Of a stretch of DNA of 64,000 nucleotides, positions 1 to 64,000 are shown piece after piece (position 1 is the first letter of the stretch; every line of letters begins with the position of its first letter). The notes beneath the pieces are model-generated. The model did no database searches. It had not been told where the DNA came from and worked only from the letters and a program-made list of their open reading frames with translations. The stretch covers positions 1 to 64,000 of the forward strand of contig NZ_VIRV01000013.1 in NCBI RefSeq assembly GCF_019754295.1, read 5' to 3'. The translations under genes and the position numbers were made by a program. The DNA is from Sellimonas caecigallum. GTDB lineage: Bacteria; Bacillota; Clostridia; Lachnospirales; Lachnospiraceae.

Positions 1-115
1 CGACTTTTTTCGAAGCATCTTTCCCGTTCTCTCTGAACCAGAGGAATGGGAACATTCCCGGGAAGCCCGGTACTTAGCGGTTTGTCCCGCGGTGTTTATC
101 AGCGGAACGTGTTAT

Positions 116-144
116 ATCTTATCATCCCTCCTTATAAATGTCAA
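116..144 (-). promoter_or_regulatory. strong sigma-A-type promoter leading out of the left edge
   Basis: On the minus strand TTGACA (139-144) is followed after 17 nt by TAAGAT (116-121). The transcript would run leftwards through 1-110, which has no convincing ORF but several short GC-rich hairpins (for example CCGGGCTTCCCGG around 57-70). A stable RNA or rRNA operon leader beyond the edge would fit; that is inference. Bases 145-261 are AT-rich and hold nothing else I can name. Confidence 0.5.
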
Positions 145-261
145 CACCTTTTTTTCATTTTTTTTATTTTTTCTTATCTTCCTATAATATTCCCTGTTTT
201 TGCGATATTATGCGCACCCGGAATGCCCATATAATCGTAGCGTGGACAGACAATATACAAT

Positions 262-294
262 AAAACAGAGCTTCGCCGGTTAGCGGAGCCCTGT
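262..294 (-). terminator. terminator of the cvpA operon
   Basis: The arms 265-276 and 283-294 pair with a six-base loop and are followed on the minus strand by TTTTATTG. The hairpin overlaps the last codons and the stop codon of the CvpA-family gene. Confidence 0.6.
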
Positions 295-1044
295 CACTAC
301 ATTCCATATATAGTTGTTCTTATATAGAAAACTCAGGAACGGATTTTCCTGTATCATTCGAAGCATGTCTTTTCCTATGTCCGTGGCATACAGCAACGTC
401 ACAATCAGAAAAAAGATCCACACAACTGTAAGCGCAATCATGAGCCCAAGAGCTGCCCCTGCAAGCCTGTTGAGCCCTCCTATGATCGGCAGCATTGCGA
501 TAACATCAAACACATACAGCAGTATTCTGATCAGCAGTGAGGTCGACAGAAAGATCAGAACTGCCGAAATGATGTTTATGATCAGTTTTGCAGCCCCTTT
601 TGCAATATAATCCGCAAAGCTGTCTGCTCCCATCAGCGAATACGCTTCTTTATTGTTGTTATCCTGAAGAAATTCTTTAAACACAGCAGGAATATCCGCA
701 TTTTCGATGATCTGCGTCTGTACATTCCTTGGAATCTCTATATTCTGCAGCTGCTCCTGTATTTGCTGTGTATTTCCGTCCGGCATCGGTATATCGCCCG
801 CCACTTCTTCCCATGATTCCGTCAGCTGTTCTGTCATTGCTGTCTCGCATTTCTCTTCGATCCAATCATCCAGTTTTGTATATGTGGCGATCCCATCGCT
901 TACATACGGCGTCAGAAAGACTACGAGAATCAGTGTGAAAACAGTAGCCGCTAGCGAAACAGCAATCCTTACGGCTCCCCTTACATATCCTGCAACTGCT
1001 CCGATCAACAGGATCCCGATTGTTATATATAAAATCCAATTCAT
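280..1044 (-). CDS. CvpA family membrane protein
   Basis: A 254-residue membrane protein. Two hydrophobic spans lie at about residues 2-45, then a long acidic extracytoplasmic-type segment (about 50-145), then two to three further spans (about 150-240). This arrangement and the N-terminal glycine-rich span resemble the CvpA family (colicin V production protein in enterobacteria), whose role in Firmicutes is unsettled. The gene is last in a minus-strand run with the DUF5711-like gene (8-bp gap) and the LysM gene, all predicted envelope proteins. The family call is by recognition; function in this organism is unknown. Confidence 0.75.
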   Translation of the reverse strand: MNWILYITIGILLIGAVAGYVRGAVRIAVSLAATVFTLILVVFLTPYVSDGIATYTKLDDWIEEKCETAMTEQLTESWEEVAGDIPMPDGNTQQIQEQLQNIEIPRNVQTQIIENADIPAVFKEFLQDNNNKEAYSLMGADSFADYIAKGAAKLIINIISAVLIFLSTSLLIRILLYVFDVIAMLPIIGGLNRLAGAALGLMIALTVVWIFFLIVTLLYATDIGKDMLRMIQENPFLSFLYKNNYIWNVVTGLR

Positions 1045-1052
1045 ATACTCTC

Positions 1053-2372
1053 CTATTTTGTCAGTCGTACTGTTTTTGTTCCATTTGCATCTACTACCAA
1101 ATATTTATTGATCCCTTTTAACGGAAAAATGTCCTTGATATTTGTACCCATCTTTCCATCGAACCGATGAACTCCGCTGTCGGTATATATACTGCATTTT
1201 TCTCCGTCATACATCAATACTTGTCCTTTTTCTATTTTTACTTTGCTGTAATCGCCTTCAAAGTCTTTAGATATAACTTCTTTTCCGTCATAATCAAACA
1301 GTTTCAGCTCGTATCCGGCTTTATCTGTATTTTTTAATATGATGCCAAGGTATTCCTTGTCATAGCAGATGCTTTTGATTTCTTTGGAAATTTTTACATA
1401 CTCCTTTTCTTTTGGTTTGGTTCCATTATATAAAACAAAGCCGCCATCGCCTACCGCCACAGACTTTTCATCGGATACGAAATATACGCTCGGCATAACT
1501 GTATCCTCATATGTTTTGCCGCCTACACGGTATTTCCCATCTTCATCTTTGTTTCCGAAGTCATAGTAAACCAGCTCGGTGTCCGGGTTCCCGTCTTTTA
1601 TAGAAACATAAGAGACGAGCAGTGTTGTTCCATCCGGAGATAACGCAAGATCTACCGGATATCCCTGCTCTACAGCAGATACTTTATATTCCAGAAGCAG
1701 GTTTCCTGCCGCATCATAACACTGGATAGATGGGGTATTTCCTTCTTTCAGTATCACTGCCGTGATCCCTTTTTCAGAAACTGCCACCCTCTCGATCGGC
1801 AATTCGGTCTGAACCTCCCCTTTCAAGCCTTTTTTGCCAAATATCAAGATGCTGTTTCCTCCACTATCCGTTACCACCGCCGATTCTTTGTTTACTTCCA
1901 CGACTGGATTTTGTATCTGGCAGTCTTCTTTCCACAATTCTTTCCCGTCTGTATCAAACAAAACCACTCCGTCTCTGCTGCAGCGGAGGATATTCTCGTC
2001 AAACCTTGCGTAACTGCTCCTCCCAGTGCCGGCCTCCTGTTCCTGGCTGATTACCGATACGTCCGTATACGTCTGCAGTGTGATGGTAAGATATGCAGCC
2101 AAAGCTGCAGCTGCACACACGCTTACGATAACCCATTTGCGTATCGTCTTGTTTTGGATCTTCCTTTTCTTTTCCGTATTTGTTTTCTTCCCATCTGAAG
2201 CTTTGATATCCCACGAGAAGACTGTGTCGTTCTTGATCTCTGGTTCCTTTGGGGGCATATCACTGTCTTTTTTGCCCTTTTTCCGGATCTCCAGTGCTAC
2301 TCCGGGCTTTGTAAGATCCGGGATATCTTTTTTCTTCGCAATGTGAAATCTTTTCTTTTTTTCGTCCTTCAT
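1053..2372 (-). CDS. DUF5711-like membrane-anchored propeller protein
   Basis: 439 residues. A charged, lysine-rich cytoplasmic tail (about 1-78) precedes one membrane span (about 79-100). The rest is extracytoplasmic and made of repeating beta-rich units with motifs such as RCSRDGVVLFDTDGKELW and LALSPDGTTLLVSYV, as in beta-propellers. This architecture and its place between a LysM protein and a CvpA-family protein match proteins labelled DUF5711 in Lachnospiraceae. It has no visible catalytic motif. A scaffold or sensing role at the envelope is inference. Confidence 0.6.
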   Translation of the reverse strand: MKDEKKKRFHIAKKKDIPDLTKPGVALEIRKKGKKDSDMPPKEPEIKNDTVFSWDIKASDGKKTNTEKKRKIQNKTIRKWVIVSVCAAAALAAYLTITLQTYTDVSVISQEQEAGTGRSSYARFDENILRCSRDGVVLFDTDGKELWKEDCQIQNPVVEVNKESAVVTDSGGNSILIFGKKGLKGEVQTELPIERVAVSEKGITAVILKEGNTPSIQCYDAAGNLLLEYKVSAVEQGYPVDLALSPDGTTLLVSYVSIKDGNPDTELVYYDFGNKDEDGKYRVGGKTYEDTVMPSVYFVSDEKSVAVGDGGFVLYNGTKPKEKEYVKISKEIKSICYDKEYLGIILKNTDKAGYELKLFDYDGKEVISKDFEGDYSKVKIEKGQVLMYDGEKCSIYTDSGVHRFDGKMGTNIKDIFPLKGINKYLVVDANGTKTVRLTK

Positions 2373-2436
2373 ATTGCTTTCCCCTTTGTATTTTATTTAT
2401 ACTGTTCTGTTTCACATTATCATAACATACTTTTTC

Positions 2437-3468
2437 CTATGGCAACAATAATTTTTGCCCAATGTAGATCAGATTGCCGTTCGAGAGCCCATTCATCTTT
2501 TTAATAGCATTTACCTGTGAAAGATCCCCGTATATCTTTTTGCTGATGCTTGCCAAAGTATCTCCTTTCTGCACAGTGTAGATACCTTCTTCTGCATCAT
2601 AGGCATTTCCGACGGCTTCCTGGATATCTTCCTCATTGACTGAGTTCTTTTCTTCCCCTGCTGTTACCTTTTCATCCGTCTTCGTCGTGCCTTCGCCTGC
2701 CACGGATGCGGAAAGTTTTTCGATCGATGTCTGGACTGCCTTGATCTTATCGTAATTGTTTACCATCGTTACTCCGATGACCAGTATTACAACAAGGAGG
2801 AGTGTGCTGGCCGCATACAGCACTTTATTGTTCTGCTTTTGATCAGACTTTTCCAGCTTTTCCCTTACAAGGTTGCGAAAATCCTTCGCAGCTCGATCTG
2901 CAACAGGTTCACTGGGAGTCACTTTATTTTCCTTTCTTGTGGAGATCATATAATTTTGCATATCTGGATTTTTCTCATAATATACGTAATGCCCGTTGAT
3001 CTGCATCAGATCTTTATATTTGTATGCAAAAAACAGTTCTTCTTTTTCCTTGGGATCTTTTATCACAAAAATACTATTTTCCTCCGGAAATTGTTTTTCA
3101 TGAACAGAAGCCATCTGTTCATCGACAGCCATAGCATGTCCCGGAAAAATAAGGCACCAACCAAGAAGGGCCTTATTTCCAAAATATTCTTTGCACTCTT
3201 TCATCGCTTTTTCCATTGTTTCTTCCGGCAGATCCACTTTATTTCCTTCTCTTTTTATATCCGATATCTTAAGCGCTCCCGATATGTATACACAGTCCTG
3301 CCCGTCTGTCATCCCTTTTTCCCCTATGAGAAATGCTCCCTGAGGTTCTTCTTCTGTCTTGTCGCAAAGCTGGTTTAAAAATGTATCAACGTAGTCCTCT
3401 ACATAGATTTTGGGGCTGTCGGACACATTTCCTATCTGACGTACGTTTTTTGGAAACTGTTTTTCCAT
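2437..3468 (-). CDS. membrane-anchored LysM domain protein
   Basis: 343 residues. The N-terminal ~210 residues form a cytoplasmic-side domain of unknown type; a single span follows (about 217-237, rich in L and V); a glycine/threonine/glutamate linker leads to one LysM domain at the C terminus (about 296-343, YTVQKGDTLASISKKIYG). LysM binds N-acetylglucosamine polymers such as peptidoglycan. A GAGGTGAG ribosome site precedes the ATG. It is the first gene of the three-gene envelope run, with an extended -10-like TGCTATGAT just upstream. Confidence 0.8.
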   Translation of the reverse strand: MEKQFPKNVRQIGNVSDSPKIYVEDYVDTFLNQLCDKTEEEPQGAFLIGEKGMTDGQDCVYISGALKISDIKREGNKVDLPEETMEKAMKECKEYFGNKALLGWCLIFPGHAMAVDEQMASVHEKQFPEENSIFVIKDPKEKEELFFAYKYKDLMQINGHYVYYEKNPDMQNYMISTRKENKVTPSEPVADRAAKDFRNLVREKLEKSDQKQNNKVLYAASTLLLVVILVIGVTMVNNYDKIKAVQTSIEKLSASVAGEGTTKTDEKVTAGEEKNSVNEEDIQEAVGNAYDAEEGIYTVQKGDTLASISKKIYGDLSQVNAIKKMNGLSNGNLIYIGQKLLLP

Positions 3469-3575
3469 ATATTCTCACCTCATATTCATATTTTTTCTCA
3501 TCATAGCATAGGCCAGGCGCCGATTTTATCGCTTCATGTCAGCTGTACCAAAGAAAAAAACGACAGAATAACTGC

Positions 3576-3614
3576 AAAAAAGAAAAGACCTGCCCACTTT
3601 TTTGCAAGTCTTTT
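3576..3614 (-). terminator. terminator after the HD hydrolase gene
   Basis: Arms 3583-3593 and 3604-3614 pair (AAAAGAC-TGC type stem with one G-U pair), followed on the minus strand by TTTTCTTTTTT. It separates the darA-HD pair from the LysM gene. Confidence 0.6.
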
Positions 3615-3654
3615 CATTCTTTTTTGTTTTTTTGTTTTTCCGAATCGGTTTTTG

Positions 3655-4167
3655 TCAATTTACAGTCTTTCTTTTTCCTGTCTCCAGACTTCCGCAGTAT
3701 TTATCCGTCAGGACAGTGATCCATCCTTCTTTCGTCCTCGGAAAACGAAAAAATGTGAGCGGCCACATATGGGTCAGGATAATATCTTTTTCTATCCTGT
3801 TGAGTTCAAAAAATTTGACTGCATTTTTGTAGGCGGCCCGGGGATGTGTAATTCCGTGCAAACAATCCCCCGTTTTTCTTCTGTGTGTGTGCCAGTCATA
3901 AAGGAAGAGATCGTGAAGCATACCTCCTCTTGCGGCTGATCTTGCATCCAGATGAAAAAACCTGCACCAACAGTAATTATAAAACGCCACATTCAGGCAA
4001 TGCTGATAGCAGTTTGACGCACCGTGATGCGGATACAGCTTCATACGCAGGACTACCGGATGTTCCGCCAGCTCTTTTACACAGTCGTAAAAGTCTTCCC
4101 GCCAGTCTCTCCTGTACTTTTCTTTTCTGTCGTTGAGGCGGCTTTCCGTATCTCGGAACCAGAGCAT
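3655..4167 (-). CDS. small HD-domain phosphohydrolase
   Basis: 170 residues with the metal-binding pattern of the HD superfamily: His in NCYQHCLNVA, the His-Asp pair in GGMLHDLFLYDW, and a later His in ILTHMWPL. No second domain is visible. HD proteins usually cleave phosphate mono- or diesters, often nucleotides. The ATG lies 3 bp after the darA stop and behind GGAGGATATAGGAG, so translation is probably coupled to darA. That pairing suggests, but does not show, a link to c-di-AMP. The C terminus is basic (ETGKRKTVN). Confidence 0.75.
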   Translation of the reverse strand: MLWFRDTESRLNDRKEKYRRDWREDFYDCVKELAEHPVVLRMKLYPHHGASNCYQHCLNVAFYNYCWCRFFHLDARSAARGGMLHDLFLYDWHTHRRKTGDCLHGITHPRAAYKNAVKFFELNRIEKDIILTHMWPLTFFRFPRTKEGWITVLTDKYCGSLETGKRKTVN

Positions 4168-4170
4168 CTC

Positions 4171-4506
4171 CTATATCCTCCGGAACTGTTCCACATCAAG
4201 AACAAAGACAGTGGCACCTCCTACTTCTACCGTGATCGGTATATAGGAATAGCTTATCATGGAGAGATCGCCCTGAGGATACGGCGTCGTCACTTCAACC
4301 TGTTTTCTCTTTGCACATTCTTTTTCCAATATCTTGAAGACTTCGTCTACCTGTTCATCCTCTACACCAAGCATGAGCGTGGTATTTCCTCTCTTGAGGA
4401 AACCACCGGAACTTGAGAGTTTCGTCACACGGAATTTCTTCTCGTTCAGACGCCGTACCGCTTTATTTGTATCATCATCGTGTACAACCGCAAAAATCAG
4501 TTTCAT
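4171..4506 (-). CDS. darA: cyclic-di-AMP receptor DarA (PstA family)
   Basis: 111 residues, PII-like fold. The start MKLIFAVVHDDD is typical of the family, with RLNEKKFRVTKLSSSGGFLK and the glycine-rich NTTLMLGVEDEQVD segment that in known structures helps bind the ligand. The frame is open upstream, but AAAGGGGAATGTATT lies just before this ATG, which fixes the start. DarA trimers bind c-di-AMP; their downstream partners are poorly known. First gene of a two-gene unit with the HD hydrolase. Confidence 0.9.
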   Translation of the reverse strand: MKLIFAVVHDDDTNKAVRRLNEKKFRVTKLSSSGGFLKRGNTTLMLGVEDEQVDEVFKILEKECAKRKQVEVTTPYPQGDLSMISYSYIPITVEVGGATVFVLDVEQFRRI

Positions 4507-4540
4507 AATACATTCCCCTTTCACTATTTTGCTTACTGGA

Positions 4541-4549
4541 ATTATATCA
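4541..4549 (-). promoter_or_regulatory. extended -10 promoter of darA
   Basis: TGATATAAT on the minus strand is a perfect extended -10 element, 34 bp before the darA start. The -35 region is poor, as expected for this promoter class. Confidence 0.55.
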
Positions 4550-4742
4550 CAATTTCCCGCGCTGATGCACACGTTTTCTGATAATTTATTCAAAATCTTT
4601 TCCAAAATCTCTACTGGAGACTTCCATAAAAAATGTTGTCATTTCTTTCTAGGCACAGGACTATATTTCAATATAAGAATACAGTGAGTCTGGCTGTACT
4701 GATTTCAGAGCAGCCAGCCGCAGGATCAGGAGGCTGCAAAAC

Positions 4743-5372
4743 ATGATAACAGAGCTTACATACCCTTTTTCCCTTCCGCCGCTCCCTTATTCATACGATG
4801 CTCTGGAGCCATATATCGATGCGGAGACAATGCATTTTCATCACGACAAACATTTCCAGACATACATTGACAACCTGAATACGGCTCTCAAAGATTATCC
4901 GGAATATCAGTCGCACACACTGACTCAGCTTTTGACCGAACTTGACAGGCTGCCCCCAGAGCTTCAGACTGCCGTCCGAAATAACGGGGGCGGAGTGTAT
5001 AACCACGATCTCTATTTCGATCTTATGGCGCCGCCCGGACAAAAAATAGCCCCTTCTATCCTGGACTTCTATGATGACGGGGAAGAATTCTGGTCTGAGA
5101 TGAAAACAGCGGCCCTTGGACAGCTTGGCTCGGGATTTGCCTGGCTTGTGACTGATCAGGATAATAATCTGCAAGTCCTGGCTCTGCCAAATCAGGATAA
5201 CCCCCTCTCTTACGGCTATCAGCCAATTCTTCCTCTGGACGTCTGGGAGCATGCCTACTATCTGAAATACAAAAATCTGCGCGGAGACTATATCAACAAC
5301 TGGTTCCACGTGATCAACTGGGCAGAGGTGGAGAAAAAAATCGCACAGTCGATGATTCCCTCCGCGTCCTGA
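4743..5372 (+). CDS. sodA: superoxide dismutase (Fe/Mn family)
   Basis: 209 residues, usual length. It converts superoxide to oxygen and hydrogen peroxide. Metal ligands are visible: His in MHFHHDKHFQTY, His in GGGVYNHDLYF, and Asp and His in DVWEHAYYL. The glutamine of LPNQDNPL sits where Mn enzymes carry their second-sphere Gln, yet the position before YNH is Val as in Fe enzymes (QVWNH) rather than the His of Mn enzymes (GGHANH). Metal preference is therefore uncertain. An excellent AGGAGG precedes the ATG. It stands alone, divergent from darA. Confidence 0.93.
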   Translation: MITELTYPFSLPPLPYSYDALEPYIDAETMHFHHDKHFQTYIDNLNTALKDYPEYQSHTLTQLLTELDRLPPELQTAVRNNGGGVYNHDLYFDLMAPPGQKIAPSILDFYDDGEEFWSEMKTAALGQLGSGFAWLVTDQDNNLQVLALPNQDNPLSYGYQPILPLDVWEHAYYLKYKNLRGDYINNWFHVINWAEVEKKIAQSMIPSAS

Positions 5373-5431
5373 CAGCCCATCCCCACAGCACCAACCTGTC
5401 TTTCAGGAAAATCTGCTGACCATATGAACGC

Positions 5432-5475
5432 AAAAGCCGTACCGGGAAAATTGTTCTTCTTTCCCCGATACGGCT
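5432..5475 (-). terminator. terminator of the transaldolase-transketolase operon
   Basis: AGCCGTAtCGGGG pairs with CCCGGTACGGCT around a ~16-nt loop, with TTTT following on the minus strand. It lies between the convergent sod and transketolase genes. Confidence 0.6.
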
Positions 5476-5502
5476 GCATCTGCCTGTCATCTGCAGTTTT
5501 TT

Positions 5503-6447
5503 CTATTTTCCAAGGAATCCTTTGACTTTCTTATAGATACTTTCGCCATCCAGCTCGTACTTCTTGATCAATTCTACTGCCGGTCCGGATTCTCCAAATG
5601 TATCGTTGACACCGATCTTCATTACTCTCGCGCATGCTTTCTGTGCCACAACGTCACATACAGCGCTTCCAAGTCCTCCGATAACGGAGTGTTCTTCTAC
5701 AGTAACGATCTTTCCTGTCTTTTCCGCTGCCTTCAGCACAGCTTCTTCGTCAAGTGGTTTGATCGTATGCATATTGATCACTTCGGCGCTGATCCCTTCT
5801 TCTGCCAGCTTCTGAGCTGCCACGAGAGATTCATTTACTTCCAGCCCTGTAGCGATGATCGTCACATCTGTACCTTCTCTGAGTGTGATTGCTTTTCCAA
5901 TCTCAAACTGATAATCCGGCGTGTCGTTGATAACCGGAACTGCCAGACGTCCAAAACGGATATAAACCGGTCCTACATGTTCGTAAGCTGCCTTCACAGC
6001 TGCTTTCGCTTCAATATCATCAGACGGATTCAGGACAACCATACCCGGTATCGTACGCATGAGAGCGATATCTTCGTTACACTGATGTGTAGCTCCGTCT
6101 TCTCCTACAGAAATTCCCGCGTGGGTCGCACCGATTTTTACATTTAATTTCGGATATCCGATGGAGTTTCTTACCTGTTCAAAAGCACGTCCCGCTGCAA
6201 ACATCGCAAAGGAACTTGCAAAAGGCACCTTTCCTGTAGCTGCGAGCCCTGCTGCCACACCCATCATATTTCCTTCTGCAATACCGCAGTCGATATGGCG
6301 TTCCGGAAACGCCTTCTTAAATGTTCCTGTTTTTGTTGCTCCGGCAAGGTCTGCGTCGAGAACGATGACGTCATCATGTTCTTTTCCAAGTTCTACTAAA
6401 GCATTACCGTAGCTTTCCCTTGTTGCGATCTTCTTTACTTCTGACAT
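5503..6447 (-). CDS. transketolase, C-terminal subunit
   Basis: 314 residues covering the pyrimidine-binding and C-terminal domains of transketolase. Motifs include VLDADLAGATKTG, DCGIAEGNMMGVAAGLA (with the catalytic Glu that activates thiamine diphosphate), and VEEHSVIGGLGSAV. It overlaps the N-terminal subunit gene by 13 bp, so the two parts are made together. Together they move two-carbon units between sugar phosphates in the non-oxidative pentose phosphate pathway. Splitting into two genes is common in clostridia. Position in one operon with transaldolase supports the role. Confidence 0.93.
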   Translation of the reverse strand: MSEVKKIATRESYGNALVELGKEHDDVIVLDADLAGATKTGTFKKAFPERHIDCGIAEGNMMGVAAGLAATGKVPFASSFAMFAAGRAFEQVRNSIGYPKLNVKIGATHAGISVGEDGATHQCNEDIALMRTIPGMVVLNPSDDIEAKAAVKAAYEHVGPVYIRFGRLAVPVINDTPDYQFEIGKAITLREGTDVTIIATGLEVNESLVAAQKLAEEGISAEVINMHTIKPLDEEAVLKAAEKTGKIVTVEEHSVIGGLGSAVCDVVAQKACARVMKIGVNDTFGESGPAVELIKKYELDGESIYKKVKGFLGK

Positions 6448-7271
6448 AATGCTTCACCTGCTTTCTCTAAATCTTCCATTGCAACTTTGTACTGTTCTTC
6501 ATTCGGAGCTGTTCCGTGCCAGGAAGCCTGATTTTCCATAAAGGAAACTCCTTTTCCTTTCACTGTCTTTGCGATAATGGCTGTCGGTACACCCTTTGTC
6601 TCTCTTGCTTCTTTAAATGCTGCCCTCAGAGAATCAAAATCGTGTCCATCCACATTGATCACATGGAAATTGAAGGCTTCGAACTTCTTGTCGATCGGAT
6701 ACGGTGAATTTACTTCATCAATCGGTCCGTCGATCTGCAGGTTGTTATTGTCCACGATGACAACAAGATTGTCAAGTTTTCTGTGTGCTGCAAGCATGGC
6801 TGCTTCCCACACCTGTCCTTCCTGGATTTCTCCGTCTCCTACCAGCGTGTACACGCGGTAGTCATCCCCGGAAAGTTTTGCGGAAACGGCCATTCCCACT
6901 GCTGCTGAGATGCCCTGTCCCAGAGATCCGCTTGACATGTCCACTCCCGGGATATGTTTCATATCCGGATGTCCCTGGAGATAGGAACCTACATGGCGGA
7001 ATGTTTTCAAGTCTTCTACCGGGAAAAATCCTCTGTTTGCAAGCGCAGAGTAGTATCCCGGAGATGTATGTCCTTTGGAAACGACCAGCCGGTCGCGGTC
7101 TGCTTTTTTCGGATCTTCCGGATCGATATTCATTTCTTCAAAGTAAAGATATGTGTAAATGTCTGCCGCAGATAAGGATCCGCCTGGGTGACCGGACTTT
7201 GCATGATAAACTGCAGTCACAATCCCTTTGCGGACTTCATTGGCAATTTTCTGTAATTCTAAATTGTCCAT
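6435..7271 (-). CDS. transketolase, N-terminal subunit
   Basis: 278 residues carrying the diphosphate-binding domain. The thiamine diphosphate motif runs from GDGEIQEG to DNNNLQIDG (about residues 145-178), and the early HAKSGHPGGSLS is the family signature. The open frame extends upstream, but CCAGGAGGAATTGTC directly precedes ATG at 7271, so that start is chosen. It sits 61 bp after transaldolase and overlaps the C-terminal subunit. Confidence 0.94.
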   Translation of the reverse strand: MDNLELQKIANEVRKGIVTAVYHAKSGHPGGSLSAADIYTYLYFEEMNIDPEDPKKADRDRLVVSKGHTSPGYYSALANRGFFPVEDLKTFRHVGSYLQGHPDMKHIPGVDMSSGSLGQGISAAVGMAVSAKLSGDDYRVYTLVGDGEIQEGQVWEAAMLAAHRKLDNLVVIVDNNNLQIDGPIDEVNSPYPIDKKFEAFNFHVINVDGHDFDSLRAAFKEARETKGVPTAIIAKTVKGKGVSFMENQASWHGTAPNEEQYKVAMEDLEKAGEALCQK

Positions 7272-7332
7272 GACAATTCCTCCTGGTTGTTCTATGTTTT
7301 GTTTTCCGGCACAGGGAGCTGTACCCCTATAC

Positions 7333-7986
7333 CTATTCTCCGAATACTGCTTTATAATCTGCCTGGAATTTGGCGATTCCTGCATCTGTGAGCGGATGAT
7401 GTGTCATCTGTTCGATTACTTTATACGGTACAGTTGCGATATCAGCGCCTGCCAGAGCACATTCTGTGATGTGGATCGGATTGCGGATGCTGGCTGCGAT
7501 GATCTGTGTTTCGATTCCTGCCACTGCAAACATTTCCGCGATCTCCTCGATCAGCTCTGTTCCTCTCACAGAGATATCATCCAGACGTCCGACAAACGGA
7601 GATACATAGGTCGCCCCTGCCCTTGCCGCAAGAAGCGCCTGATTTGCAGTAAAGATCAGTGTCACATTTGTCTTAATCCCTTCTGCTGAGAGCACTTTTA
7701 CCGCTTTCAGTCCCTCTGCTGTCATCGGGATTTTTACGACCATGTTCGGATGGATCTTGGCAATCTCACGTCCCTCTGCGATCATTCCTTCCGCATCTGT
7801 CGTCGTCGCTTTTACTTCGCCGCTGATCGGTCCGTCCACGATGGATGCGATCTCTTTGATCACTTCGTTGAAGTCACGCCCTTCTTTTGCAATCAGTGAC
7901 GGGTTAGTCGTCACTCCGCAGATCACTCCCATGTCATTTGCTTTTCTGATATCGTCTACGTTCGCTGTGTCAATAAAAAATTTCAT
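7333..7986 (-). CDS. tal: transaldolase, short type (Fsa/TalC-like)
   Basis: 217 residues, the length of the short transaldolase/fructose-6-phosphate aldolase family. The Schiff-base lysine is in [10 protein letters not shown], and [16 protein letters not shown] and [13 protein letters not shown] are typical N-terminal motifs. It moves dihydroxyacetone units between sugar phosphates. First gene of the three-gene operon with split transketolase, behind an excellent promoter. Whether it acts as transaldolase or as aldolase cannot be told for certain; the neighbours favour transaldolase. Confidence 0.93.
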
Positions 7987-8030
7987 CTCAGGTTCCTCCT
8001 TGAATTTGTACTCGCTGTTTCTTAATTCTT

Positions 8031-8059
8031 ATTATAAAACCTGAAAATGACAAGGTCAA
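8031..8059 (-). promoter_or_regulatory. promoter of the transaldolase-transketolase operon
   Basis: TTGACC (8054-8059), a 17-nt spacer and a perfect TATAAT (8031-8036) on the minus strand, about 45 bp before the transaldolase start. Confidence 0.8.
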
Positions 8060-8070
8060 CCGCCGCGTTT

Positions 8071-8098
8071 TTTATTAATAAAAATATTAATTAATAAA
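8071..8098. promoter_or_regulatory. AT-rich inverted repeat upstream of the operon promoter
   Basis: TTTATTAAT (8071-8079) and ATTAATAAA (8090-8098) form a 9-bp inverted repeat starting 11 bp upstream of the -35 box. It may be an operator or an UP element. LacI-family operators usually have a central CG, which is absent here, so the neighbouring regulator is only a weak candidate. The rest of 8099-8251 is very AT-rich with further ATTAAT copies and no ORF. Confidence 0.3.
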
Positions 8099-8251
8099 AC
8101 AATATATTATCAATTCGGAGAATACAAATCATCACTATTCTTGTCTCTGTTTTGTGAAAAAATAACTATTTTTACAACATCTTTCCCGATTTTTAACGTA
8201 TCTCTTTGTCATATAAAACACAATTTATTATTAATATTTTTCTCCAAACCA

Positions 8252-9343
8252 TTAATTTATTTTTTTCGGGTAGGAAGTAGTTCCGCGCACGATCAACCTT
8301 GGCTCATACTCGACATGGTACGTGCTGACAGGCTCGATTTCCGAGTATCCGGCATTCTGCGTAGTAATCTTCTTCATAATGATGTCGCATGCGTCCCGGC
8401 CTTTAAAGACAACGAAATGCTCGATCGTCGTCAAAGATACTTTGTGAATCCGCGCAAACAATGTATTATCGCAGCCCATGACCGAAATATCGCCCGGCAC
8501 CTTATACTTTTCATCATGAAGAGCATCCAATATCCCGAACGCGATCATATCATTGAGTCCCACGATAGCTGTCACATCTCGCTTTTCCGCCAGCAGCTCT
8601 TTTGTGAGATCGTACCCGATCTTATATTCCGAGTCGATATTCGGGACATTTTGATCCATTTCTTCTCCAGCCGCCTTGATGATAACCCGATCTTTCAATC
8701 CCTGCTTATCGAATTCCTTCAGGAAACCTTCGACCCGCTTGGAACGCTGTTTCTGACGGATGGTAAGAGGCGGAGCGATATAAGCGACATCCCGGTGCCC
8801 AAGCTCCAGCAGATGTCTGGCCATCAAACGCCCCAGCTTCGAGTTGTCAAGTTCTACTGCATCCACGTTGAGCTGTTCATTTTGATTGTTCACGATCACA
8901 ATCGGGATCTTCTCCGAAAGCTTTTCGATGGTATCCATATAGCATCGGCTCGGATTGCACGTATAAATGATTCCAAGAGGCGAAATCTCGGGCATCATTC
9001 TCAGATACCGCTCCTCCATCTTCAGATCACGCTGGGTATTGCAGATAAACAGTCCGTACCCTGCCTCCTTCGCCCTGGACTCGATACCCTGCAGGAGCAT
9101 TACGTAGTAAGGGTTTGTCAAGTTAGAGCAGAATACGACCAAAAGTTTCTCCCGCCGGTTTTCTTTTTTGATCTTCCTCTTTGGCGGCTGATAATTCATT
9201 TCTTTTGCTGCCCGCTCCACTTTTTCAACCGTCTCTTTTGAGAAGGAGACATTGTATTTTTGATTGAGGATCATGGAGACCGCGGACTGAGACACACCCG
9301 CCGCCCGGGCAATGTCTGTCGATGTCACTTTTTTCTTCTTCAT
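8252..9343 (-). CDS. LacI family transcriptional regulator
   Basis: 363 residues. An N-terminal helix-turn-helix and hinge (TSTDIARAAGVSQSAVSMILN, about residues 7-26) is followed by a periplasmic-binding-protein-like sensor domain (about 65-355; LLVVFCSNLTNPYYVMLLQG). Such proteins bind sugar ligands and repress nearby carbohydrate genes. AAAGGA precedes the ATG. The transaldolase-transketolase operon downstream is a possible target, but the gene also directly follows recR, and no sugar transporter is nearby. Effector unknown. Confidence 0.9.
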   Translation of the reverse strand: MKKKKVTSTDIARAAGVSQSAVSMILNQKYNVSFSKETVEKVERAAKEMNYQPPKRKIKKENRREKLLVVFCSNLTNPYYVMLLQGIESRAKEAGYGLFICNTQRDLKMEERYLRMMPEISPLGIIYTCNPSRCYMDTIEKLSEKIPIVIVNNQNEQLNVDAVELDNSKLGRLMARHLLELGHRDVAYIAPPLTIRQKQRSKRVEGFLKEFDKQGLKDRVIIKAAGEEMDQNVPNIDSEYKIGYDLTKELLAEKRDVTAIVGLNDMIAFGILDALHDEKYKVPGDISVMGCDNTLFARIHKVSLTTIEHFVVFKGRDACDIIMKKITTQNAGYSEIEPVSTYHVEYEPRLIVRGTTSYPKKIN

Positions 9344-9362
9344 TTTTCCTTTACAACAAAAC

Positions 9363-9382
9363 GGAGGGAGACTCCTCCCTCT
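9363..9382 (-). terminator. short hairpin after recR
   Basis: GAGGGAG (9364-9370) pairs with CTCCCTC (9375-9381), followed on the minus strand by CGTTTTGTTG. It would end the dnaX-ybaB-recR transcript before the LacI gene. The T-run is modest. Confidence 0.4.
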
Positions 9383-9384
9383 TT

Positions 9385-9981
9385 TTAAAGCTCCGTCCTT
9401 CCCTCCAAGGCTCTCAGAAGCGTCACTTCGTCAATGTATTCCAGGTCTCCGCCGACCGGCACCCCGCTGGCAATCCGGCTTACCTTGATGCCGACAGGCT
9501 TGATGAGCTTGCTGATATACATAGCCGTCGTCTCCCCTTCCAGCGTGGAATTGGTTGCGATGATCACTTCATCCACATCGCCTTCAAGCCGCATCATCAG
9601 CTCTTTGAGCCGAATGTCTCCAGGACCAATTCCAAGCATCGGCGAAATCGCCCCGTGAAGTACATGATACACTCCTTCGTACTTTCCTGTTTTTTCATAG
9701 GCCGCCAGGTCTCTCGGGGTCTCCACGACCATGATCGTCCTGTGATCCCTGTTTTCGTTGCGGCAGATAGGACAGAGTTCATCATCAGTCAGCGTACAGC
9801 ATTCTTTACAGTACCGCACGTTATTTCTTGCATCCACCATCGTCCTGGCAAACTCTTCTACCTGCTCTTTCGGCATATGGATGATATGGAAGGCAAGACG
9901 CTGCGCCGATTTTGCTCCGATACCCGGAAGTCTTGAAAGTTCCTCGATCAGACGGCTGATCTGGTTGCTGTAATATTCCAT
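9385..9981 (-). CDS. recR: recombination mediator RecR
   Basis: 198 residues, usual length. Order of parts: helix-hairpin-helix ([17 protein letters not shown], about 15-31), four-cysteine zinc finger ([16 protein letters not shown], about 57-72), Toprim domain ([15 protein letters not shown] onwards). With RecF/RecO it loads RecA on gapped DNA. It follows dnaX and ybaB with a 17-bp gap, the usual Firmicutes order. Confidence 0.97.
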
Positions 9982-9998
9982 TTCCCATTCCTCTTGAT

Positions 9999-10352
9999 CT
10001 AGAACATTCCCGGAATGCCACCGCCCATACCGCCTGTCAGCTTGCTCATGGCGGATGTGTTGGCTTCATCCACCTGGCGGAGCGCCTCATTTACCGCCGC
10101 AACGATCAGATCCTGAAGCATCTCGATATCGTCCGGATCAACAACTTCTTCCTGAAGTTCTACTTTCAAGATCTCTCTTTTACCGGAAACTGTCACTTTT
10201 ACCGCACCGCCTCCTGCTGTAGCGGAAAATTCTTTCGTCTCCATCTCTTTTGCCTGTTCTTCCATCTGACGCTGCATCTTCTGCGCCTGCTTCATCAGAT
10301 TTGCCATATTCCCCGGCATTCCACCGCCCGGAAAACCTCCTCTTCTTGCCAT
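9999..10352 (-). CDS. YbaB/EbfC family nucleoid-associated protein
   Basis: 117 residues. A glycine/methionine-rich head ([20 protein letters not shown]) precedes the family core with [13 protein letters not shown] and [15 protein letters not shown]. These small dimers bind DNA without strong sequence preference. Sits between dnaX and recR with short gaps (13 and 17 bp), as in many bacteria. Confidence 0.95.
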
Positions 10353-10365
10353 GATCGGTTCCTCC

Positions 10366-11940
10366 TTATTCTTCTACTGTGATATCCATATGGATAAGTT
10401 GTTCCAAATCCACAAAACTTTCTTCAAATCTGCGCCCCTGCTCCACTTTTCCGACTTCAATCTCTATCTGTCTTCCGGTCCGCTGAGCGATCAGATCACG
10501 TATTTCCTTCTTGTGATCCTCTGTCCCTACGACACTTGCCCCCAGATCATCCGGAAGGATGATCTGGAGCTGTCCCTGATTTCCGACGCTTAACCTCGCC
10601 TGCTTTAAGTATGTCTTTAACATGCCGGACGCCTCGTTTGCAATCATCCGGAAATTCTTTGCCACTTCGGTCACTTCTTCCGGGAGCGCCTTTGGGAGCT
10701 CAGGCTTCGCCGCCATCTCTGTTTGCGCAAACTCCCTTTTCACGCCTCCGTCTTCACGTGAGACAACTTCCCGTTGTACCGGAATCCCTTTTGCCACTTT
10801 TTCTTCCAGAGCCCGTATCCGGTCAAGAAGCGTATCGTTTCTCGTCTCCATCTGTGGTTTACAGAGTTTGATGAGCGCCACTTCCAAAAGCACTCTTTTC
10901 TGTGTCGCATATTTCAGCTGCCCGCTCAGATCTGAAAAGATCCGGATATAGCGGATCAGCGCATCATTGTCAATCCTTTGTGCTTCTTCTTTCAACTGTG
11001 CCAGATTCTCCGTAGAGACATCAAGCACATCCTCCATATTATCAGAACTCTTTACTAATAGCAAGTTCCTTAAATACCATGTGAAATCTGCGGATAACTG
11101 AGACAGCTCTTTTCCCTGCATCACAAGGTCATTGACCGCCTCCATTACCGCCTTCACATCCCGATCCAGAATCTTTCTCAGCAGTGCGCTGTAAACATCC
11201 GTATCCACAGCCCCAAGAACATCCAGCACCATATCGTATGTGAGTTTTTCTCCAATATGGAATGCAATGCACTGATCGAGGAGACTCAATGCATCACGCA
11301 TAGATCCGTCAGCCGCCTTAGCTACATACCGGATCGCCCTTTCTTCCACTTCTACCTGTTCTTTCTCCATCAGCTCTCTTAGCCTGTCCGAGATCGTATC
11401 GATGGTAATCCTTCGGAAATCGTATCTCTGACATCTCGAAAGAATCGTAATAGGAATCTTGTGCACCTCTGTCGTCGCAAGAATAAAGATCACATATTCC
11501 GGAGGTTCCTCAAGCGTTTTTAAAAGCGCGTTGAAAGCCCCGATGGAAAGCATGTGCACCTCGTCGATGATATAGACTTTGTATCTTCCCTGTGCAGGGC
11601 GGTATTCCACTTCCTCGCGAATGCTGCGGATATTATCCACACCATTGTTGGACGCCGCATCGATCTCCACTACGTTCATATAGGTGCCTGCCCCGATATT
11701 CCTGCACATATCGCATTCTCCGCACGGACTGCCGTTGACCGGGTGCTCACAGTTTACCGCTTTTGCAAAAATTTTTGCCACTGTCGTCTTACCCGTGCCC
11801 CGCGTTCCGCAGAACAGATACGCGTGCCCGATCCTGCCTGCTTTGATCTGGTTTTGTAATGTTGTCACAATGTGGTCTTGTCCTTTGACATCCTCAAATT
11901 CAGATGGACGAAATTTTCTGTATAAGGCAGTATAAGACAT
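10366..11940 (-). CDS. dnaX: DNA polymerase III subunit gamma/tau
   Basis: 524 residues. AAA+ clamp-loader ATPase: Walker A in [12 protein letters not shown] (about 46-57), zinc cluster CGECDMC, Walker B in IIDEVHML, sensor region [12 protein letters not shown]-terminal extension (about 370-524) is the tau-like polymerase-contacting part. AAGGAGAAT precedes the ATG. It follows pfkA after 25 bp without a terminator in between, so read-through from the pfkA promoter is likely. Confidence 0.97.
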
Positions 11941-11965
11941 TCTTTATTCTCCTTGTCTGTTTCTT

Positions 11966-13051
11966 TTACATTTCATCTCCGAAACTGATGCCGACCATTT
12001 TTGCTTCTTTGATAATGCCGGCTTTCGGGTCTACCGTCTTAAGTTTTCCCGCCACCTCTTTGAGCGGCACTTTACAGATCTTATCCTCTCTGATCGCTAC
12101 CATGTAACCGAATTCCTTTTTCAGGATCATCTCCGCCGCTGCAGCTCCAAGTCTCGTAGAAAGGACACGGTCGTACGGACACGGGGAACCTCCTCTTTGC
12201 GTATGCCCCGGAACCGTGATGCGAACTTCCTGCGAACACTTATTCTGGATCTTTTCTGCCAGTTCATATGCCACAGAAGGATATTTTTTCTTCTTCTTTT
12301 CTTGAAGTTCTTTCAGTTTCTTCTTCGGCATTTCAGCTTCTTCTTTTGTGATAGCCCCCTCTGCCACAGCAATGATCGTAAAACGCTTTCCTGCATCCGC
12401 TCTTTTCTGGATTGATTTTACAACTACATCCAGATCATAAGGGATCTCCGGAAGCAGAACGATGTCTGCCCCTCCTGCAATACCTGCGTGGAGTGTGACC
12501 CAGCCCACTTTATGGCCCATGACTTCCACGATGAACACTCTGCTGTGTGAAGTAGCCGTTGTGTGGATTTTATCGATCGTATCTGTCGCAATGTCTACCG
12601 CACTCTGAAATCCGAATGTCATGTCTGTTCCCCAGAGATCATTGTCAATGGTCTTCGGCAGTGTCACAACATTGAGTCCCTCTTCCCGCAGAAGATTTGC
12701 TGTCTTGTGCGTTCCATTTCCTCCCAGCACTACAAGACAGTCAAGGTTGAGCTTATGATAAGTATGTTTCATCGCCTCTACTTTATCAATCCCGTCCTCT
12801 CCTGGTTCCCTCATCAGTTTAAATGGCTGACGTGATGTTCCGAGGATCGTGCCGCCGGTCGTAAGGATACCCGAAAAATCCCTGTCCGTCATCATCTTGA
12901 AGTCGGAGTAGATCAGTCCCTTATATCCATCTTTGAAACCGTAGATCTCTACATCCTTTACCTTTGAAAAAATCCCTTTTGCCACCCCGCGCATTGCAGC
13001 ATTTAACGCCTGACAGTCGCCTCCGCTTGTCAGCATTCCGATTCGCAGCAT
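11966..13051 (-). CDS. pfkA: 6-phosphofructokinase, mixed ATP/PPi-type signature
   Basis: 361 residues. It phosphorylates fructose 6-phosphate to fructose 1,6-bisphosphate in glycolysis. Family motifs: TSGGDCQALNAAMRG (phosphate donor loop), PKTIDNDLWGTD (catalytic Asp in TIDND) and EVMGHKVGWVTLHAG. The donor-selecting positions are mixed: GGNGT carries the Gly typical of ATP enzymes but with Asn for the usual Asp, while the Lys of PKTIDND is typical of PPi enzymes. The frame is open further upstream; AAAGGATGTGAGCAT supports ATG at 13051. The phosphate donor is uncertain. Confidence 0.92.
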   Translation of the reverse strand: MLRIGMLTSGGDCQALNAAMRGVAKGIFSKVKDVEIYGFKDGYKGLIYSDFKMMTDRDFSGILTTGGTILGTSRQPFKLMREPGEDGIDKVEAMKHTYHKLNLDCLVVLGGNGTHKTANLLREEGLNVVTLPKTIDNDLWGTDMTFGFQSAVDIATDTIDKIHTTATSHSRVFIVEVMGHKVGWVTLHAGIAGGADIVLLPEIPYDLDVVVKSIQKRADAGKRFTIIAVAEGAITKEEAEMPKKKLKELQEKKKKKYPSVAYELAEKIQNKCSQEVRITVPGHTQRGGSPCPYDRVLSTRLGAAAAEMILKKEFGYMVAIREDKICKVPLKEVAGKLKTVDPKAGIIKEAKMVGISFGDEM

Positions 13052-13131
13052 ATGCTCACATCCTTTCTTTTTTTTAGCAGTTACCGTCCGTCCCTGTGTC
13101 ACACCGTATCCGAACCGTAACATATATTCTT

Positions 13132-13160
13132 ATTATATCTTATTTTATGGGTGCTAACAA
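13132..13160 (-). promoter_or_regulatory. promoter of pfkA
   Basis: TTGTTA (13155-13160), 17-nt spacer, TATAAT (13132-13137) on the minus strand. A plus-strand TATAAT at 13174-13179 probably serves map, so the two divergent promoters overlap and may compete. Confidence 0.6.
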
Positions 13161-13284
13161 CCGCGAAATGCGATATAATAATGGAGGAATATATTCAAAA
13201 TAATCCCGTGGGCAAGAAAAAGACAGACTGCCTGCGGGCAGAAAAGCAGAGATACACAAATTCACAACAAAGGAGATTTTGCAT

Positions 13285-14148
13285 ATGGAACGAAATGAAC
13301 CATGCTGGTGCGGAAGCGGAAAAAAATACAAAAAATGCCATATGGCGATGGACGAAAAAATCGCCCTTCACGCGGAGAATGGCGAGATTGTACCGGATCA
13401 CAGCATGATCAAAACACCGGAACAGATCGAAAAGATCAGGGAGAGTGCAAAACTAAATACAGCTGTCCTTGATCATGTAGAAAAACATATCCATGCCGGA
13501 ATGAGTACGGAGGAGATTGACCGGCTCGTATATGACTTCACAACTCAGCACGGCGGAATCCCTGCCCCTTTGAACTACCAGGGATTCCCAAAGAGCGTCT
13601 GCACTTCCATAAACAACGAGATCTGTCATGGCATCCCTGATGAATCCATCATCCTTCAGGAAGGAGATATCGTCAATGTGGATGTATCTACCATCCTCGA
13701 TGGATATTTTTCGGATGCGTCCCGCATGTTCTGCATTGGGGAAGTCAGTGAACGTGCTTCAAAACTTGTGCGCGTCACAAAAGAATGCGTTGAACTTGGA
13801 CTTAAGGAGGCAAAACCGTGGAACCACCTTGGAGATATCGCTCACGCCATCCAGGCTCACGCCAATGAAAATGGATATTCCGTTGTGGAGGAAATCGGAG
13901 GACATGGAATCGGCCTGGAATTCCATGAAGAGCCGTGGGTCAGCTACGTAACGCCAAAAGGAAGTGAGATGCTCCTCGTCCCTGGAATGATGTTTACGAT
14001 CGAACCGATGATCAATGAGGGGGGACCGGATTTCTTTATCGACGAAGATAACGGCTGGACAGTATATACAGAAGACGACGGACTTTCCGCCCAGGTAGAA
14101 TATATGGTGCTTATCACGGAAGACGGAGCCGAAGTACTGACAAAATAG
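13285..14148 (+). CDS. map: type I methionine aminopeptidase with SEC-C zinc motif
   Basis: 287 residues. Removes the initiator methionine from new proteins. An N-terminal SEC-C motif (NEPCWCGSGKKYKKCH, residues 3-18) binds zinc, and the peptidase fold follows. Metal ligands: Asp in VNVDVS, Asp in FSDASRMF, His in GGHGIG, Glu in TIEPMIN, Glu in QVEYMVL. An upstream TTG is in frame two codons earlier, but AAAGGAG is spaced 9 nt from ATG at 13285, which is preferred. The SEC-C form is common in clostridia. Confidence 0.96.
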   Translation: MERNEPCWCGSGKKYKKCHMAMDEKIALHAENGEIVPDHSMIKTPEQIEKIRESAKLNTAVLDHVEKHIHAGMSTEEIDRLVYDFTTQHGGIPAPLNYQGFPKSVCTSINNEICHGIPDESIILQEGDIVNVDVSTILDGYFSDASRMFCIGEVSERASKLVRVTKECVELGLKEAKPWNHLGDIAHAIQAHANENGYSVVEEIGGHGIGLEFHEEPWVSYVTPKGSEMLLVPGMMFTIEPMINEGGPDFFIDEDNGWTVYTEDDGLSAQVEYMVLITEDGAEVLTK

Positions 14149-14162
14149 GCTGTTGCTCATTT

Positions 14163-14197
14163 AAAGACCCTGCTGCATTGATGAAGCCGGGTCTTTT
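14163..14197 (+). terminator. terminator of map
   Basis: AAAGACCC pairs with GGGTCTTT, with an inner GCT/AGC pairing; TTTTCTC follows. Confidence 0.7.
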
Positions 14198-14240
14198 CTC
14201 AAATAACAAAAAACGAGTCAAAAAGTTTTCCTTTACAGAA

Positions 14241-14277
14241 AAAAGCACTGCCCTTCAAAGTAAAAGGCAGTGCTTTT
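14241..14277. terminator. bidirectional hairpin between map and tRNA genes
   Basis: A perfect 12-bp stem (14241-14252 with 14266-14277) flanked by A-run and T-run on both sides; probably ends the minus-strand tRNA transcript. Confidence 0.75.
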
Positions 14278-14291
14278 CATGACATACAAAA

Positions 14292-14362
14292 AGCGGGTGA
14301 TGGGAATCGAACCCACGTATCCAGCTTGGAAGGCTGGTGTTCTACCATTGAACTACACCCGC
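14292..14362 (-). tRNA. tRNA-Gly (anticodon TCC)
   Basis: Full cloverleaf of 71 nt: acceptor GCGGGTG/CACCCGC, D arm GTTC/GAAC, anticodon loop CTTCCAA, T arm GTGGG/CCCAT with TTCGATT loop. The 3' CCA is not encoded. Confidence 0.96.
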
Positions 14363-14365
14363 GTA

Positions 14366-14438
<73 letters not shown>

Positions 14439-14563
14439 ATCTCTCTATTTAACTGCTGTGCGCTGAGCACATGTTGTATTATATTACGGAATATTTCATT
14501 TGTCAACAATTATTTCAAATTTTTTTATTTTTTATATTTTGTACGTTTTTCCGATTTCTCCAA

Positions 14564-14890
14564 TCAATCAATTCCATTGTATTCGGCCACATAGATCATA
14601 CCGTACCGGTTTACGACCCAGTTTCGCATCTCCACGCCTTTGTCCCTGTCATAAGGAGGTTGTGTGAGCACATATCCAATCTGTCCATCTTCAAGCTCCT
14701 GTGAATACGGCGCCTCGACGATACCGGTCTGAAAAGCCGAGAGGGGATGCCCGGACCTTAAAATCGCAAAGCGCACTGCGCCATCCGGCAGCATAAAGAT
14801 ATACATGACAAGTATCAGTATCGGCACAAGGAACAAAACCTTCCAGTATTTTTTTGTCTTTCTTCTGTGTTTTCTGCGTTTTTTCTTCAT
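14564..14890 (-). CDS. small single-span membrane protein, unknown function
   Basis: 108 residues. A very basic N terminus (KKKRRKHRRKTKKYWK) precedes one membrane span (about 18-36), leaving an extracytoplasmic ~70-residue domain with no family I recognise (motifs LTQPPYDRDKG, NWVVNRYGMIYVAEY). An in-frame TTG lies three codons upstream, but GGGCGGG is spaced about 9 nt from ATG at 14890. Monocistronic between tRNA genes and the divergent alarmone gene. Confidence 0.65.
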   Translation of the reverse strand: MKKKRRKHRRKTKKYWKVLFLVPILILVMYIFMLPDGAVRFAILRSGHPLSAFQTGIVEAPYSQELEDGQIGYVLTQPPYDRDKGVEMRNWVVNRYGMIYVAEYNGID

Positions 14891-15008
14891 AAATTTCAAC
14901 CCGCCCGTTTCCAGACTATCATTCTCTTTCTATTGTATCAGAAACGATCATAAAATTTCTATCTTTTTTCTTAATACGTTCTTATGCTTCTGTTAATTTA
15001 AGAGGACG

Positions 15009-15037
15009 TTGATTGTCCTTGCCAAAAATGCTATGAT
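15009..15037 (+). promoter_or_regulatory. promoter of the alarmone-synthetase-like gene
   Basis: TTGATT (15009-15014), 17-nt spacer, TATGAT (15032-15037), 41 bp before the ATG at 15079. Confidence 0.65.
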
Positions 15038-15078
15038 GTAAAAGACACTCGAACTTTTGATCAAGGAAGTAAAAGACA

Positions 15079-15984
15079 ATGTTAAAAAAGGATTTTCTGG
15101 AACGGTTTTCCATCAGTGAAGAAGAATTTGAGGAGGCTGGTTTTACGTGGGAAGAGCTTTGCTATATCGCGCGGGATTACGCTTATCGCCTCCCCCATCT
15201 CAGGCTTATCCGGGATGAATTTCTACAGGAATACATCAAAAACAAGGACCACCGTACGGGTCTGCATTCTTACCGCACCCGTATCAAAAGCCCTTGGCAT
15301 CTTGTTGAAAAAATCATTCGCAAACGGTGCGAGAACTACCCCAAATACCGCACGCTCACAAAAGACAATTACATGAAGTTTGTAACCGACACCATCGGAT
15401 TTCGCGGCCTGATCCTGTACCGAGAAGACTGGGTTGTATTTCACAAATATCTGATCCGGCATTTTGAAAACAATCCGGACCTTTATATCCGGGACTGTAT
15501 TGCGGATTTCCATCCAGACAAAGACCTCTACATGGCCGAGCCGCCAAAGGTCCATATGCGTCTCGGAGATTTCAGTGAGATTTATTCTGAATGGATACCG
15601 GCTGACAATATATTCGATCGCAAACACTATCGCTCCGTTCATTATATTTTAAAATACAAAGGAATCTATATGGAAGTGCAGCTGCGTACACTTTTTGAGG
15701 AAGGCTGGGGCGAGATCGATCATCATATCCTCTATCCATACAAAGTCAGTGACCCGATGCTGACAGAATTTTCCGAGCTTTTGAACCGGCTCTCCGGCAT
15801 GGGCGATGAGATGGCCTCCTTTTTCAAGCGTCTGTGCGATGTCTCCAGCGAGAATTTCCGCCCCAAACAGACGACGGTCAATCCATGGGCCGACTACAGC
15901 ACCTTCATCCGGCAGGAGCGCAAACCGGATCTGCATTCGATCCATACCATCGACGACGCCATTTTAAGCGTCATCAAAAAATAA
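15079..15984 (+). CDS. RelA/SpoT-domain (p)ppGpp synthetase-like protein
   Basis: 301 residues. The synthetase core is seen at about 70-235: DTIGFRGLILYRED aligns with the Asp/Arg motif of RelA/SpoT enzymes, and YRSVHYILKYKG with MEVQLRTLFEEGWGEIDH matches the conserved substrate and catalytic Glu (EVQ.RT) region. The HD hydrolase, TGS and ACT domains are absent, so it resembles a small alarmone synthetase with a longer C-terminal tail (about 236-301). Activity is inferred from motifs. It sits 17 bp upstream of a gene of unknown function. Confidence 0.85.
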   Translation: MLKKDFLERFSISEEEFEEAGFTWEELCYIARDYAYRLPHLRLIRDEFLQEYIKNKDHRTGLHSYRTRIKSPWHLVEKIIRKRCENYPKYRTLTKDNYMKFVTDTIGFRGLILYREDWVVFHKYLIRHFENNPDLYIRDCIADFHPDKDLYMAEPPKVHMRLGDFSEIYSEWIPADNIFDRKHYRSVHYILKYKGIYMEVQLRTLFEEGWGEIDHHILYPYKVSDPMLTEFSELLNRLSGMGDEMASFFKRLCDVSSENFRPKQTTVNPWADYSTFIRQERKPDLHSIHTIDDAILSVIKK

Positions 15985-16001
15985 GCATAGGAGGAATATC
16001 C

Positions 16002-16640
16002 ATGAATCCAATACCGACACCGGGGATACCGGAATACATCCTGGCTTCTGCAGACGATATGATGCAGCGCGTTCTGGATGGGAAAATACGGAAACATCTT
16101 CTGAATGACAATTCCGCTGTCTACACGCAATACGAGGACGTAGTGGCAGAATTTACCGAACAGGGGATCAAAAACAAATACGCTGTTATCTACAAAGAAG
16201 CCGACACTTTTTTAAGCAGTCTGGATGCTGCCGGTTCCGTGCGCATCGATGAGACGATACTGATGCACGCTGTCATGGACTATTTTACCGATATTTCCCG
16301 GATCCAGGGATTCCACAGGATCCGTCAAATCAGCGACATCAAGGAAATTTCCTACGATACTTACTGGCTCATGAGACGCAAACCACTGCAGGTTCTCTCC
16401 TCGGATGGAGACGAAGAATTCTGGGCATTCATCAACGAAAAGTTTGCCTTTTCCAGAGTTGCCTCCTTCCTCACACGCAGGCAAAGAGGCGCTGTGCTGG
16501 AGGATGAAAGCAAACAGGTCTTCCTGGATTTTCTGGACACGCTGTACTACTTTTTGAAATACCGCGAATATTCCCCTAAAATCCTGGAACTTATCCTCAT
16601 GGGATTCCAGACCGGACAGCTTTTCCCTGTAAAATCATAG
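16002..16640 (+). CDS. unknown protein paired with the alarmone synthetase gene
   Basis: 212 residues; I do not recognise a family. It has no signal peptide or membrane span and looks mostly helical, with charged and aromatic-rich stretches (YDTYWLMRRKPLQVL, FLTRRQRGAVLEDE, LDTLYYFLKYREYSP). The frame is open well upstream into the synthetase gene, but AGGAGGAATATCC directly before ATG at 16002 decides the start. The 17-bp spacing makes co-expression very likely. A partner or effector of the synthetase is a guess from position only. Confidence 0.8.
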   Translation: MNPIPTPGIPEYILASADDMMQRVLDGKIRKHLLNDNSAVYTQYEDVVAEFTEQGIKNKYAVIYKEADTFLSSLDAAGSVRIDETILMHAVMDYFTDISRIQGFHRIRQISDIKEISYDTYWLMRRKPLQVLSSDGDEEFWAFINEKFAFSRVASFLTRRQRGAVLEDESKQVFLDFLDTLYYFLKYREYSPKILELILMGFQTGQLFPVKS

Positions 16641-16690
16641 CGTTTTTCAGGCACAATCAGACATTTGCAATCAACAAAGGAGACCCTATC

Positions 16691-17323
16691 ATGAAAGAAC
16701 AAAATCTGCACACGAAAAAGGAACATCCTGTTTTTCGTTTTGTCAAAAAACACCTTACCCGCAGAATATTGACAGGAATTCTAATCGTGCTGATAATCGT
16801 TGCCGGGATAATCGGTCTTAGAAAGACTATTTTTTCCGACAGCCAGACGACCAAAATAGGCTTTGAGGATATCGGCGAGCTGGCCACCCAATCCGCCTAC
16901 TGCACACAAGTAAACGTTACCGATTCTTCAAGAGAATTGTTTGGCGCAAAAATCCCTTTTACGCAAAGCAAGTATATCTATAGTTACGATGTCGTAGTCA
17001 AGGCAGGATTTGACTTTGAAGAGATAGAATGGAGCAAAAACGATAAAACTATAGAAGTGAAACTGCCCGAAGCAAAAATTTTGAGCAACGAGATAGACCT
17101 GGATTCCTTCAAAGTATACCACGAACAAGAAAGCATTTATAACCAGATTGCTTTAGAAGAGAACAATGAGGCATTGGCCAAATTAAAGGAAACAGCCGAG
17201 AAAGATGCCATTGAAAATGGTTTGCTGGAAAATGCACGCAGCAACGCCGAAACAATACTGACCGGTTTTTTCGGAAATGAATATGATTTGGATAAATACG
17301 AGATAATTTTTACAGATAAATAG
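16691..17323 (+). CDS. DUF4230 domain membrane-anchored protein
   Basis: 210 residues. A basic cytoplasmic tail, a single membrane span (about 27-46) and an extracytoplasmic domain with the DUF4230 pattern (IGELATQSAYCTQVNV, YSYDVVVKAGFDFEEIEW, VKLPEAKILSNEIDLDS). A C-terminal helix rich in Ala and Glu follows. Function of DUF4230 is unknown. AAAGGAG precedes the ATG. It may belong to the same transcript as the two genes before it and the small peptide after it. Confidence 0.8.
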   Translation: MKEQNLHTKKEHPVFRFVKKHLTRRILTGILIVLIIVAGIIGLRKTIFSDSQTTKIGFEDIGELATQSAYCTQVNVTDSSRELFGAKIPFTQSKYIYSYDVVVKAGFDFEEIEWSKNDKTIEVKLPEAKILSNEIDLDSFKVYHEQESIYNQIALEENNEALAKLKETAEKDAIENGLLENARSNAETILTGFFGNEYDLDKYEIIFTDK

Positions 17324-17337
17324 AAAAGAGGCTGCAT

Positions 17338-17430
17338 ATGAAAAATTTTAAGAAAAAATTATTGTTAACGATTGCCATCATCGCAGGAGCGATCGCAATC
17401 TTCTACTTTATTTTATTCCTTACCGCGTAA
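17338..17430 (+). CDS. 30-residue putative membrane peptide
   Basis: A short frame starting 14 bp after the DUF4230 stop, with GAGG spaced about 6 nt from the ATG. The peptide has a basic start (KNFKKK) and one hydrophobic span (LLLTIAIIAGAIAIFYFILF) ending LTA. It ends 24 bp before a good terminator, so it would be the last gene of that transcript. No family known; the coding call rests on ribosome site, position and composition. Confidence 0.5.
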   Translation: MKNFKKKLLLTIAIIAGAIAIFYFILFLTA

Positions 17431-17453
17431 AATTTTCCTGAAGTATTACATAC

Positions 17454-17499
17454 AAAAATGATGGGAGGCCTTGAGTAAATCAGGCTTCCCATCATTTTT
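17454..17499. terminator. terminator after the DUF4230 unit
   Basis: An 18-bp near-perfect stem (17454-17471 with 17482-17499) flanked by AAAAA and TTTTT; works in both directions, so it may also end the tRNA-Leu/Tyr transcript. Confidence 0.8.
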
Positions 17500-17521
17500 G
17501 CATTTCTTGCCCCTTATCATA

Positions 17522-17608
17522 TGCCGCAGACCGGAATCGAACCGGTACGGGAGGATAAGTCCCGCAGGATTTTAAGTCCTGTGCGTCTGCCAGTTCCGCC
17601 ACTGCGGC
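17522..17608 (-). tRNA. tRNA-Leu (anticodon TAA)
   Basis: 87 nt with a long variable arm, acceptor GCCGCAG/CTGCGGC, anticodon loop CTTAAAA, T loop TTCGATT. CCA not encoded. Confidence 0.96.
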
Positions 17609-17611
17609 GTA

Positions 17612-17693
17612 TGGATGGAGGTGGATTCGAACCACCGAAAGCGTTGCTAACAGATTTACAGTCTGCCCCCTTTGGCCACTCGGGAATCCATCC
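17612..17693 (-). tRNA. tRNA-Tyr (anticodon GTA)
   Basis: 82 nt with a long variable arm, acceptor GGATGGA/TCCATCC, anticodon loop CTGTAAA, T loop TTCGAAT. CCA not encoded. Transcribed just before tRNA-Leu (3-nt gap). Confidence 0.96.
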
Positions 17694-17756
17694 ATATGTC
17701 TAGGACAACACTTATAACATTGTCCTAACCCTATATATTTATACCATACTCAAAAA

Positions 17757-17787
17757 AGAAACGCAAGGAAAAATTTCCCTGCGTTTT
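17757..17787 (-). terminator. terminator of the LCP gene
   Basis: AAACGCAGGGAAATT pairs with AATTTTTCCTTGCGTTT-type sequence (one G-U pair), with T-rich sequence on both flanks; lies just after the LCP stop codon. Confidence 0.65.
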
Positions 17788-17796
17788 TCTTTTGCT

Positions 17797-19509
17797 CTAT
17801 TTCCCTTCTGCCTTCACAGATCCTTCCAGGATTTCCCCTGCTTCAACCCGATTGATCAATCCCCCTATCTGAGCGACTGTCTCTTCATTTGGAACCGTGA
17901 CATAAGGGGTTCCTGCGATGGAATAACATTCCCTTCGATCCGGCATACCGTCTGCCGCCACCGAATAGATCTGCCAGTCCGAACCGTTCTGAAGCTGCTG
18001 TTTGATCAGTGCACGGATCTGCTTCATGGACATATTCGTCTCTACGCTGTCAGACATTTCCGCCAGAATATCTGTCGCCTTCACAATCATGGACGGAGCT
18101 ATCATTTTCTGGATGATAGCTGTGATCAGCGCTTCCTGATTCTTCCCTCTCTGATTGTCCCCGTCATCCAGGGCATGTCTTTCCCTTGCGAAAGCCAGAG
18201 CCTCTTTTCCATCCAGATGGTTGATCCCCTGCTTGATCTCCACAATAGCTCCCGCATCGGTTCCTGTCGTAAATGCCAGCTCCGAATTGACATCCACTCC
18301 TCCAAGGATATCGATGATATTGACAAAGGATGTAAAATTCAGCCTTGCGTAAAACGGTATTTCAACCTGATACAGCTCTTCCAATGTATCAATGGAGACA
18401 TCCACTCCATACTGTCCGGCATGTGTCAGCTTATCCGGCATCCCGCCTGAAATTCCAGGGATCGGTACGTAATAGTCTCTCGGTGTCGTCACAAGCAAAA
18501 TCTGCCTGCTCTTCGGATTGACTGTGGCGATAATATTAACGTCGCTTCGGCTCTGCGTCGCCACATCCCCATATGTGTCGATCCCGCTCAAATATACAGA
18601 AAACGGCTCTGACTGCACCGGCACATTCAACGTCGTATCCTGCGTATTCTCTTCGATGTTATATCTGTATAAAATGCGGGTTTTCTCTGTAAATCCTTCA
18701 ACTGCCTGATTCATCACATCATTGTAGTTGGAATCATAGATGATGACATCGATTTCTTCATCTATGAGTGCTTTTGCCAGCGTTCCCATCTCGTCATACT
18801 TCTTTGTAGCGATATGCTTTTTCAGCTCTTTATTTACATTCTCGATAGTCCGTTCGGTATTGGAAACATTTCTCGCATATTCCACACCGAAAGTGTAATC
18901 GCTGACATCACTAAGTTCCTGCGCCTTATCATTTTCCCGGACGACTACTACCATCTTGTGGATTTCTGTAGTCCCACGTGTCATATGAAGAAGAGCGCCT
19001 CCCGTTTTGTATAGGTAAAAACTTCCAATGATCAGCGTCACACTCACAAGGAGACTAAATACCTTTCCGATGATCTTCGCTTTTCCTCGAACTGCCAGCT
19101 GGGAGACCAGGGTAATTCCAAGAAGCAGGAGAAGCACTCCTGCTATGATGAGCAAATATTTCATGATCAGAATATCCAGCCAGCACAGTACTCCCATCAA
19201 TGCAAAAGAGGCCAGCATCTGGATGGCAAAAAATACCATTCCTCTCGCAATCCCTGCTCTTTCTGCCTTTCGTTCTTTTCTCCGTCCCGCCTTTGCCCTG
19301 TCTGCTTTGGGACGGGTCTGTCGGATATTCCCTTCCGTGTCCTGCATATCTTCGGCTTTTTTGAATGATTTCTTACGATATTTCTGGCGTTCTTCCAAAT
19401 TATAGTCCGGGTCGGACTGTCTCCGGCCGCCTCCTCTTGCTTTCGATTGTTGGGAACGAATTCGCCGGTATTCCTCCCGCCGGTTGTTCCCATTCTCTCT
19501 CTGGGCCAT
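17797..19509 (-). CDS. LytR-CpsA-Psr (LCP) family glycopolymer ligase
   Basis: 570 residues. A long, very basic N-terminal cytoplasmic part (about 1-85) is followed by three membrane spans (about 88-175), not the single span of most LCP proteins. The extracytoplasmic catalytic domain lies at about 290-470: YLSGIDTYG, RSDVNIIATVNP, TTPRDYYVPIPG and KEALAFARERHALDDGDNQR hold the Asp and Arg residues that bind the polyprenyl pyrophosphate sugar donor. LCP enzymes attach teichoic acid or capsule-type polymers to peptidoglycan. Single gene with its own promoter. Confidence 0.93.
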   Translation of the reverse strand: MAQRENGNNRREEYRRIRSQQSKARGGGRRQSDPDYNLEERQKYRKKSFKKAEDMQDTEGNIRQTRPKADRAKAGRRKERKAERAGIARGMVFFAIQMLASFALMGVLCWLDILIMKYLLIIAGVLLLLLGITLVSQLAVRGKAKIIGKVFSLLVSVTLIIGSFYLYKTGGALLHMTRGTTEIHKMVVVVRENDKAQELSDVSDYTFGVEYARNVSNTERTIENVNKELKKHIATKKYDEMGTLAKALIDEEIDVIIYDSNYNDVMNQAVEGFTEKTRILYRYNIEENTQDTTLNVPVQSEPFSVYLSGIDTYGDVATQSRSDVNIIATVNPKSRQILLVTTPRDYYVPIPGISGGMPDKLTHAGQYGVDVSIDTLEELYQVEIPFYARLNFTSFVNIIDILGGVDVNSELAFTTGTDAGAIVEIKQGINHLDGKEALAFARERHALDDGDNQRGKNQEALITAIIQKMIAPSMIVKATDILAEMSDSVETNMSMKQIRALIKQQLQNGSDWQIYSVAADGMPDRRECYSIAGTPYVTVPNEETVAQIGGLINRVEAGEILEGSVKAEGK

Positions 19510-19570
19510 AATCCTTTTTATCCTTTCGTAAGCCTTATGTGCTTATCCACACACTATTTCTATTTTATAA

Positions 19571-19599
19571 CTTTTACTACATGAGCAGCATTTTGTCAA
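19571..19599 (-). promoter_or_regulatory. promoter of the LCP gene
   Basis: TTGACA (19594-19599), 17-nt spacer, TAAAAG (19571-19576) on the minus strand. The -10 is imperfect. Confidence 0.5.
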
Positions 19600-19607
19600 G
19601 TTTTATA

Positions 19608-21656
19608 CTAATATTCCCTCTTTTTTAGTATAATTGCCGAATGTTTTCCCATGTTAAGTACGATTTCCCCGTTTTCAATGATATACTCTTCGTACTCCGT
19701 CGTATACCCTTTGTCGTATGTGTAGAGAAGCCTTCTCATAATCCCTTTCATCGGAATTTCGGCAGGCCATACCGGCACATGCACTGTGGCATGTTCACTC
19801 CGGTTATTTACGATGATGACAAACTGATGTTTTACATGAAATCTGGCATATGCCAGAATGCCTTCTTCCCACATCAGAAGCTTGAGCGATCCCGTTCGGA
19901 ACGCCAAATATTTTTTGTGAATAGCGATGACTGCCTTGTGAAATCCAAGCATCTCTTTGTCTTCCTGCCCCCATGGGTACGTCCTCCGGTTATCCGGGTC
20001 TGTAAAGCCGCAGACACCCACCTCATCTCCGTAATAGATCGTCGGCGCACCTACCCAGGTCATCTGCATGAGCACGGCTTCACGCATGATTGCAGGATTG
20101 ACATATGCCTCAGCAGCCTCATGGCCAAGATGCTCCACCCTTCCAGTCATATGATTGGTTCTCGTGAGAAATCTGGAATGGTCATGATTGGACAGCTCGT
20201 TCATGGCTGTCTGGAGGGATGGCGTCATCATTGCAGACATATGATGTCTGATGGCATTCACAAAATAATCCGCATTATCACAGAGGTCTGGTCTGGAAGA
20301 ATCACTGTGCTTTTCCATCCCCGTAAGAAACCATGTAACCGGCTCCATGAATGCATCGTAGTTCATAACTGTATCCCACTCGTCTCCCATAAGCCAGTCT
20401 TTCGGATCACCGTAATGTTCTGCCAGAATAATCGCTCTTGGGTTGGCAGATTTTACTGCTGCCCGGAACTTCGTCCAGAACAGGTGATTGTATTCATTGG
20501 AATATCCAAGGTCTGCTGCCACGTCCAGCCGCCATCCGTCTATATTGTACGGAGGAGACACCCATTTGCGCGCCACTGTGAGGATGTAATTTTCCAGTTT
20601 CACGGAGTCCTCATAATTCAGTTTTGGCAGTGTGTCGTGTCCCCACCACCCTTCATAGCTTCCGTTGCAAGGCCATGCCTCCTTCTTTTCATCATGGAAA
20701 TGGAAAAAACTTCGGTATGGGCTGTCTGATGACATGTACGCGCCTGGTTCATAGTTCCCTTCCTGCTCGTAGATCCGTTCCCGATCCATCCATTTGTTAA
20801 ACGATCCGCAATGGTTGAACACGCCGTCCAGAATGACTTTCATTCCCCTCTTGTGAATCTCCTCCACTACATGGACAAAGAATGCATTGCTGGCTTCCAG
20901 ATTTGCTTTTCCCGCAGACCGTATCTGGTACTTTGTGGCCTTGCTGTTGTCCATACAGCCCTCCGGAAGGATTTCTCCTCCGTCTTCAACAATCTTGCCG
21001 AAATGCGGATCGATGTAGTCGTAATCCTGCGTATCATATTTGTGATTGGACGGGGAAACGAAAAGCGGATTGAAATAGATGACTTCCACTCCGAGATCTT
21101 CCAGGTAGTCAAGCTTATCCAGCACTCCCTGTAGGTCCCCTCCGTAAAATTCCCGTATAGCCATAGTCTTTGCCGGCTTTTGGTTCCAGTCCGTGATCTT
21201 CTCGGATCTCGCCCCAAGATATGCATATTCTCCCGTCTCCACGTCGTTGGACGGATCCCCATTGCAGAAGCGGTCGACATAAATCTGATACATAACTGCG
21301 CCTTTTGCCCAGTTAGGCGTCGCGAAATCCGGCACGATCATAAAATCATACATCTGGATAGGCTCTTCCACCGCCCCATATCGGTTGAAAAAGCATACTG
21401 TCCCATCCAAACCTTGGATACAGAAATGGTAGCGGAAAGGTTCGTTTTCCAGACGGATGACATATTCATAGTAGTCAAAGACTTCGGTCGTATATTTTTT
21501 GGCCATGGAAAAACAGGCCTCATCCGTGACCAGTTTTACCTCTTTCACGTCGTCTCTCGCCGTCCGAAATCGGAGCGTTACCTCCTGATTCTCTGCTGGT
21601 TCCGGAGGATACACATACTGATCTGTACCGTCACTAAATAATGCCTGTTTATTCAT
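19608..21656 (-). CDS. GH13 alpha-glycosidase (neopullulanase/cyclomaltodextrinase-like)
   Basis: 682 residues, no signal peptide, so probably cytoplasmic. A beta-rich N-terminal domain (about 1-120, CBM34-like) precedes the GH13 barrel. Catalytic residues: nucleophile Asp in DGWRLDVAADLG (about 375), acid/base Glu in IILAEHYG (about 411), and transition-state Asp in LSNHDHSRF (about 492); VILDGVFNHCG is the first conserved region. It would cut alpha-1,4 glucans or maltodextrins taken up by the cell. It starts 28 bp after ftsH with no obvious terminator between. Exact substrate uncertain. Confidence 0.92.
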   Translation of the reverse strand: MNKQALFSDGTDQYVYPPEPAENQEVTLRFRTARDDVKEVKLVTDEACFSMAKKYTTEVFDYYEYVIRLENEPFRYHFCIQGLDGTVCFFNRYGAVEEPIQMYDFMIVPDFATPNWAKGAVMYQIYVDRFCNGDPSNDVETGEYAYLGARSEKITDWNQKPAKTMAIREFYGGDLQGVLDKLDYLEDLGVEVIYFNPLFVSPSNHKYDTQDYDYIDPHFGKIVEDGGEILPEGCMDNSKATKYQIRSAGKANLEASNAFFVHVVEEIHKRGMKVILDGVFNHCGSFNKWMDRERIYEQEGNYEPGAYMSSDSPYRSFFHFHDEKKEAWPCNGSYEGWWGHDTLPKLNYEDSVKLENYILTVARKWVSPPYNIDGWRLDVAADLGYSNEYNHLFWTKFRAAVKSANPRAIILAEHYGDPKDWLMGDEWDTVMNYDAFMEPVTWFLTGMEKHSDSSRPDLCDNADYFVNAIRHHMSAMMTPSLQTAMNELSNHDHSRFLTRTNHMTGRVEHLGHEAAEAYVNPAIMREAVLMQMTWVGAPTIYYGDEVGVCGFTDPDNRRTYPWGQEDKEMLGFHKAVIAIHKKYLAFRTGSLKLLMWEEGILAYARFHVKHQFVIIVNNRSEHATVHVPVWPAEIPMKGIMRRLLYTYDKGYTTEYEEYIIENGEIVLNMGKHSAIILKKREY

Positions 21657-21684
21657 GTTCCTACTCCCTTCTCAATGAACTGTC

Positions 21685-23544
21685 TTACTGCTTCGTCGAT
21701 TCTTCCTGAGTATTCTGCTCGAATAAACTTTCAAATTCTTCTCTGGAAATTTTTTCTTTTTCCAAAAGCAGTTCAGCACACTTGTGTAAAACGTCGATAT
21801 GTTCTGTAATCATTGCTTTTGCTTTATCATAACATTCGTCGATGATCCTCTTCACTTCCCTGTCGATCTTTCCTGCCACTTCTTCTCCGTATCCACGTGT
21901 ATGTGCCAGATCTCTGCCGATAAACACTTCCTCGCTGTCGCTGTCGTAGTTGATAAGCCCCACTTCCCTGGACATACCAAACTTTGTTACCATAGCCTTG
22001 GCAAGGCTTGTCGCCTGTTTGATATCCTGTGAAGCCCCTGTCGTGATATCATCAAAAATAATCTCTTCTGCAATACGGCCTCCAAGCGAAACTGTAATGT
22101 CCTGAAGCATTTCCCCTCTTGTATTAAACATCTCATCTTTTTCCGGAAGCGGCATGGTATACCCGGCTGCTCCGGCTCCTGTCGGGATAATAGAGACCGT
22201 ATACACCGGCCCCACATCCGGGAGCAAATGGAACAGGATCGCATGCCCTGCCTCGTGATAGGCCGTAATCTTTCTGTCCTTTTCAGAGATCACACGGCTC
22301 TTTTTCTCCGATCCGATACCTACCTTCACAAAAGCTCTTCTGATATCTTCCTGCACAATATACATACGGGCCTGTTTTGCGGCAAGAATAGCGCTTTCGT
22401 TCAAAAGGTTTTCAAGATCCGCACCCGTAAAGCCGGCTGTCGTCTGCGCGATCTGTCTCAGATCCACATCTTCCCCCAGAGGTTTCGTCCTCGCATGGAC
22501 GGAAAGGATCTCAAACCTGCCCTGCACGTCTGGTCTTCCGACCACGACCTTCCGGTCAAAACGGCCCGGTCTCAAAATTGCCGGATCAAGAATATCCACT
22601 CGGTTCGTAGCTGCCATCACAATGATTCCCTCATTGACTCCAAAGCCATCCATCTCAACGAGAAGCTGGTTCAGCGTCTGTTCTCTCTCATCATGTCCGC
22701 CTCCCATTCCGGTCCCTCTTCTTCTTGCCACTGCATCAATCTCATCAATAAAAATAATGCACGGTGCATTTTTCTTGGCATCTTCAAAAAGGTCCCTCAC
22801 ACGGGATGCCCCGACACCCACAAACATTTCCACAAAATCTGAACCGGAGATTGTAAAGAATGGAACGCCCGCTTCTCCTGCCACCGCTTTTGCAAGCAGA
22901 GTCTTTCCTGTCCCCGGAGGCCCTTCCAGAAGAACGCCCTTCGGTATTCTGGCGCCGACCTGGATGTATTTTCCTGGCTCTTTCAGGAAATCTACGATTT
23001 CTTCCAGCTCTTCCTTTTCTTCTTTCAGCCCTGCCACATCCTGGAATGTCACTTTCTTGTCTTTGTCTGTCATCATCCTTGCGCGGCTTTTCCCAAAATT
23101 CATCGCTTTCGCTCCGGCTCCACCGTCGTTCATGCCGCTCTGCCGTCTCATAAAAGCAAAAACTGCAAGCACTGCCACTACCATGATCAACGTTGGGAAG
23201 ATCGTCGACATAAAAACGCTCTCCTTTGGAACTGCCGCCAACTCACACTCTACTCCGGCTTCCCGAAGATATTCTTCCTCTTCCGAGACATTCGAAATAT
23301 TTACATAGCGAACCTCATTCTCGTCTGCGAGATGAAGTTCGATCTGTCCTGTCGGGACCGCTTTATCCTGATAGATAACTGCACTTTCTACCTGCTGGCT
23401 CTCCACCGCCTCTCGATACTGATCCAGCGTGTACGATCTGTTTCTCTCCTGAGACTGGTTCGTAACCCAAAAGATGAGAAGCACCGCAACGATCATGAGA
23501 ATGATCGACATGCCGCCTAGCCCCTTGCCTTTCTTATTGTCCAA
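21685..23544 (-). CDS. ftsH: ATP-dependent membrane zinc protease FtsH
   Basis: 619 residues. Two membrane spans (about 12-28 and 110-130) flank an extracytoplasmic part. AAA+ domain: Walker [14 protein letters not shown], Walker [13 protein letters not shown], second region of homology [20 protein letters not shown]. Zinc site HEAGH at about residue 430. It degrades misfolded and regulatory proteins at the membrane. The start is a TTG codon behind AAGGAG. Gene order tilS-hpt-ftsH is the same as in Bacillus. Confidence 0.97.
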
Positions 23545-23564
23545 CCTTCTTTGTTCTCCTTTCC

Positions 23565-24092
23565 TTATTCTACGCCTTCCACAACACCTATGAACGGAAG
23601 GTTCCGGTATTTCTGAGCATAGTCAAGCCCATAGCCTACCACAAATTCATCTGGGATATTAAATCCCACGTAATCTACTTTTACGTCTTCCACACGCCGT
23701 TCCGGCTTATCCAGAAGTGTGCAGATATGCATACTCTTTGGTCCTCTCTCTTTCAATATCTTCATCAGGTGGAACAATGTACGTCCGGAGTCGATAATAT
23801 CCTCCACAATAAGCACATCTTTTCCTTCCAGCGGTTCATCCAGATCTTTTACGATCTTTACGATCCCGCTTGACTCTGTTCCTGCTCCGTAGCTGCTGAC
23901 ACTCATGAAGTCCATGGAAACCGGCACTGTGATCCTCTTTGCCAGCTCACACATAAAAAATACGCCGCCTTTGAGCACACAAATCAAATGCACCTGCTTT
24001 CCAGCGTAGTCTTCACTTATTTTCTTTCCCAGTTCTTCGATCCTTTTGTCTACCTCTTTTTCCGGTACCAACACTCTGATTGTTTCTGCCAT
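23565..24092 (-). CDS. hpt: hypoxanthine phosphoribosyltransferase
   Basis: 175 residues. PRPP-binding loop [14 protein letters not shown] (about 95-108), flexible-loop region [13 protein letters not shown], and [20 protein letters not shown] at the base-binding side. It salvages hypoxanthine and guanine to IMP and GMP. GGAGGAGAATAGC precedes ATG; the gene begins 1 bp after tilS ends, so translation is coupled. Confidence 0.97.
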
Positions 24093-24093
24093 G

Positions 24094-25461
24094 CTATTCT
24101 CCTCCGTAGATTTCTATTTCCATGATCGTCGTTGTCTTGTCTGTAATCTGATAGGCTTTACTTTGCCTGTATCCGACGATCCACATGATCTCATCCCCGT
24201 CTGCCACCAGCGGGATGCTTTCCCGTTTCTCTTTCGGTATTTTTTCATTGATGAAAAATTTCTTGATTTTCTGACGGTTTCCCTGTCTGTCTATCAAAAT
24301 ATAGTCCCCTGGTCTGCGGTTTCGCAAAACAGGTCTACTTTTTATTATATCATAATCAAACCATTTCGTGTAGGGGGTATCCGGCCAGTTTTTCTCCCCG
24401 TTTTCTCTTGGAAATACTCTTATCCGTATGAAAAGTCCTGAATTGTCTTCTTTTTTTCTCTCCCCTTTCCGAAAGCGGATTCCCTCATATGTCTTTTCTG
24501 CGCACGTATCACATGGAAAATCCACCTCTTTTCCGGGCTGTTTTTCCATGAGCCCCAGCAAATTTTCTACATGTACCGCCGAAATATCCTTCTCTTTTCC
24601 ACATATCTGCGCCAAAATACTCTTGGCTATCTCCTTGCGAAACGGATCCGGCACATCGAGAAACTCCTCCTTCTTCAGGATCCATCCATCCTCATCCTCC
24701 ACAAAACATCTCTTTTTATATTTTGCCGTTTCCGCTTCCATATATTCCCATAATTCCGATATTTTATCCGACAGCTGCGCGATATGTCCGACAGCTTTCG
24801 GGTTGATATCCTCAAGCTCTCTCATAACACGGTTCCGAATCCGGTTTCTTGTGTAGATGTCCTGATGATTTGTCGCGTCGTCACACCAGTCCTGCCCCAT
24901 CTCCTCAAGTGCATCTTCGATTTCTCTTCGTCTCAGACCGAGAAGCGGACGGATATATATGCCAGAACACGGCCGTATCCCCCGCATTCCTTTTACACCC
25001 GTACCTCTGATCAGATTCATGATCACTGTCTCCGCATTGTCGTCCTGGTGGTGGGCAAAAGCGATGCGGTCCCCATGGCTTTCCCTGAGAACTTGCTCCA
25101 TACATGCCCTCCGAATATCACGTCCCGCTTCTTCTTCTGAACACTTCCGCATTCTTGCTTCCTCCGCCACATCGATCCGGAACACCCGGCAAGGCACCCC
25201 GTGCTTTTTGCACAGCTCTTCTACAAACCTTTCGTCTCGAAGGGCCTCTTCTCCCCGCAGCATATGGTTGACATGTACGGCCGTGATATGGATATTCCGC
25301 GTTCTTTTCCATTCTAAAAGTACAAAAAGCAGGCATACCGAATCAGCTCCTCCGGATATACCTGCAATAATATGGCTTCCATCTTCTGCCATATTCCACC
25401 GTCTTTCATATCGTTCTGTTTTTTTCTTTAAAATGTCCCATCTTTTTTCTTCTGTCTGCAT
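24094..25461 (-). CDS. tilS: tRNA(Ile)-lysidine synthetase
   Basis: About 455 residues. The ATP-pyrophosphatase loop is ISGGADSVCLL (near residue 40), with FAHHQDDNAETV and RNRIRNRVM typical of TilS; a C-terminal substrate domain follows. It changes C34 of the CAU tRNA-Ile to lysidine so that AUA is read as Ile. A GTG four codons upstream (25473) is also possible; ATG 25461 has a weak GGA nearby. Neither start has a strong ribosome site. Confidence 0.95.
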   Translation of the reverse strand: MQTEEKRWDILKKKTERYERRWNMAEDGSHIIAGISGGADSVCLLFVLLEWKRTRNIHITAVHVNHMLRGEEALRDERFVEELCKKHGVPCRVFRIDVAEEARMRKCSEEEAGRDIRRACMEQVLRESHGDRIAFAHHQDDNAETVIMNLIRGTGVKGMRGIRPCSGIYIRPLLGLRRREIEDALEEMGQDWCDDATNHQDIYTRNRIRNRVMRELEDINPKAVGHIAQLSDKISELWEYMEAETAKYKKRCFVEDEDGWILKKEEFLDVPDPFRKEIAKSILAQICGKEKDISAVHVENLLGLMEKQPGKEVDFPCDTCAEKTYEGIRFRKGERKKEDNSGLFIRIRVFPRENGEKNWPDTPYTKWFDYDIIKSRPVLRNRRPGDYILIDRQGNRQKIKKFFINEKIPKEKRESIPLVADGDEIMWIVGYRQSKAYQITDKTTTIMEIEIYGGE

Positions 25462-25538
25462 CTTTTCATCCACTTCTTCATCTCACATTTGCTGTCCGCC
25501 CGCAGCACGTGCGGATCCCCTGCGCATTCCATGCTATC

Positions 25539-25567
25539 ATCTTATATAAGAACGCCGCAAAAAGCAA
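25539..25567 (-). promoter_or_regulatory. candidate promoter of tilS-hpt-ftsH
   Basis: TTGCTT (25562-25567), 17-nt spacer, TAAGAT (25539-25544), directly after the spoIIE stop codon. Confidence 0.4.
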
Positions 25568-25568
25568 G

Positions 25569-26963
25569 CTATATTCTCCATATTCCCACCACGAGTACCG
25601 TCATATCGTCCAGCGGCTCCTCGCCGCTCCACTCCAAAACCTGCTCCAGTATATGGTGTGCCATTTCCCTCGGATTATTCAGGTTCGTTCCCCGGATGAT
25701 CGTATCCAGCAAAAACTCCTGCTCTCCTACAGGAAGAGCGTCCAGAACCCCATCCGTGATCATGATGACAAGATCTCCGCTTGCGACTTTTCGCTTTACA
25801 CTTTGCAGCTCCAATTCCTGCAAAACACCAAGAGGCAGATTTGTAGAACAGATTCGTTCCATTTCCGTCCCGTGCCGTATAAATGTTGTGGAAGCTCCGG
25901 CTTTGATAAGTTCCACCGTACCGTCATACAAGTCAAAAATACTGATATCCAGTGTAGAAAAGCGGATTTCCTCCCTCCCCATCACAAGCGCAGTATTCAT
26001 CATCCGGATGGCCGTCTCCACCGGGAATCCCGCTTCCAGAAGCTCTTCCAGCATTTCCACAACCATGGCGCTCTCCCGAAACGCTTCCTCCCCGGAACCC
26101 ATCCCGTCCGACAAGGCAACCGCCTGTCGTCCTGCCGGAAGTTCCATCATAGAGAAACTATCCCCGGATATGTTAGCACAGCCTTTTCCAATTTTTGCCA
26201 CTCCCTGGAGTGTATAGAATCTGAGCCGTTCCAGAAATACGACAGTGGCATATTCCGTGCCAAGAGACGTCCTTTCATCTCTTGCCGGCTCCATATTTCT
26301 CCCGGTACAAACAGAGAGAATATAGGCAAGCTCTTTTGTCGTCATAAAGCGTCCCTTGGATGCTTTCCCGGTAAGATGAATCTCATAACGTCCCTTTGGG
26401 GTCATCAAAAATACGATGCTCAGAAGACGCACCCCTTCGCTTTTCAATTTCCCTCGGATCTTCTTCTCCAGCCGTTCATCCGAAAAGATACTCGCATCCA
26501 GCTCTCTTGTCGTATGACGGATCATCCTGGCAAAAGTGTCAAGCTCAATGGCGCACCCTTCTCTGTTCTGCACGATTCGATTGTTCCAGAACATCGCCTG
26601 CTTCGCATCCTGAAATGTCTCCATCGTCTCCCTCAGAAACCGCGGCGCCATGACGCAGTATTTCTGCAGCCTTTTTTTGATGTCCATATTCAGTTCCGTC
26701 CCGTATTCGTCAGCTGCTTTCAAAATCTCGTAGACCATTTGATATGTACGCACACGGTTTTCTCCAAGGCACCATTTCCGGTTCTCACAGTTTGCACAGA
26801 CTGCATCGGAAACTCTCGAAAACATCTCCTCGATCTCATGTTGCGTAAACGTTCCTCTTTGTCCTTCCATACGGAAAAACGTGTTGGAAAGGTGCTCCAG
26901 TGATCTGCCGAATTTCTCCATCTGTTCCACATATGGATTTAAAACATAATTCTTTTCTCCCAT
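25569..26963 (-). CDS. spoIIE: SpoIIE-type PP2C phosphatase without membrane domain
   Basis: 464 residues. The C-terminal PP2C-like domain (about 255-464) has the metal-binding ISGDSFSMMEL, ALSDGMGSGEEAFRES, MITDGVLDA and DDMTVLVVGI motifs. The front half (about 1-250) corresponds to the SpoIIE regulatory region with a cysteine pair (CANCENRKWC). The ten-span membrane domain of Bacillus SpoIIE (about 830 residues) is missing. SpoIIE dephosphorylates the anti-sigma-F antagonist in the forespore. AAGGGG is spaced 6 nt from ATG 26963, favouring it over the in-frame ATG at 26978. Context (divIC before, tilS after) matches Bacillus. Confidence 0.92.
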   Translation of the reverse strand: MGEKNYVLNPYVEQMEKFGRSLEHLSNTFFRMEGQRGTFTQHEIEEMFSRVSDAVCANCENRKWCLGENRVRTYQMVYEILKAADEYGTELNMDIKKRLQKYCVMAPRFLRETMETFQDAKQAMFWNNRIVQNREGCAIELDTFARMIRHTTRELDASIFSDERLEKKIRGKLKSEGVRLLSIVFLMTPKGRYEIHLTGKASKGRFMTTKELAYILSVCTGRNMEPARDERTSLGTEYATVVFLERLRFYTLQGVAKIGKGCANISGDSFSMMELPAGRQAVALSDGMGSGEEAFRESAMVVEMLEELLEAGFPVETAIRMMNTALVMGREEIRFSTLDISIFDLYDGTVELIKAGASTTFIRHGTEMERICSTNLPLGVLQELELQSVKRKVASGDLVIMITDGVLDALPVGEQEFLLDTIIRGTNLNNPREMAHHILEQVLEWSGEEPLDDMTVLVVGIWRI

Positions 26964-27052
26964 CTTCTGCCCCTTCATGATCTTGTTATCTTAATTTATG
27001 ACCAAAGCGGACTCCCCGCCTCAGCGCAACAAGACAATGTCCTGTTTGATAC

Positions 27053-27089
27053 AAAAAAGCTTTGGGAAATACACCGATTTCCCAAAGCT
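27053..27089 (-). terminator. terminator of divIC
   Basis: A 13-bp perfect stem (27058/27059-27071 with 27077-27089), followed on the minus strand by TTTTTTG. Confidence 0.85.
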
Positions 27090-27112
27090 GTCTTCTGTAA
27101 TACACGATCGAA

Positions 27113-27439
27113 TTATTCTTCCGGCTTAAAAAGAATCTCATTTTCTTTTGCCATGCCAAGTTTATCTCTTGCCGTGTCCTCAACATATTCATCTGTTCCA
27201 ACGTATTCTTTATATTTCTCGATTTCTTTTGCTTTTTCCTGTTCTGTCTTCTTTTCCTTTTCGAGTTTTGATATCTGGGCACTTTGTTCCTTCATCTGGG
27301 AACGAAGAGAAACACCATGAACGGCTGTGGCTCCTGCAAGTACAAGAAGAATACAGGAAATAAAAATCATACTGCTTCGATATCTCGTGATACGAGGCTG
27401 TCTTAAGTTTTTCTGTCTCTTTTTTCTTCTGGCTGCCAT
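27113..27439 (-). CDS. divIC: septum formation initiator DivIC/FtsL-like
   Basis: 108 residues. Basic cytoplasmic tail (AARRKKRQKNLRQ), one membrane span (about 24-42), then an extracytoplasmic coiled coil (about 48-80) and the family end motif YVEDTARDKLGMAKENEILF. It acts with FtsL and DivIB in the division complex. An upstream in-frame GTG is possible; AGGTGAAAG fits ATG 27439 better. Downstream of yabP-yabQ as in Bacillus. Confidence 0.9.
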   Translation of the reverse strand: MAARRKKRQKNLRQPRITRYRSSMIFISCILLVLAGATAVHGVSLRSQMKEQSAQISKLEKEKKTEQEKAKEIEKYKEYVGTDEYVEDTARDKLGMAKENEILFKPEE

Positions 27440-27507
27440 CTCTTTCACCTGACCAAAAATCCTCTGTGTTTCGGGTTATACATTATATACTATCCTTTTT
27501 ATGCAGA

Positions 27508-27843
27508 TTAATCAACACCTTTTCCGCCTTTTCCCTGTCTTTTCCTGTGAATTTTTCTACACATTTTCCCCGTCTTTGACAAAACAGCGGAAAGAAACAG
27601 TACACCCATGGCCGTACCTGCCACAAAGTACCATCGTATAGTACCCTGACTGGCATCAAAAATTTTCAGGAACAGGTAAAATCCCGTAAATAACCAATAA
27701 ATAAAATCCTCGATGGAAACCACCACTCCGTTGTGGGGTACGATCTTTCTGAAAATCCGGATACATACATAGATCCCGTATACTGTCATGCCGCTGAAAA
27801 ACGCTTTCAGAAATGCCGCCGTCTCTATCCCAAGCCCGCTCAT
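27508..27843 (-). CDS. yabQ: spore cortex protein YabQ
   Basis: 111 residues with three to four hydrophobic spans (about 6-28, 45-62, 70-90) and a basic C-terminal tail. Position between yabP and divIC and the motif FFSGMTVYGIYVCIRIFRK match YabQ, a mother-cell membrane protein needed for spore cortex. AAAAGGGG precedes the ATG; 14-bp gap from yabP. Confidence 0.88.
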   Translation of the reverse strand: MSGLGIETAAFLKAFFSGMTVYGIYVCIRIFRKIVPHNGVVVSIEDFIYWLFTGFYLFLKIFDASQGTIRWYFVAGTAMGVLFLSAVLSKTGKMCRKIHRKRQGKGGKGVD

Positions 27844-27857
27844 CCGCCGGGCCCCTT

Positions 27858-28175
27858 TTAATGAAACAGGCGCGCCAGAAGCTTCCCGCCCTGTTTCGCC
27901 GCCGGCTTCATATCCGAATACGCGATTGTGTCGATATTCCCCGACAGATCCACTTCGCCTTTTTCCAGGCTCAGTCTGTTGACATGCAAATCTGTCCCCT
28001 TGACCATCATCATCCCCTGCTCTGTCTCCAGGAGAATCTCATTGAGATCAAAGGAAAGTACATCCAGCACACCCGTGACCAGGCTTGTCTTCCGGTTGTT
28101 TACCACCAGTTTGTGCTGCCGCTTGATCTGGGCATCCTCTATACCGTTTATCATACTGCTGCTCATCATCATCAT
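27858..28175 (-). CDS. yabP: sporulation protein YabP
   Basis: 105 residues, soluble. Core motifs KLVVNNRKTSLVTGVLDVLSF and LLETEQGMMMVKG belong to the YabP/YqfC family, expressed in the mother cell and linked to coat and cortex assembly. GAGG is spaced 7 nt from the first of several ATG codons. Cotranscribed with yabQ. Confidence 0.9.
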   Translation of the reverse strand: MMMMSSSMINGIEDAQIKRQHKLVVNNRKTSLVTGVLDVLSFDLNEILLETEQGMMMVKGTDLHVNRLSLEKGEVDLSGNIDTIAYSDMKPAAKQGGKLLARLFH

Positions 28176-28265
28176 TTCTCATCCTCACTTCCGCATCGGC
28201 CTGTCTGTTTTCTGATGTATCTGTGATATACTATGACGAGCTTCCGCCTTTTATTCCTTTACGTA

Positions 28266-28505
28266 TCAGATATAACGGAAGAGATCTTTTGCCTCTTCTT
28301 TCTTTGTCGTATCCTGGATATCCATCACTTCCACTTTTACCGCCTTTGTCCCGAACTGGATTTCAATGATATCTCCTTTCTTTATCTTTACGGACGCCTT
28401 CGCCGTCTTGCCGTTCACAAGCACACGGCCCGCATCGCACGCTTCATTCGCTACCGTTCGCCTCTTGATCAGCCGGGATACTTTTAAAAATTTGTCCAGT
28501 CTCAT
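28266..28505 (-). CDS. rqcP: S4-domain RNA-binding protein RqcP (YabO/Hsp15-like)
   Basis: 79 residues, essentially one S4 domain (MRLDKFLKVSRLIKRRTVAN, then DAGRVLVNGKTAKAS). Homologues bind stalled 50S subunits and help RqcH add alanine tails. It is the first gene of the yabP-yabQ-divIC run, as in Bacillus (yabO). Confidence 0.93.
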   Translation of the reverse strand: MRLDKFLKVSRLIKRRTVANEACDAGRVLVNGKTAKASVKIKKGDIIEIQFGTKAVKVEVMDIQDTTKKEEAKDLFRYI

Positions 28506-28570
28506 GTTATATGTCCCCCTTTTTCGTACACGTTCTCCGGAGTGCAGCTATACCGTCAGCCGTGTATGCT

Positions 28571-28596
28571 AAAAACAGAGGGCCGAAGCCCTCTGT
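28571..28596 (-). terminator. terminator of hup
   Basis: 9-bp stem (28575-28583 with 28588-28596) with a TTCG tetraloop on the minus strand, followed by TTTTTAGC. Confidence 0.9.
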
Positions 28597-28619
28597 CAAA
28601 TGTTCACAAATGGAATTTC

Positions 28620-28895
28620 CTATGCGTTGATAGCATCCTTTAACGCTTTGCCCGCTTTAAATTTCGGTGCTTTGCAAGCTTCGATCTTCATTGTTTTTCC
28701 AGTCTGCGGGTTTCTTCCTTCTCTTGCAGCTCTTTCGCTTACTTCGAATGTTCCAAATCCTACTAACTGAACTTTTTCTCCTTTTTTCAGTTCTTCTGTC
28801 ACAACGTCGATGAATGCTTTCAATGCTTTTTCAGAATCTTTTTTAGAAATTTCTGCCTTTTCTGCAACTGCTGTGATTAATTCTGTTTTGTTCAT
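28620..28895 (-). CDS. hup: HU-type DNA-binding protein
   Basis: 91 residues, usual length. [40 protein letters not shown] and a basic DNA-binding arm identify HU. A dimeric DNA-bending chromosomal protein. Monocistronic: own promoter and own terminator. Confidence 0.98.
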
Positions 28896-28997
28896 GGGTT
28901 AATTCCTCCTAAATTTTTCCGTTATAGAATCTGTGTCTTACTAGCCAATTCTACCCGGCAAAAACAACGGTTTTTCGCCATTTTGCCTTTATTTAAA

Positions 28998-29026
28998 GTT
29001 ATAACGGTTTCTCCTGTATTTGTCAA
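28998..29026 (-). promoter_or_regulatory. promoter of hup
   Basis: TTGACA (29021-29026), 17-nt spacer, TATAAC (28998-29003), with about 100 bp of leader before the ATG. Confidence 0.8.
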
Positions 29027-29083
29027 GCAAATTCTCTTCTCATCGCCCTTTTCTGCCGCGCATTTCCGGAATTTTTCACAGCC

Positions 29084-30817
29084 TTACATCATATTGTCGA
29101 TCATTGCCAAAACTTCTTTTCCCATAGCCTCAGATTTGCTGTCTGCATCTTCCAGAGAAGTGCCTTTTACTCCGTAATAGAACTTAACCTTTGGCTCGGT
29201 TCCGGATGGTCTTACACACAGCCATGCATCATCACTGAGATCATAGTAGAGTACGTTTGATTTCGGAAGGCCTGTCGGAGAAACTTCGCCTGTCTCCAGG
29301 TCTTTAATGGTGTCTGCGTCGTAATCGCGCGCCTTGAGCACTTTGTATTCTCCCACTTTTACAGGCGGATTATTCCTCAATGTCTCCAGAATAGATTTGA
29401 TCTTTTCCAGTCCTTCAATACCTTTCATTGTGACAGACTGGATCGCATCTTTGTAGTATCCATATTTTTCATACATATCGATCATCGCATCCCAGAGTGT
29501 CTTGCCCTGTGTTTTATAATAAGCCGCCGCCTCGCAGAGAGCCATCGTTGCAACGATCGCATCTTTGTCCCTGGCATGTGTGCCGATCAGACATCCATAG
29601 CTTTCTTCAAATCCGAACACATACTGCCCTTTTCCGCTCGTCTCAAATCCAAGGATCTGCTGCCCAATGTACTTAAATCCTGTCAGTACCTCGATGAGTC
29701 CAAGGCCATATGATTTCGCAATGGCATCTGCCATGTTTGTCGTCACGATCGTCTTGATGAGATATCCGTCTTCCGGAAGTCCTCTAACTGCCTTTCTCTG
29801 ACTGATCTCATACTCAGCGAGGAGGCATCCGGACATATTTCCTGTCAAGACTTTGTATTCCCCTGATTTTGTATCTTTGACGTATACCCCAAGACGGTCC
29901 GCATCCGGGTCCGTGGCAAGAACAAGGTCTGCGTCCACTTCTTTTGCAAGTTTCAGTCCAAGTGTAAAAGCCTCTTCCGCTTCCGGGTTCGGGTAAGATA
30001 CCGTCGGAAATTCTCCGTCCGGCAGTTCCTGTTCTTTCACAACATAGACGTTTTCAAATCCCAGTTCCTTAAGCACTCTTCTGGCCGGGATATTTCCGGT
30101 TCCGTGAAGCGGGGAATAGACGATTTTCAGCTCTTTTCCCACTGCATCGATGGAATCCTGATGAATGACCTGTTTTTTCAGTTCTTCCATATATGCATCA
30201 TCGATAGCTGCGCCGATCACTTCATAAAATCCTTCCCTGGCAGCGTCGTCTTTTGCCATCGTCTTCACATCGGCAAAATCAGTAACCGCCTTCACTTCAT
30301 CCATAATTCCTTTGTCGTGCGGAGGTGTGATCTGTGCGCCGTCTTCCCAGTACACTTTGTAGCCGTTGTATTCCGGCGGATTGTGGCTGGCTGTAATGTT
30401 TATCCCTGCGATACATCCCAGTTTTCTCACTGCAAATGAGAGTTCCGGAGTTGGGCGGAGACTTTCAAACACGTACGCCTTGATACCGTTTGCGGCAAGA
30501 CAAAGAGCCGCTTCATCAGCAAATTCCGGGGACATCCTTCTGGAGTCATACGCGATAGCAACACCTTTTTCTTTCGCATCTTTTTTTGTGATATAGTTGG
30601 CAAGCCCCTGTGTGGCTCTTCGTACCGTATAAATATTCATACGGTTTATTCCTGCGCCAATGACGCCTCTAAGCCCCGCAGTACCAAATTCCAGATCTTT
30701 GTAGAATCGATCTTCGATTTCCTTTTCATCCGATGCGATACTCTGAAGCTCTGCCTTTGTATCAGCATCAAAGTATGTACCGCCTAACCATTCCTCATAT
30801 TTTTCACGATATCCCAT
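29084..30817 (-). CDS. pgcA: phosphoglucomutase/phosphomannomutase (PgcA type)
   Basis: 577 residues. Four-domain alpha-D-phosphohexomutase: GTAGLRGVIGAG (substrate entry), phosphoserine loop ITASHNPPEYNGYK (about 140-153), metal loop DPDADRLG (about 305), sugar loop GFEESYG, phosphate loop RPSGTEPK. It interconverts glucose 1- and 6-phosphate, feeding GlgC/GlgD and envelope sugars. GGAGGTACAAAAA before ATG 30817 decides the start over an earlier in-frame codon. Confidence 0.95.
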   Translation of the reverse strand: MGYREKYEEWLGGTYFDADTKAELQSIASDEKEIEDRFYKDLEFGTAGLRGVIGAGINRMNIYTVRRATQGLANYITKKDAKEKGVAIAYDSRRMSPEFADEAALCLAANGIKAYVFESLRPTPELSFAVRKLGCIAGINITASHNPPEYNGYKVYWEDGAQITPPHDKGIMDEVKAVTDFADVKTMAKDDAAREGFYEVIGAAIDDAYMEELKKQVIHQDSIDAVGKELKIVYSPLHGTGNIPARRVLKELGFENVYVVKEQELPDGEFPTVSYPNPEAEEAFTLGLKLAKEVDADLVLATDPDADRLGVYVKDTKSGEYKVLTGNMSGCLLAEYEISQRKAVRGLPEDGYLIKTIVTTNMADAIAKSYGLGLIEVLTGFKYIGQQILGFETSGKGQYVFGFEESYGCLIGTHARDKDAIVATMALCEAAAYYKTQGKTLWDAMIDMYEKYGYYKDAIQSVTMKGIEGLEKIKSILETLRNNPPVKVGEYKVLKARDYDADTIKDLETGEVSPTGLPKSNVLYYDLSDDAWLCVRPSGTEPKVKFYYGVKGTSLEDADSKSEAMGKEVLAMIDNMM

Positions 30818-30855
30818 TTTTTGTACCTCCTGATTGGTCTTATCTATGTGCAATA

Positions 30856-31860
30856 TTATACACTACTCTTTCCTAAATGAAAAGAAAATATCTGCTCCAA
30901 AAAACGTTTCTTCATCTCAGTCTGTTCAATGGAAACCCGCAGTTTTTCTACACTTTTCGTGGAAATCCATGCTTTGTTTGAATTGTAGTAAGTGTTTGCA
31001 CACTTCCAAAATTTCTCCGGGTAAGACAGGCGCAGCGCCAGGTATTTCTTCTCCTCCTCTGAGAGCGGATTGACCGCAGTGTAAGCCCTCATGATCTCTG
31101 CACCGAGCTTGCTGTTCCACTGATGCTTTTCCATAACTTTTCTGAGAAAATAGTAAAGATCCGCCGCCTGAATATCCGTGCAAAAATGTTCAAAGTTGAC
31201 TACGCGTATCTCTCCTCCCGCCATTACGATAAGATTATGGTAATTGTACTCGCCATGTATGAGGCATCCCTGCTCCTTCGCTTCCCGTCGTATCTTTTCA
31301 TACCCGGACTCCAACAGCCCCTGCTCCGCGCTGACCGCCACATCGTACATGAGCTGAAAACATTCCAGAAACTTTGTCTCAAACTCCCCTTTTACCGTCT
31401 TCTTCCGGATAAAGGTGCGCACTTTTTTGAGTTCCCTGTTGTGCTTTCCAAACTCTTCTGCCAAATCTGACGCCGGGAATCCGCTGGAAACTTCCGGAAA
31501 TCTCAAAATCCGGTGGAGTTTTGCCAGATTTTTCGCCGCCTCCAGAAGCTCTCCTGTCTTGCGCACATCACATTCTTTGCCGCGAAACCATTTTTTCAGA
31601 TAATATTTTGTCCCATCTTCCGTCACAGAAATATAGCTTCCGTCTTTATTCATGATCAGCTCGTCTGTCTCCATCTGCCCCTGTTCTTTCATCGCGCTGT
31701 GGATTTTTTCAAGAACCAGGACTCTCGCCTGTGACAGAGACGCCTCGCAAAGCAGCAGAGGTCCTTCTTCGGTCTCACAGAGCATGGCACCTCTGACCTT
31801 TCGGACCTCTTTTACTTCTATCGGATACTGATCCAGTACTGTCAAATCATAATCCCCCAT
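30856..31860 (-). CDS. CotS-family kinase-like protein (spore coat type)
   Basis: 334 residues with a choline/aminoglycoside-kinase fold: LIHGEYNYHNLIVM matches the catalytic loop (H-G-D/E-x-x-x-x-N) and VVNFEHFCTDIQAADLYYFLRK the metal/second motif, where the usual Asp of ID is replaced by Asn-Phe-Glu. Such CotS-like proteins are found in spore coats; whether they phosphorylate anything is unknown. The altered HGD (HGE) and IDF (NFE) motifs make activity doubtful. AGGGGGCAGTT precedes the ATG. Confidence 0.8.
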   Translation of the reverse strand: MGDYDLTVLDQYPIEVKEVRKVRGAMLCETEEGPLLLCEASLSQARVLVLEKIHSAMKEQGQMETDELIMNKDGSYISVTEDGTKYYLKKWFRGKECDVRKTGELLEAAKNLAKLHRILRFPEVSSGFPASDLAEEFGKHNRELKKVRTFIRKKTVKGEFETKFLECFQLMYDVAVSAEQGLLESGYEKIRREAKEQGCLIHGEYNYHNLIVMAGGEIRVVNFEHFCTDIQAADLYYFLRKVMEKHQWNSKLGAEIMRAYTAVNPLSEEEKKYLALRLSYPEKFWKCANTYYNSNKAWISTKSVEKLRVSIEQTEMKKRFLEQIFSFHLGKSSV

Positions 31861-31943
31861 AACTGCCCCCTGTCTTCTGATTCAATATTCTCTCTAATCT
31901 ATGAATCCCAGACGGCAAATAGAACACGAAAGAAGGCCAAAGC

Positions 31944-33311
31944 CTAGCCTTGACCTCCTCTTTTTTCCATCTCCAAAGCCCTGGAAATAAGGTATTCTCT
32001 TTCATTTTTTCCCGGATCATCCACTACTTCCGCAAGAAGTGCATTCAAAATCTCGCCCATCTCCTTACCCGGCATAATACCTGCAGATATGAGATCCTTC
32101 CCGTTAACGTGGAGCTCTTTGAGCGAGACGCATTCTCCTCTTCTCAAAATCTCTTTATATACACTCTCCACCCCTTTTATATTGGCAATCTTTTCTTCTC
32201 TGTGGTACGTACTCTGCGCCAAAGTATCCGCCATACGAACTTCGAGATAAGCTGGGAATAATTCTTGTCCAATCTCTTTCATAGCCCGTCTGACCGGCTT
32301 CCCTTCGGCCGGCATCCGGCAGTCGTGGTAAAGCACGAGTTTTGATACCTTCCTTGTCGTATCATTGTCAAATTTCAGGCGCCTCATGACGTCTTTTACT
32401 ATCCGCTCACTTCCGATCGCATGCTTTTTAAAATGCGCCGTACCGTCCTGATCCATAGTCTTGTACTCTGGTTTTCCCATGTCATGGAAAAGCATTGTAA
32501 GACGGAGGACTTTGTCTGCCCGAATCGCCTTAAGCGCCTCGATCGTATGGACGCCCACATTGTACATATGATGCGGCGTCTCCTGAGTGGTTTCCATCAT
32601 CCGGTCAAATTCCGGCAGAATGACGTTCGTTATCCCAAGCTCATATGCCAAAAGGAGGAGCTCCGGATGTGGGGAAACAAGAAGTTTGACAAGCTCTGTC
32701 TGTATCCTCTCGGCACTGATCTTCCGAAGTGTCCCTGCAAGCTTTCGAATAGCATCTTTTGTATCTTCATGAATGTCAAATCCAAGCTGGGCCGAAAACC
32801 GGACTGCTCTCAATATCCTGAGCGCATCCTCCGAAAACCGTTCCCTGGCATTCCCGACACAACGGATAACACCGTTTTCCAAATCTTCCATACCGCCGAA
32901 AATATCCTGCAGCCCTTCTTTGTCATTGTAGGCCATGGCATTGATCGTAAAGTCTCTTCTCAGAAGATCCTCATGAAGGTTTCCTGTAAACAGCACTTCT
33001 TTCGGATGTCTTCCATCTTCATAGTCTCCATCGATCCGGTAAGTTGTGACTTCAAATCCTTCCTTCCCACGCATGACAGTTACCGTCCCATGCTCAATTC
33101 CGGTGTCGACCGTTCTTTCAAAAAGCTCCTTGATCTGATCCGGCTTTGCTGACGTCGTAATATCCCAGTCTTCCGGCTTTCGTCCCAATATCGAATCCCT
33201 CACACATCCGCCTACAACATACGCTTCAAAGCCGCGGCTTTGAAGCGTAGTGATGATCTCATTTACTCTTTGCGGTATTTCTATTCTGACCGCTTTTTCG
33301 ATGTTGCCCAT
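31944..33311 (-). CDS. cca: CCA-adding tRNA nucleotidyltransferase with HD domain
   Basis: 455 residues. Head domain: YVVGGCVRDSILGRKPEDWD with the catalytic DxD pair, then RRDFTINAMAYN and RILRAVRFSAQLGF. An HD domain follows (LFHDMGKPEYKTMDQ, about 260). It adds CCA to tRNA 3' ends, which matters here because none of the four tRNA genes in the window encodes CCA. ATG 33311 is 1 bp after the proS stop, so translation is coupled; longer in-frame starts would run inside proS. Confidence 0.95.
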   Translation of the reverse strand: MGNIEKAVRIEIPQRVNEIITTLQSRGFEAYVVGGCVRDSILGRKPEDWDITTSAKPDQIKELFERTVDTGIEHGTVTVMRGKEGFEVTTYRIDGDYEDGRHPKEVLFTGNLHEDLLRRDFTINAMAYNDKEGLQDIFGGMEDLENGVIRCVGNARERFSEDALRILRAVRFSAQLGFDIHEDTKDAIRKLAGTLRKISAERIQTELVKLLVSPHPELLLLAYELGITNVILPEFDRMMETTQETPHHMYNVGVHTIEALKAIRADKVLRLTMLFHDMGKPEYKTMDQDGTAHFKKHAIGSERIVKDVMRRLKFDNDTTRKVSKLVLYHDCRMPAEGKPVRRAMKEIGQELFPAYLEVRMADTLAQSTYHREEKIANIKGVESVYKEILRRGECVSLKELHVNGKDLISAGIMPGKEMGEILNALLAEVVDDPGKNEREYLISRALEMEKRGGQG

Positions 33312-33312
33312 T

Positions 33313-34755
33313 TTAGTATGATTTTCCCCAGAAAACTTTATATTTCGCTTTCTTTCCACAATAGATGCAAGTATCTGAGATCGCGTCCTCATCTTCGATG
33401 AGACATCTGGATCCGGCTCCACCCGTCTCCGTTTTGATCTCGTCTTCACATTTTTCATCTCCGCACCACATTGCCTTGATGAATCCGCGATTTTCTTTAA
33501 ACTTTTCCTTCATCTCATCCATCGTCACTGCCTCGTCGATGTGTGAATCCAGGAAGGCCTTAGCTCTGTCATACATGTCTTTCTGGATCGTTTCAAGCAA
33601 GTCTCCGAGTTTTTCTGCTACTTCTTCCATAGAGAAAACGATCTTCTCTCTTGTATCTCTTCTCACGACGACAACCTGTTTTTTTTCGATGTCTTTTGGT
33701 CCGATCTCGATACGAGCTGGAATTCCCAGCATCTCCTGTTCGCTGAATTTCCATCCCGGGCTCTTCTCTGAATCATCGATGTCGGCACGGATTCCTGCTG
33801 CCTGCACTGCTGCCAAAAGTTCTTCTGCTTTCTCAAGCACGCCTTCCTTATGCTGGGCTACCGGAATGACGCGCACCTGTTTTGGTGCAATTCTTGGCGG
33901 AAGCACAAGCCCGCTGTCATCTCCGTGAACCATGATGATGGCTCCGATAATTCTTGTGGACAGTCCCCAGGAAGTTTCGTATACGCTTTTTAATTCATTG
34001 TCTTTATCCAGGTATTTGATATCGAATGCGTCCGGGAATGCTTTTCCGAAGAAATGGCTCGTAGCTGACTGAAGCGCTTTTCCGTCGTGCATCAGGGCCT
34101 CTACTGTGTACGTATCCTGCGCCCCTGCAAACTTCTCGCTTTCTGTCTTTCTTCCAGCTACATACGGAATTGCCAGTGATTCACTTATGAAATCACGGTA
34201 TACTCTCCACATCAGGAGCGTTCTCTCCTCAGCTTCTTCGTATGTCGCATGAATCGTATGTCCTTCCTGCCACAGGAATTCTCTGGAGCGAAGGAACGGG
34301 CGAGTCGTCTTTTCCCATCTCAGAACGGAATTCCACTGATTCCACACTTTCGGAAGATCACGATAAGACTGTACCGTGCGGCTCCAAAGTTCACAGAATA
34401 ATGTCTCGGATGTCGGACGGATACAAAATCTCTCCTGCAGCCTTTCCATTCCTCCATGTGTAACCCATGCAACTTCCGGCGCAAATCCTTCCACATGATC
34501 TGCCTCTTTCTGGAGCAGATTTTCCGGAATCAGCATTGGAAGATACACATTCTCCACGCCTGTCTCTTTAAATCTTTTATCCAGGTCTGCCCGGATATTT
34601 TCCCAGATGGCATATCCGTTCGGAAGATAATTCAAACACCCTTTCACACTTGAGTAGTCGCAAAGCTCTGCCTCCCGTACTACATCTGTATACCACTGCG
34701 CAAAATCTTCTTCTCTGGAAGTGATCGCTTTTACAAATTTCTTGTCATTGGCCAT
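33313..34755 (-). CDS. proS: prolyl-tRNA synthetase, short archaeal/eukaryal-like type
   Basis: 480 residues, the length of the ProS form that lacks the editing insertion of the long bacterial type. Class II motifs: [13 protein letters not shown] (motif 1 area), [20 protein letters not shown] (motif 2 area) and motif 3 in GSRCLIEDE region with a C-terminal zinc-like cluster (CGDEKCED ... [18 protein letters not shown], typical C-terminal Tyr). GGAGATAAAGGAT decides ATG 34755. Expression is under the T-box leader just upstream. Confidence 0.96.
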
Positions 34756-34837
34756 ATCCTTTATCTCCTTTCTCAAATTCCCCTTCTTCGGGGATCTATC
34801 TGCTCTCGGGGCGAATCCGAAGAATGTTCCTGCCAAC

Positions 34838-35095
34838 AAAAAACACCGGCCATCCGTCCCACTAGGGACCGGATAACCGGCGGTACCACCCTGATTAACT
34901 GGCCGGATCTGACCCGGCAGTTCTCTTCATTCATCATTAACGCTGATAACACGCTGCATTTTCATGCAGAAGCTCCAAGGCCGGTTCGACCGTTTTCCGT
35001 TAAAGACTTGCACCACCCGTCTCTTCTCTGAAACTTCCATTCGATCTACTAATCCTCTTCTCTGCCCATTTTTATAAGGCTTTCGCCATGAAATT
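34838..35095 (-). promoter_or_regulatory. T-box leader of proS
   Basis: The T-box sequence AGGGTGGTACCGCC is at 34879-34892 on the minus strand. Upstream are the stem I elements TTAGTAGATC (AGTA-type bulge, about 35043-35052) and the apical AGAGAAGAGACGGGTGGTG. A likely proline specifier CCG lies at 34982-34984 within GAACCGG. The terminator stem pairs 34846-34860 with 34865-34880 and ends in TTTTTT. Uncharged tRNA-Pro would stabilise the antiterminator and turn on proS-cca. The specifier call is from pattern, not folding. Confidence 0.92.
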
Positions 35096-35102
35096 ATTGG
35101 TT

Positions 35103-35131
35103 ATTTTACCGTAAAAACCATGCTGTGTCAA
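35103..35131 (-). promoter_or_regulatory. promoter of the proS T-box transcript
   Basis: TTGACA (35126-35131), 17-nt spacer, TAAAAT (35103-35108). Confidence 0.8.
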
Positions 35132-35201
35132 GGCATCCACCCGGATTTTGGCACTTGATATTTTGTTTTTTCCTCTCTTTGCCTTCCTCGATCGCGGACT
35201 A

Positions 35202-35230
35202 TTGTGTTTGGTGCAAGTTTATGGTATGGT
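35202..35230 (+). promoter_or_regulatory. candidate promoter of the RluA gene
   Basis: TTGTGT (35202-35207), 17-nt spacer, TATGGT (35225-35230). 35132-35201 holds nothing else that I can name. Confidence 0.45.
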
Positions 35231-35265
35231 TACGTGGAATATTGAAATGAATGAGGAGGAGTCCC

Positions 35266-35961
35266 GTGAAACCTGAAATCTTGTATGAAGACAATGACAT
35301 CATCGTCTGCCGCAAACCGGCAAATATAGCTGTCCAGACAGCCGCCCTTTCTTCCGGGGATCTGGTCAGCGTTTTGAAAAATCATCTGTACCGCCAGGCA
35401 AGAAAGGCATCCACCCCTCAAAAAGGGGAACCGTATCTTGCGGTCATCCACCGTCTTGACCAGCCTGTGGAGGGACTTCTCGTATTTGGAAAAACAAAAA
35501 AAGCCGCTTCCGATCTAAGCCGCCAGCTTCAGAAAGACCATTTCGGAAAATACTACAAGGCTGTCGTCCAGGGATTTGCGCCAATGGATGAGGGAGAACT
35601 TTGCGACTATCTCGTCAAAGACGGAAAGACGAACCTGTCTCGCGTGTGCACTCCTTCCACGCCCGGGGCCAAAAAAGCCTCTCTCCATTACCGCGTTCTT
35701 TCCAAAAAAGAAGAGAAAGGTGTGACCCTCTCTCTTCTTGAAATCCATCTGCACACGGGACGCCATCATCAGATCCGCGTCCAGCTTGCCCATGCAGGCT
35801 GTCCGCTTCTCGGCGACCGCAAATACAACCCGACCGGTCTTTGTGTATCTGGTCTGGCCCTCTGCGCCTGCCGACTGGAATTTCTTCATCCCGTGACCAA
35901 AGAACTGATGCGTTTTGAGACGGAATCTCAATCTCCGTCCTTTGAATTCCCTATTTTTTAA
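35266..35961 (+). CDS. RluA-family RNA pseudouridine synthase
   Basis: 231 residues. The catalytic Asp is in VIHRLDQPVEGLLVFGKT (about 75), and LEIHLHTGRHHQIRVQLAHAGCPLLGD is the second family motif. It isomerises uridines in rRNA or tRNA; the target is unknown. No S4 domain. The start is probably GTG 35266, because AGGAGGA lies 5 nt before it; the ATG at 35251 overlaps that ribosome site. Confidence 0.93.
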   Translation: MKPEILYEDNDIIVCRKPANIAVQTAALSSGDLVSVLKNHLYRQARKASTPQKGEPYLAVIHRLDQPVEGLLVFGKTKKAASDLSRQLQKDHFGKYYKAVVQGFAPMDEGELCDYLVKDGKTNLSRVCTPSTPGAKKASLHYRVLSKKEEKGVTLSLLEIHLHTGRHHQIRVQLAHAGCPLLGDRKYNPTGLCVSGLALCACRLEFLHPVTKELMRFETESQSPSFEFPIF

Positions 35962-36016
35962 TCCTTAGCATTTTTATATCAACCCGGTTATTTACAAGCA
36001 TACTTTCACGGTCTCA

Positions 36017-36292
36017 CTATTCTTCCGCATCTTCTTCGGCCAATGCCTGCTCGTATCTCTCAAGAATAATACTCTGGATACGGTTTCTTGTGTCCGAATT
36101 AATCGGATGAGCAATGTCTCTATATTCTCCGTCCAATGCTTTTTTGCTAGGCATGGCGATGAATAACCCTTTTTCTCCTTCGATAACTTTGATGTCGTGG
36201 ACAACAAACTCTTCGTCCATCGTGATCGACACCACTGCTTTTAATTTCCCCTCTTTTGCTACTTTACGTACACGCACATCTGTAATTTGCAT
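36017..36292 (-). CDS. spoVG: SpoVG regulatory protein
   Basis: 91 residues. [32 protein letters not shown] and [21 protein letters not shown] are SpoVG hallmarks. In other Firmicutes it binds DNA and RNA and affects septation, sporulation and envelope genes. Here it is downstream of glgC-glgD (36-bp gap), not before glmU as in Bacillus. Confidence 0.97.
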
Positions 36293-36328
36293 AATTACCG
36301 GCCCCTTTCTTAAGTACTCAGTCTCTTT

Positions 36329-37447
36329 CTAAAGCGCATATCTCTCATTCTTTTCAACAACTATCTTTATGCCGTTTTCTCCTACATGCCTTGTGTTGGC
36401 CCGGATCGTATCACGGCTCTCGACAATGCAGTTTTCTATGTATGTGTTATCCCCCAGATACACATCATTCAAGATGATGGAATTCTTTACCACACAGTTA
36501 TTTCCGATGAATGCCTTCTTAAACAGGATCGAATTCTCCACTGTCCCGTTAACAATACACCCGCTTGACACCAGACTGTTCTTTACACACGCGCCCGGAT
36601 TATATTTTGCAGGCGGCAGATCACTTACTTTTGAGTAAATGGACGGATATTCCTTGAAAAAGTAGTTTCTCACTTCCGGTTTCAGGAAATCCATGTTTGT
36701 CTGATAGTACGCGTCTACTGTGGAAATATTGTTCCAGTAATTTTTCATTCTATATCCATAGATTTTTTTCAGGTTTTTATAACGGATCAGAATATCGGTT
36801 ACGAAATCAAACCGTTCTTCTTCTGCAGCATGCTCGATCAGGTCGATGAGCTGTCTCCTGCGGATGATATAGATACCTGTAGAGACGGTAGTGGAATTTG
36901 CCACCATCGGCTTTTCTTCAAATTCATGGATCCTCATGGTGTCATCCATCTTGATCGTGCCAAACCGTGTGGCGTCTTCTCCCGGTTCCAGGTCTTTGCA
37001 CACAACGGTAATATCCGCTTTCTTCTGAATATGGTACTCAAGCACCTCATTGTAATCCAGCTTATACACTGCATCCCCCGAAGTGATAATGACATACGGT
37101 TCATGGCATTTCTTCAGGAAATCCAGATTCTGATAGATGGCGTCCGCTGTTCCGCGGTACCAATATCCGTTTTCTAATGTAATTGTAGGAGTAAATACGA
37201 AAAGTCCTCCCTGCTTTCTTCCAAAGTCCCACCACTTGGATGAGCTGAGATGCTCATTCAGTGACCTGGCATTGTACTGTGTGAGCACTGCCACTTTCTG
37301 TATATGTGAATTTGTCATGTTACTCAATGCAAAATCAATACATCTGTAACTTCCGGCTATCGGCATTGCAGCAACTGCGCGCTTATGTGTCAGTTCACGC
37401 ATCTTGTGATTATTTCCGCCTGCCAAAATGATTCCTACTGCTTTCAT
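36329..37447 (-). CDS. glgD: glucose-1-phosphate adenylyltransferase subunit GlgD
   Basis: 372 residues. An N-terminal nucleotidyltransferase fold ([26 protein letters not shown]) and a C-terminal left-handed helix domain. The G-x-G-x-R-L donor loop is changed to [10 protein letters not shown], as usual in GlgD, which is mainly a regulatory partner of GlgC. It overlaps glgC by 4 bp (ATGA). Makes ADP-glucose for glycogen with GlgC. Confidence 0.95.
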
Positions 37448-38718
37448 GCGCGTTCACCTGCCTTTATTAATGTCTCTCCGCTATCCATGACACCGTTCGG
37501 ATAATCCGCGGCTTCTGTAACACCGCTGATGGCAGTATTTTTGCCAATCTGTACATTGGATGGAATCACGGAATTTTCTCCTATCGTCACAAGACCAAAG
37601 GAATAAATCGCCGGCTTTTCTTTATTCGGAACATCGCTTCCGATACCAAGCGTCACATTGTCTCCGATCTTTACATTCTCCGCTATGATCGCTTTGTCGA
37701 TGACGTTGTTTGCCCCGATCTGAGTATCTCTCATAATGATCGAATCCCTCACGATCGTCCCTTTGCCGATGACCACACCTGCGCCGATGACAGAATTATG
37801 TACCTCTCCGTAAATCTCCGCACCGTTGCTTACGATACATCTGTCCACAACTGCCTGATCTGAGACATACTGCGGCGGAAGGATGGCGCTGTTCGTATAA
37901 ATCTTCCAGAATTCTTCATAGAGATTGAATTCCGGGATAAGATCGATGAGCTCCATATTTGCTTCCCAGTAGGATCCAAGTGTCCCAACATCCTTCCAGT
38001 ATCCGTTGTACTCATATGCAAAGAGACGTTTTCCATTCTCATGGCAGTACGGAATTACATGTTTTCCAAAGTCGCAGGACGGTTCGTCCGACATTTTGAT
38101 GAGCGCTTCTTTCAATACCGGCCAACTGAAGATATAAATCCCCATGGATGCCAGATTGCTCTTTGGCTCTTTTGGTTTTTCCTGGAAATCGTTGATGCGT
38201 CCCTCCTCATCCGCGATCACGATTCCGAATCTGCTGGCCTCCTCGATTGGAACCGGCATTGCAGCGATGGTCACGTCCGCATTGTGCTCCTTGTGGAAAT
38301 CCAGCATCACTTCATAATCCATTTTGTAAATATGGTCTCCTGATAAAATCAGGACATAATCCGGATTAAATGTCTCCATATAATCAAGATTCTGGTAGAT
38401 GGCATTGGCTGTACCGGTATACCATTCGCTGTTGGTGCTTTTTTCATATGGCGGCAAAATGGTTACGCCCCCTACATTACGGTCCAGATCCCAAGGAATT
38501 CCAATACCGATATGAGTATTTAGTCTTAACGGCTGATACTGTGTCAATACGCCCACTGTATCGATCCCCGAATTAATGCAGTTGCTCAGCGGGAAATCGA
38601 TAATTCTGTATTTTCCTCCAAATGCAACCGCCGGTTTTGCCACTTTCGACGTCAAAACTCCTAGTCTGCTTCCTTGTCCTCCGGCTAACAGCATTGCTAT
38701 CATCTCTTTTTTTATCAT
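37444..38718 (-). CDS. glgC: glucose-1-phosphate adenylyltransferase, catalytic subunit GlgC
   Basis: 424 residues. Donor loop [20 protein letters not shown] and [29 protein letters not shown] (metal Asp), then a hexapeptide-repeat C-terminal domain (about 290-400). GGGGTGAGGAC precedes the ATG. First gene of glgC-glgD-spoVG; no glycogen synthase or branching enzyme is in the window. Confidence 0.96.
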
Positions 38719-38752
38719 GTCCTCACCCCTTGTCAGTAATTATAGTGGTCTT

Positions 38753-38761
38753 ATTATAACA
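38753..38761 (-). promoter_or_regulatory. extended -10 promoter of glgC
   Basis: TGTTATAAT on the minus strand is a perfect extended -10, 35 bp before the glgC start. The 38719-39052 gap also holds the murC promoter; its AT-rich middle (38762-38960) shows no ORF or clear hairpin. Confidence 0.55.
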
Positions 38762-38965
38762 CATTTTCCGTAAATATCGAATAAATTTTATATTTTTTTG
38801 TCCATTAATCTACTTTTTTTATGCATTTTACATAATCTTTACGTTAATAAATCGACACACTGTTGTTTATTTCTGATTTTACGTTTTTTGTCTCACTGAT
38901 CATTATTATTCATATGCGCTTGTCCTCTTTTTTAGAACCTCTTTTTCAGCTTTATCAACCTGTTT

Positions 38966-39001
38966 ATAAGGATTGTATCTTACATATCCTTATGCTAAAA
39001 T
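38966..39001 (+). promoter_or_regulatory. murC promoter overlapped by an inverted repeat
   Basis: TTGTAT (38973-38978), 17-nt spacer, TAAAAT (38996-39001). ATAAGGAT (38966-38973) and ATCCTTAT (38986-38993) form an 8-bp inverted repeat spanning the -35 and spacer, an operator-like placement. No binding protein can be named. Confidence 0.55.
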
Positions 39002-39052
39002 GGAAAAGAAATTGGAATTACAAACATCAACGAAATAGGAAGTGTGATAATT

Positions 39053-40435
39053 ATGTATAAAATCAACTTTGAGAAACCTGTTCACATTCATTTTATCGGG
39101 ATCGGCGGCATCAGTATGAGCGGATTAGCCGAAATCCTTCTGAATGAGCACTTTACGGTAAGCGGTTCCGACAACAAAGAATCAAAACTTACAACGCACT
39201 TACGTGATATGGGCGCCAAAATCTCCATCGGACAGAAAGCGTCAAACATAGAAGACGGCATCGATGTGGTCGTGTACACGGCTGCGATCCATGAAGACAA
39301 CGAGGAATTCGCCGAGGCGAAACGACACGGTCTTCCAATGCTAAGCCGCGCAGAACTTCTCGGACAGCTTATGACCAACTATAAGCTCCCGATCGCAGTG
39401 GCAGGCACCCACGGGAAGACGACAACAACTTCCATGCTGTCCCACATCCTGCTGGCCGGAGACACCGATCCGACGATCTCCGTAGGCGGTATTCTCCCGG
39501 CTATCCACGGAAACATCCGCGTCGGCAATTCAGAAATCTTCGTGACCGAGGCCTGTGAATATACAAACAGCTATCACCACTTTTTTCCAAAGATCAGCAT
39601 CATCCTGAATATCGAAGAAGATCATATGGACTTTTTCAAAGATATCAACGATATCCGTGATTCCTTCCATACATTCGCAAAACTGCTCCCGGAAGACGGG
39701 ACTCTGATCATCAACGGAGAGATTGACCGTCTCAAGGAAATCACAGCCGATCTTCCATGCAGCGTCATCACTTATGACACAAAAGATCAGCACGCCGATT
39801 ACAGCGCTTCTGATATTGCATATGACGAGATGGGCAATGCGTCTTTCGAGCTCCTCATCCATGGCAGACCGTCCGGACAGATCCGCCTTTCTGTAAACGG
39901 GATCCACAATGTCTCCAACGCCTTGTCTGCCATCGCAGCCGCTCAGCTTCTGGATATCCCGATGGAAAAGATCAAGGAAGGGCTCCTTTCCTTTACCGGT
40001 ACAGACAGGCGCTTCCAGTACAAAGGAGACAAAAACGGATTTCACATTGTAGACGACTACGCGCACCATCCGACAGAGATCCGAGCCACGCTTCGTGCTG
40101 CAGCTAACTATCCGCACCGGGAAACATGGTGTATTTTCCAGCCGCACACTTATACCCGCACGAAAGCATTTTTCCATGAATTTGCGGATGCACTCTCCCT
40201 GGCAGACCATGTGATACTGGCGGATATCTATGCAGCCCGCGAGACAGACACCCTCGGTATGTCCTCCGCCCTTCTGGCAGAAGAGCTACGCACCAAAGGC
40301 TGTGATGCCACCTATCTTCCAAGCTTTGAAGATATCGAAACTTTTGTTTTGGAACATTGTAAGGAAGATGATTTGTTGATAACTATGGGCGCCGGAGACG
40401 TTGTAAATATTGGGGAAACGCTTCTTTCCATGTAG
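39053..40435 (+). CDS. murC: UDP-N-acetylmuramate--L-alanine ligase
   Basis: 460 residues. Rossmann-type start IHFIGIGGISMSGLAEIL, ATP loop AGTHGKTTTTSMLSHIL (about 110), central EACEYTNSYHHFFP, and C-terminal DDYAHHPTEIRATL. It adds the first L-alanine to UDP-MurNAc in peptidoglycan synthesis. AGGAAG suits ATG 39053; an in-frame GTG 9 bp upstream is less likely. Confidence 0.97.
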   Translation: MYKINFEKPVHIHFIGIGGISMSGLAEILLNEHFTVSGSDNKESKLTTHLRDMGAKISIGQKASNIEDGIDVVVYTAAIHEDNEEFAEAKRHGLPMLSRAELLGQLMTNYKLPIAVAGTHGKTTTTSMLSHILLAGDTDPTISVGGILPAIHGNIRVGNSEIFVTEACEYTNSYHHFFPKISIILNIEEDHMDFFKDINDIRDSFHTFAKLLPEDGTLIINGEIDRLKEITADLPCSVITYDTKDQHADYSASDIAYDEMGNASFELLIHGRPSGQIRLSVNGIHNVSNALSAIAAAQLLDIPMEKIKEGLLSFTGTDRRFQYKGDKNGFHIVDDYAHHPTEIRATLRAAANYPHRETWCIFQPHTYTRTKAFFHEFADALSLADHVILADIYAARETDTLGMSSALLAEELRTKGCDATYLPSFEDIETFVLEHCKEDDLLITMGAGDVVNIGETLLSM

Positions 40436-40467
40436 TTTTCCACAGAATCCACACCGAATTATCCACA
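40436..40467 (+). promoter_or_regulatory. cluster of three DnaA-box-like sites upstream of dnaD-dnaI
   Basis: TTTTCCACA (40436-40444), GAATCCACA (40445-40453) and a perfect TTATCCACA (40459-40467), all in the same orientation, start right after the murC stop codon. They lie 40-70 bp upstream of the dnaD -10 element. The consensus DnaA box is TTATCCACA. A role in regulating the primosome genes is inference. Confidence 0.55.
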
Positions 40468-40506
40468 AAACCGTTGAAAATAAGGCTTTTTCTCGGGAAA
40501 AGAAAA

Positions 40507-40515
40507 TGCTATAAT
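40507..40515 (+). promoter_or_regulatory. extended -10 promoter of dnaD-dnaI
   Basis: TGCTATAAT is a perfect extended -10, about 48 bp before the dnaD start; no good -35. Confidence 0.55.
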
Positions 40516-40562
40516 ACGTTTACTTTGATTTAGGAAAGACAGGGGTTTTAAAGGAAATGGGT

Positions 40563-41681
40563 ATGTTGAGCATCCGAAACGGTTCTGGTCATCAGTTTAC
40601 ACTGGTTGCCAATGATTTTATCGACAGTTATATGACAAAGGCAAACGGCGAATATGTGAAAGTATATCTGCTTTTGCTGCGCCGTATGGACAGTGGTAAA
40701 GGGTTTTCTGTCTCTGAACTTGCAGATATACTCGAGATCACGGAAGGAGATATCTTAAGAGCATTCCGGTACTGGGCAAAGGAGGGGCTGCTTACCATCG
40801 AATACGGAGCAGGCGGAGATATATCCGGTCTTTTGATGGGAAACGCGGAGACGGAAAATAAAAAGAATGAAACCACCGCAAAAACTCAGGACAGCCTTTC
40901 CTGTTCCGATCCGATTGCGGAAGCGGAATCCTCGCCGCAAGAGGACGAGCCTTGGGGAGCCATTCCGGAACACACAGAGGAACCTGCGCATGCGGACAGC
41001 TCCGCAAAAAAAGAAACAGCACCTCCGATCCGTGACATCGGTCAGTACAAAAGCCGGAAGGAATTCAAACAGCTTTTGTTTATCACAGAAAAATATATCG
41101 GCAGACCACTGTCCCCTTCGGATGTGGAGATGATGTCTTATTTTTATGATACCCTTCAGTTCTCTGCAGATCTGGTGGAATATCTTGTGGAATACTGCGT
41201 GGAAAATGGACACAAAAGCATGCACTACATCAAATCGGTGGCGTTGGCCTGGGCAGACGCCGGTATCTCCAGCGTCTCAGAGGCACGCAGATCTGCAAGT
41301 TTTTACAACAAAGACTGCTCTGCGGTCCTGAAAGCATTCGGCATCACGGGCCGTATGGCTGCTTCCGTGGAGACAGATTTTGTGAAGAAATGGTCCTCCG
41401 AGTTCGGTTTTACGCTGGATATCATCATCGAAGCATGTAATCGGACTGTGTCCGCCATCCATCAGCCAAGCTTCGAGTATGCGGATAAAATCCTGAGCAA
41501 TTGGCATAATAAAGGGGTGCACCACCTAAAGGATGTCTCTATGCTGGATCAGGCATACCTGCAGCATCGGTCCGCCAGGGCTTCCTCCCCTGCACCGACT
41601 GCGAAAAAAACGAAATTCAACAATTTTGAGGAACGAAACTATAACATGGAAGATCTGGAAAGACAGCTTCTCGAGAGCTAA
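40563..41681 (+). CDS. dnaD: DnaD-domain replication initiation protein
   Basis: 372 residues. An N-terminal winged-helix part (about 1-85; FSVSELADILEITEGDILRA), an acidic linker (about 95-150), and a DnaD C-terminal domain (about 165-240; DVEMMSYFYDTLQFSADLVEYL) with a second similar region (about 255-320). DnaD-type proteins help open DNA and load the helicase. AAGGAA spaced 6 nt from ATG 40563 favours it over ATG 40557. Followed after 16 bp by the helicase loader gene. Confidence 0.92.
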   Translation: MLSIRNGSGHQFTLVANDFIDSYMTKANGEYVKVYLLLLRRMDSGKGFSVSELADILEITEGDILRAFRYWAKEGLLTIEYGAGGDISGLLMGNAETENKKNETTAKTQDSLSCSDPIAEAESSPQEDEPWGAIPEHTEEPAHADSSAKKETAPPIRDIGQYKSRKEFKQLLFITEKYIGRPLSPSDVEMMSYFYDTLQFSADLVEYLVEYCVENGHKSMHYIKSVALAWADAGISSVSEARRSASFYNKDCSAVLKAFGITGRMAASVETDFVKKWSSEFGFTLDIIIEACNRTVSAIHQPSFEYADKILSNWHNKGVHHLKDVSMLDQAYLQHRSARASSPAPTAKKTKFNNFEERNYNMEDLERQLLES

Positions 41682-41697
41682 GTAAAGGAGTTTTTTC

Positions 41698-42681
41698 ATG
41701 GCTTTGACAAATTCACAGTACGACGCGATCATGAGGATGTATGAGAAGAAGCAGCTGCGTTCGCACGATCTGCTGAATGAGCATTTTCATGAAATATATG
41801 AAAAAATACCGCGGATCGCTGAGATCGACCGCAAGATCTCTCATGCCGGAGTAGAAAAGGCAAAAGCGCTCCTTGAGGGCGGGGACCAATCCATAGATGA
41901 TTTCCGGCGTCAGGTCGCACTTCTGTCCGAAGAAAAGAAGACGCTGCTTTTGGCGTACGGATACCCGGAGGATTATCTGGAGCCATCTTACGAATGCAGC
42001 GACTGCTGTGATACCGGGTACATAGACGGGAAAAAATGCCGCTGCTTTCAGAAGGCCGAAATCGACCTTCTATACACGCAGTCCAATCTTCAGGACGTCC
42101 TGAATGCTGAAAATTTCCGTTCTTTTCGTCTGGATTACTACTCATCGGATTACATCGACCCGGTCAGCCGCAGATCTTCGCTGGAGATGGCAAAAGACGC
42201 ATTGGATGTATGCCGTTCCTTTGTCGATTCTTTTTCCGACAGCTTCCAGAATCTTTTGATCTATGGAAATACCGGAGTTGGCAAAACTTTTCTTACCCAC
42301 TGCATCGCCAGGGAACTCATTGACCGGATCCATTCCGTCATTTATGTGACTGCATCCCAGCTTTTTGAACTTCTTGGGAACAGGGAATTCGGGCAGCGCA
42401 CTGAAGACATCCATACCGGTTCTCTGTTGGAGAGCTGCGATCTGCTCATTATCGACGATCTAGGCACGGAACTTACAAATTCATTTACGGTCTCTCAGCT
42501 TTTCATCTGCCTGAACGACCGGATCATACAAAAAAAATCGACAATTATCTCTACCAATTTGTCGCTAAATGAGATAAAATCTATTTACAGTGAGAGGACC
42601 TTCTCCCGCATCAGCAGCAATTTCCGCCTGCTGAAACTTGTGGGGGATGATATCCGAATAAAGAAGAAACTAATGAAATAA
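41698..42681 (+). CDS. dnaI: DnaI/DnaC-type helicase loader ATPase
   Basis: 327 residues. A cysteine cluster (CSDCCDTGYIDGKKCRC, about 99-115) is a probable zinc-binding N-terminal site as in DnaI. AAA+ part: Walker A LIYGNTGVGKTFLTH (about 185), Walker B LLIIDDLGTE, sensor STIISTNLSLNE, Arg finger region YSERTFSRI. It loads the replicative helicase. AAAGGAG precedes the ATG. Paired with dnaD. Confidence 0.93.
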   Translation: MALTNSQYDAIMRMYEKKQLRSHDLLNEHFHEIYEKIPRIAEIDRKISHAGVEKAKALLEGGDQSIDDFRRQVALLSEEKKTLLLAYGYPEDYLEPSYECSDCCDTGYIDGKKCRCFQKAEIDLLYTQSNLQDVLNAENFRSFRLDYYSSDYIDPVSRRSSLEMAKDALDVCRSFVDSFSDSFQNLLIYGNTGVGKTFLTHCIARELIDRIHSVIYVTASQLFELLGNREFGQRTEDIHTGSLLESCDLLIIDDLGTELTNSFTVSQLFICLNDRIIQKKSTIISTNLSLNEIKSIYSERTFSRISSNFRLLKLVGDDIRIKKKLMK

Positions 42682-42701
42682 CACAAACAGGAGGCAAACG
42701 A

Positions 42702-43886
42702 ATGCTGCATCGTACAGAAAGAACTCTGGATAATATTCCGGTAGGAGCCCTTGGGATCATTGCACTCACGGGTTGTGAACAAATGGGACAGAAGGTAAAT
42801 GACTACATTGTCAAATGGCGTAAAGAGGACGGACATATCTTTAAAGACGACGTTGTGTTTACCGGATATGAAAAAGACAATTACCTGATAGATGCCAAAA
42901 CCCCTCGTTTTGGTTCTGGGGAAGCTAAAGGCGTTATTTCTGAATCCATCCGTGGAAAAGACATCTATCTTATGGTAGATGTATGTAACTACAGTCTGAC
43001 ATACTCTCTGAATGGACAGATCAACCATATGTCTCCGGACGACCATTTCCAGAATCTGAAAAGAGTCATTGCCGCTATCGGCGGAAAGGCACGGCGTATC
43101 AACGTCATCATGCCATTCCTCTACGAAAGCCGCCAGCACAAGAGAAGCAGCCGGGAATCTCTTGACTGTGCTCTGGCACTTCAGGAACTCGTAAAAATGG
43201 GCGTGGACAACATTATCACTTTCGATGCTCACGACCCGCGTGTGCAGAACGCAATCCCGTTGAGCGGATTTGAGACAGTCCGCCCGACATACCAGTTTGT
43301 AAAAGGGCTGCTCCGCAACGTAAAGGATCTGGAGATCGACAGCCGCCATATGATGGCTATCAGCCCGGATGAAGGCGCTACTGGACGTGCTATCTACCTT
43401 GCAAACGTGCTGGGACTTGACATGGGAATGTTCTACAAACGCCGTGATTACACCCGTATCGTAGACGGGCGCAATCCGATCGTCGCTCATGAATTCCTTG
43501 GCGATTCTGTAGAAGGAAAAGATGTGATCATCCTGGACGACATGATCTCTTCCGGGGACAGTATCATCGATGTGGCAAAGCAGCTGAAAGCAAGAAAGGC
43601 AAGAAGAATCTTTGCGGCAGCCACATTCGGCCTGTTCACAAATGGTCTGGAGAAATTCGACAAAGCTTACGAGGAAGGCATCATCACGAACATTCTCACA
43701 ACAAACCTTATCTATCAGACACCGGAACTTTTAAGCCGTCCGTACTATATCAACTGTGATATGAGCAAGTATATCGCTCTTCTCATCGACACATTGAATC
43801 ACGACGGTTCCATCAGCAGCATCTTAAGTCCGAGCGAACGGATCCAACACGTAGTAAACAAATACCGCAACGGAGAGGAAATCTAA
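42702..43886 (+). CDS. prs: ribose-phosphate pyrophosphokinase, long divergent form
   Basis: 394 residues, longer than the usual ~315. It makes PRPP from ribose 5-phosphate and ATP. Motifs: ESRQHKRSSRESLDCALA (ATP-loop region), FDAHDPRVQNAIPL where most enzymes have a DLHADQIQGFF-like sequence, and PRPP loop VIILDDMISSGDSIID. AGGAGG precedes the ATG. Its stop codon overlaps the 3' end of the opposite ATPase gene by 4 bp. Confidence 0.93.
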   Translation: MLHRTERTLDNIPVGALGIIALTGCEQMGQKVNDYIVKWRKEDGHIFKDDVVFTGYEKDNYLIDAKTPRFGSGEAKGVISESIRGKDIYLMVDVCNYSLTYSLNGQINHMSPDDHFQNLKRVIAAIGGKARRINVIMPFLYESRQHKRSSRESLDCALALQELVKMGVDNIITFDAHDPRVQNAIPLSGFETVRPTYQFVKGLLRNVKDLEIDSRHMMAISPDEGATGRAIYLANVLGLDMGMFYKRRDYTRIVDGRNPIVAHEFLGDSVEGKDVIILDDMISSGDSIIDVAKQLKARKARRIFAAATFGLFTNGLEKFDKAYEEGIITNILTTNLIYQTPELLSRPYYINCDMSKYIALLIDTLNHDGSISSILSPSERIQHVVNKYRNGEEI

Positions 43887-45370
43887 CTCCATCCGTCACG
43901 GTATGTGATATGCATCTCTTCAAGTGCTTCTCTTTCCCGCTTATGGCAGGAAAACAGGAGCACTTGTTTTTTATTTTCCGCAAGCCACCGAAGAGCTGCC
44001 CTCATCCTTTTTTCGTCATAGTAAGAGAAGGTATCATCCAAAATGATCGGGAATTCTTCTTCACACAACATTTCTGATGCTGCCATCCGCACCGCAAAGT
44101 AAATCTGTTCCAGCGTTCCTCTGCTTAGCCTCTCTGCCGGTATCTTCCGATTCCCTGAATAGACACTGATATTCGCCTTCTCCTCCAGGTAGATCCGGTC
44201 ATAGCATCCCTCAGTAATTTCCTTAAGAATCCGGGACGCACGGCTATTGAGCCTTTCCCCGATATCCTGGTATACATCTTTTGACACTTCCAGAAGACGT
44301 TTCGCCGCAAGTTCGAGGGCTGCTTTTCTCATTTTCAGAAGCTTCTCCTCTTCTCCTATCTCGTACGTCTCATCAATCTGTTCCCGGATATTTGCGAGAG
44401 CTGTTTGTTTTTCCCTGATCTCTTCTTTGAATCTCTCCCGTCTCCACTCCAGTTTCTCCCTCGTCATGGCCGGATCCTGGTGTTCGGGCTGCACGACTTT
44501 TTCCATCTTGACTTTGTTCCAGAAAAAGAGGATCTCCGCGATCAATACCGCTGTGATCAAAAGATAGTCAAGAGGCCGCGGAACAAAGAGAAAAATGCCC
44601 GCCGCGGATAAAAAAAGGATCATAATGAGCGCCGGCACAAGAAAGCGTCTCCCTTTCTTTTCCACAGTTTCTTCCTGCCTGTCAAAATCCTGAACCCTTT
44701 CCCGCATTACCTCGTACTCTTTCCTGAGCCGTGTCAATTCCCGTTCGACATAAGCCCCTTCCTGCTCGCCAAGTTCCCGCTTCTTCAGCCTTTTTTCCTC
44801 CGCTTCCCGCACATTTCTGGAGAGTTCCCGCGCGCGCTCTCTGAGGTAAGAAAGAGATGCTTCCAGATCCATGTCACTACTGCCGGAGTGATAATAATTG
44901 GCAGCATAATTCTGTACCGCAGTCTGGAGCGTTTCTCCTGGCGCAGCTGCCAGCTGTCCGATGGCTACCGTATTCTCAAAAGTCGCCCTGTCAAGATCCG
45001 ACAGAACCGCCTGCAGATCTCCGTCATCCACCGAAAGTTCTTCCCCGTCATCCAGGCAAAAAAAACGTGTTTTTTTTCCGTTCTTTGTAAAATCCCTTTC
45101 AATCTGAAACGTTCGCCCTCCGCTCTCAAACTGTATCATTCCTCCATATTGCCAAGGCTTATCCCACGGTTCATACCTGTGGAACATATCTCCGGCTGCC
45201 GCCCTTCCGCGCCCTCGCTCAATGTCGAACAACATGCTTTTCAAAAATGCGTAAATGGTTGTTTTTCCGGCCTCGTTTTCCCCCGCAAATACGTTGATGC
45301 CATCCCCAACCTCGATATTCCGATCATGAAATTTTCCGAATCCGCTGATCTCCAATCGCTTTATCTTCAT
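43883..45370 (-). CDS. SbcC/YhaN-like ATPase with membrane hairpin
   Basis: 495 residues, far shorter than YhaN or SbcC (about 1000). N-terminal ABC half: MKIKRLEISGFGKFHDRNIE with Walker A FAGENEAGKTTIYAFL (about 29-44). A coiled coil (about 175-235) is interrupted by two adjacent membrane spans (about 240-280), then a short coiled coil (about 300-370). The C-terminal half holds the signature LSRGTLEQIYFAVRMA and Walker B FPIILDDTFSYYD. No zinc hook. It forms the ATPase partner of the SbcD-like nuclease 13 bp upstream. The membrane insertion implies action at the membrane; that is inference. Confidence 0.85.
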   Translation of the reverse strand: MKIKRLEISGFGKFHDRNIEVGDGINVFAGENEAGKTTIYAFLKSMLFDIERGRGRAAAGDMFHRYEPWDKPWQYGGMIQFESGGRTFQIERDFTKNGKKTRFFCLDDGEELSVDDGDLQAVLSDLDRATFENTVAIGQLAAAPGETLQTAVQNYAANYYHSGSSDMDLEASLSYLRERARELSRNVREAEEKRLKKRELGEQEGAYVERELTRLRKEYEVMRERVQDFDRQEETVEKKGRRFLVPALIMILFLSAAGIFLFVPRPLDYLLITAVLIAEILFFWNKVKMEKVVQPEHQDPAMTREKLEWRRERFKEEIREKQTALANIREQIDETYEIGEEEKLLKMRKAALELAAKRLLEVSKDVYQDIGERLNSRASRILKEITEGCYDRIYLEEKANISVYSGNRKIPAERLSRGTLEQIYFAVRMAASEMLCEEEFPIILDDTFSYYDEKRMRAALRWLAENKKQVLLFSCHKREREALEEMHITYRDGWS

Positions 45371-45383
45371 CTTGGTACTCCCT

Positions 45384-46442
45384 TTATGATCCCCTTTTTG
45401 TTTCCAAAAGCGCCTTTACCCCTTCATAAAGCGCCATCTCTTCGAGGAGTCCATCCTCCCCTTCTTTCTCAAAACTCTGTATAAACCTTCCCAGAAGATT
45501 TCCTTTGTTAACTGCAGAAAGTTTCCCGAAGTCGTAAGACGGATTTGTAAAGTCCAGCACATCGATGACGTTCCCATACGGATCCATACTCGCGGCGGCA
45601 AATTCGATGTCCGGATCCCGAAAGCCGGTAATCTCTACCCGGTACATATTTTCGATACCCTGTTCTTCGATCTTCTCCCGGATCGTATCCCGCAGCAGAC
45701 TCCCCGTCATCTTTTCATCCGCCTGGATATCCAGATGGATGTATTTTCTCGAAGCAAACGGCACGAATCTTGTCTTTACAAGTCCATTTGCGGCAGCTCC
45801 CAGAATGAATCCATGGTCTCCCGTGTCATTGGGATCTGTCGGCTCCAATGCTCCACAGTAGGAGCTTTTCTGCTCCTTCTGGTCTGGTTTGTGAATATGT
45901 CCCAGGGCTACATAATCGTAACCCAAAAGCTCTGTTTCCCTTTTCCGGAACGGCAGGTGCTTTTCATCTCCTCCGTGCAGGATAAGAATTTCCGTATCCT
46001 GGGTTCTGCGGCATTTCCAGGAATCTCGGATTCCCTCTCTGTATTCTCTGTCCCAGTAGCTGAATCCGGACACGGCCGTCCGAAGTTCCGGAAATTCAAT
46101 CTTTTGCATCTCTTTTCCAAGAAGAGGGAACACATTGCGCGCCCACCGAAAACTCCGGTAATATGAATCCTGTTTGACAAAATCATGGTTTCCTGCCACC
46201 AGCACGACTTTCGTGTGAGTCAGGCGGGCAAAAAGAGCGTTGACTTCCTTCATCTCCCTGAGAAGAGGCTGTCTGTGAAACAAATCCCCCGCGATCACGA
46301 GGAGATCGGTCTTTTCCCGTTCACACAGGCTGATCAGCCTTTCAAAGCTTCTCCAGATCTCTTCCGGTCTGTTTTTCGTATATGCCTTGCCTGCGTCCGG
46401 TCTAACTCCTAAGTGAACGTCCGCCGTGTGTATGAATTTCAC
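45384..46442 (-). CDS. SbcD/Mre11-like DNA repair metallophosphoesterase (YhaO type)
   Basis: 352 residues. Metal motifs in order: FIHTADVHLG, VIAGDLFHR, VLVAGNHDF, ILHGGDEKHLP, ALGHIHKP. A capping domain follows (about 240-350). Such proteins are Mn-dependent nucleases working with an SbcC/Rad50-like ATPase. GTG 46442 is the better start: AAGGAGG abuts the ATG at 46448 but is spaced 6 nt from GTG. It overlaps the end of the histidine kinase gene by 41 bp. Confidence 0.9.
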   Translation of the reverse strand: MKFIHTADVHLGVRPDAGKAYTKNRPEEIWRSFERLISLCEREKTDLLVIAGDLFHRQPLLREMKEVNALFARLTHTKVVLVAGNHDFVKQDSYYRSFRWARNVFPLLGKEMQKIEFPELRTAVSGFSYWDREYREGIRDSWKCRRTQDTEILILHGGDEKHLPFRKRETELLGYDYVALGHIHKPDQKEQKSSYCGALEPTDPNDTGDHGFILGAAANGLVKTRFVPFASRKYIHLDIQADEKMTGSLLRDTIREKIEEQGIENMYRVEITGFRDPDIEFAAASMDPYGNVIDVLDFTNPSYDFGKLSAVNKGNLLGRFIQSFEKEGEDGLLEEMALYEGVKALLETKRGS

Positions 46443-47601
46443 TTTCATCCTCCTTCCCGTGGATTGGAAGCGTCACGGTAAACCGCGTCTCCCTATCATC
46501 ACTTTTCGCATGGATCGTACCGCCGTGAAGTTCCACGATTTCTTTTGCGATAGCAAGTCCAAGCCCCGCTCCGCCTGTCTGACTGGATCGGGATTCGTCC
46601 GCCCGGAAAAATTTTTCGAAAATATGGGAAAGCTTCTCCTCCGGTATCCGTTCTCCTTCGTTGGCAAAGACAATCCTTGCATCCTTTTCGTCCTGGGACA
46701 GCCAGATACGTATTACCGTCCCTTGCCTGCAGTAAGAAATAGCGTTTCGAAGCAAGTTGTCAAATACTCTGGCCATCTTGTCCGGATCCGCCTTCACAAT
46801 AATATCTTCGTCAAAATCCACCTCGCACACGAGATCCCTTCCCTGGAGTACACCATACAGCTCGTCTGCGATCTGCTCCAACATCCTGCTGAGATTCAGC
46901 TCCGTCTTCTCAAGAATAATATCCTGCGCGTTAAACCGCGTGATCTCAAAAAATTCCCCGATCAGCTCGCCTAGCCGCATCGCTTTTTCCAGGGAAATCT
47001 TCGTGTACTTGCAGCGCTCTTCCACCGGCATCTCCGGGTGGGATTCCAGCATGGTCAGATACGCCACAATACTTGTAAGCGGTGTCTTCAGATCATGGGC
47101 AAGAAAGACGACCAGCTCGTTTTTCTTCCGTTCCGCCTCCTGCATCTCACGCTCCTGCCTCTCAAGCGTATATTTGATACTGTTGAGTTTCTTTTCGATG
47201 GGCTGGAGCTCCGTGATCAGATGGATCGGATCGCTGGATTCCGAGACAATGTTTTCAATACCGTCCTCCACCTGTTCGAGATACTTCATCATTTTTGACA
47301 GAGCAATATAGAAAAAAAGCGCAAACAGTCCGAGAAATCCCAGTATCATAAAGAAGTTTTTATTGTCGCCCAGTACTCTCCAGTACAGATTGATGGCAAC
47401 TTCCTCTTTGACATGGAAAAATTTCAGTACGCCGATAAATACCTCCGAGAAATCATCGTTGTATACTCCATCGATGATATACTCCAGAAGGAATCCTCCG
47501 ACAAGAACCGTAAGCGCTGTAACAAACACCGTCTGCAGCAAAATGCTCAATTTCAGTTTCCTGTATTTACTTTTTTTCAGTCTGCCCGGTCTATTCTTCA
47601 A
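46402..47601 (-). CDS. VanS-like sensor histidine kinase
   Basis: 399 residues. Two membrane spans (about 20-42 and 82-102) flank a ~38-residue extracytoplasmic loop. Kinase core: H box VVFLAHDLKTPLTSIVAYL (about 165-183), N box VFDNLLRNAISYC, G1 FANEGERIPEEKL, G2 TGGAGLGLAIAKEIVELHGG. Starts with TTG, overlapping the regulator gene by 11 bp, with GGGG about 7 nt upstream. Closest in style to VanS kinases, but no vanH/A/X genes are here. The stimulus is unknown. Confidence 0.9.
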   Translation of the reverse strand: MKNRPGRLKKSKYRKLKLSILLQTVFVTALTVLVGGFLLEYIIDGVYNDDFSEVFIGVLKFFHVKEEVAINLYWRVLGDNKNFFMILGFLGLFALFFYIALSKMMKYLEQVEDGIENIVSESSDPIHLITELQPIEKKLNSIKYTLERQEREMQEAERKKNELVVFLAHDLKTPLTSIVAYLTMLESHPEMPVEERCKYTKISLEKAMRLGELIGEFFEITRFNAQDIILEKTELNLSRMLEQIADELYGVLQGRDLVCEVDFDEDIIVKADPDKMARVFDNLLRNAISYCRQGTVIRIWLSQDEKDARIVFANEGERIPEEKLSHIFEKFFRADESRSSQTGGAGLGLAIAKEIVELHGGTIHAKSDDRETRFTVTLPIHGKEDESEIHTHGGRSLRS

Positions 47602-48283
47602 CCTTATACCCCACTCCCCAGACAGTCTTGATAAAATCGGATTTTCCTGTCGGGCCGCTCATCTTCTCCCGCAGATGCCGGATATGTACCATGACTGTAT
47701 TATTGCTGTTTTTATAATACTTTTCATGCCAGACATTTTCAAACAGCTCTTCCGAACTGATGACTTTCCCTCTGTTTTCACAGAGAAGCCAGAGAATATC
47801 AAATTCAATGGGTGTAAGCGTGAGCGTCTTTTCATTGTAAATACATTCGTGGGAATTCCGGTCCAGGAAAAGACCTGCAAAATCAATGACATTGCTTTCC
47901 GCTCTTGTCCCCTCATTGTATTTTGTATACCGTCTGAGCTGAGCCTTTACCCTTGCCACCATCTCCAGAGGATTGAACGGTTTGGCGATATAATCGTCCG
48001 CCCCCAGGGTAAGCCCTGTGATCTTATCCATGTATTCCGTCTTTGCCGTCAGCATGATAACCGGAAATGTGTACTTTTCTCTGATTTTTTTCAGAATCGT
48101 AAATCCGTCAATATCCGGCAGCATCACATCCAGAAGCGCCAGATCAATCTTTGTGGACTCTATACAGGCAAGCGCTTCCTCGCCTGTATAGAATTTCAAA
48201 ACCTCATACTGATCATTTTTCAAATACAACTCGACAACATCGGCTATTTCCTTTTCGTCATCCACAACCAGAATATGATTCAT
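47591..48283 (-). CDS. VanR-like OmpR-family response regulator
   Basis: 230 residues. Receiver domain (about 1-115): acidic pair VVDDEKE, phospho-acceptor Asp in LALLDVMLPDIDG, Lys in YIAKPFNPLEMV. Winged-helix DNA-binding domain (about 130-230): LTPIEFDILWLLCENRGKVIS and MVHIRHLREKM. AAGGGG spaced 6 nt from ATG 48283 favours it over ATG 48289. First gene of a four-gene overlapping operon with kinase, SbcD-like nuclease and ATPase. Confidence 0.93.
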   Translation of the reverse strand: MNHILVVDDEKEIADVVELYLKNDQYEVLKFYTGEEALACIESTKIDLALLDVMLPDIDGFTILKKIREKYTFPVIMLTAKTEYMDKITGLTLGADDYIAKPFNPLEMVARVKAQLRRYTKYNEGTRAESNVIDFAGLFLDRNSHECIYNEKTLTLTPIEFDILWLLCENRGKVISSEELFENVWHEKYYKNSNNTVMVHIRHLREKMSGPTGKSDFIKTVWGVGYKVEE

Positions 48284-48314
48284 ATACATCCCCTTCTTGA
48301 CTTTATCCCCTTAT

Positions 48315-49706
48315 TTACAGATCACAGTTGTTTACTGTTCTTGGGAACGGAACCACGTCACGGATGTTTGACATACCTGTAAGGTACATCACGCACCGTT
48401 CAAATCCAAGGCCAAACCCTGCATGCCTTGTGGAACCGTATTTGCGCAGATCCAGATAGAACTGATATTCATCCGTATCCATTCCAAGCTCTTTCATTCT
48501 GTTGTAGAGCTTGTCATAGTCATCCTCCCTCTGGCTTCCGCCAATGATCTCTCCGATCCCAGGTACAAGGCAGTCCACTGCTGCCACTGTCTTTCCGTCG
48601 TCATTGAGCTTCATATAGAAGGCTTTGATGTCCTTCGGATAGTCTGTGACAAAGACCGGACGCTTGAACACTTCTTCTGTAAGATAGCGTTCATGTTCTG
48701 TCTGAAGATCAATGCCCCATTCCACTTTATACTCGAACTTATCATTGTTCTTTTTCAGGATATCTACCGCTTCCGTGTACGTCACTTTTGCGAAATCGGA
48801 TTCAGCTACATTGTGAAGTCTGTCAAGCAGTCCTTTGTCGATGAACGAGTTGAAAAATTTCATCTCTTCCGGAGCGTTCTCAAGCACATAGTTGATGATA
48901 TATTTCAGCATTGCTTCCCCGAGATCCATCGTGTCTTCCAGGTCTGCAAACGCCATCTCCGGCTCCACCATCCAGAATTCGGCTGCGTGGCGGGTCGTAT
49001 TGGAATTCTCTGCCCGGAATGTCGGTCCAAATGTATATACATCACGGAATGCCTGGGCATATGTCTCTGCGTTGAGCTGTCCGCTTACTGTAAGGCTTGT
49101 GTGTTTTCCAAAAAAATCTTTGGTGTAATCGATCGTTCCATCTTCGTTCTTCGGCGGATTCTCCAGATCCAGCGTTGTAACCTGGAACATCTCTCCCGCA
49201 CCTTCGCAGTCACTTCCCGTGATCAGCGGCGTATGCACATATACAAATCCTCTGTCCTGAAAGAACTGGTGGATAGCGTATGCGATCAGAGAACGTACCC
49301 GGAACACCGCCTGGAATGTGTTTGTCCTCTGCCGCAGATGTGTCATTGTCCTAAGATATTCCAGTGTATGGCGCTTCTTCTGAAGCGGGTAATCCGGCGC
49401 AGATGCACCTTCCACAACGATCTCTTCTGCCTGAATCTCAAAAGGCTGCTTTGCCTGTGGTGTTGCCACAAGTGTTCCCTTGACGATCAAAGCTGCCCCT
49501 ACGTTTAATTTGGAGATCTCTTTAAAATTCTCCATCGTATCGTGGTAAACTACCTGGATCGTCTCAAAGTAAGACCCATCATTTATCACAATAAATCCAA
49601 ACGCTTTGGAATCACGGATGCTTCTTACCCATCCGCCGATTGTCACTTTCTGATCCAGATATGTCTGAGTGTCTTTGTATAATTCTCTGACTGTTATCAA
49701 ATCCAT
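48315..49706 (-). CDS. asnS: asparaginyl-tRNA synthetase
   Basis: 463 residues. N-terminal OB-fold anticodon domain ([22 protein letters not shown], about 20-41), then class II core: [20 protein letters not shown] (motif 1), [21 protein letters not shown] (motif 2), and [16 protein letters not shown] (motif 3). Attaches Asn to tRNA-Asn. No T-box in its short leader. It lies 31 bp upstream of the VanR-like gene with no terminator seen. Confidence 0.97.
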
Positions 49707-49758
49707 TTTCCTTCCCTCCAGAGTCTGCCAAATCTTCGGCCATTTTTATTATCTACCT

Positions 49759-49767
49759 ATTATATCA
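49759..49767 (-). promoter_or_regulatory. extended -10 promoter of asnS
   Basis: TGATATAAT on the minus strand, about 53 bp before the asnS start; weak -35. Confidence 0.5.
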
Positions 49768-49809
49768 TGCTTTATCAAAGATTACATCAGTTAATTTCTC
49801 AAAAAAACA

Positions 49810-49838
49810 ATGACGCACCCTGCCTGTTCTGTTATAAT
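49810..49838 (+). promoter_or_regulatory. promoter of the ArsB/SLC13-type transporter gene
   Basis: ATGACG (49810-49815), 17-nt spacer, TATAAT (49833-49838) with an extended TG, 35 bp before the ATG. Confidence 0.6.
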
Positions 49839-49873
49839 TCTCAGTGGAAAAATAAGAATACAAGGAGCATACT

Positions 49874-50971
49874 ATGATTCAGAAAATAACCAATTTTTTA
49901 AAAAAAGATATTGTTTTGTCTATCTCCATGTGCCTTGCCATTTTCTCTTGCTTTGTTTCGCCTCCGGGGCCTGACTACCTGAAATATATCGATTTCCATA
50001 CCCTCATCCTGCTCTTTTGTCTGATGCTGGTTATCGAAGGGCTGAACGAAGAATCCTTTTTTCAATATACCGGGAACCGGATTCTTTCCGTTGTAAGCAC
50101 CACAAAAGGGCTTGTCTTTTCCCTTGTGTTTTTTTGTTTTATCAGCAGTATGATTATCACAAATGACGTGGCGTTGATTACCTTTGTGCCATTTGGCCTC
50201 ATGCTTCTTGGAGCTTCCGGGATGCAGGCCTCCGTCTGCCTTACCGTAACTTTGATGACTGTTGCTGCAAACCTTGGCAGCATGTTTACCCCCATCGGGA
50301 ATCCTCAAAATCTCTATCTGTTCTCCCTGTCAGGGATGGATTTAAAGAGCTTTTTTTCCTTGATGCTGCCATATACGTTGGCTGCTGCCGGACTTCTTAT
50401 TTTGTTTGTCTTTCTCGGCTTCCGTCAGACGAAGACAAAACTGAAATTAAAAACAACAGGAACGATCGATTTTCATAAAATCCCCTTGTACCTTTTCCTG
50501 TTTGCACTTTGCATCCTTACCGTAGCGAAACTGATGCCTCATATAATTCTGCTTGCCGTCACATGCTGCTGCATTTTTTATAAGAAACGGAATCTGTTTC
50601 GGAGAATTGACTATACGCTGCTTCTTACCTTCATTTTCTTCTTTATTTTTGTTGGAAATTTGAAGCACCTGGAATGGCTGCATCAGGCACTTTTAAATAT
50701 TCTGGCTGGTCATGAAAGGATGTTCTCCATCGCTGCCAGCCAGGTCATCAGCAATGTTCCTGCCGCCATGCTCCTATCCGGATATACGGATCAGATCCAG
50801 GAACTGATCATCGGTACAAATATCGGCGGTCTTGGAACGCTTATCGCATCGATGGCAAGTCTGATATCATACCGCCAGATAGCTGCACGCTATCCGAAGC
50901 AGAAGAAGCAATATCTTCTCACATTTACGATTGTCAATGTTATATTTCTCGGAGTTTTGCTTCTGATCTAA
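49874..50971 (+). CDS. SLC13/ArsB-type ion transporter superfamily permease
   Basis: 365 residues with about ten hydrophobic spans. Family-like sequences are MIITNDVALITFVPFG (about 95) and NLGSMFTPIGNPQNLYLF (about 137), where ion and substrate sites lie in related transporters, repeated late as SQVISNVPAAMLLSGYT and NIGGLGTLIASMASLI. Members carry Na+, dicarboxylates or arsenite; the substrate here is unknown. GGAGCAT precedes the ATG. Ends 4 bp from the convergent large gene. Confidence 0.82.
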   Translation: MIQKITNFLKKDIVLSISMCLAIFSCFVSPPGPDYLKYIDFHTLILLFCLMLVIEGLNEESFFQYTGNRILSVVSTTKGLVFSLVFFCFISSMIITNDVALITFVPFGLMLLGASGMQASVCLTVTLMTVAANLGSMFTPIGNPQNLYLFSLSGMDLKSFFSLMLPYTLAAAGLLILFVFLGFRQTKTKLKLKTTGTIDFHKIPLYLFLFALCILTVAKLMPHIILLAVTCCCIFYKKRNLFRRIDYTLLLTFIFFFIFVGNLKHLEWLHQALLNILAGHERMFSIAASQVISNVPAAMLLSGYTDQIQELIIGTNIGGLGTLIASMASLISYRQIAARYPKQKKQYLLTFTIVNVIFLGVLLLI

Positions 50972-50975
50972 AATT

Positions 50976-53480
50976 CTACTTTGTATATCCGATATAGGTA
51001 TTTCCTGCCGGTTTTGTCATCTCATCCATCCTTTCCAGAGTAACGGTCTTCTCAGATTGAGATGCCACATCAAAGTAGGTCACGGTCGTCTTGTCATAGC
51101 CTGTCAGCAGAACTGCATTTCCATTCCCGGTCAGAGCGGCCACCGGAATCCCTTGTCCGACAAGATACGTTATCTGTTCTGCTGTGCAGTCGGAAAGTTC
51201 CAGCGCTTCGCCTGCTACTGTACTGTTGATATGGTCAATGACAGACTCTCCGTCTTTTATATCCTGAAATTCCACATTTAATTTCTGAAGTTGCATGATG
51301 ATCCTCATGCATGTCTCCAGAGCATTCTCCCCTTCTTTTACGGCTGTGTCCCCCAGTTCTGAGATCTGATAGGAAACCGGCTTATTGCCGCGTTCATATA
51401 CGTAGGCCAGTCTGGATGTAACGGCCACTCCGTCCATATCATCCGCCTTTTTTACCGCATATCCCGCATTCTGGTAGATCCCTTGAAGCTTTCCAAATGC
51501 GTAGACATAGTACGTCCCCTTCTTTTCCGCGGAGTCAAATGACAAGGTCATTTGTCCCTCCGTCATAGAAAACTTCGGCTGCAGAATCTTCGGCGATGTG
51601 TCCTCAATCCCATCCTCATAGGCAAGTCTTATCTGCGTCCCTCTGGTTTCGCTTGTATAAGAATCCAGATAAATATTGCTCTCTTCTCTTTCTTCGTTGT
51701 TCGTAATATAGTCCGCGGCCACATAGTTGTATGTGTTTCCACTCTTTACGGCCCGCTTCAGAGTCGCCATATCGTCTTCAAAGACAACTTCCAGTACAAA
51801 GACATTGTTCTCCTGGTATGTTTTGACCGTCTCATTTCTCTGATTTCGGATTTCCAGTTTATACATCGGGACAACGGTCTCGCCCGAGGCCGTCACTCCC
51901 AGATCTCCCTGCTTTGCTGTTCCATAGACAAAGTCATTCCGGATAAATCCAAGCGGCCTTATACTCTCGTTTTCTCCTGCCGTGACTTTATAGCCTTTTC
52001 CTGTAGCAAGATTGAGCACTTCGATCTCTGTGGCACTGTTGATCTCTCCTTTTTTCTGATATGCCAGCAAATGTCCGTCCTGTGAACTTACATACTGTCC
52101 CTGGTCGAGACTCTTCACAAGAGTTTTTCGCGTATCATGGATCAGATCCAGCTCATAGAGCGTTCCGTCCTGCATAACATAAAGTTTTCCGCTTGTATTG
52201 CTGTAATATACAAGTTTGCCCGGATCACTCCCCAGCACTTCATGAGATTTCGTGCTCGGTATAAACACAATCTCCTCCACTGAGTTTTTGTTGATATCAT
52301 AATAGTAAACCGCGACCCCAACCTTTCCTTCCTGAGGTCCTCTGTTCACGTATCCGGTCACAGTAAAGGTGGTGCTTCCATCCTGATCCATAGACACAAG
52401 CTGGATACTGTGATGATCCAGGCTGTTTCTCACATCCTGATTTTCCGCGTTGGCATAGCTGAATACACAAGAAAGATGATCTTCCTCTTTGTTATAGTTC
52501 CAGAGCTCCCGCTCCTGTACAAAGGAGACGACTGTTCCCTCTTTGTTAACCAGATAGTCCACATCCGGATCCGTTACCCCAAGCAAGATTCCGTCTTCTG
52601 TGAGATTTTGCTTGTTGCCGTCAAAAAGCTGGTTCATTGTTCTTTCGTAATCCAGCAGATACATCTGTCGGTTTTCTGAGTAACGAACCCGGAAAAATTC
52701 CTTTATATTGTACCTGTCTGTCTCATTGATTTCCCCTTTACAGTTAACCTGATAGCTCAGAAGAATGGACATGTACTGAGAATTGGCCTCCATGACCTCC
52801 CACTGTACATCCCCTACGATTTCCGGCGAAAGCCCGCTCCATGTGATGTGATCAAAATCAGAGTGGATGTTTACCGTCTGGAAGGTGGAGTTGTCGCCTT
52901 CGCTGCTCGGTTCCAGGTCAGCTTTGAGCTCCTGTGCCGCTTCGGCGTCCATCTCTTTTTCGTGGAAATTTTTCACATAGCCCATACATTTGTCCATGTT
53001 CCAGTCCGAAGAGTCGTCAATTCTCGTATAGTAGTAAGCTCGCTCTTCTCCTTCGAAATGCAGTGTTACCCTCAGAAATCTTTCCCCATCTGCCAATACT
53101 TTCTGCGGAACCGTGATCTCGACCGTGTCTTCCAGTGACTTGATCTTTCCAGAGTACAGATTCTTGCGCCCGTCTATGGAAAAGATCTCGTATTCTGCAG
53201 ACTGGGGTTTCTTGTCTGTATCCTGGATCCGCATCTTTACAGTTCCATTTTCCACCGGTGTTACTGCGCCTCTCATAGTGGCAAGATCCATATCACTTAC
53301 ATACCCGTTCTGCCCATTGATCTCATAGTCCCCATAGACAAAGGAAACCCTCGGAAGTGTCGCACTGCCGATATCTGATGTCAGATCTTCATTATCTTTA
53401 TTTGTGATATAGCTGAACACGAGGATTGCCAGGATGAACACACCCGCAAGCACTCCTGCATGTATGACTTTTGTTTTCAT
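50976..53480 (-). CDS. large membrane-anchored protein with papain-like pseudo-domain
   Basis: 834 residues. One N-terminal span (about 6-24) anchors a large extracytoplasmic part. The middle (about 240-690) has many short beta repeats with an S/P-DG style that suggest a propeller. The last ~110 residues look like a C39-type peptidase fold (GESVIDHINSTV, YLVGQGIPVAALTG, AVLLTGYDKTTVTYFDVAS), but the expected catalytic His before AV is Asn (GNGNAVLLTGY), so activity is unlikely. Family not recognised with confidence. GGGGAG is spaced 6 nt from ATG. Confidence 0.7.
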   Translation of the reverse strand: MKTKVIHAGVLAGVFILAILVFSYITNKDNEDLTSDIGSATLPRVSFVYGDYEINGQNGYVSDMDLATMRGAVTPVENGTVKMRIQDTDKKPQSAEYEIFSIDGRKNLYSGKIKSLEDTVEITVPQKVLADGERFLRVTLHFEGEERAYYYTRIDDSSDWNMDKCMGYVKNFHEKEMDAEAAQELKADLEPSSEGDNSTFQTVNIHSDFDHITWSGLSPEIVGDVQWEVMEANSQYMSILLSYQVNCKGEINETDRYNIKEFFRVRYSENRQMYLLDYERTMNQLFDGNKQNLTEDGILLGVTDPDVDYLVNKEGTVVSFVQERELWNYNKEEDHLSCVFSYANAENQDVRNSLDHHSIQLVSMDQDGSTTFTVTGYVNRGPQEGKVGVAVYYYDINKNSVEEIVFIPSTKSHEVLGSDPGKLVYYSNTSGKLYVMQDGTLYELDLIHDTRKTLVKSLDQGQYVSSQDGHLLAYQKKGEINSATEIEVLNLATGKGYKVTAGENESIRPLGFIRNDFVYGTAKQGDLGVTASGETVVPMYKLEIRNQRNETVKTYQENNVFVLEVVFEDDMATLKRAVKSGNTYNYVAADYITNNEEREESNIYLDSYTSETRGTQIRLAYEDGIEDTSPKILQPKFSMTEGQMTLSFDSAEKKGTYYVYAFGKLQGIYQNAGYAVKKADDMDGVAVTSRLAYVYERGNKPVSYQISELGDTAVKEGENALETCMRIIMQLQKLNVEFQDIKDGESVIDHINSTVAGEALELSDCTAEQITYLVGQGIPVAALTGNGNAVLLTGYDKTTVTYFDVASQSEKTVTLERMDEMTKPAGNTYIGYTK

Positions 53481-53500
53481 TCATTACTCCCCTTTTCTTC

Positions 53501-54637
53501 TTAAAGAAGTCTGCCAATGGCAGGCTTAACATGTAAAAACTCTTCACACGCTTTTATTTTATCCTGATTCTGCGCCTTTCTTCCTGTTTTTACCGCACGT
53601 ATCAAAATATTTTTCGGAGTATGCTCCATGTCGATAAATTCCAGTATCTGCGCATCATACCCCGCTTTTTTCAGGTATTCCGCACGAAGCGCGTCCGTCA
53701 CAAGCGCTGCCATTCGTTCCTTTATCAGACCGTATGACAAGATCGGCTCTAATATATCATTGTGTATCTGCCTGTTCAGCTCGTGCTGGCAGCACGGGAC
53801 TGACAAGATGACCTTTGCGTTCCACCGCACAGCTTTCTCGAGTGCATAGTCAGTAGCTGTATCACATGCGTGAAGTGTGACAACCATATCGACCTCTGTC
53901 ATGCCGTCGTACTGTGCAATATCTCCTGTAAGAAAGCGCAGTTTCTCATACCTGTACTTTTGTGCAAGTTCGTTGCAGTGGCGGATCACATCTTCCTTCA
54001 GATCCAGTCCCACGATCCGAATATCATACTTTTTCATCTCGTGGAGATAATGATAGAGAGCAAATGTCAGATAAGACTTCCCACACCCAAAATCAAGGAT
54101 TGTGATCTCTCCGTCTTTCTGAAGCTTCGGCAGAATATCTTCGATGAATTCCAGATAACGGTTGATCTGCCGGAACTTGTCAAATCTGGAGCGGACGATC
54201 TTCCCCTCCTGTGTCATAACCCCAAGATCTCTGAGAAATGGAATATCCATTCCCTCCTTGAGAATGTACTGCTTTTCCCTGTTGTGCGACAGATCCGCCT
54301 TCACACTCTCCGGTCTTTTTACCTGTTTTTTCCGTATAGTCACTTTTCCTTTTTTGCTCACAAGGATCGTGACAGACTGCTGCTCCATATCGATCTGCAT
54401 CTGGCGAAAGAACTCCATCCATTCCATGGTCCGCTCTATGGCTTCCTCGGCCTCCAGGTTTTCGTGAAAGACCTGCTTTCCTCTGTGTTCCTCAAACTGG
54501 AAGCAGAGAACATCCTGTCTGAGTACAGGTCTGATCTTTACTTTTTTCGTCTCGCCGGCTGTCCTCGGATTGCTTAAGACCGCCGCCAAAAGCTTTATGC
54601 AAAACACCTCTTTAAGACACTCTCTTAATTCTGTCAT
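53501..54637 (-). CDS. class I SAM-dependent methyltransferase
   Basis: 378 residues. A ~150-residue N-terminal domain of unknown type is followed by a Rossmann methyltransferase: SAM motif I ITILDFGCGKSYLTFALYHYL (about 178-198), acidic motif II VGLDLKEDV, and VTLHACDTATDYAL plus VPCCQHELNRQ, which recall the METTL25/GSTCD-type group. The substrate is unknown, RNA being plausible. AAAGGA fits ATG 54637 better than the longer frame. 20 bp upstream of the 834-residue gene's start, so likely cotranscribed. Confidence 0.85.
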   Translation of the reverse strand: MTELRECLKEVFCIKLLAAVLSNPRTAGETKKVKIRPVLRQDVLCFQFEEHRGKQVFHENLEAEEAIERTMEWMEFFRQMQIDMEQQSVTILVSKKGKVTIRKKQVKRPESVKADLSHNREKQYILKEGMDIPFLRDLGVMTQEGKIVRSRFDKFRQINRYLEFIEDILPKLQKDGEITILDFGCGKSYLTFALYHYLHEMKKYDIRIVGLDLKEDVIRHCNELAQKYRYEKLRFLTGDIAQYDGMTEVDMVVTLHACDTATDYALEKAVRWNAKVILSVPCCQHELNRQIHNDILEPILSYGLIKERMAALVTDALRAEYLKKAGYDAQILEFIDMEHTPKNILIRAVKTGRKAQNQDKIKACEEFLHVKPAIGRLL

Positions 54638-54702
54638 TTTTCGGCATTCCTTTCTCTTTCTATGATACATTATTGTAATGCGTATTTATGCAAAACGCAA
54701 GG

Positions 54703-54736
54703 AAGGATATGATAAAATCTTTCTTATCATATCCTT
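54703..54736 (-). terminator. hairpin after the large histidine kinase gene
   Basis: A 13-bp perfect stem (54703-54715 with 54724-54736); the T-run is weak on both sides, so it may also act as an mRNA end protector. Confidence 0.5.
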
Positions 54737-54745
54737 TCCCCTGCA

Positions 54746-57388
54746 TTATATTTCTTTTTCCTTTTCTTTCATTGCCGTCTTCTTGGTCTCCGTTTTCCGC
54801 ACTCGCGGGAATGAAATAATTACCTTAAAAAGGTCCCCGTCCAGATAGAGATCGAAGGTGCCTCCCTGGAGCGTCGTGAGATTTTTTGCAATGGACAAAC
54901 CAAGTCCGCTTCCTTCCGTGCTTCTTGAGACATCGCCGCGGATAAACCGTTCTGTCAGCTCATCTGCTGAGAAATTGAGCTGCTGGTCTGACACATTTTT
55001 CAGAACAAATTTAACCGTTCCCGGCTGTATGATCAGGTCTGCATAAACCCGCGTCCCTTCCATGGCGTATTTGGCCGCATTGTTGAACACATTGGCAAAA
55101 ACTCTCCACATTCTTCTTCCGTCTACACGGATCAGTGCCGGTTCGTCCGGCATATTAAAGACGACTTTCAGATCTCTTGCCTCAAATTTTTCTTCATATT
55201 CTGCCTCTACCTGGTAAATCATCTCTACCATATTGAGTGTCATGAGCTCCAGCTTGATATTGCCGCTGCTGACTTTTGAAGCTTCTACGACATCTTCTGT
55301 CAGAGTTTTTAAGCGCTCCGCTTTTGTCTCCAAAATATCCAGATAGTTCCGGATCTTCGGATCCTGGAAGTTCTCCCTCTTAAGGATCGCCACATAGTTG
55401 ATAATGGATGTGAGCGGCGTCTTGATATCGTGGGAGACATTTGTGATCAGGTCTGTCTTTAAGCGCTCATCCTGCACACTTTTTTCCAACGCCTTGTTGA
55501 GCCCTTCCCCGAGTTTATTGACGGTCTGAGCGATCTCCAGTGATTCTCCTTTGAGGCCGTCCAGCGGGATCTTGTAATTTACATTTCCCTTGGCAATCTC
55601 TGTAATACCTTTCTTGATCTTCTGTCTCGCCGACACATACCGGATAAGGCCGATCGCCACCCCAATATTGACGGCGATCCCAATAAGAAGAAGCGGCGTA
55701 TTTCCCCAGGTAATCAATTCCACGATAAGGAATAAAACATAAAGTATCATTGTCTGGAACATGCTGCTGCGATTTGTCCATCCTAGCTTAACTGTATCGC
55801 ACACACCTTTTAAAATACTGTTCTTCCAGAGAGTTTTTGCCTTGATCCGTCTCACAAGGCTCAGATAAGCCCAGAAAAAGAATACGCAGCTGATCAGGGC
55901 GATGATCCCGACCATCAGGACTGCATACACAGAGACGATACTCTCCTTACTCCAGTTCGATTCTTCATAATAGTATTCATACGCTGACACATAATTGGAA
56001 ATCCAGTTGGTACAGATGTATATAGCCAGCGTCCAGAGACCTCCTACCGTAATCGCAGCGATCTCTGTTTTCCACTTGTCGAATCCGGCCAGGACAACCG
56101 TATCTCCTTCTGATTTCCAGCTTCTTCCGGAGATGATCGTAAGCCAGATGAGAATCATGAAAAACGATATCAGACCGCCCCACGCCACATCTACCGCAGT
56201 ATCCACATACGGTATGATCTTCTCATAGATATTCTGCCGGTTTTCAAACTCATCCGGGACCGGATACGTGGTATCCACAGCTGCCATAAATACATAGTTG
56301 GTATCGTTTGTGATATTGGCCTGTACCTCCACGACATTGCTCTTCCACTCCTGAGCCCGCTCTGCAGGATTTTCGAAAGTCGACTCAAATCCGGCAAGCT
56401 TCGGCGTGACAATCACGTATGCACCCAGTTTCTTGACTGCATCTTTATATTCGTCAACACTTTTGATATCTTGATATTCCTGTCTGTTGGAATAGATCTG
56501 CTGCGTGTCGTAATTTGCATAAATATACGTATAATTTGTATTTCCTTCTTCCCAGCCGCGCGGAGCTTCCCGGTAAGATGCCAAATCCGTCCCGATCGTC
56601 TGCAATGTGGCTGTCAGTGCATGGTAAGCATCTGCCAGTCTTCCGTTCCACCGGCTGTCTGTATTGGCCAGTTCCACAAGATTTTGCGCACCATCCAGCG
56701 AATATGGCTCTTTTATAACCTCATACCCAAGGCCGAGATTCCAGCAGTCTGTATATAGGATCTCTCCGTTTTGGTCAAGGACTTGCCCAAATCCGATGGA
56801 ATTTGTATTTTCATTGGTCAGGGCATTTAGTTTCTCCTCATTGGATACATACTCCCCGTTTGAGGAAAATGTGAGTTCTCCGGAAAGCATTCGATTACGG
56901 AAATCATCGCCATAATAATAATGATAATTGCCGTCGTTCTGAAGACAGACGACAACAGTCGTCCCATAATCGTTCAGGAACTGATCTTCCTTCTCCTCCT
57001 GCTCCATTGCATTCGTGTAGGACTTGCTCCATCGCTCCAGATCTCTCAGCTTGTATGCGATCCCTGTCTTGTTTGTCCCGTCCTGTTTTACACTGCCGGA
57101 TGCGTAACGAGCCACATCGATGAGCTTATCGGGATTGTACTTCCCGTCCGTCTCAAACCGCCCTTTGACAGAGAGCTGATTGAGCACATGCCGGGACATC
57201 TCCTCCATCTGTTCTTCGAACCCTGCTGTCTGCTCATATTGACTCGGCGCCTTCTCAAAGGGAAGCATGTAGCGCATACCTGCCGTCATCCCGATCCACG
57301 CAAAGCTGACCGCACTTAAGATTGCGCAGATATGGGCCAAAATCAGCAAAAAGCCTTTACATGTAGGCGAACAGTACCATTTTCTCAT
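54746..57388 (-). CDS. large multi-span sensor histidine kinase
   Basis: 880 residues. First span about 12-36, then a ~340-residue extracytoplasmic sensor, then four or more spans (about 395-600), a HAMP-like linker (about 600-650; GITEIAKGNVNYKIPLDGLKG begins there), and the kinase: H box LITNVSHDIKTPLTSIINY (about 665), N box VFANVFNNAAKYA, G2 STEGSGLGLSIAKNL. AGGAAGGA spaced 7 nt from ATG 57388 decides the start. 13-bp gap after its response regulator. The ligand is unknown. Confidence 0.9.
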   Translation of the reverse strand: MRKWYCSPTCKGFLLILAHICAILSAVSFAWIGMTAGMRYMLPFEKAPSQYEQTAGFEEQMEEMSRHVLNQLSVKGRFETDGKYNPDKLIDVARYASGSVKQDGTNKTGIAYKLRDLERWSKSYTNAMEQEEKEDQFLNDYGTTVVVCLQNDGNYHYYYGDDFRNRMLSGELTFSSNGEYVSNEEKLNALTNENTNSIGFGQVLDQNGEILYTDCWNLGLGYEVIKEPYSLDGAQNLVELANTDSRWNGRLADAYHALTATLQTIGTDLASYREAPRGWEEGNTNYTYIYANYDTQQIYSNRQEYQDIKSVDEYKDAVKKLGAYVIVTPKLAGFESTFENPAERAQEWKSNVVEVQANITNDTNYVFMAAVDTTYPVPDEFENRQNIYEKIIPYVDTAVDVAWGGLISFFMILIWLTIISGRSWKSEGDTVVLAGFDKWKTEIAAITVGGLWTLAIYICTNWISNYVSAYEYYYEESNWSKESIVSVYAVLMVGIIALISCVFFFWAYLSLVRRIKAKTLWKNSILKGVCDTVKLGWTNRSSMFQTMILYVLFLIVELITWGNTPLLLIGIAVNIGVAIGLIRYVSARQKIKKGITEIAKGNVNYKIPLDGLKGESLEIAQTVNKLGEGLNKALEKSVQDERLKTDLITNVSHDIKTPLTSIINYVAILKRENFQDPKIRNYLDILETKAERLKTLTEDVVEASKVSSGNIKLELMTLNMVEMIYQVEAEYEEKFEARDLKVVFNMPDEPALIRVDGRRMWRVFANVFNNAAKYAMEGTRVYADLIIQPGTVKFVLKNVSDQQLNFSADELTERFIRGDVSRSTEGSGLGLSIAKNLTTLQGGTFDLYLDGDLFKVIISFPRVRKTETKKTAMKEKEKEI

Positions 57389-57401
57389 ACACAAATCCTT
57401 C

Positions 57402-58100
57402 CTAAAGTTTTTCTATTTTGTAGCCGACGCCCCAGACTACTTTTAAATACCGCGGATCTTTTGGGTTGATCTCGATTTTCTCCCTGATATGGCGGATATG
57501 TACTGCCACCGTATTGTCTGCTCCAATTGCCTCTTCATTCCAGATATTCTCGTAAATCTGATCTATAGAAAAGACTTTCCCCTGATTTTTCACGAGTAAC
57601 AGAAGAATATCATATTCTGTCGGCGTGAGTTTTACAATCTCGCCGTCCACGGTCACTTCTTTTAAGTCATCATTGATGGACAGCCCGCCCACAGAATAGA
57701 CTGCCTCCTGGCTGTCGGCGCTTACTGTACTTCCAAGCTTTGTGTACCTTCTGATCTGCGACTTCGCGCGAGCCACCAGCTCCAGCGGATTGAACGGTTT
57801 CGTCACATAATCGTCCGCCCCGATATTAAGTCCCAGTATCTTATCCGCATCCTCGGACTTGGCGGACAAAATAATGATAGGAAGACTCATCTTCTCACGA
57901 ATCTTCAATGTCGCGCGAATCCCGTCAAGCCTCGGCATCATCACATCGATAATAAGAAGATCCACCTTCTCCTCTTCCAGAATTTTCAGCGCCTGCTCTC
58001 CGTCATAAGCTTTTAAAATTTCATATCCTTCCTGCACAAGGTAGATTTCAATCGCGTCCACAATCTCCTTGTCATCGTCACAAACTAAAATTCTATACAT
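57402..58100 (-). CDS. OmpR-family response regulator
   Basis: 232 residues. Receiver: VCDDDKEI acidic pair, phospho-acceptor Asp in LLIIDVMMPRLDG, Lys in YVTKPFNPLELV; winged helix with LTPTEYDILLLLVKNQGKVFS and VAVHIRHIREKIEI. GGAGAGG spaced 8 nt from ATG 58100 favours it over the upstream GTG. Partner of the large kinase; divergent from the ABC transporter, with repeated TCTTAA boxes between them. Confidence 0.94.
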   Translation of the reverse strand: MYRILVCDDDKEIVDAIEIYLVQEGYEILKAYDGEQALKILEEEKVDLLIIDVMMPRLDGIRATLKIREKMSLPIIILSAKSEDADKILGLNIGADDYVTKPFNPLELVARAKSQIRRYTKLGSTVSADSQEAVYSVGGLSINDDLKEVTVDGEIVKLTPTEYDILLLLVKNQGKVFSIDQIYENIWNEEAIGADNTVAVHIRHIREKIEINPKDPRYLKVVWGVGYKIEKL

Positions 58101-58145
58101 GTTCTTCACCTCTCCATATAGTATACAAGATTAACATATATTTTT

Positions 58146-58181
58146 TAAGAGTCTAAAAAGAAAATTCTTAATTGTTCTTAA
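58146..58181. promoter_or_regulatory. repeated TCTTAA boxes between regulator and transporter
   Basis: TCTTAA at 58166-58171 and 58176-58181 (plus strand, 10-bp period) and an inverted copy TTAAGA at 58146-58151. Direct repeats about one helical turn apart are the usual binding pattern of OmpR/PhoB-type regulators. Binding by the neighbouring regulator is inference. Confidence 0.45.
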
Positions 58182-58267
58182 AGATATCCATCCCGTTTCA
58201 TTGCGGCTTTTGCGGAATTATGTTACAGTATTTCAGGGAAACTATTTTTACACCAAAGGAGGACTTT

Positions 58268-60025
58268 ATGGATACTTTAAAGCGTTTCATACATTACTAT
58301 AAGCCGTACCGCACTGTCTTTTTCCTGGATTTGATCTGCGCTACGGTAATAAGTCTCGTGGATCTTGCCTACCCGCAAATCCTGAGAACTTCTGTCAACA
58401 CATTGTTTACAAAGGAAAGCTCGGTCATCCTGCGCGCTTTGCTTCCACTGGCACTCGGGCTTCTCATCATGTACATCATCCAGAGTCTGTGCAAATACTA
58501 TGTCAGCTACCAGGGTCATATGATGGGGGCATATATGGAGCGCGACATGCGCCAGCAGCTTTTTGACCACTATGAAAAACTTTCTTTTTCTTATTACAAT
58601 ACACATAACTCCGGCCAGATGATGAGCAAGCTCGTATCCGACCTTTTTGACATTGCGGAATTCGCACACCACGGCCCGGAGAATCTCTTCATCTCCCTGA
58701 TCAAGATCATCGGTTCTTTCGTCTTCCTGTTCCTGATCAACTGGAGACTGGCGATTCCTCTGGCGATACTTGTCGTCTTCATGTTCGTCTTTTCCATGAG
58801 CCAGAACAAACGGATGCAGGCAACCTTCCTGGATAACCGCAAAAAAATCGGGGACGTCAATGCCAGCCTGCAGGACACTCTGGCCGGTATCCGTGTCGTT
58901 CAGTCTTTTGCAAATGAAGACATAGAGCGAAAAAAATTCAGAAAGAGCAACCACGGATTTCTTCTCTCCAAAGGGGCTAACTACAACTGCATGGGAAGCT
59001 TCATGGGATGGAATCTTTTCTTCCAGGGAATGATGTACCTCGTGACTCTTGTCTTCGGCGGCTATCTCATCGCCAAAGGCCAGATGGATCCAAGCGACCT
59101 TGCCATGTACGCACTGTACATCGGAATCTTTATCAGCCCAATCCAGATTCTTGTGGAATTGACCGAAATGATGCAGAAAGGTCTTTCCGGATTCCGCCGT
59201 TTCCTGGAAGTCATGGATACGAAGCCAGATATCAAGGACTCCGAAAACGCAAAAGATCTGCACAATGTAAAGGGGCTTGTCTCTTACGAAAACATCTCCT
59301 TTTGCTATGCAGACGATGACACGCCTGTCCTTTCCAACGTCTCCTTCCAGATTCCGGCAGGACGCTCCATCGCACTGGTGGGTCCATCCGGAGGGGGAAA
59401 AACAACCATCTGCAACCTTCTGCCGCGTTTTTATGACGTCACAGGCGGACGGATAACGATTGACGGGCAGGATGTCCGGGATTTGAAATTGAAGTCTCTC
59501 CGAAATAATATCGGTATTGTACAGCAGGATGTGTATCTCTTCTGCGGAACGATCAAGGAAAATATCGCCTACGGAAAGCCGGGCGCCACTATGGAAGAGA
59601 TCATCGACGCAGCCAAGAAGGCCAACATCCACGATTTCATCGAGGAACTTCCGGATGGCTATGACACCTTTGTAGGCGAGCGCGGAACAAGACTTTCCGG
59701 CGGACAAAAGCAAAGGATCTCTATCGCCCGCGTATTCCTGAAAAATCCTCCGATCCTAATCCTCGATGAGGCTACCAGCGCCCTGGATAATGAGAGCGAA
59801 CGCCATATACAGAAAAGTCTGGAGGCACTGGCTAAAAACCGGACAACGATCACGATCGCACATCGTCTCTCTACGATCCGCAATGCAGACGAAATCATTG
59901 TCATCACGGAAAAGGGAATCGCAGAGCGTGGATCCCACACCGAACTTCTGGAGAAAGACGGCATTTATGCGCATTATTACAAGATGCAGTTTGAGGGATT
60001 GGAGACTGACGGGGTTATGGAATAA
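58268..60025 (+). CDS. ABC transporter half-molecule (exporter type, permease plus ATPase)
   Basis: 585 residues. Six membrane spans (about 15-310), then an ATPase domain: Walker A LVGPSGGGKTTICNLL (about 375), Q loop VQQDVYLF, signature LSGGQKQRISIARVFL, Walker B ILILDEATSAL, switch His in IAHRLSTI. A type IV (MsbA/multidrug-like) exporter that should form a homodimer, as no second half is nearby. AAAGGAGGACTTT decides ATG 58268 over an upstream frame. Probably controlled by the divergent two-component system. The substrate is unknown. Confidence 0.93.
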   Translation: MDTLKRFIHYYKPYRTVFFLDLICATVISLVDLAYPQILRTSVNTLFTKESSVILRALLPLALGLLIMYIIQSLCKYYVSYQGHMMGAYMERDMRQQLFDHYEKLSFSYYNTHNSGQMMSKLVSDLFDIAEFAHHGPENLFISLIKIIGSFVFLFLINWRLAIPLAILVVFMFVFSMSQNKRMQATFLDNRKKIGDVNASLQDTLAGIRVVQSFANEDIERKKFRKSNHGFLLSKGANYNCMGSFMGWNLFFQGMMYLVTLVFGGYLIAKGQMDPSDLAMYALYIGIFISPIQILVELTEMMQKGLSGFRRFLEVMDTKPDIKDSENAKDLHNVKGLVSYENISFCYADDDTPVLSNVSFQIPAGRSIALVGPSGGGKTTICNLLPRFYDVTGGRITIDGQDVRDLKLKSLRNNIGIVQQDVYLFCGTIKENIAYGKPGATMEEIIDAAKKANIHDFIEELPDGYDTFVGERGTRLSGGQKQRISIARVFLKNPPILILDEATSALDNESERHIQKSLEALAKNRTTITIAHRLSTIRNADEIIVITEKGIAERGSHTELLEKDGIYAHYYKMQFEGLETDGVME

Positions 60026-60114
60026 CCCTTTACATTAATGACTTCTTAATAAAATTTCGATTTCTTTTATAAATTTAACACATTTTAGACATATTTATTG
60101 GTTATACTAAGTAC

Positions 60115-60257
60115 CAGATAGTTGATTAACACTCACTATCTCCCCCCTCATAAAGTAAGCACTTCGGGGAACCGAAGTGCGACACTTTACTCTCATTCCT
60201 TTAGATAACTATAAAACACGAACCCGCTGGTGTAAAAGCCAGCGGGTTTGTGTTTTT
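60115..60257 (+). ncRNA. candidate structured small RNA with C-rich loop
   Basis: A TATACT -10 (60103-60108) is followed by three hairpins: AGATAGT/ACTATCT (60116-60141), a long stem (60151-60189) with a 9-bp GCACTTCGG/CCGAAGTGC part and GGAA tetraloop, and a strong terminator (60213-60257). Between the first two lies an unpaired CTCCCCCCTC, complementary to Shine-Dalgarno sequences, as in known C-rich-loop sRNAs such as RsaE. No ORF fits. It could instead be the 3' untranslated end of the ABC transporter mRNA. Confidence 0.42.
60213..60257 (+). terminator. strong intrinsic terminator
   Basis: AACCCGCTGG (60221-60230) pairs with CCAGCGGGTT (60239-60248), with flanking AAACAC/GTGTTT extension, then TTTTTC. 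Ends the ABC transporter transcript or the candidate small RNA. Confidence 0.9.
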
Positions 60258-60259
60258 CG

Positions 60260-60288
60260 TTGACATATATGCCGTCAAATGGTATTTT
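60260..60288 (+). promoter_or_regulatory. promoter of the small membrane protein gene
   Basis: TTGACA (60260-60265), 17-nt spacer, TATTTT (60283-60288), 36 bp before ATG 60324. Confidence 0.65.
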
Positions 60289-60323
60289 TAAATAGTATTA
60301 TGATGAGGCGGGAGGCGATCAAA

Positions 60324-60767
60324 ATGAGCCATATAACCAAGATATTTGTTCTTTTGGCATGTGTTTTCATACTGCTTTTTTCTTCATCCGGTTTATTCTT
60401 ACTAGAAACGTCTTCCGACAAAAACCCGGCTCGATCCTGGCAGGATCAGACTGAAGATGACAATTTACCCGTCGTTGTCATTAAGAGCTCCGACGACTCT
60501 GTACACACTTTTGACTCTATACGGAATGAACAGGATGTCAAGCATATCATATATACTCTGAATCAGAATGTGCTTCGCAACATGGCGCTGTTTCTGGTCT
60601 TTATTTTCTGTGCCGTCCTTTACTTCTTATCCATGTGCAAGAGAAAATTTCCTTTCCTGCATTATCGACGGCATGCATATTACCTGGCACGATTTCTGTG
60701 CGATTTAAATTCCCAAAAAAGCAAAGATGGAAAGAAAAAAGTTCTGTATCTCCGCTCTGAAAAATAG
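60324..60767 (+). CDS. two-span membrane protein, unknown function
   Basis: 147 residues; no family recognised. One span at about 6-27, an acidic extracytoplasmic loop (about 28-85), a second span (about 86-107), and a basic cytoplasmic tail (CKRKFPFLHYRRHAYYLARF). GGGAGGCGATCAAA directly precedes ATG 60324, deciding it over upstream in-frame starts. Own promoter; followed after 58 bp by the YkvI-like permease gene. Confidence 0.7.
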   Translation: MSHITKIFVLLACVFILLFSSSGLFLLETSSDKNPARSWQDQTEDDNLPVVVIKSSDDSVHTFDSIRNEQDVKHIIYTLNQNVLRNMALFLVFIFCAVLYFLSMCKRKFPFLHYRRHAYYLARFLCDLNSQKSKDGKKKVLYLRSEK

Positions 60768-60825
60768 CGGCGTGTATGATCGCGCGCAAAAAGTACTTAC
60801 ATTACTTATGAAGGAGATTATGAAC

Positions 60826-61968
60826 ATGGAAAATAAAATAAATTGGAAACGAACGTTGATTCTTGCCGGTGCCGTCATCGCGTTTATCATCGGCTCCGGA
60901 TTTGCAACCGGACAGGAGATCATCCAGTATTACACCGCTTACGGAGATAAAAATATTCTCGTCATCCTCGTCTTCGCCGTGGCTTTTCTCTACTACTGCC
61001 TGAATTTTGCGAAAGCAGGAGCAGAACAAAAATTTGAGCATGGAAATGACGTATACCGGTATTTCTGCGGGAAATATGTGGGAACATTTTGCGACTACTA
61101 CTCTACTATATTCTGTTATATGTCTTTTTGGGTCATGGTCGGCGGCGCTGCGTCCACTTTGAACCAGCAGTACCATCTTCCGCCGTGGGCAGGAGCTGTC
61201 ATCCTTACCGTACTGGCTGCTGTTACAGTGGCCGGAGGACTGAACTCCCTCGTAGACGCCATCGGAGCCGTAGGACCGATCATCGTCATCGTCTGCATCC
61301 TGATCGGAGTGATCACTTGCATCAATGACGGAAGCCATATTGCCGAAGGACTTGAAATCATACGTACTGGTGCTTACGCAGGGGCAACCGCGGATGAAAC
61401 GATCAAAAATGCCGGCCCGAACTGGCTTGTATCCGGTCTATCCTATGCCGGATTTACTCTGCTTTGGTTTGCAAGCTTCACAGCTGCCCTGGGCTCCAAA
61501 AACAAGAAAAAAGAACTCAATATCGGAATTATCGCCGGTACGCTGACTGTCTGTCTTGCCATCGGGTTCATCTCCTTCGGACAGATTGCCAACATCAATA
61601 CTCCTCTTTCGGGCACGGACAACACCTTTGTCTGGAATGCGGATATCCCGGATCTGATTCTGGCCATGAAAATCTGGGAACCATTTTCCGCTATCTTTGC
61701 AGTCGTAATCTTCGGAGGTATTTACACGACCGCAGTTCCTCTTCTTTACAATCCTGCATCCAGGTTTGCAAAAGAAGGGACACCGAGGTTTAAGATTCTT
61801 ACCGTTATCCTGGCGGTTGTGGGACTGCTTGTAGGACTCTTCCTTCCGTTCCGTACACTTGTAAATATCATCTATGTTTTAAACGGCTATGTGGGCGCTG
61901 TCCTTATACTCTTTATGATCAAAAAGAATATCAGCGATCTCCTGAGCAAACGCCGCAGACAAGCATAA
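60826..61968 (+). CDS. YkvI-like membrane permease (APC-type fold)
   Basis: 380 residues with about ten spans. The first span carries AVIAFIIGSGFATGQEIIQY, the pattern of a broken first helix with a G-S-G substrate or ion site as in amino-acid permeases. YkvI-family proteins are uncharacterised relatives of branched-chain amino acid and Na+ symporters. AAGGAG spaced 9 nt from ATG 60826 is better than ATG 60820 (3 nt). The substrate is unknown. Confidence 0.8.
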   Translation: MENKINWKRTLILAGAVIAFIIGSGFATGQEIIQYYTAYGDKNILVILVFAVAFLYYCLNFAKAGAEQKFEHGNDVYRYFCGKYVGTFCDYYSTIFCYMSFWVMVGGAASTLNQQYHLPPWAGAVILTVLAAVTVAGGLNSLVDAIGAVGPIIVIVCILIGVITCINDGSHIAEGLEIIRTGAYAGATADETIKNAGPNWLVSGLSYAGFTLLWFASFTAALGSKNKKKELNIGIIAGTLTVCLAIGFISFGQIANINTPLSGTDNTFVWNADIPDLILAMKIWEPFSAIFAVVIFGGIYTTAVPLLYNPASRFAKEGTPRFKILTVILAVVGLLVGLFLPFRTLVNIIYVLNGYVGAVLILFMIKKNISDLLSKRRRQA

Positions 61969-62016
61969 AAAAAGTACCCAGGCAGCCATATAAACGTGCT
62001 GTCTGGGTACTTTTTT
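61967..62016. terminator. bidirectional terminator between ykvI-like gene and ktrA
   Basis: A ~19-bp stem (61967-61986 with 61998-62016) flanked by an A-run and a T-run, between convergent genes; it begins inside the stop codon of the permease gene. Confidence 0.9.
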
Positions 62017-62037
62017 GTTTTCTTATCTGCCCCTTTA

Positions 62038-62712
62038 TTACTCTCCGAATGCCTCTTCAAAGGCGTCGATATCTTCTACTTTTCCGATCACGACGATGAC
62101 ATCCCCTTTTTGCAGGCGGTATTCCGGAAGAATCTCAATCGTTGTTCCGCTTTCATTTCCGATGGCTATGATGTTCATTCGGTATTTTCTGCGGAGCTGG
62201 ACTTCCTCGATAGACCGTCCCTCGAGGCGTTCCGGAAGGTTTACCTGACGGATCTCGATACTGTTGTCAAGATCGATGCAGTCTAGGAAATTGTGATTGG
62301 ACAACAGCCTTTTCCCAAGACGGAATGCCATATCCTTCTCCGGATAAACAACCTCCGCTCCGATCTTTTTCAGTACCGCGCCCTGCTCTGTGCTGAGAGC
62401 TTTGGAAATCACACGAGGAACACCCATCTCGATCACGCACATAGTCGTGAGGATTCCCACATCCATCTTTTGTCCGATACAGACGATGACGACGTCACAG
62501 TTCTGGATGCCGGCTTCCCGCAGCGTTTCGATCCCCAGATCTTTCGTCACAAAAGCGTAGTCTGTATATTGCCGTAACTCTTTTACTTTGCTCTCATTTT
62601 CATCTAATACGATCACTTCTTTCCCGGACTTTGCCAGCGTGATGGCAAGGGCTGTTCCAAACCTTCCAAGTCCGATCACTCCAAATGACTCTGCTTTTTT
62701 ATTTTTCTTCAT
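62038..62712 (-). CDS. ktrA: potassium uptake regulatory subunit KtrA/TrkA
   Basis: 224 residues. RCK_N domain with nucleotide-binding FGVIGLGRFGTALAITLAKSG (about 9-29, GxGxxG) and acidic VLDEN at the end of the second strand; RCK_C domain (about 145-224), the known c-di-AMP site in KtrA relatives. It gates the KtrB channel. AAAGGA spaced about 9 nt from ATG 62712 decides the start. 24 bp after ktrB. Confidence 0.94.
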   Translation of the reverse strand: MKKNKKAESFGVIGLGRFGTALAITLAKSGKEVIVLDENESKVKELRQYTDYAFVTKDLGIETLREAGIQNCDVVIVCIGQKMDVGILTTMCVIEMGVPRVISKALSTEQGAVLKKIGAEVVYPEKDMAFRLGKRLLSNHNFLDCIDLDNSIEIRQVNLPERLEGRSIEEVQLRRKYRMNIIAIGNESGTTIEILPEYRLQKGDVIVVIGKVEDIDAFEEAFGE

Positions 62713-62736
62713 TTTAGTTTTCCTTTCTTTCTGCAT

Positions 62737-64000
62737 TTATCCAATTACAACTGTCTCTTCCGTATATCTGACATTTGGCTGCTGACGGTCTATCCACATG
62801 GAGATCAACGTCACGGCCCCCAGTCTTCCTACAAACATCATCAGTATAATAACAAGTTTTCCTGCATCACTTAAATACGGAGTAATGCCTGTAGACAATC
62901 CTACCGTGCCAAACGCGGAAATCACCTCAAAAAAGATCTGCATAAAATCAAATTTTGGCTCCAAAATGCACATGAGAAATACGACCAGGCAGATGACTGC
63001 ACCTGACAGTATCGTAATACCAAATGCCTTTGTAATACTCTGTTTAGGAATACTCCTCTTAAATGCATTTGCATCCTCTTTTGTAAACATACTCTTTGTA
63101 TACTGCACCAGCACAAAAAATGTACTGGTCTTAATTCCGCCTCCCGTAGATCCCGGAGACGCCCCGATAAACATCAGGATACAGAGGACGAAAAGTCCTG
63201 CATTTGTAAATTCTCCAATGGAATAGGTGGAAAATCCCGCCGTCCGGGCGGACACACTATGAAAAAACGCACCCATCCAGGAAATATTTTCCGTCGCTTT
63301 CAAAAGCAGTGTTCCCGCCACGATCAATATAGCGCTCGTCGTGATCACGGCTTTTGAATGCAGGGATAACTTGCGGAAATTCCTCATCTTTAATATGTCG
63401 AGAATCACAAGGAAACCGATCCCTCCGAAGATGATAAGAAAACAGGTCGTCATATTCAGCAGAATATTGTCCTGATATGGAATCAGATTTCTCAATCCTC
63501 CAAGAATATCAAATCCGGAATTATTAAACGCTGCGATCGAATGGAAAATACTGATCCCAAGCGCACGCACCGGACTGTAATCCTGCACAAAAACAAGGAA
63601 GCTCAAAAACGCACCCACCGCCTCAAAGCACAACGTCATGATGAGTACTGCTTTTACAAGCTTCACGATCCCTTTATAATTGTCTATGTTCAACGCTTCT
63701 TTTACCAGCAGCCTGCTGCGGATACTTACTCTTTTCCCCGCCGCGATCATCAAGCCGACTCCAAGGGAAGTCACGCCCAGACCGCCGATCTGGATCAAAA
63801 GAGCGACCACGCCCTGTCCAAACGCAGTAAAATGATCTGCCGTATCGATGGCAATGAGACCCGTCACACAGACAGCGCTCGTAGAAGTAAACAACGCATC
63901 CACAAACGTTACTTCCGCCCCCGGCTTCACGGAACACGGAAGAAGGAGCAGGAACGCTCCCAACAAAATCACAAGCGCAAATCCTGTTGTGATGATTCTC
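62737..64000 (-). CDS. ktrB: potassium transporter KtrB/TrkH, cut by the window edge
   Basis: At least 420 residues visible; the frame stays open to the last base (RIITTGFALVILLGAF precedes the first internal start), so the N terminus lies outside. Four pore loops with selectivity glycines are seen: AVCVTGLIA, FNNSGFDIL, ARTAGFSTY and GTVGLSTGI. It carries K+ with KtrA, likely Na+-coupled. Cotranscribed with ktrA. Confidence 0.95.
   Translation of the reverse strand, partial: RIITTGFALVILLGAFLLLLPCSVKPGAEVTFVDALFTSTSAVCVTGLIAIDTADHFTAFGQGVVALLIQIGGLGVTSLGVGLMIAAGKRVSIRSRLLVKEALNIDNYKGIVKLVKAVLIMTLCFEAVGAFLSFLVFVQDYSPVRALGISIFHSIAAFNNSGFDILGGLRNLIPYQDNILLNMTTCFLIIFGGIGFLVILDILKMRNFRKLSLHSKAVITTSAILIVAGTLLLKATENISWMGAFFHSVSARTAGFSTYSIGEFTNAGLFVLCILMFIGASPGSTGGGIKTSTFFVLVQYTKSMFTKEDANAFKRSIPKQSITKAFGITILSGAVICLVVFLMCILEPKFDFMQIFFEVISAFGTVGLSTGITPYLSDAGKLVIILMMFVGRLGAVTLISMWIDRQQPNVRYTEETVVIG

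Follow-up and report, generated by a model that had tools for sequence, protein, structure and literature searches.

The window, a 64,000-nucleotide stretch of the Sellimonas caecigallum genome, carries a row of three predicted DnaA boxes in front of the dnaD-dnaI promoter. This layout is repeated across an entire order of Clostridia, and the row is therefore very probably a real control element. Its sequence features suggest that the three boxes probably form a DnaA operator of this promoter, placing the genes for helicase loading under the influence of the replication initiator.

The box array and its promoter

The upstream gene, murC (39044-40435, + strand; an open reading frame with Pfam Mur_ligase domains), ends with a TAG stop codon at 40433-40435, and the array begins at the very next base. 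Box 1, TTTTCCACA (40436-40444, +), has one mismatch to TTATCCACA and starts 74 bp 5′ of the −10 hexamer. Box 2, GAATCCACA (40445-40453, +; start 65 bp 5′ of the −10), abuts it with no gap, giving a 9-bp period, and has two mismatches around the core TCCACA. Box 3 follows after a further 5 bp and is a perfect TTATCCACA (40459-40467, +; start 51 bp 5′ of the −10). Direct reading of the sequence bears out the original prediction of three same-orientation 9-mers in 32 bp between murC and the extended −10 of dnaD, including the claim that the third is perfect. The middle 9-mer would not qualify as a DnaA box by itself. Its flank in relatives is AAA, TTT or TTA while the TCCACA core is kept, and the register of boxes 1 and 2, with this core at a 9-bp period, is also found in relatives and sister genera. 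On the opposite strand, a one-mismatch box, TTATCAACA (40374-40382, −), lies within the end of the murC coding region, 62 bp 5′ of box 1; an equivalent minus-strand box has the same spacing in many genera.

The predicted dnaD-dnaI promoter combines an extended −10, TG-C-TATAAT (40507-40515, +; hexamer 40510-40515), with a non-canonical −35 region, TTTTTC (40487-40492, +), of the family's own type. The dnaD-like primosomal gene (40557-41681, +) encodes a DnaB_2 domain of the DnaD/DnaB loader family (Pfam PF07261, E 2e-39). It is followed after 16 bp by a dnaI-like helicase-loader gene (41698-42681, +) of the IstB/DnaA-type AAA+ class (Pfam PF01695 and PF00308), probably in one operon with dnaD. 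Further downstream lies a gene whose Pfam match is phosphoribosyl-pyrophosphate-synthetase-like. Translation of dnaD may start at a second ATG (40563) rather than the first (40557), because an AAAGGA sequence lies very near the first ATG (region 40550-40565).

One box by itself means little here, since lone boxes are common in the window. TTWTNCACA occurs 12 times against 5.4 expected, boxes with at most one mismatch occur 24 times against 15.5 expected, and individual boxes are enriched about twofold. The array packs two good boxes, plus one that has just the core, into 32 bp, closer together than chance would place several TTATCCACA/TTWTNCACA 9-mers. A genome-wide search for TCCACAN{3,10}TCCACAN{3,20}TCCACA returned a single match in 2.67 Mb, the murC-dnaD array itself, and none of 200 dinucleotide-shuffled versions of the window contained a three-box direct array.

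Conservation across relatives and linkage to dnaD

A search for DnaD located its gene in 295 of the family's 299 genomes. The sequence upstream of dnaD was then examined in 90 cases, each correctly oriented, with dinucleotide-shuffled versions of these regions and the opposite strand as controls. By alignment, murC is the gene upstream of dnaD in 88 of the 90. At least two same-strand boxes lie between murC and dnaD in 82 of the 90 genomes (shuffled mean 0.5; opposite strand 8) and abutting boxes with a 9-bp period precede dnaD in 72 (shuffled mean 0; opposite strand 0), figures to be read as counts and not as independent trials, since the samples were ranked by similarity and the genomes of the order share descent and murC-dnaD synteny. 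The original prediction had named a lack of conservation in close relatives as its own refutation, and the boxes are conserved.

The exceptions are few. One region that scored zero among the 90 (L135/G146) reflects a short-region artefact, and its full murC-dnaD gap has two perfect boxes. Boxes are absent from three family genomes in which the murC-dnaD gap is only 12-89 bp, which leaves no space for a separate promoter either. In one region (L003) the array is missing although the promoter seems present, and three others (L029, L141 and L171) have lost most boxes and keep one each. Abutting boxes also occur in 16 of 26 dnaD upstream regions sampled from other families of the same order, often in a two-cluster layout. 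Beyond the order, a pair of same-strand boxes is present in none of 27 dnaD upstream regions from the class, and dnaD does not adjoin murC there; a class-wide element was rejected on this evidence.

The array travels with dnaD, as is seen where murC and dnaD have been separated. In one family genome (G301), a gene for a LytTR-type regulator lies between them; the boxes are found ~254-275 bp before dnaD, and the 3′ end of murC has an ordinary hairpin and no boxes. Ten further genomes in which murC does not adjoin dnaD likewise lack a box array 3′ of the murC stop codon. Retention of the boxes with dnaD after a gene insertion, together with their absence where a promoter has no space, ties the sites to the promoter.

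Promoter geometry and the proposed action of DnaA

Spacing was compared among the 77 family members whose promoter is clear. In this set the extended −10 (TG..TATAAT) is near-invariant, partly by construction because the −10 was picked by its match to the consensus. The −35 played no part in that choice. It starts with TT, has G at the third position in 0% of the 77 promoters, unlike TTGACA, and is preceded on its 5′ side by an A-rich stretch. The last box ends a median of 69 bp before the −10 (IQR 59-70), and the starts of proximal boxes cluster at 75-79, 84-88 and 96-97 bp before it. At a period of ~10.5 bp, R is 0.51 for proximal boxes versus 0.20 for distal boxes (distal R 0.43 at period 11), a quantised spacing that the 9-bp box period itself explains in part. 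The short-gap clade offers a cleaner comparison. In eight sister genera of this clade, a three-box array lies at 84-86, 75-77 and 61-63 bp from the −10, and the three genomes of the window's genus have the three-box array at 74-75, 65-66 and 51-52 bp, one helical turn closer to the promoter. The boxes are thus kept with the gene at a constrained distance from its promoter, as is expected of a DnaA-regulated promoter. A stretch resembling AACCCTTGATTTTACTGG or AACCCAGTATTTTCAAGGGTTT is also conserved between the proximal boxes and the −35 in family dnaD promoters (for example in L018, L027, L122, L124, L151, L164 and L167), and this stretch may be a further operator.

Order-wide conservation and the spacing to the −10 are good support for the view that the boxes are working DnaA sites linked to the dnaD-dnaI promoter, and this part of the original prediction stands. 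Its larger claims, that DnaA regulates the operon and that initiation capacity would follow the level of DnaA-ATP, are ones we infer. DnaA molecules would sit next to one another on the direct repeats, ~60-80 bp 5′ of the predicted transcription start. With the start site assumed at 40522, the boxes are centred near −82, −73 and −59. Class-I-type activators use positions in this range, and by analogy the dnaD box array may occupy a class-I activator position. DnaA on the conserved helix face would then influence RNA polymerase where an extended −10 is paired with a conserved poor −35, activating the promoter from this class-I-like upstream position, and helicase-loading capacity would track DnaA availability. 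Three features, the poor −35, the upstream location and the phase, tip the balance somewhat towards activation and away from repression. The second, promoter-distal cluster that most relatives carry is not explained by simple activation.

Repression is possible, though the somewhat less likely sign of control. A DnaA filament nucleated at the boxes would reach the promoter and turn the loader genes off at DnaA excess. The shared orientation of all boxes is compatible with this, and B. subtilis DnaA, which appears to activate sda, apparently represses several other targets, namely ywlC, vpr, yyzF-yydD, trmE-noc and ywcI-sacT (PMC4447404). However, the boxes end at least ~40 bp 5′ of the −10 with no overlap, and the pairing of a conserved poor −35 with an extended −10 resembles a promoter in need of help.

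Alternative roles and related DnaA systems

A rather unlikely alternative is that the cluster titrates DnaA and so delays re-initiation, its position next to dnaD being incidental. The B. subtilis DBCs and E. coli datA are, like the dnaD array, multi-box clusters outside oriC, and they bind DnaA and affect initiation timing; deletion of six clusters in B. subtilis led to earlier initiation, and restoring one gave partial relief (PMC5295017). Direct arrays of good boxes would suit such a role, as would the further clusters found elsewhere in relatives and the ori-proximal location of dnaD in most complete genomes (median ~0.17 of the half-chromosome). Yet titration needs no fixed promoter distance, and here both the spacing and the phase to the −10 are constrained. 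The boxes also stayed with dnaD after an insertion behind murC, are lacking where promoter space is lacking, and number only three in the window, one of them weak. The array differs from DBCs and datA in its fixed position relative to a promoter and in its tie to dnaD. Titration could nonetheless be an added role that coexists with an operator, and not only its rival.

Identity with oriC was ruled out, since dnaA lies at C51:15492-16859 with boxes of its own and the window is on contig C5, so that the array is not adjacent to dnaA or dnaN. In single-contig relatives, dnaD and dnaA are 45-519 kb apart in 12 of 13 genomes and 1259 kb apart in one; in the window's draft genome they are on separate contigs. 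The clostridial oriC, which is bipartite and arranged around dnaA, resembles the dnaD array in having an identical box sequence and boxes in direct arrays (PMC7561715; family dnaA loci); it differs in that the dnaD array is not next to dnaA.

Two arrays are present in most relatives: the distal array starts 1-4 nt after the murC stop codon (often with boxes at +1, +10 and +22), and the proximal array precedes the promoter. The window has just one, placed in the distal register yet at the promoter-proximal distance. In 60 of 87 family genomes, a distal box and its inverted copy (ATCCACA...TGTGGATT, then T residues) form the base of a hairpin (seen among relatives L011-L179; e.g. L142, L144 and L151). 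Because the box pairs with an inverted copy ahead of T residues, the murC terminator of these relatives is likely built from a DnaA box. Both this hairpin and the closeness of the distal array to murC would fit a cluster that belongs to murC or its terminator, with boxes persisting as terminator-stem material. For the window array such an origin is very improbable and was rejected: no box-based hairpin follows murC there, where the fold is no better than in shuffles, and neither G301 nor the ten other genomes with a separated murC have a box array after its stop. A proximal array without a terminator is also usual. Chance matches to a short AT-rich motif are the weakest explanation of all, for although one-mismatch boxes are not rare in the window, an array that is single in the genome, absent from shuffles and kept across the order is extremely unlikely to be accidental, and this reading was rejected.

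Similar arrays are found at a few other loci. Family genomes carry 0-6 copies each of the exact 18-mer TTATCCACATTATCCACA, in most cases 0-3, and the reversed control sequence is absent from them. Among the TTATCCACATTATCCACA sites listed in genomes with a known dnaD location, 38 of 76 lie before dnaD on the same strand. Some of the other sites examined are at dnaA (oriC-type), and most precede hpf, the gene for the ribosome hibernation factor. Abutting boxes occur in 16 of 30 sampled hpf upstream regions (examples among L198-L202, L204, L208, L211, L212 and L274-L303), ~200-390 bp before hpf (long form) and often in the secA-hpf intergenic region; among these 30, the hpf upstream regions of the window's genus have no abutting boxes. 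In two relatives (regions L207 and L209), abutting boxes near 2764 and 3022 (after orientation) precede a small gene; its product begins with MAKVSKDMTIGEIL or MAQITKNTTIGELV and looks DUF1858-like by eye. In the window's own genome, perfect boxes at 2433, 2566 and 2577 of another region (L196; G000:C51:64500-70000), ~50 kb from dnaA, precede a gene resembling a NuoE/thioredoxin-like ferredoxin subunit.

DnaA is already known as a transcription regulator. Like the DnaA-regulated promoters of B. subtilis, including dnaA-dnaN, the dnaD array is a box cluster at a promoter for which DnaA would be the transcription factor; it differs in that its direct repeats abut one another and stand at a set distance upstream of a helicase-loader promoter. 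The available portions of the two sources do not name dnaD or dnaI among B. subtilis DnaA targets (PMC4447404, PMC8203912). The Caulobacter DnaA regulon likewise includes genes of the replication machinery with predicted boxes, the dnaB helicase gene and dnaQ, but in another phylum and for other genes, a helicase there and loaders here, and the part of that report at hand describes no comparable array (PMC8203912). E. coli DnaA binds box pairs 2-3 bp apart and has a regulon that includes replication genes (PMC11317965). Close spacing is common to both, whereas the main pair in the window is gapless, with a 9-bp period, and the third box comes after 5 bp. The literature covered holds no description of DnaA control of dnaD or of a DnaA-box array at dnaD-dnaI, which is weak evidence of absence. 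With other DnaA targets known, and dnaD and dnaI not among them in the portions available, the dnaD array would be a new case within known DnaA regulation.

Control of dnaD by DnaA would have a further consequence. DnaD is reported to inhibit or disrupt cooperative DnaA binding in B. subtilis (PMC5295017), so that DnaA control of dnaD would create a feedback loop around initiation. If DnaA activates dnaD-dnaI, a negative feedback loop would be closed through DnaD. On a broader and quite speculative view, the order may have a dedicated DnaA circuit, in which the phased array activates dnaD-dnaI and, in most members, a second array sits in the murC terminator. DnaA occupancy could thereby link read-through out of a cell-wall gene with loader synthesis and initiation, with negative feedback via DnaD, and the hpf array would bring ribosome hibernation into the circuit. 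The way in which helicase-loading capacity is matched to the initiator is not yet settled, and the transcriptional role of DnaA is poorly mapped beyond a few model species. A deeply conserved, precisely spaced candidate DnaA operator on the loader operon offers a directly testable case.
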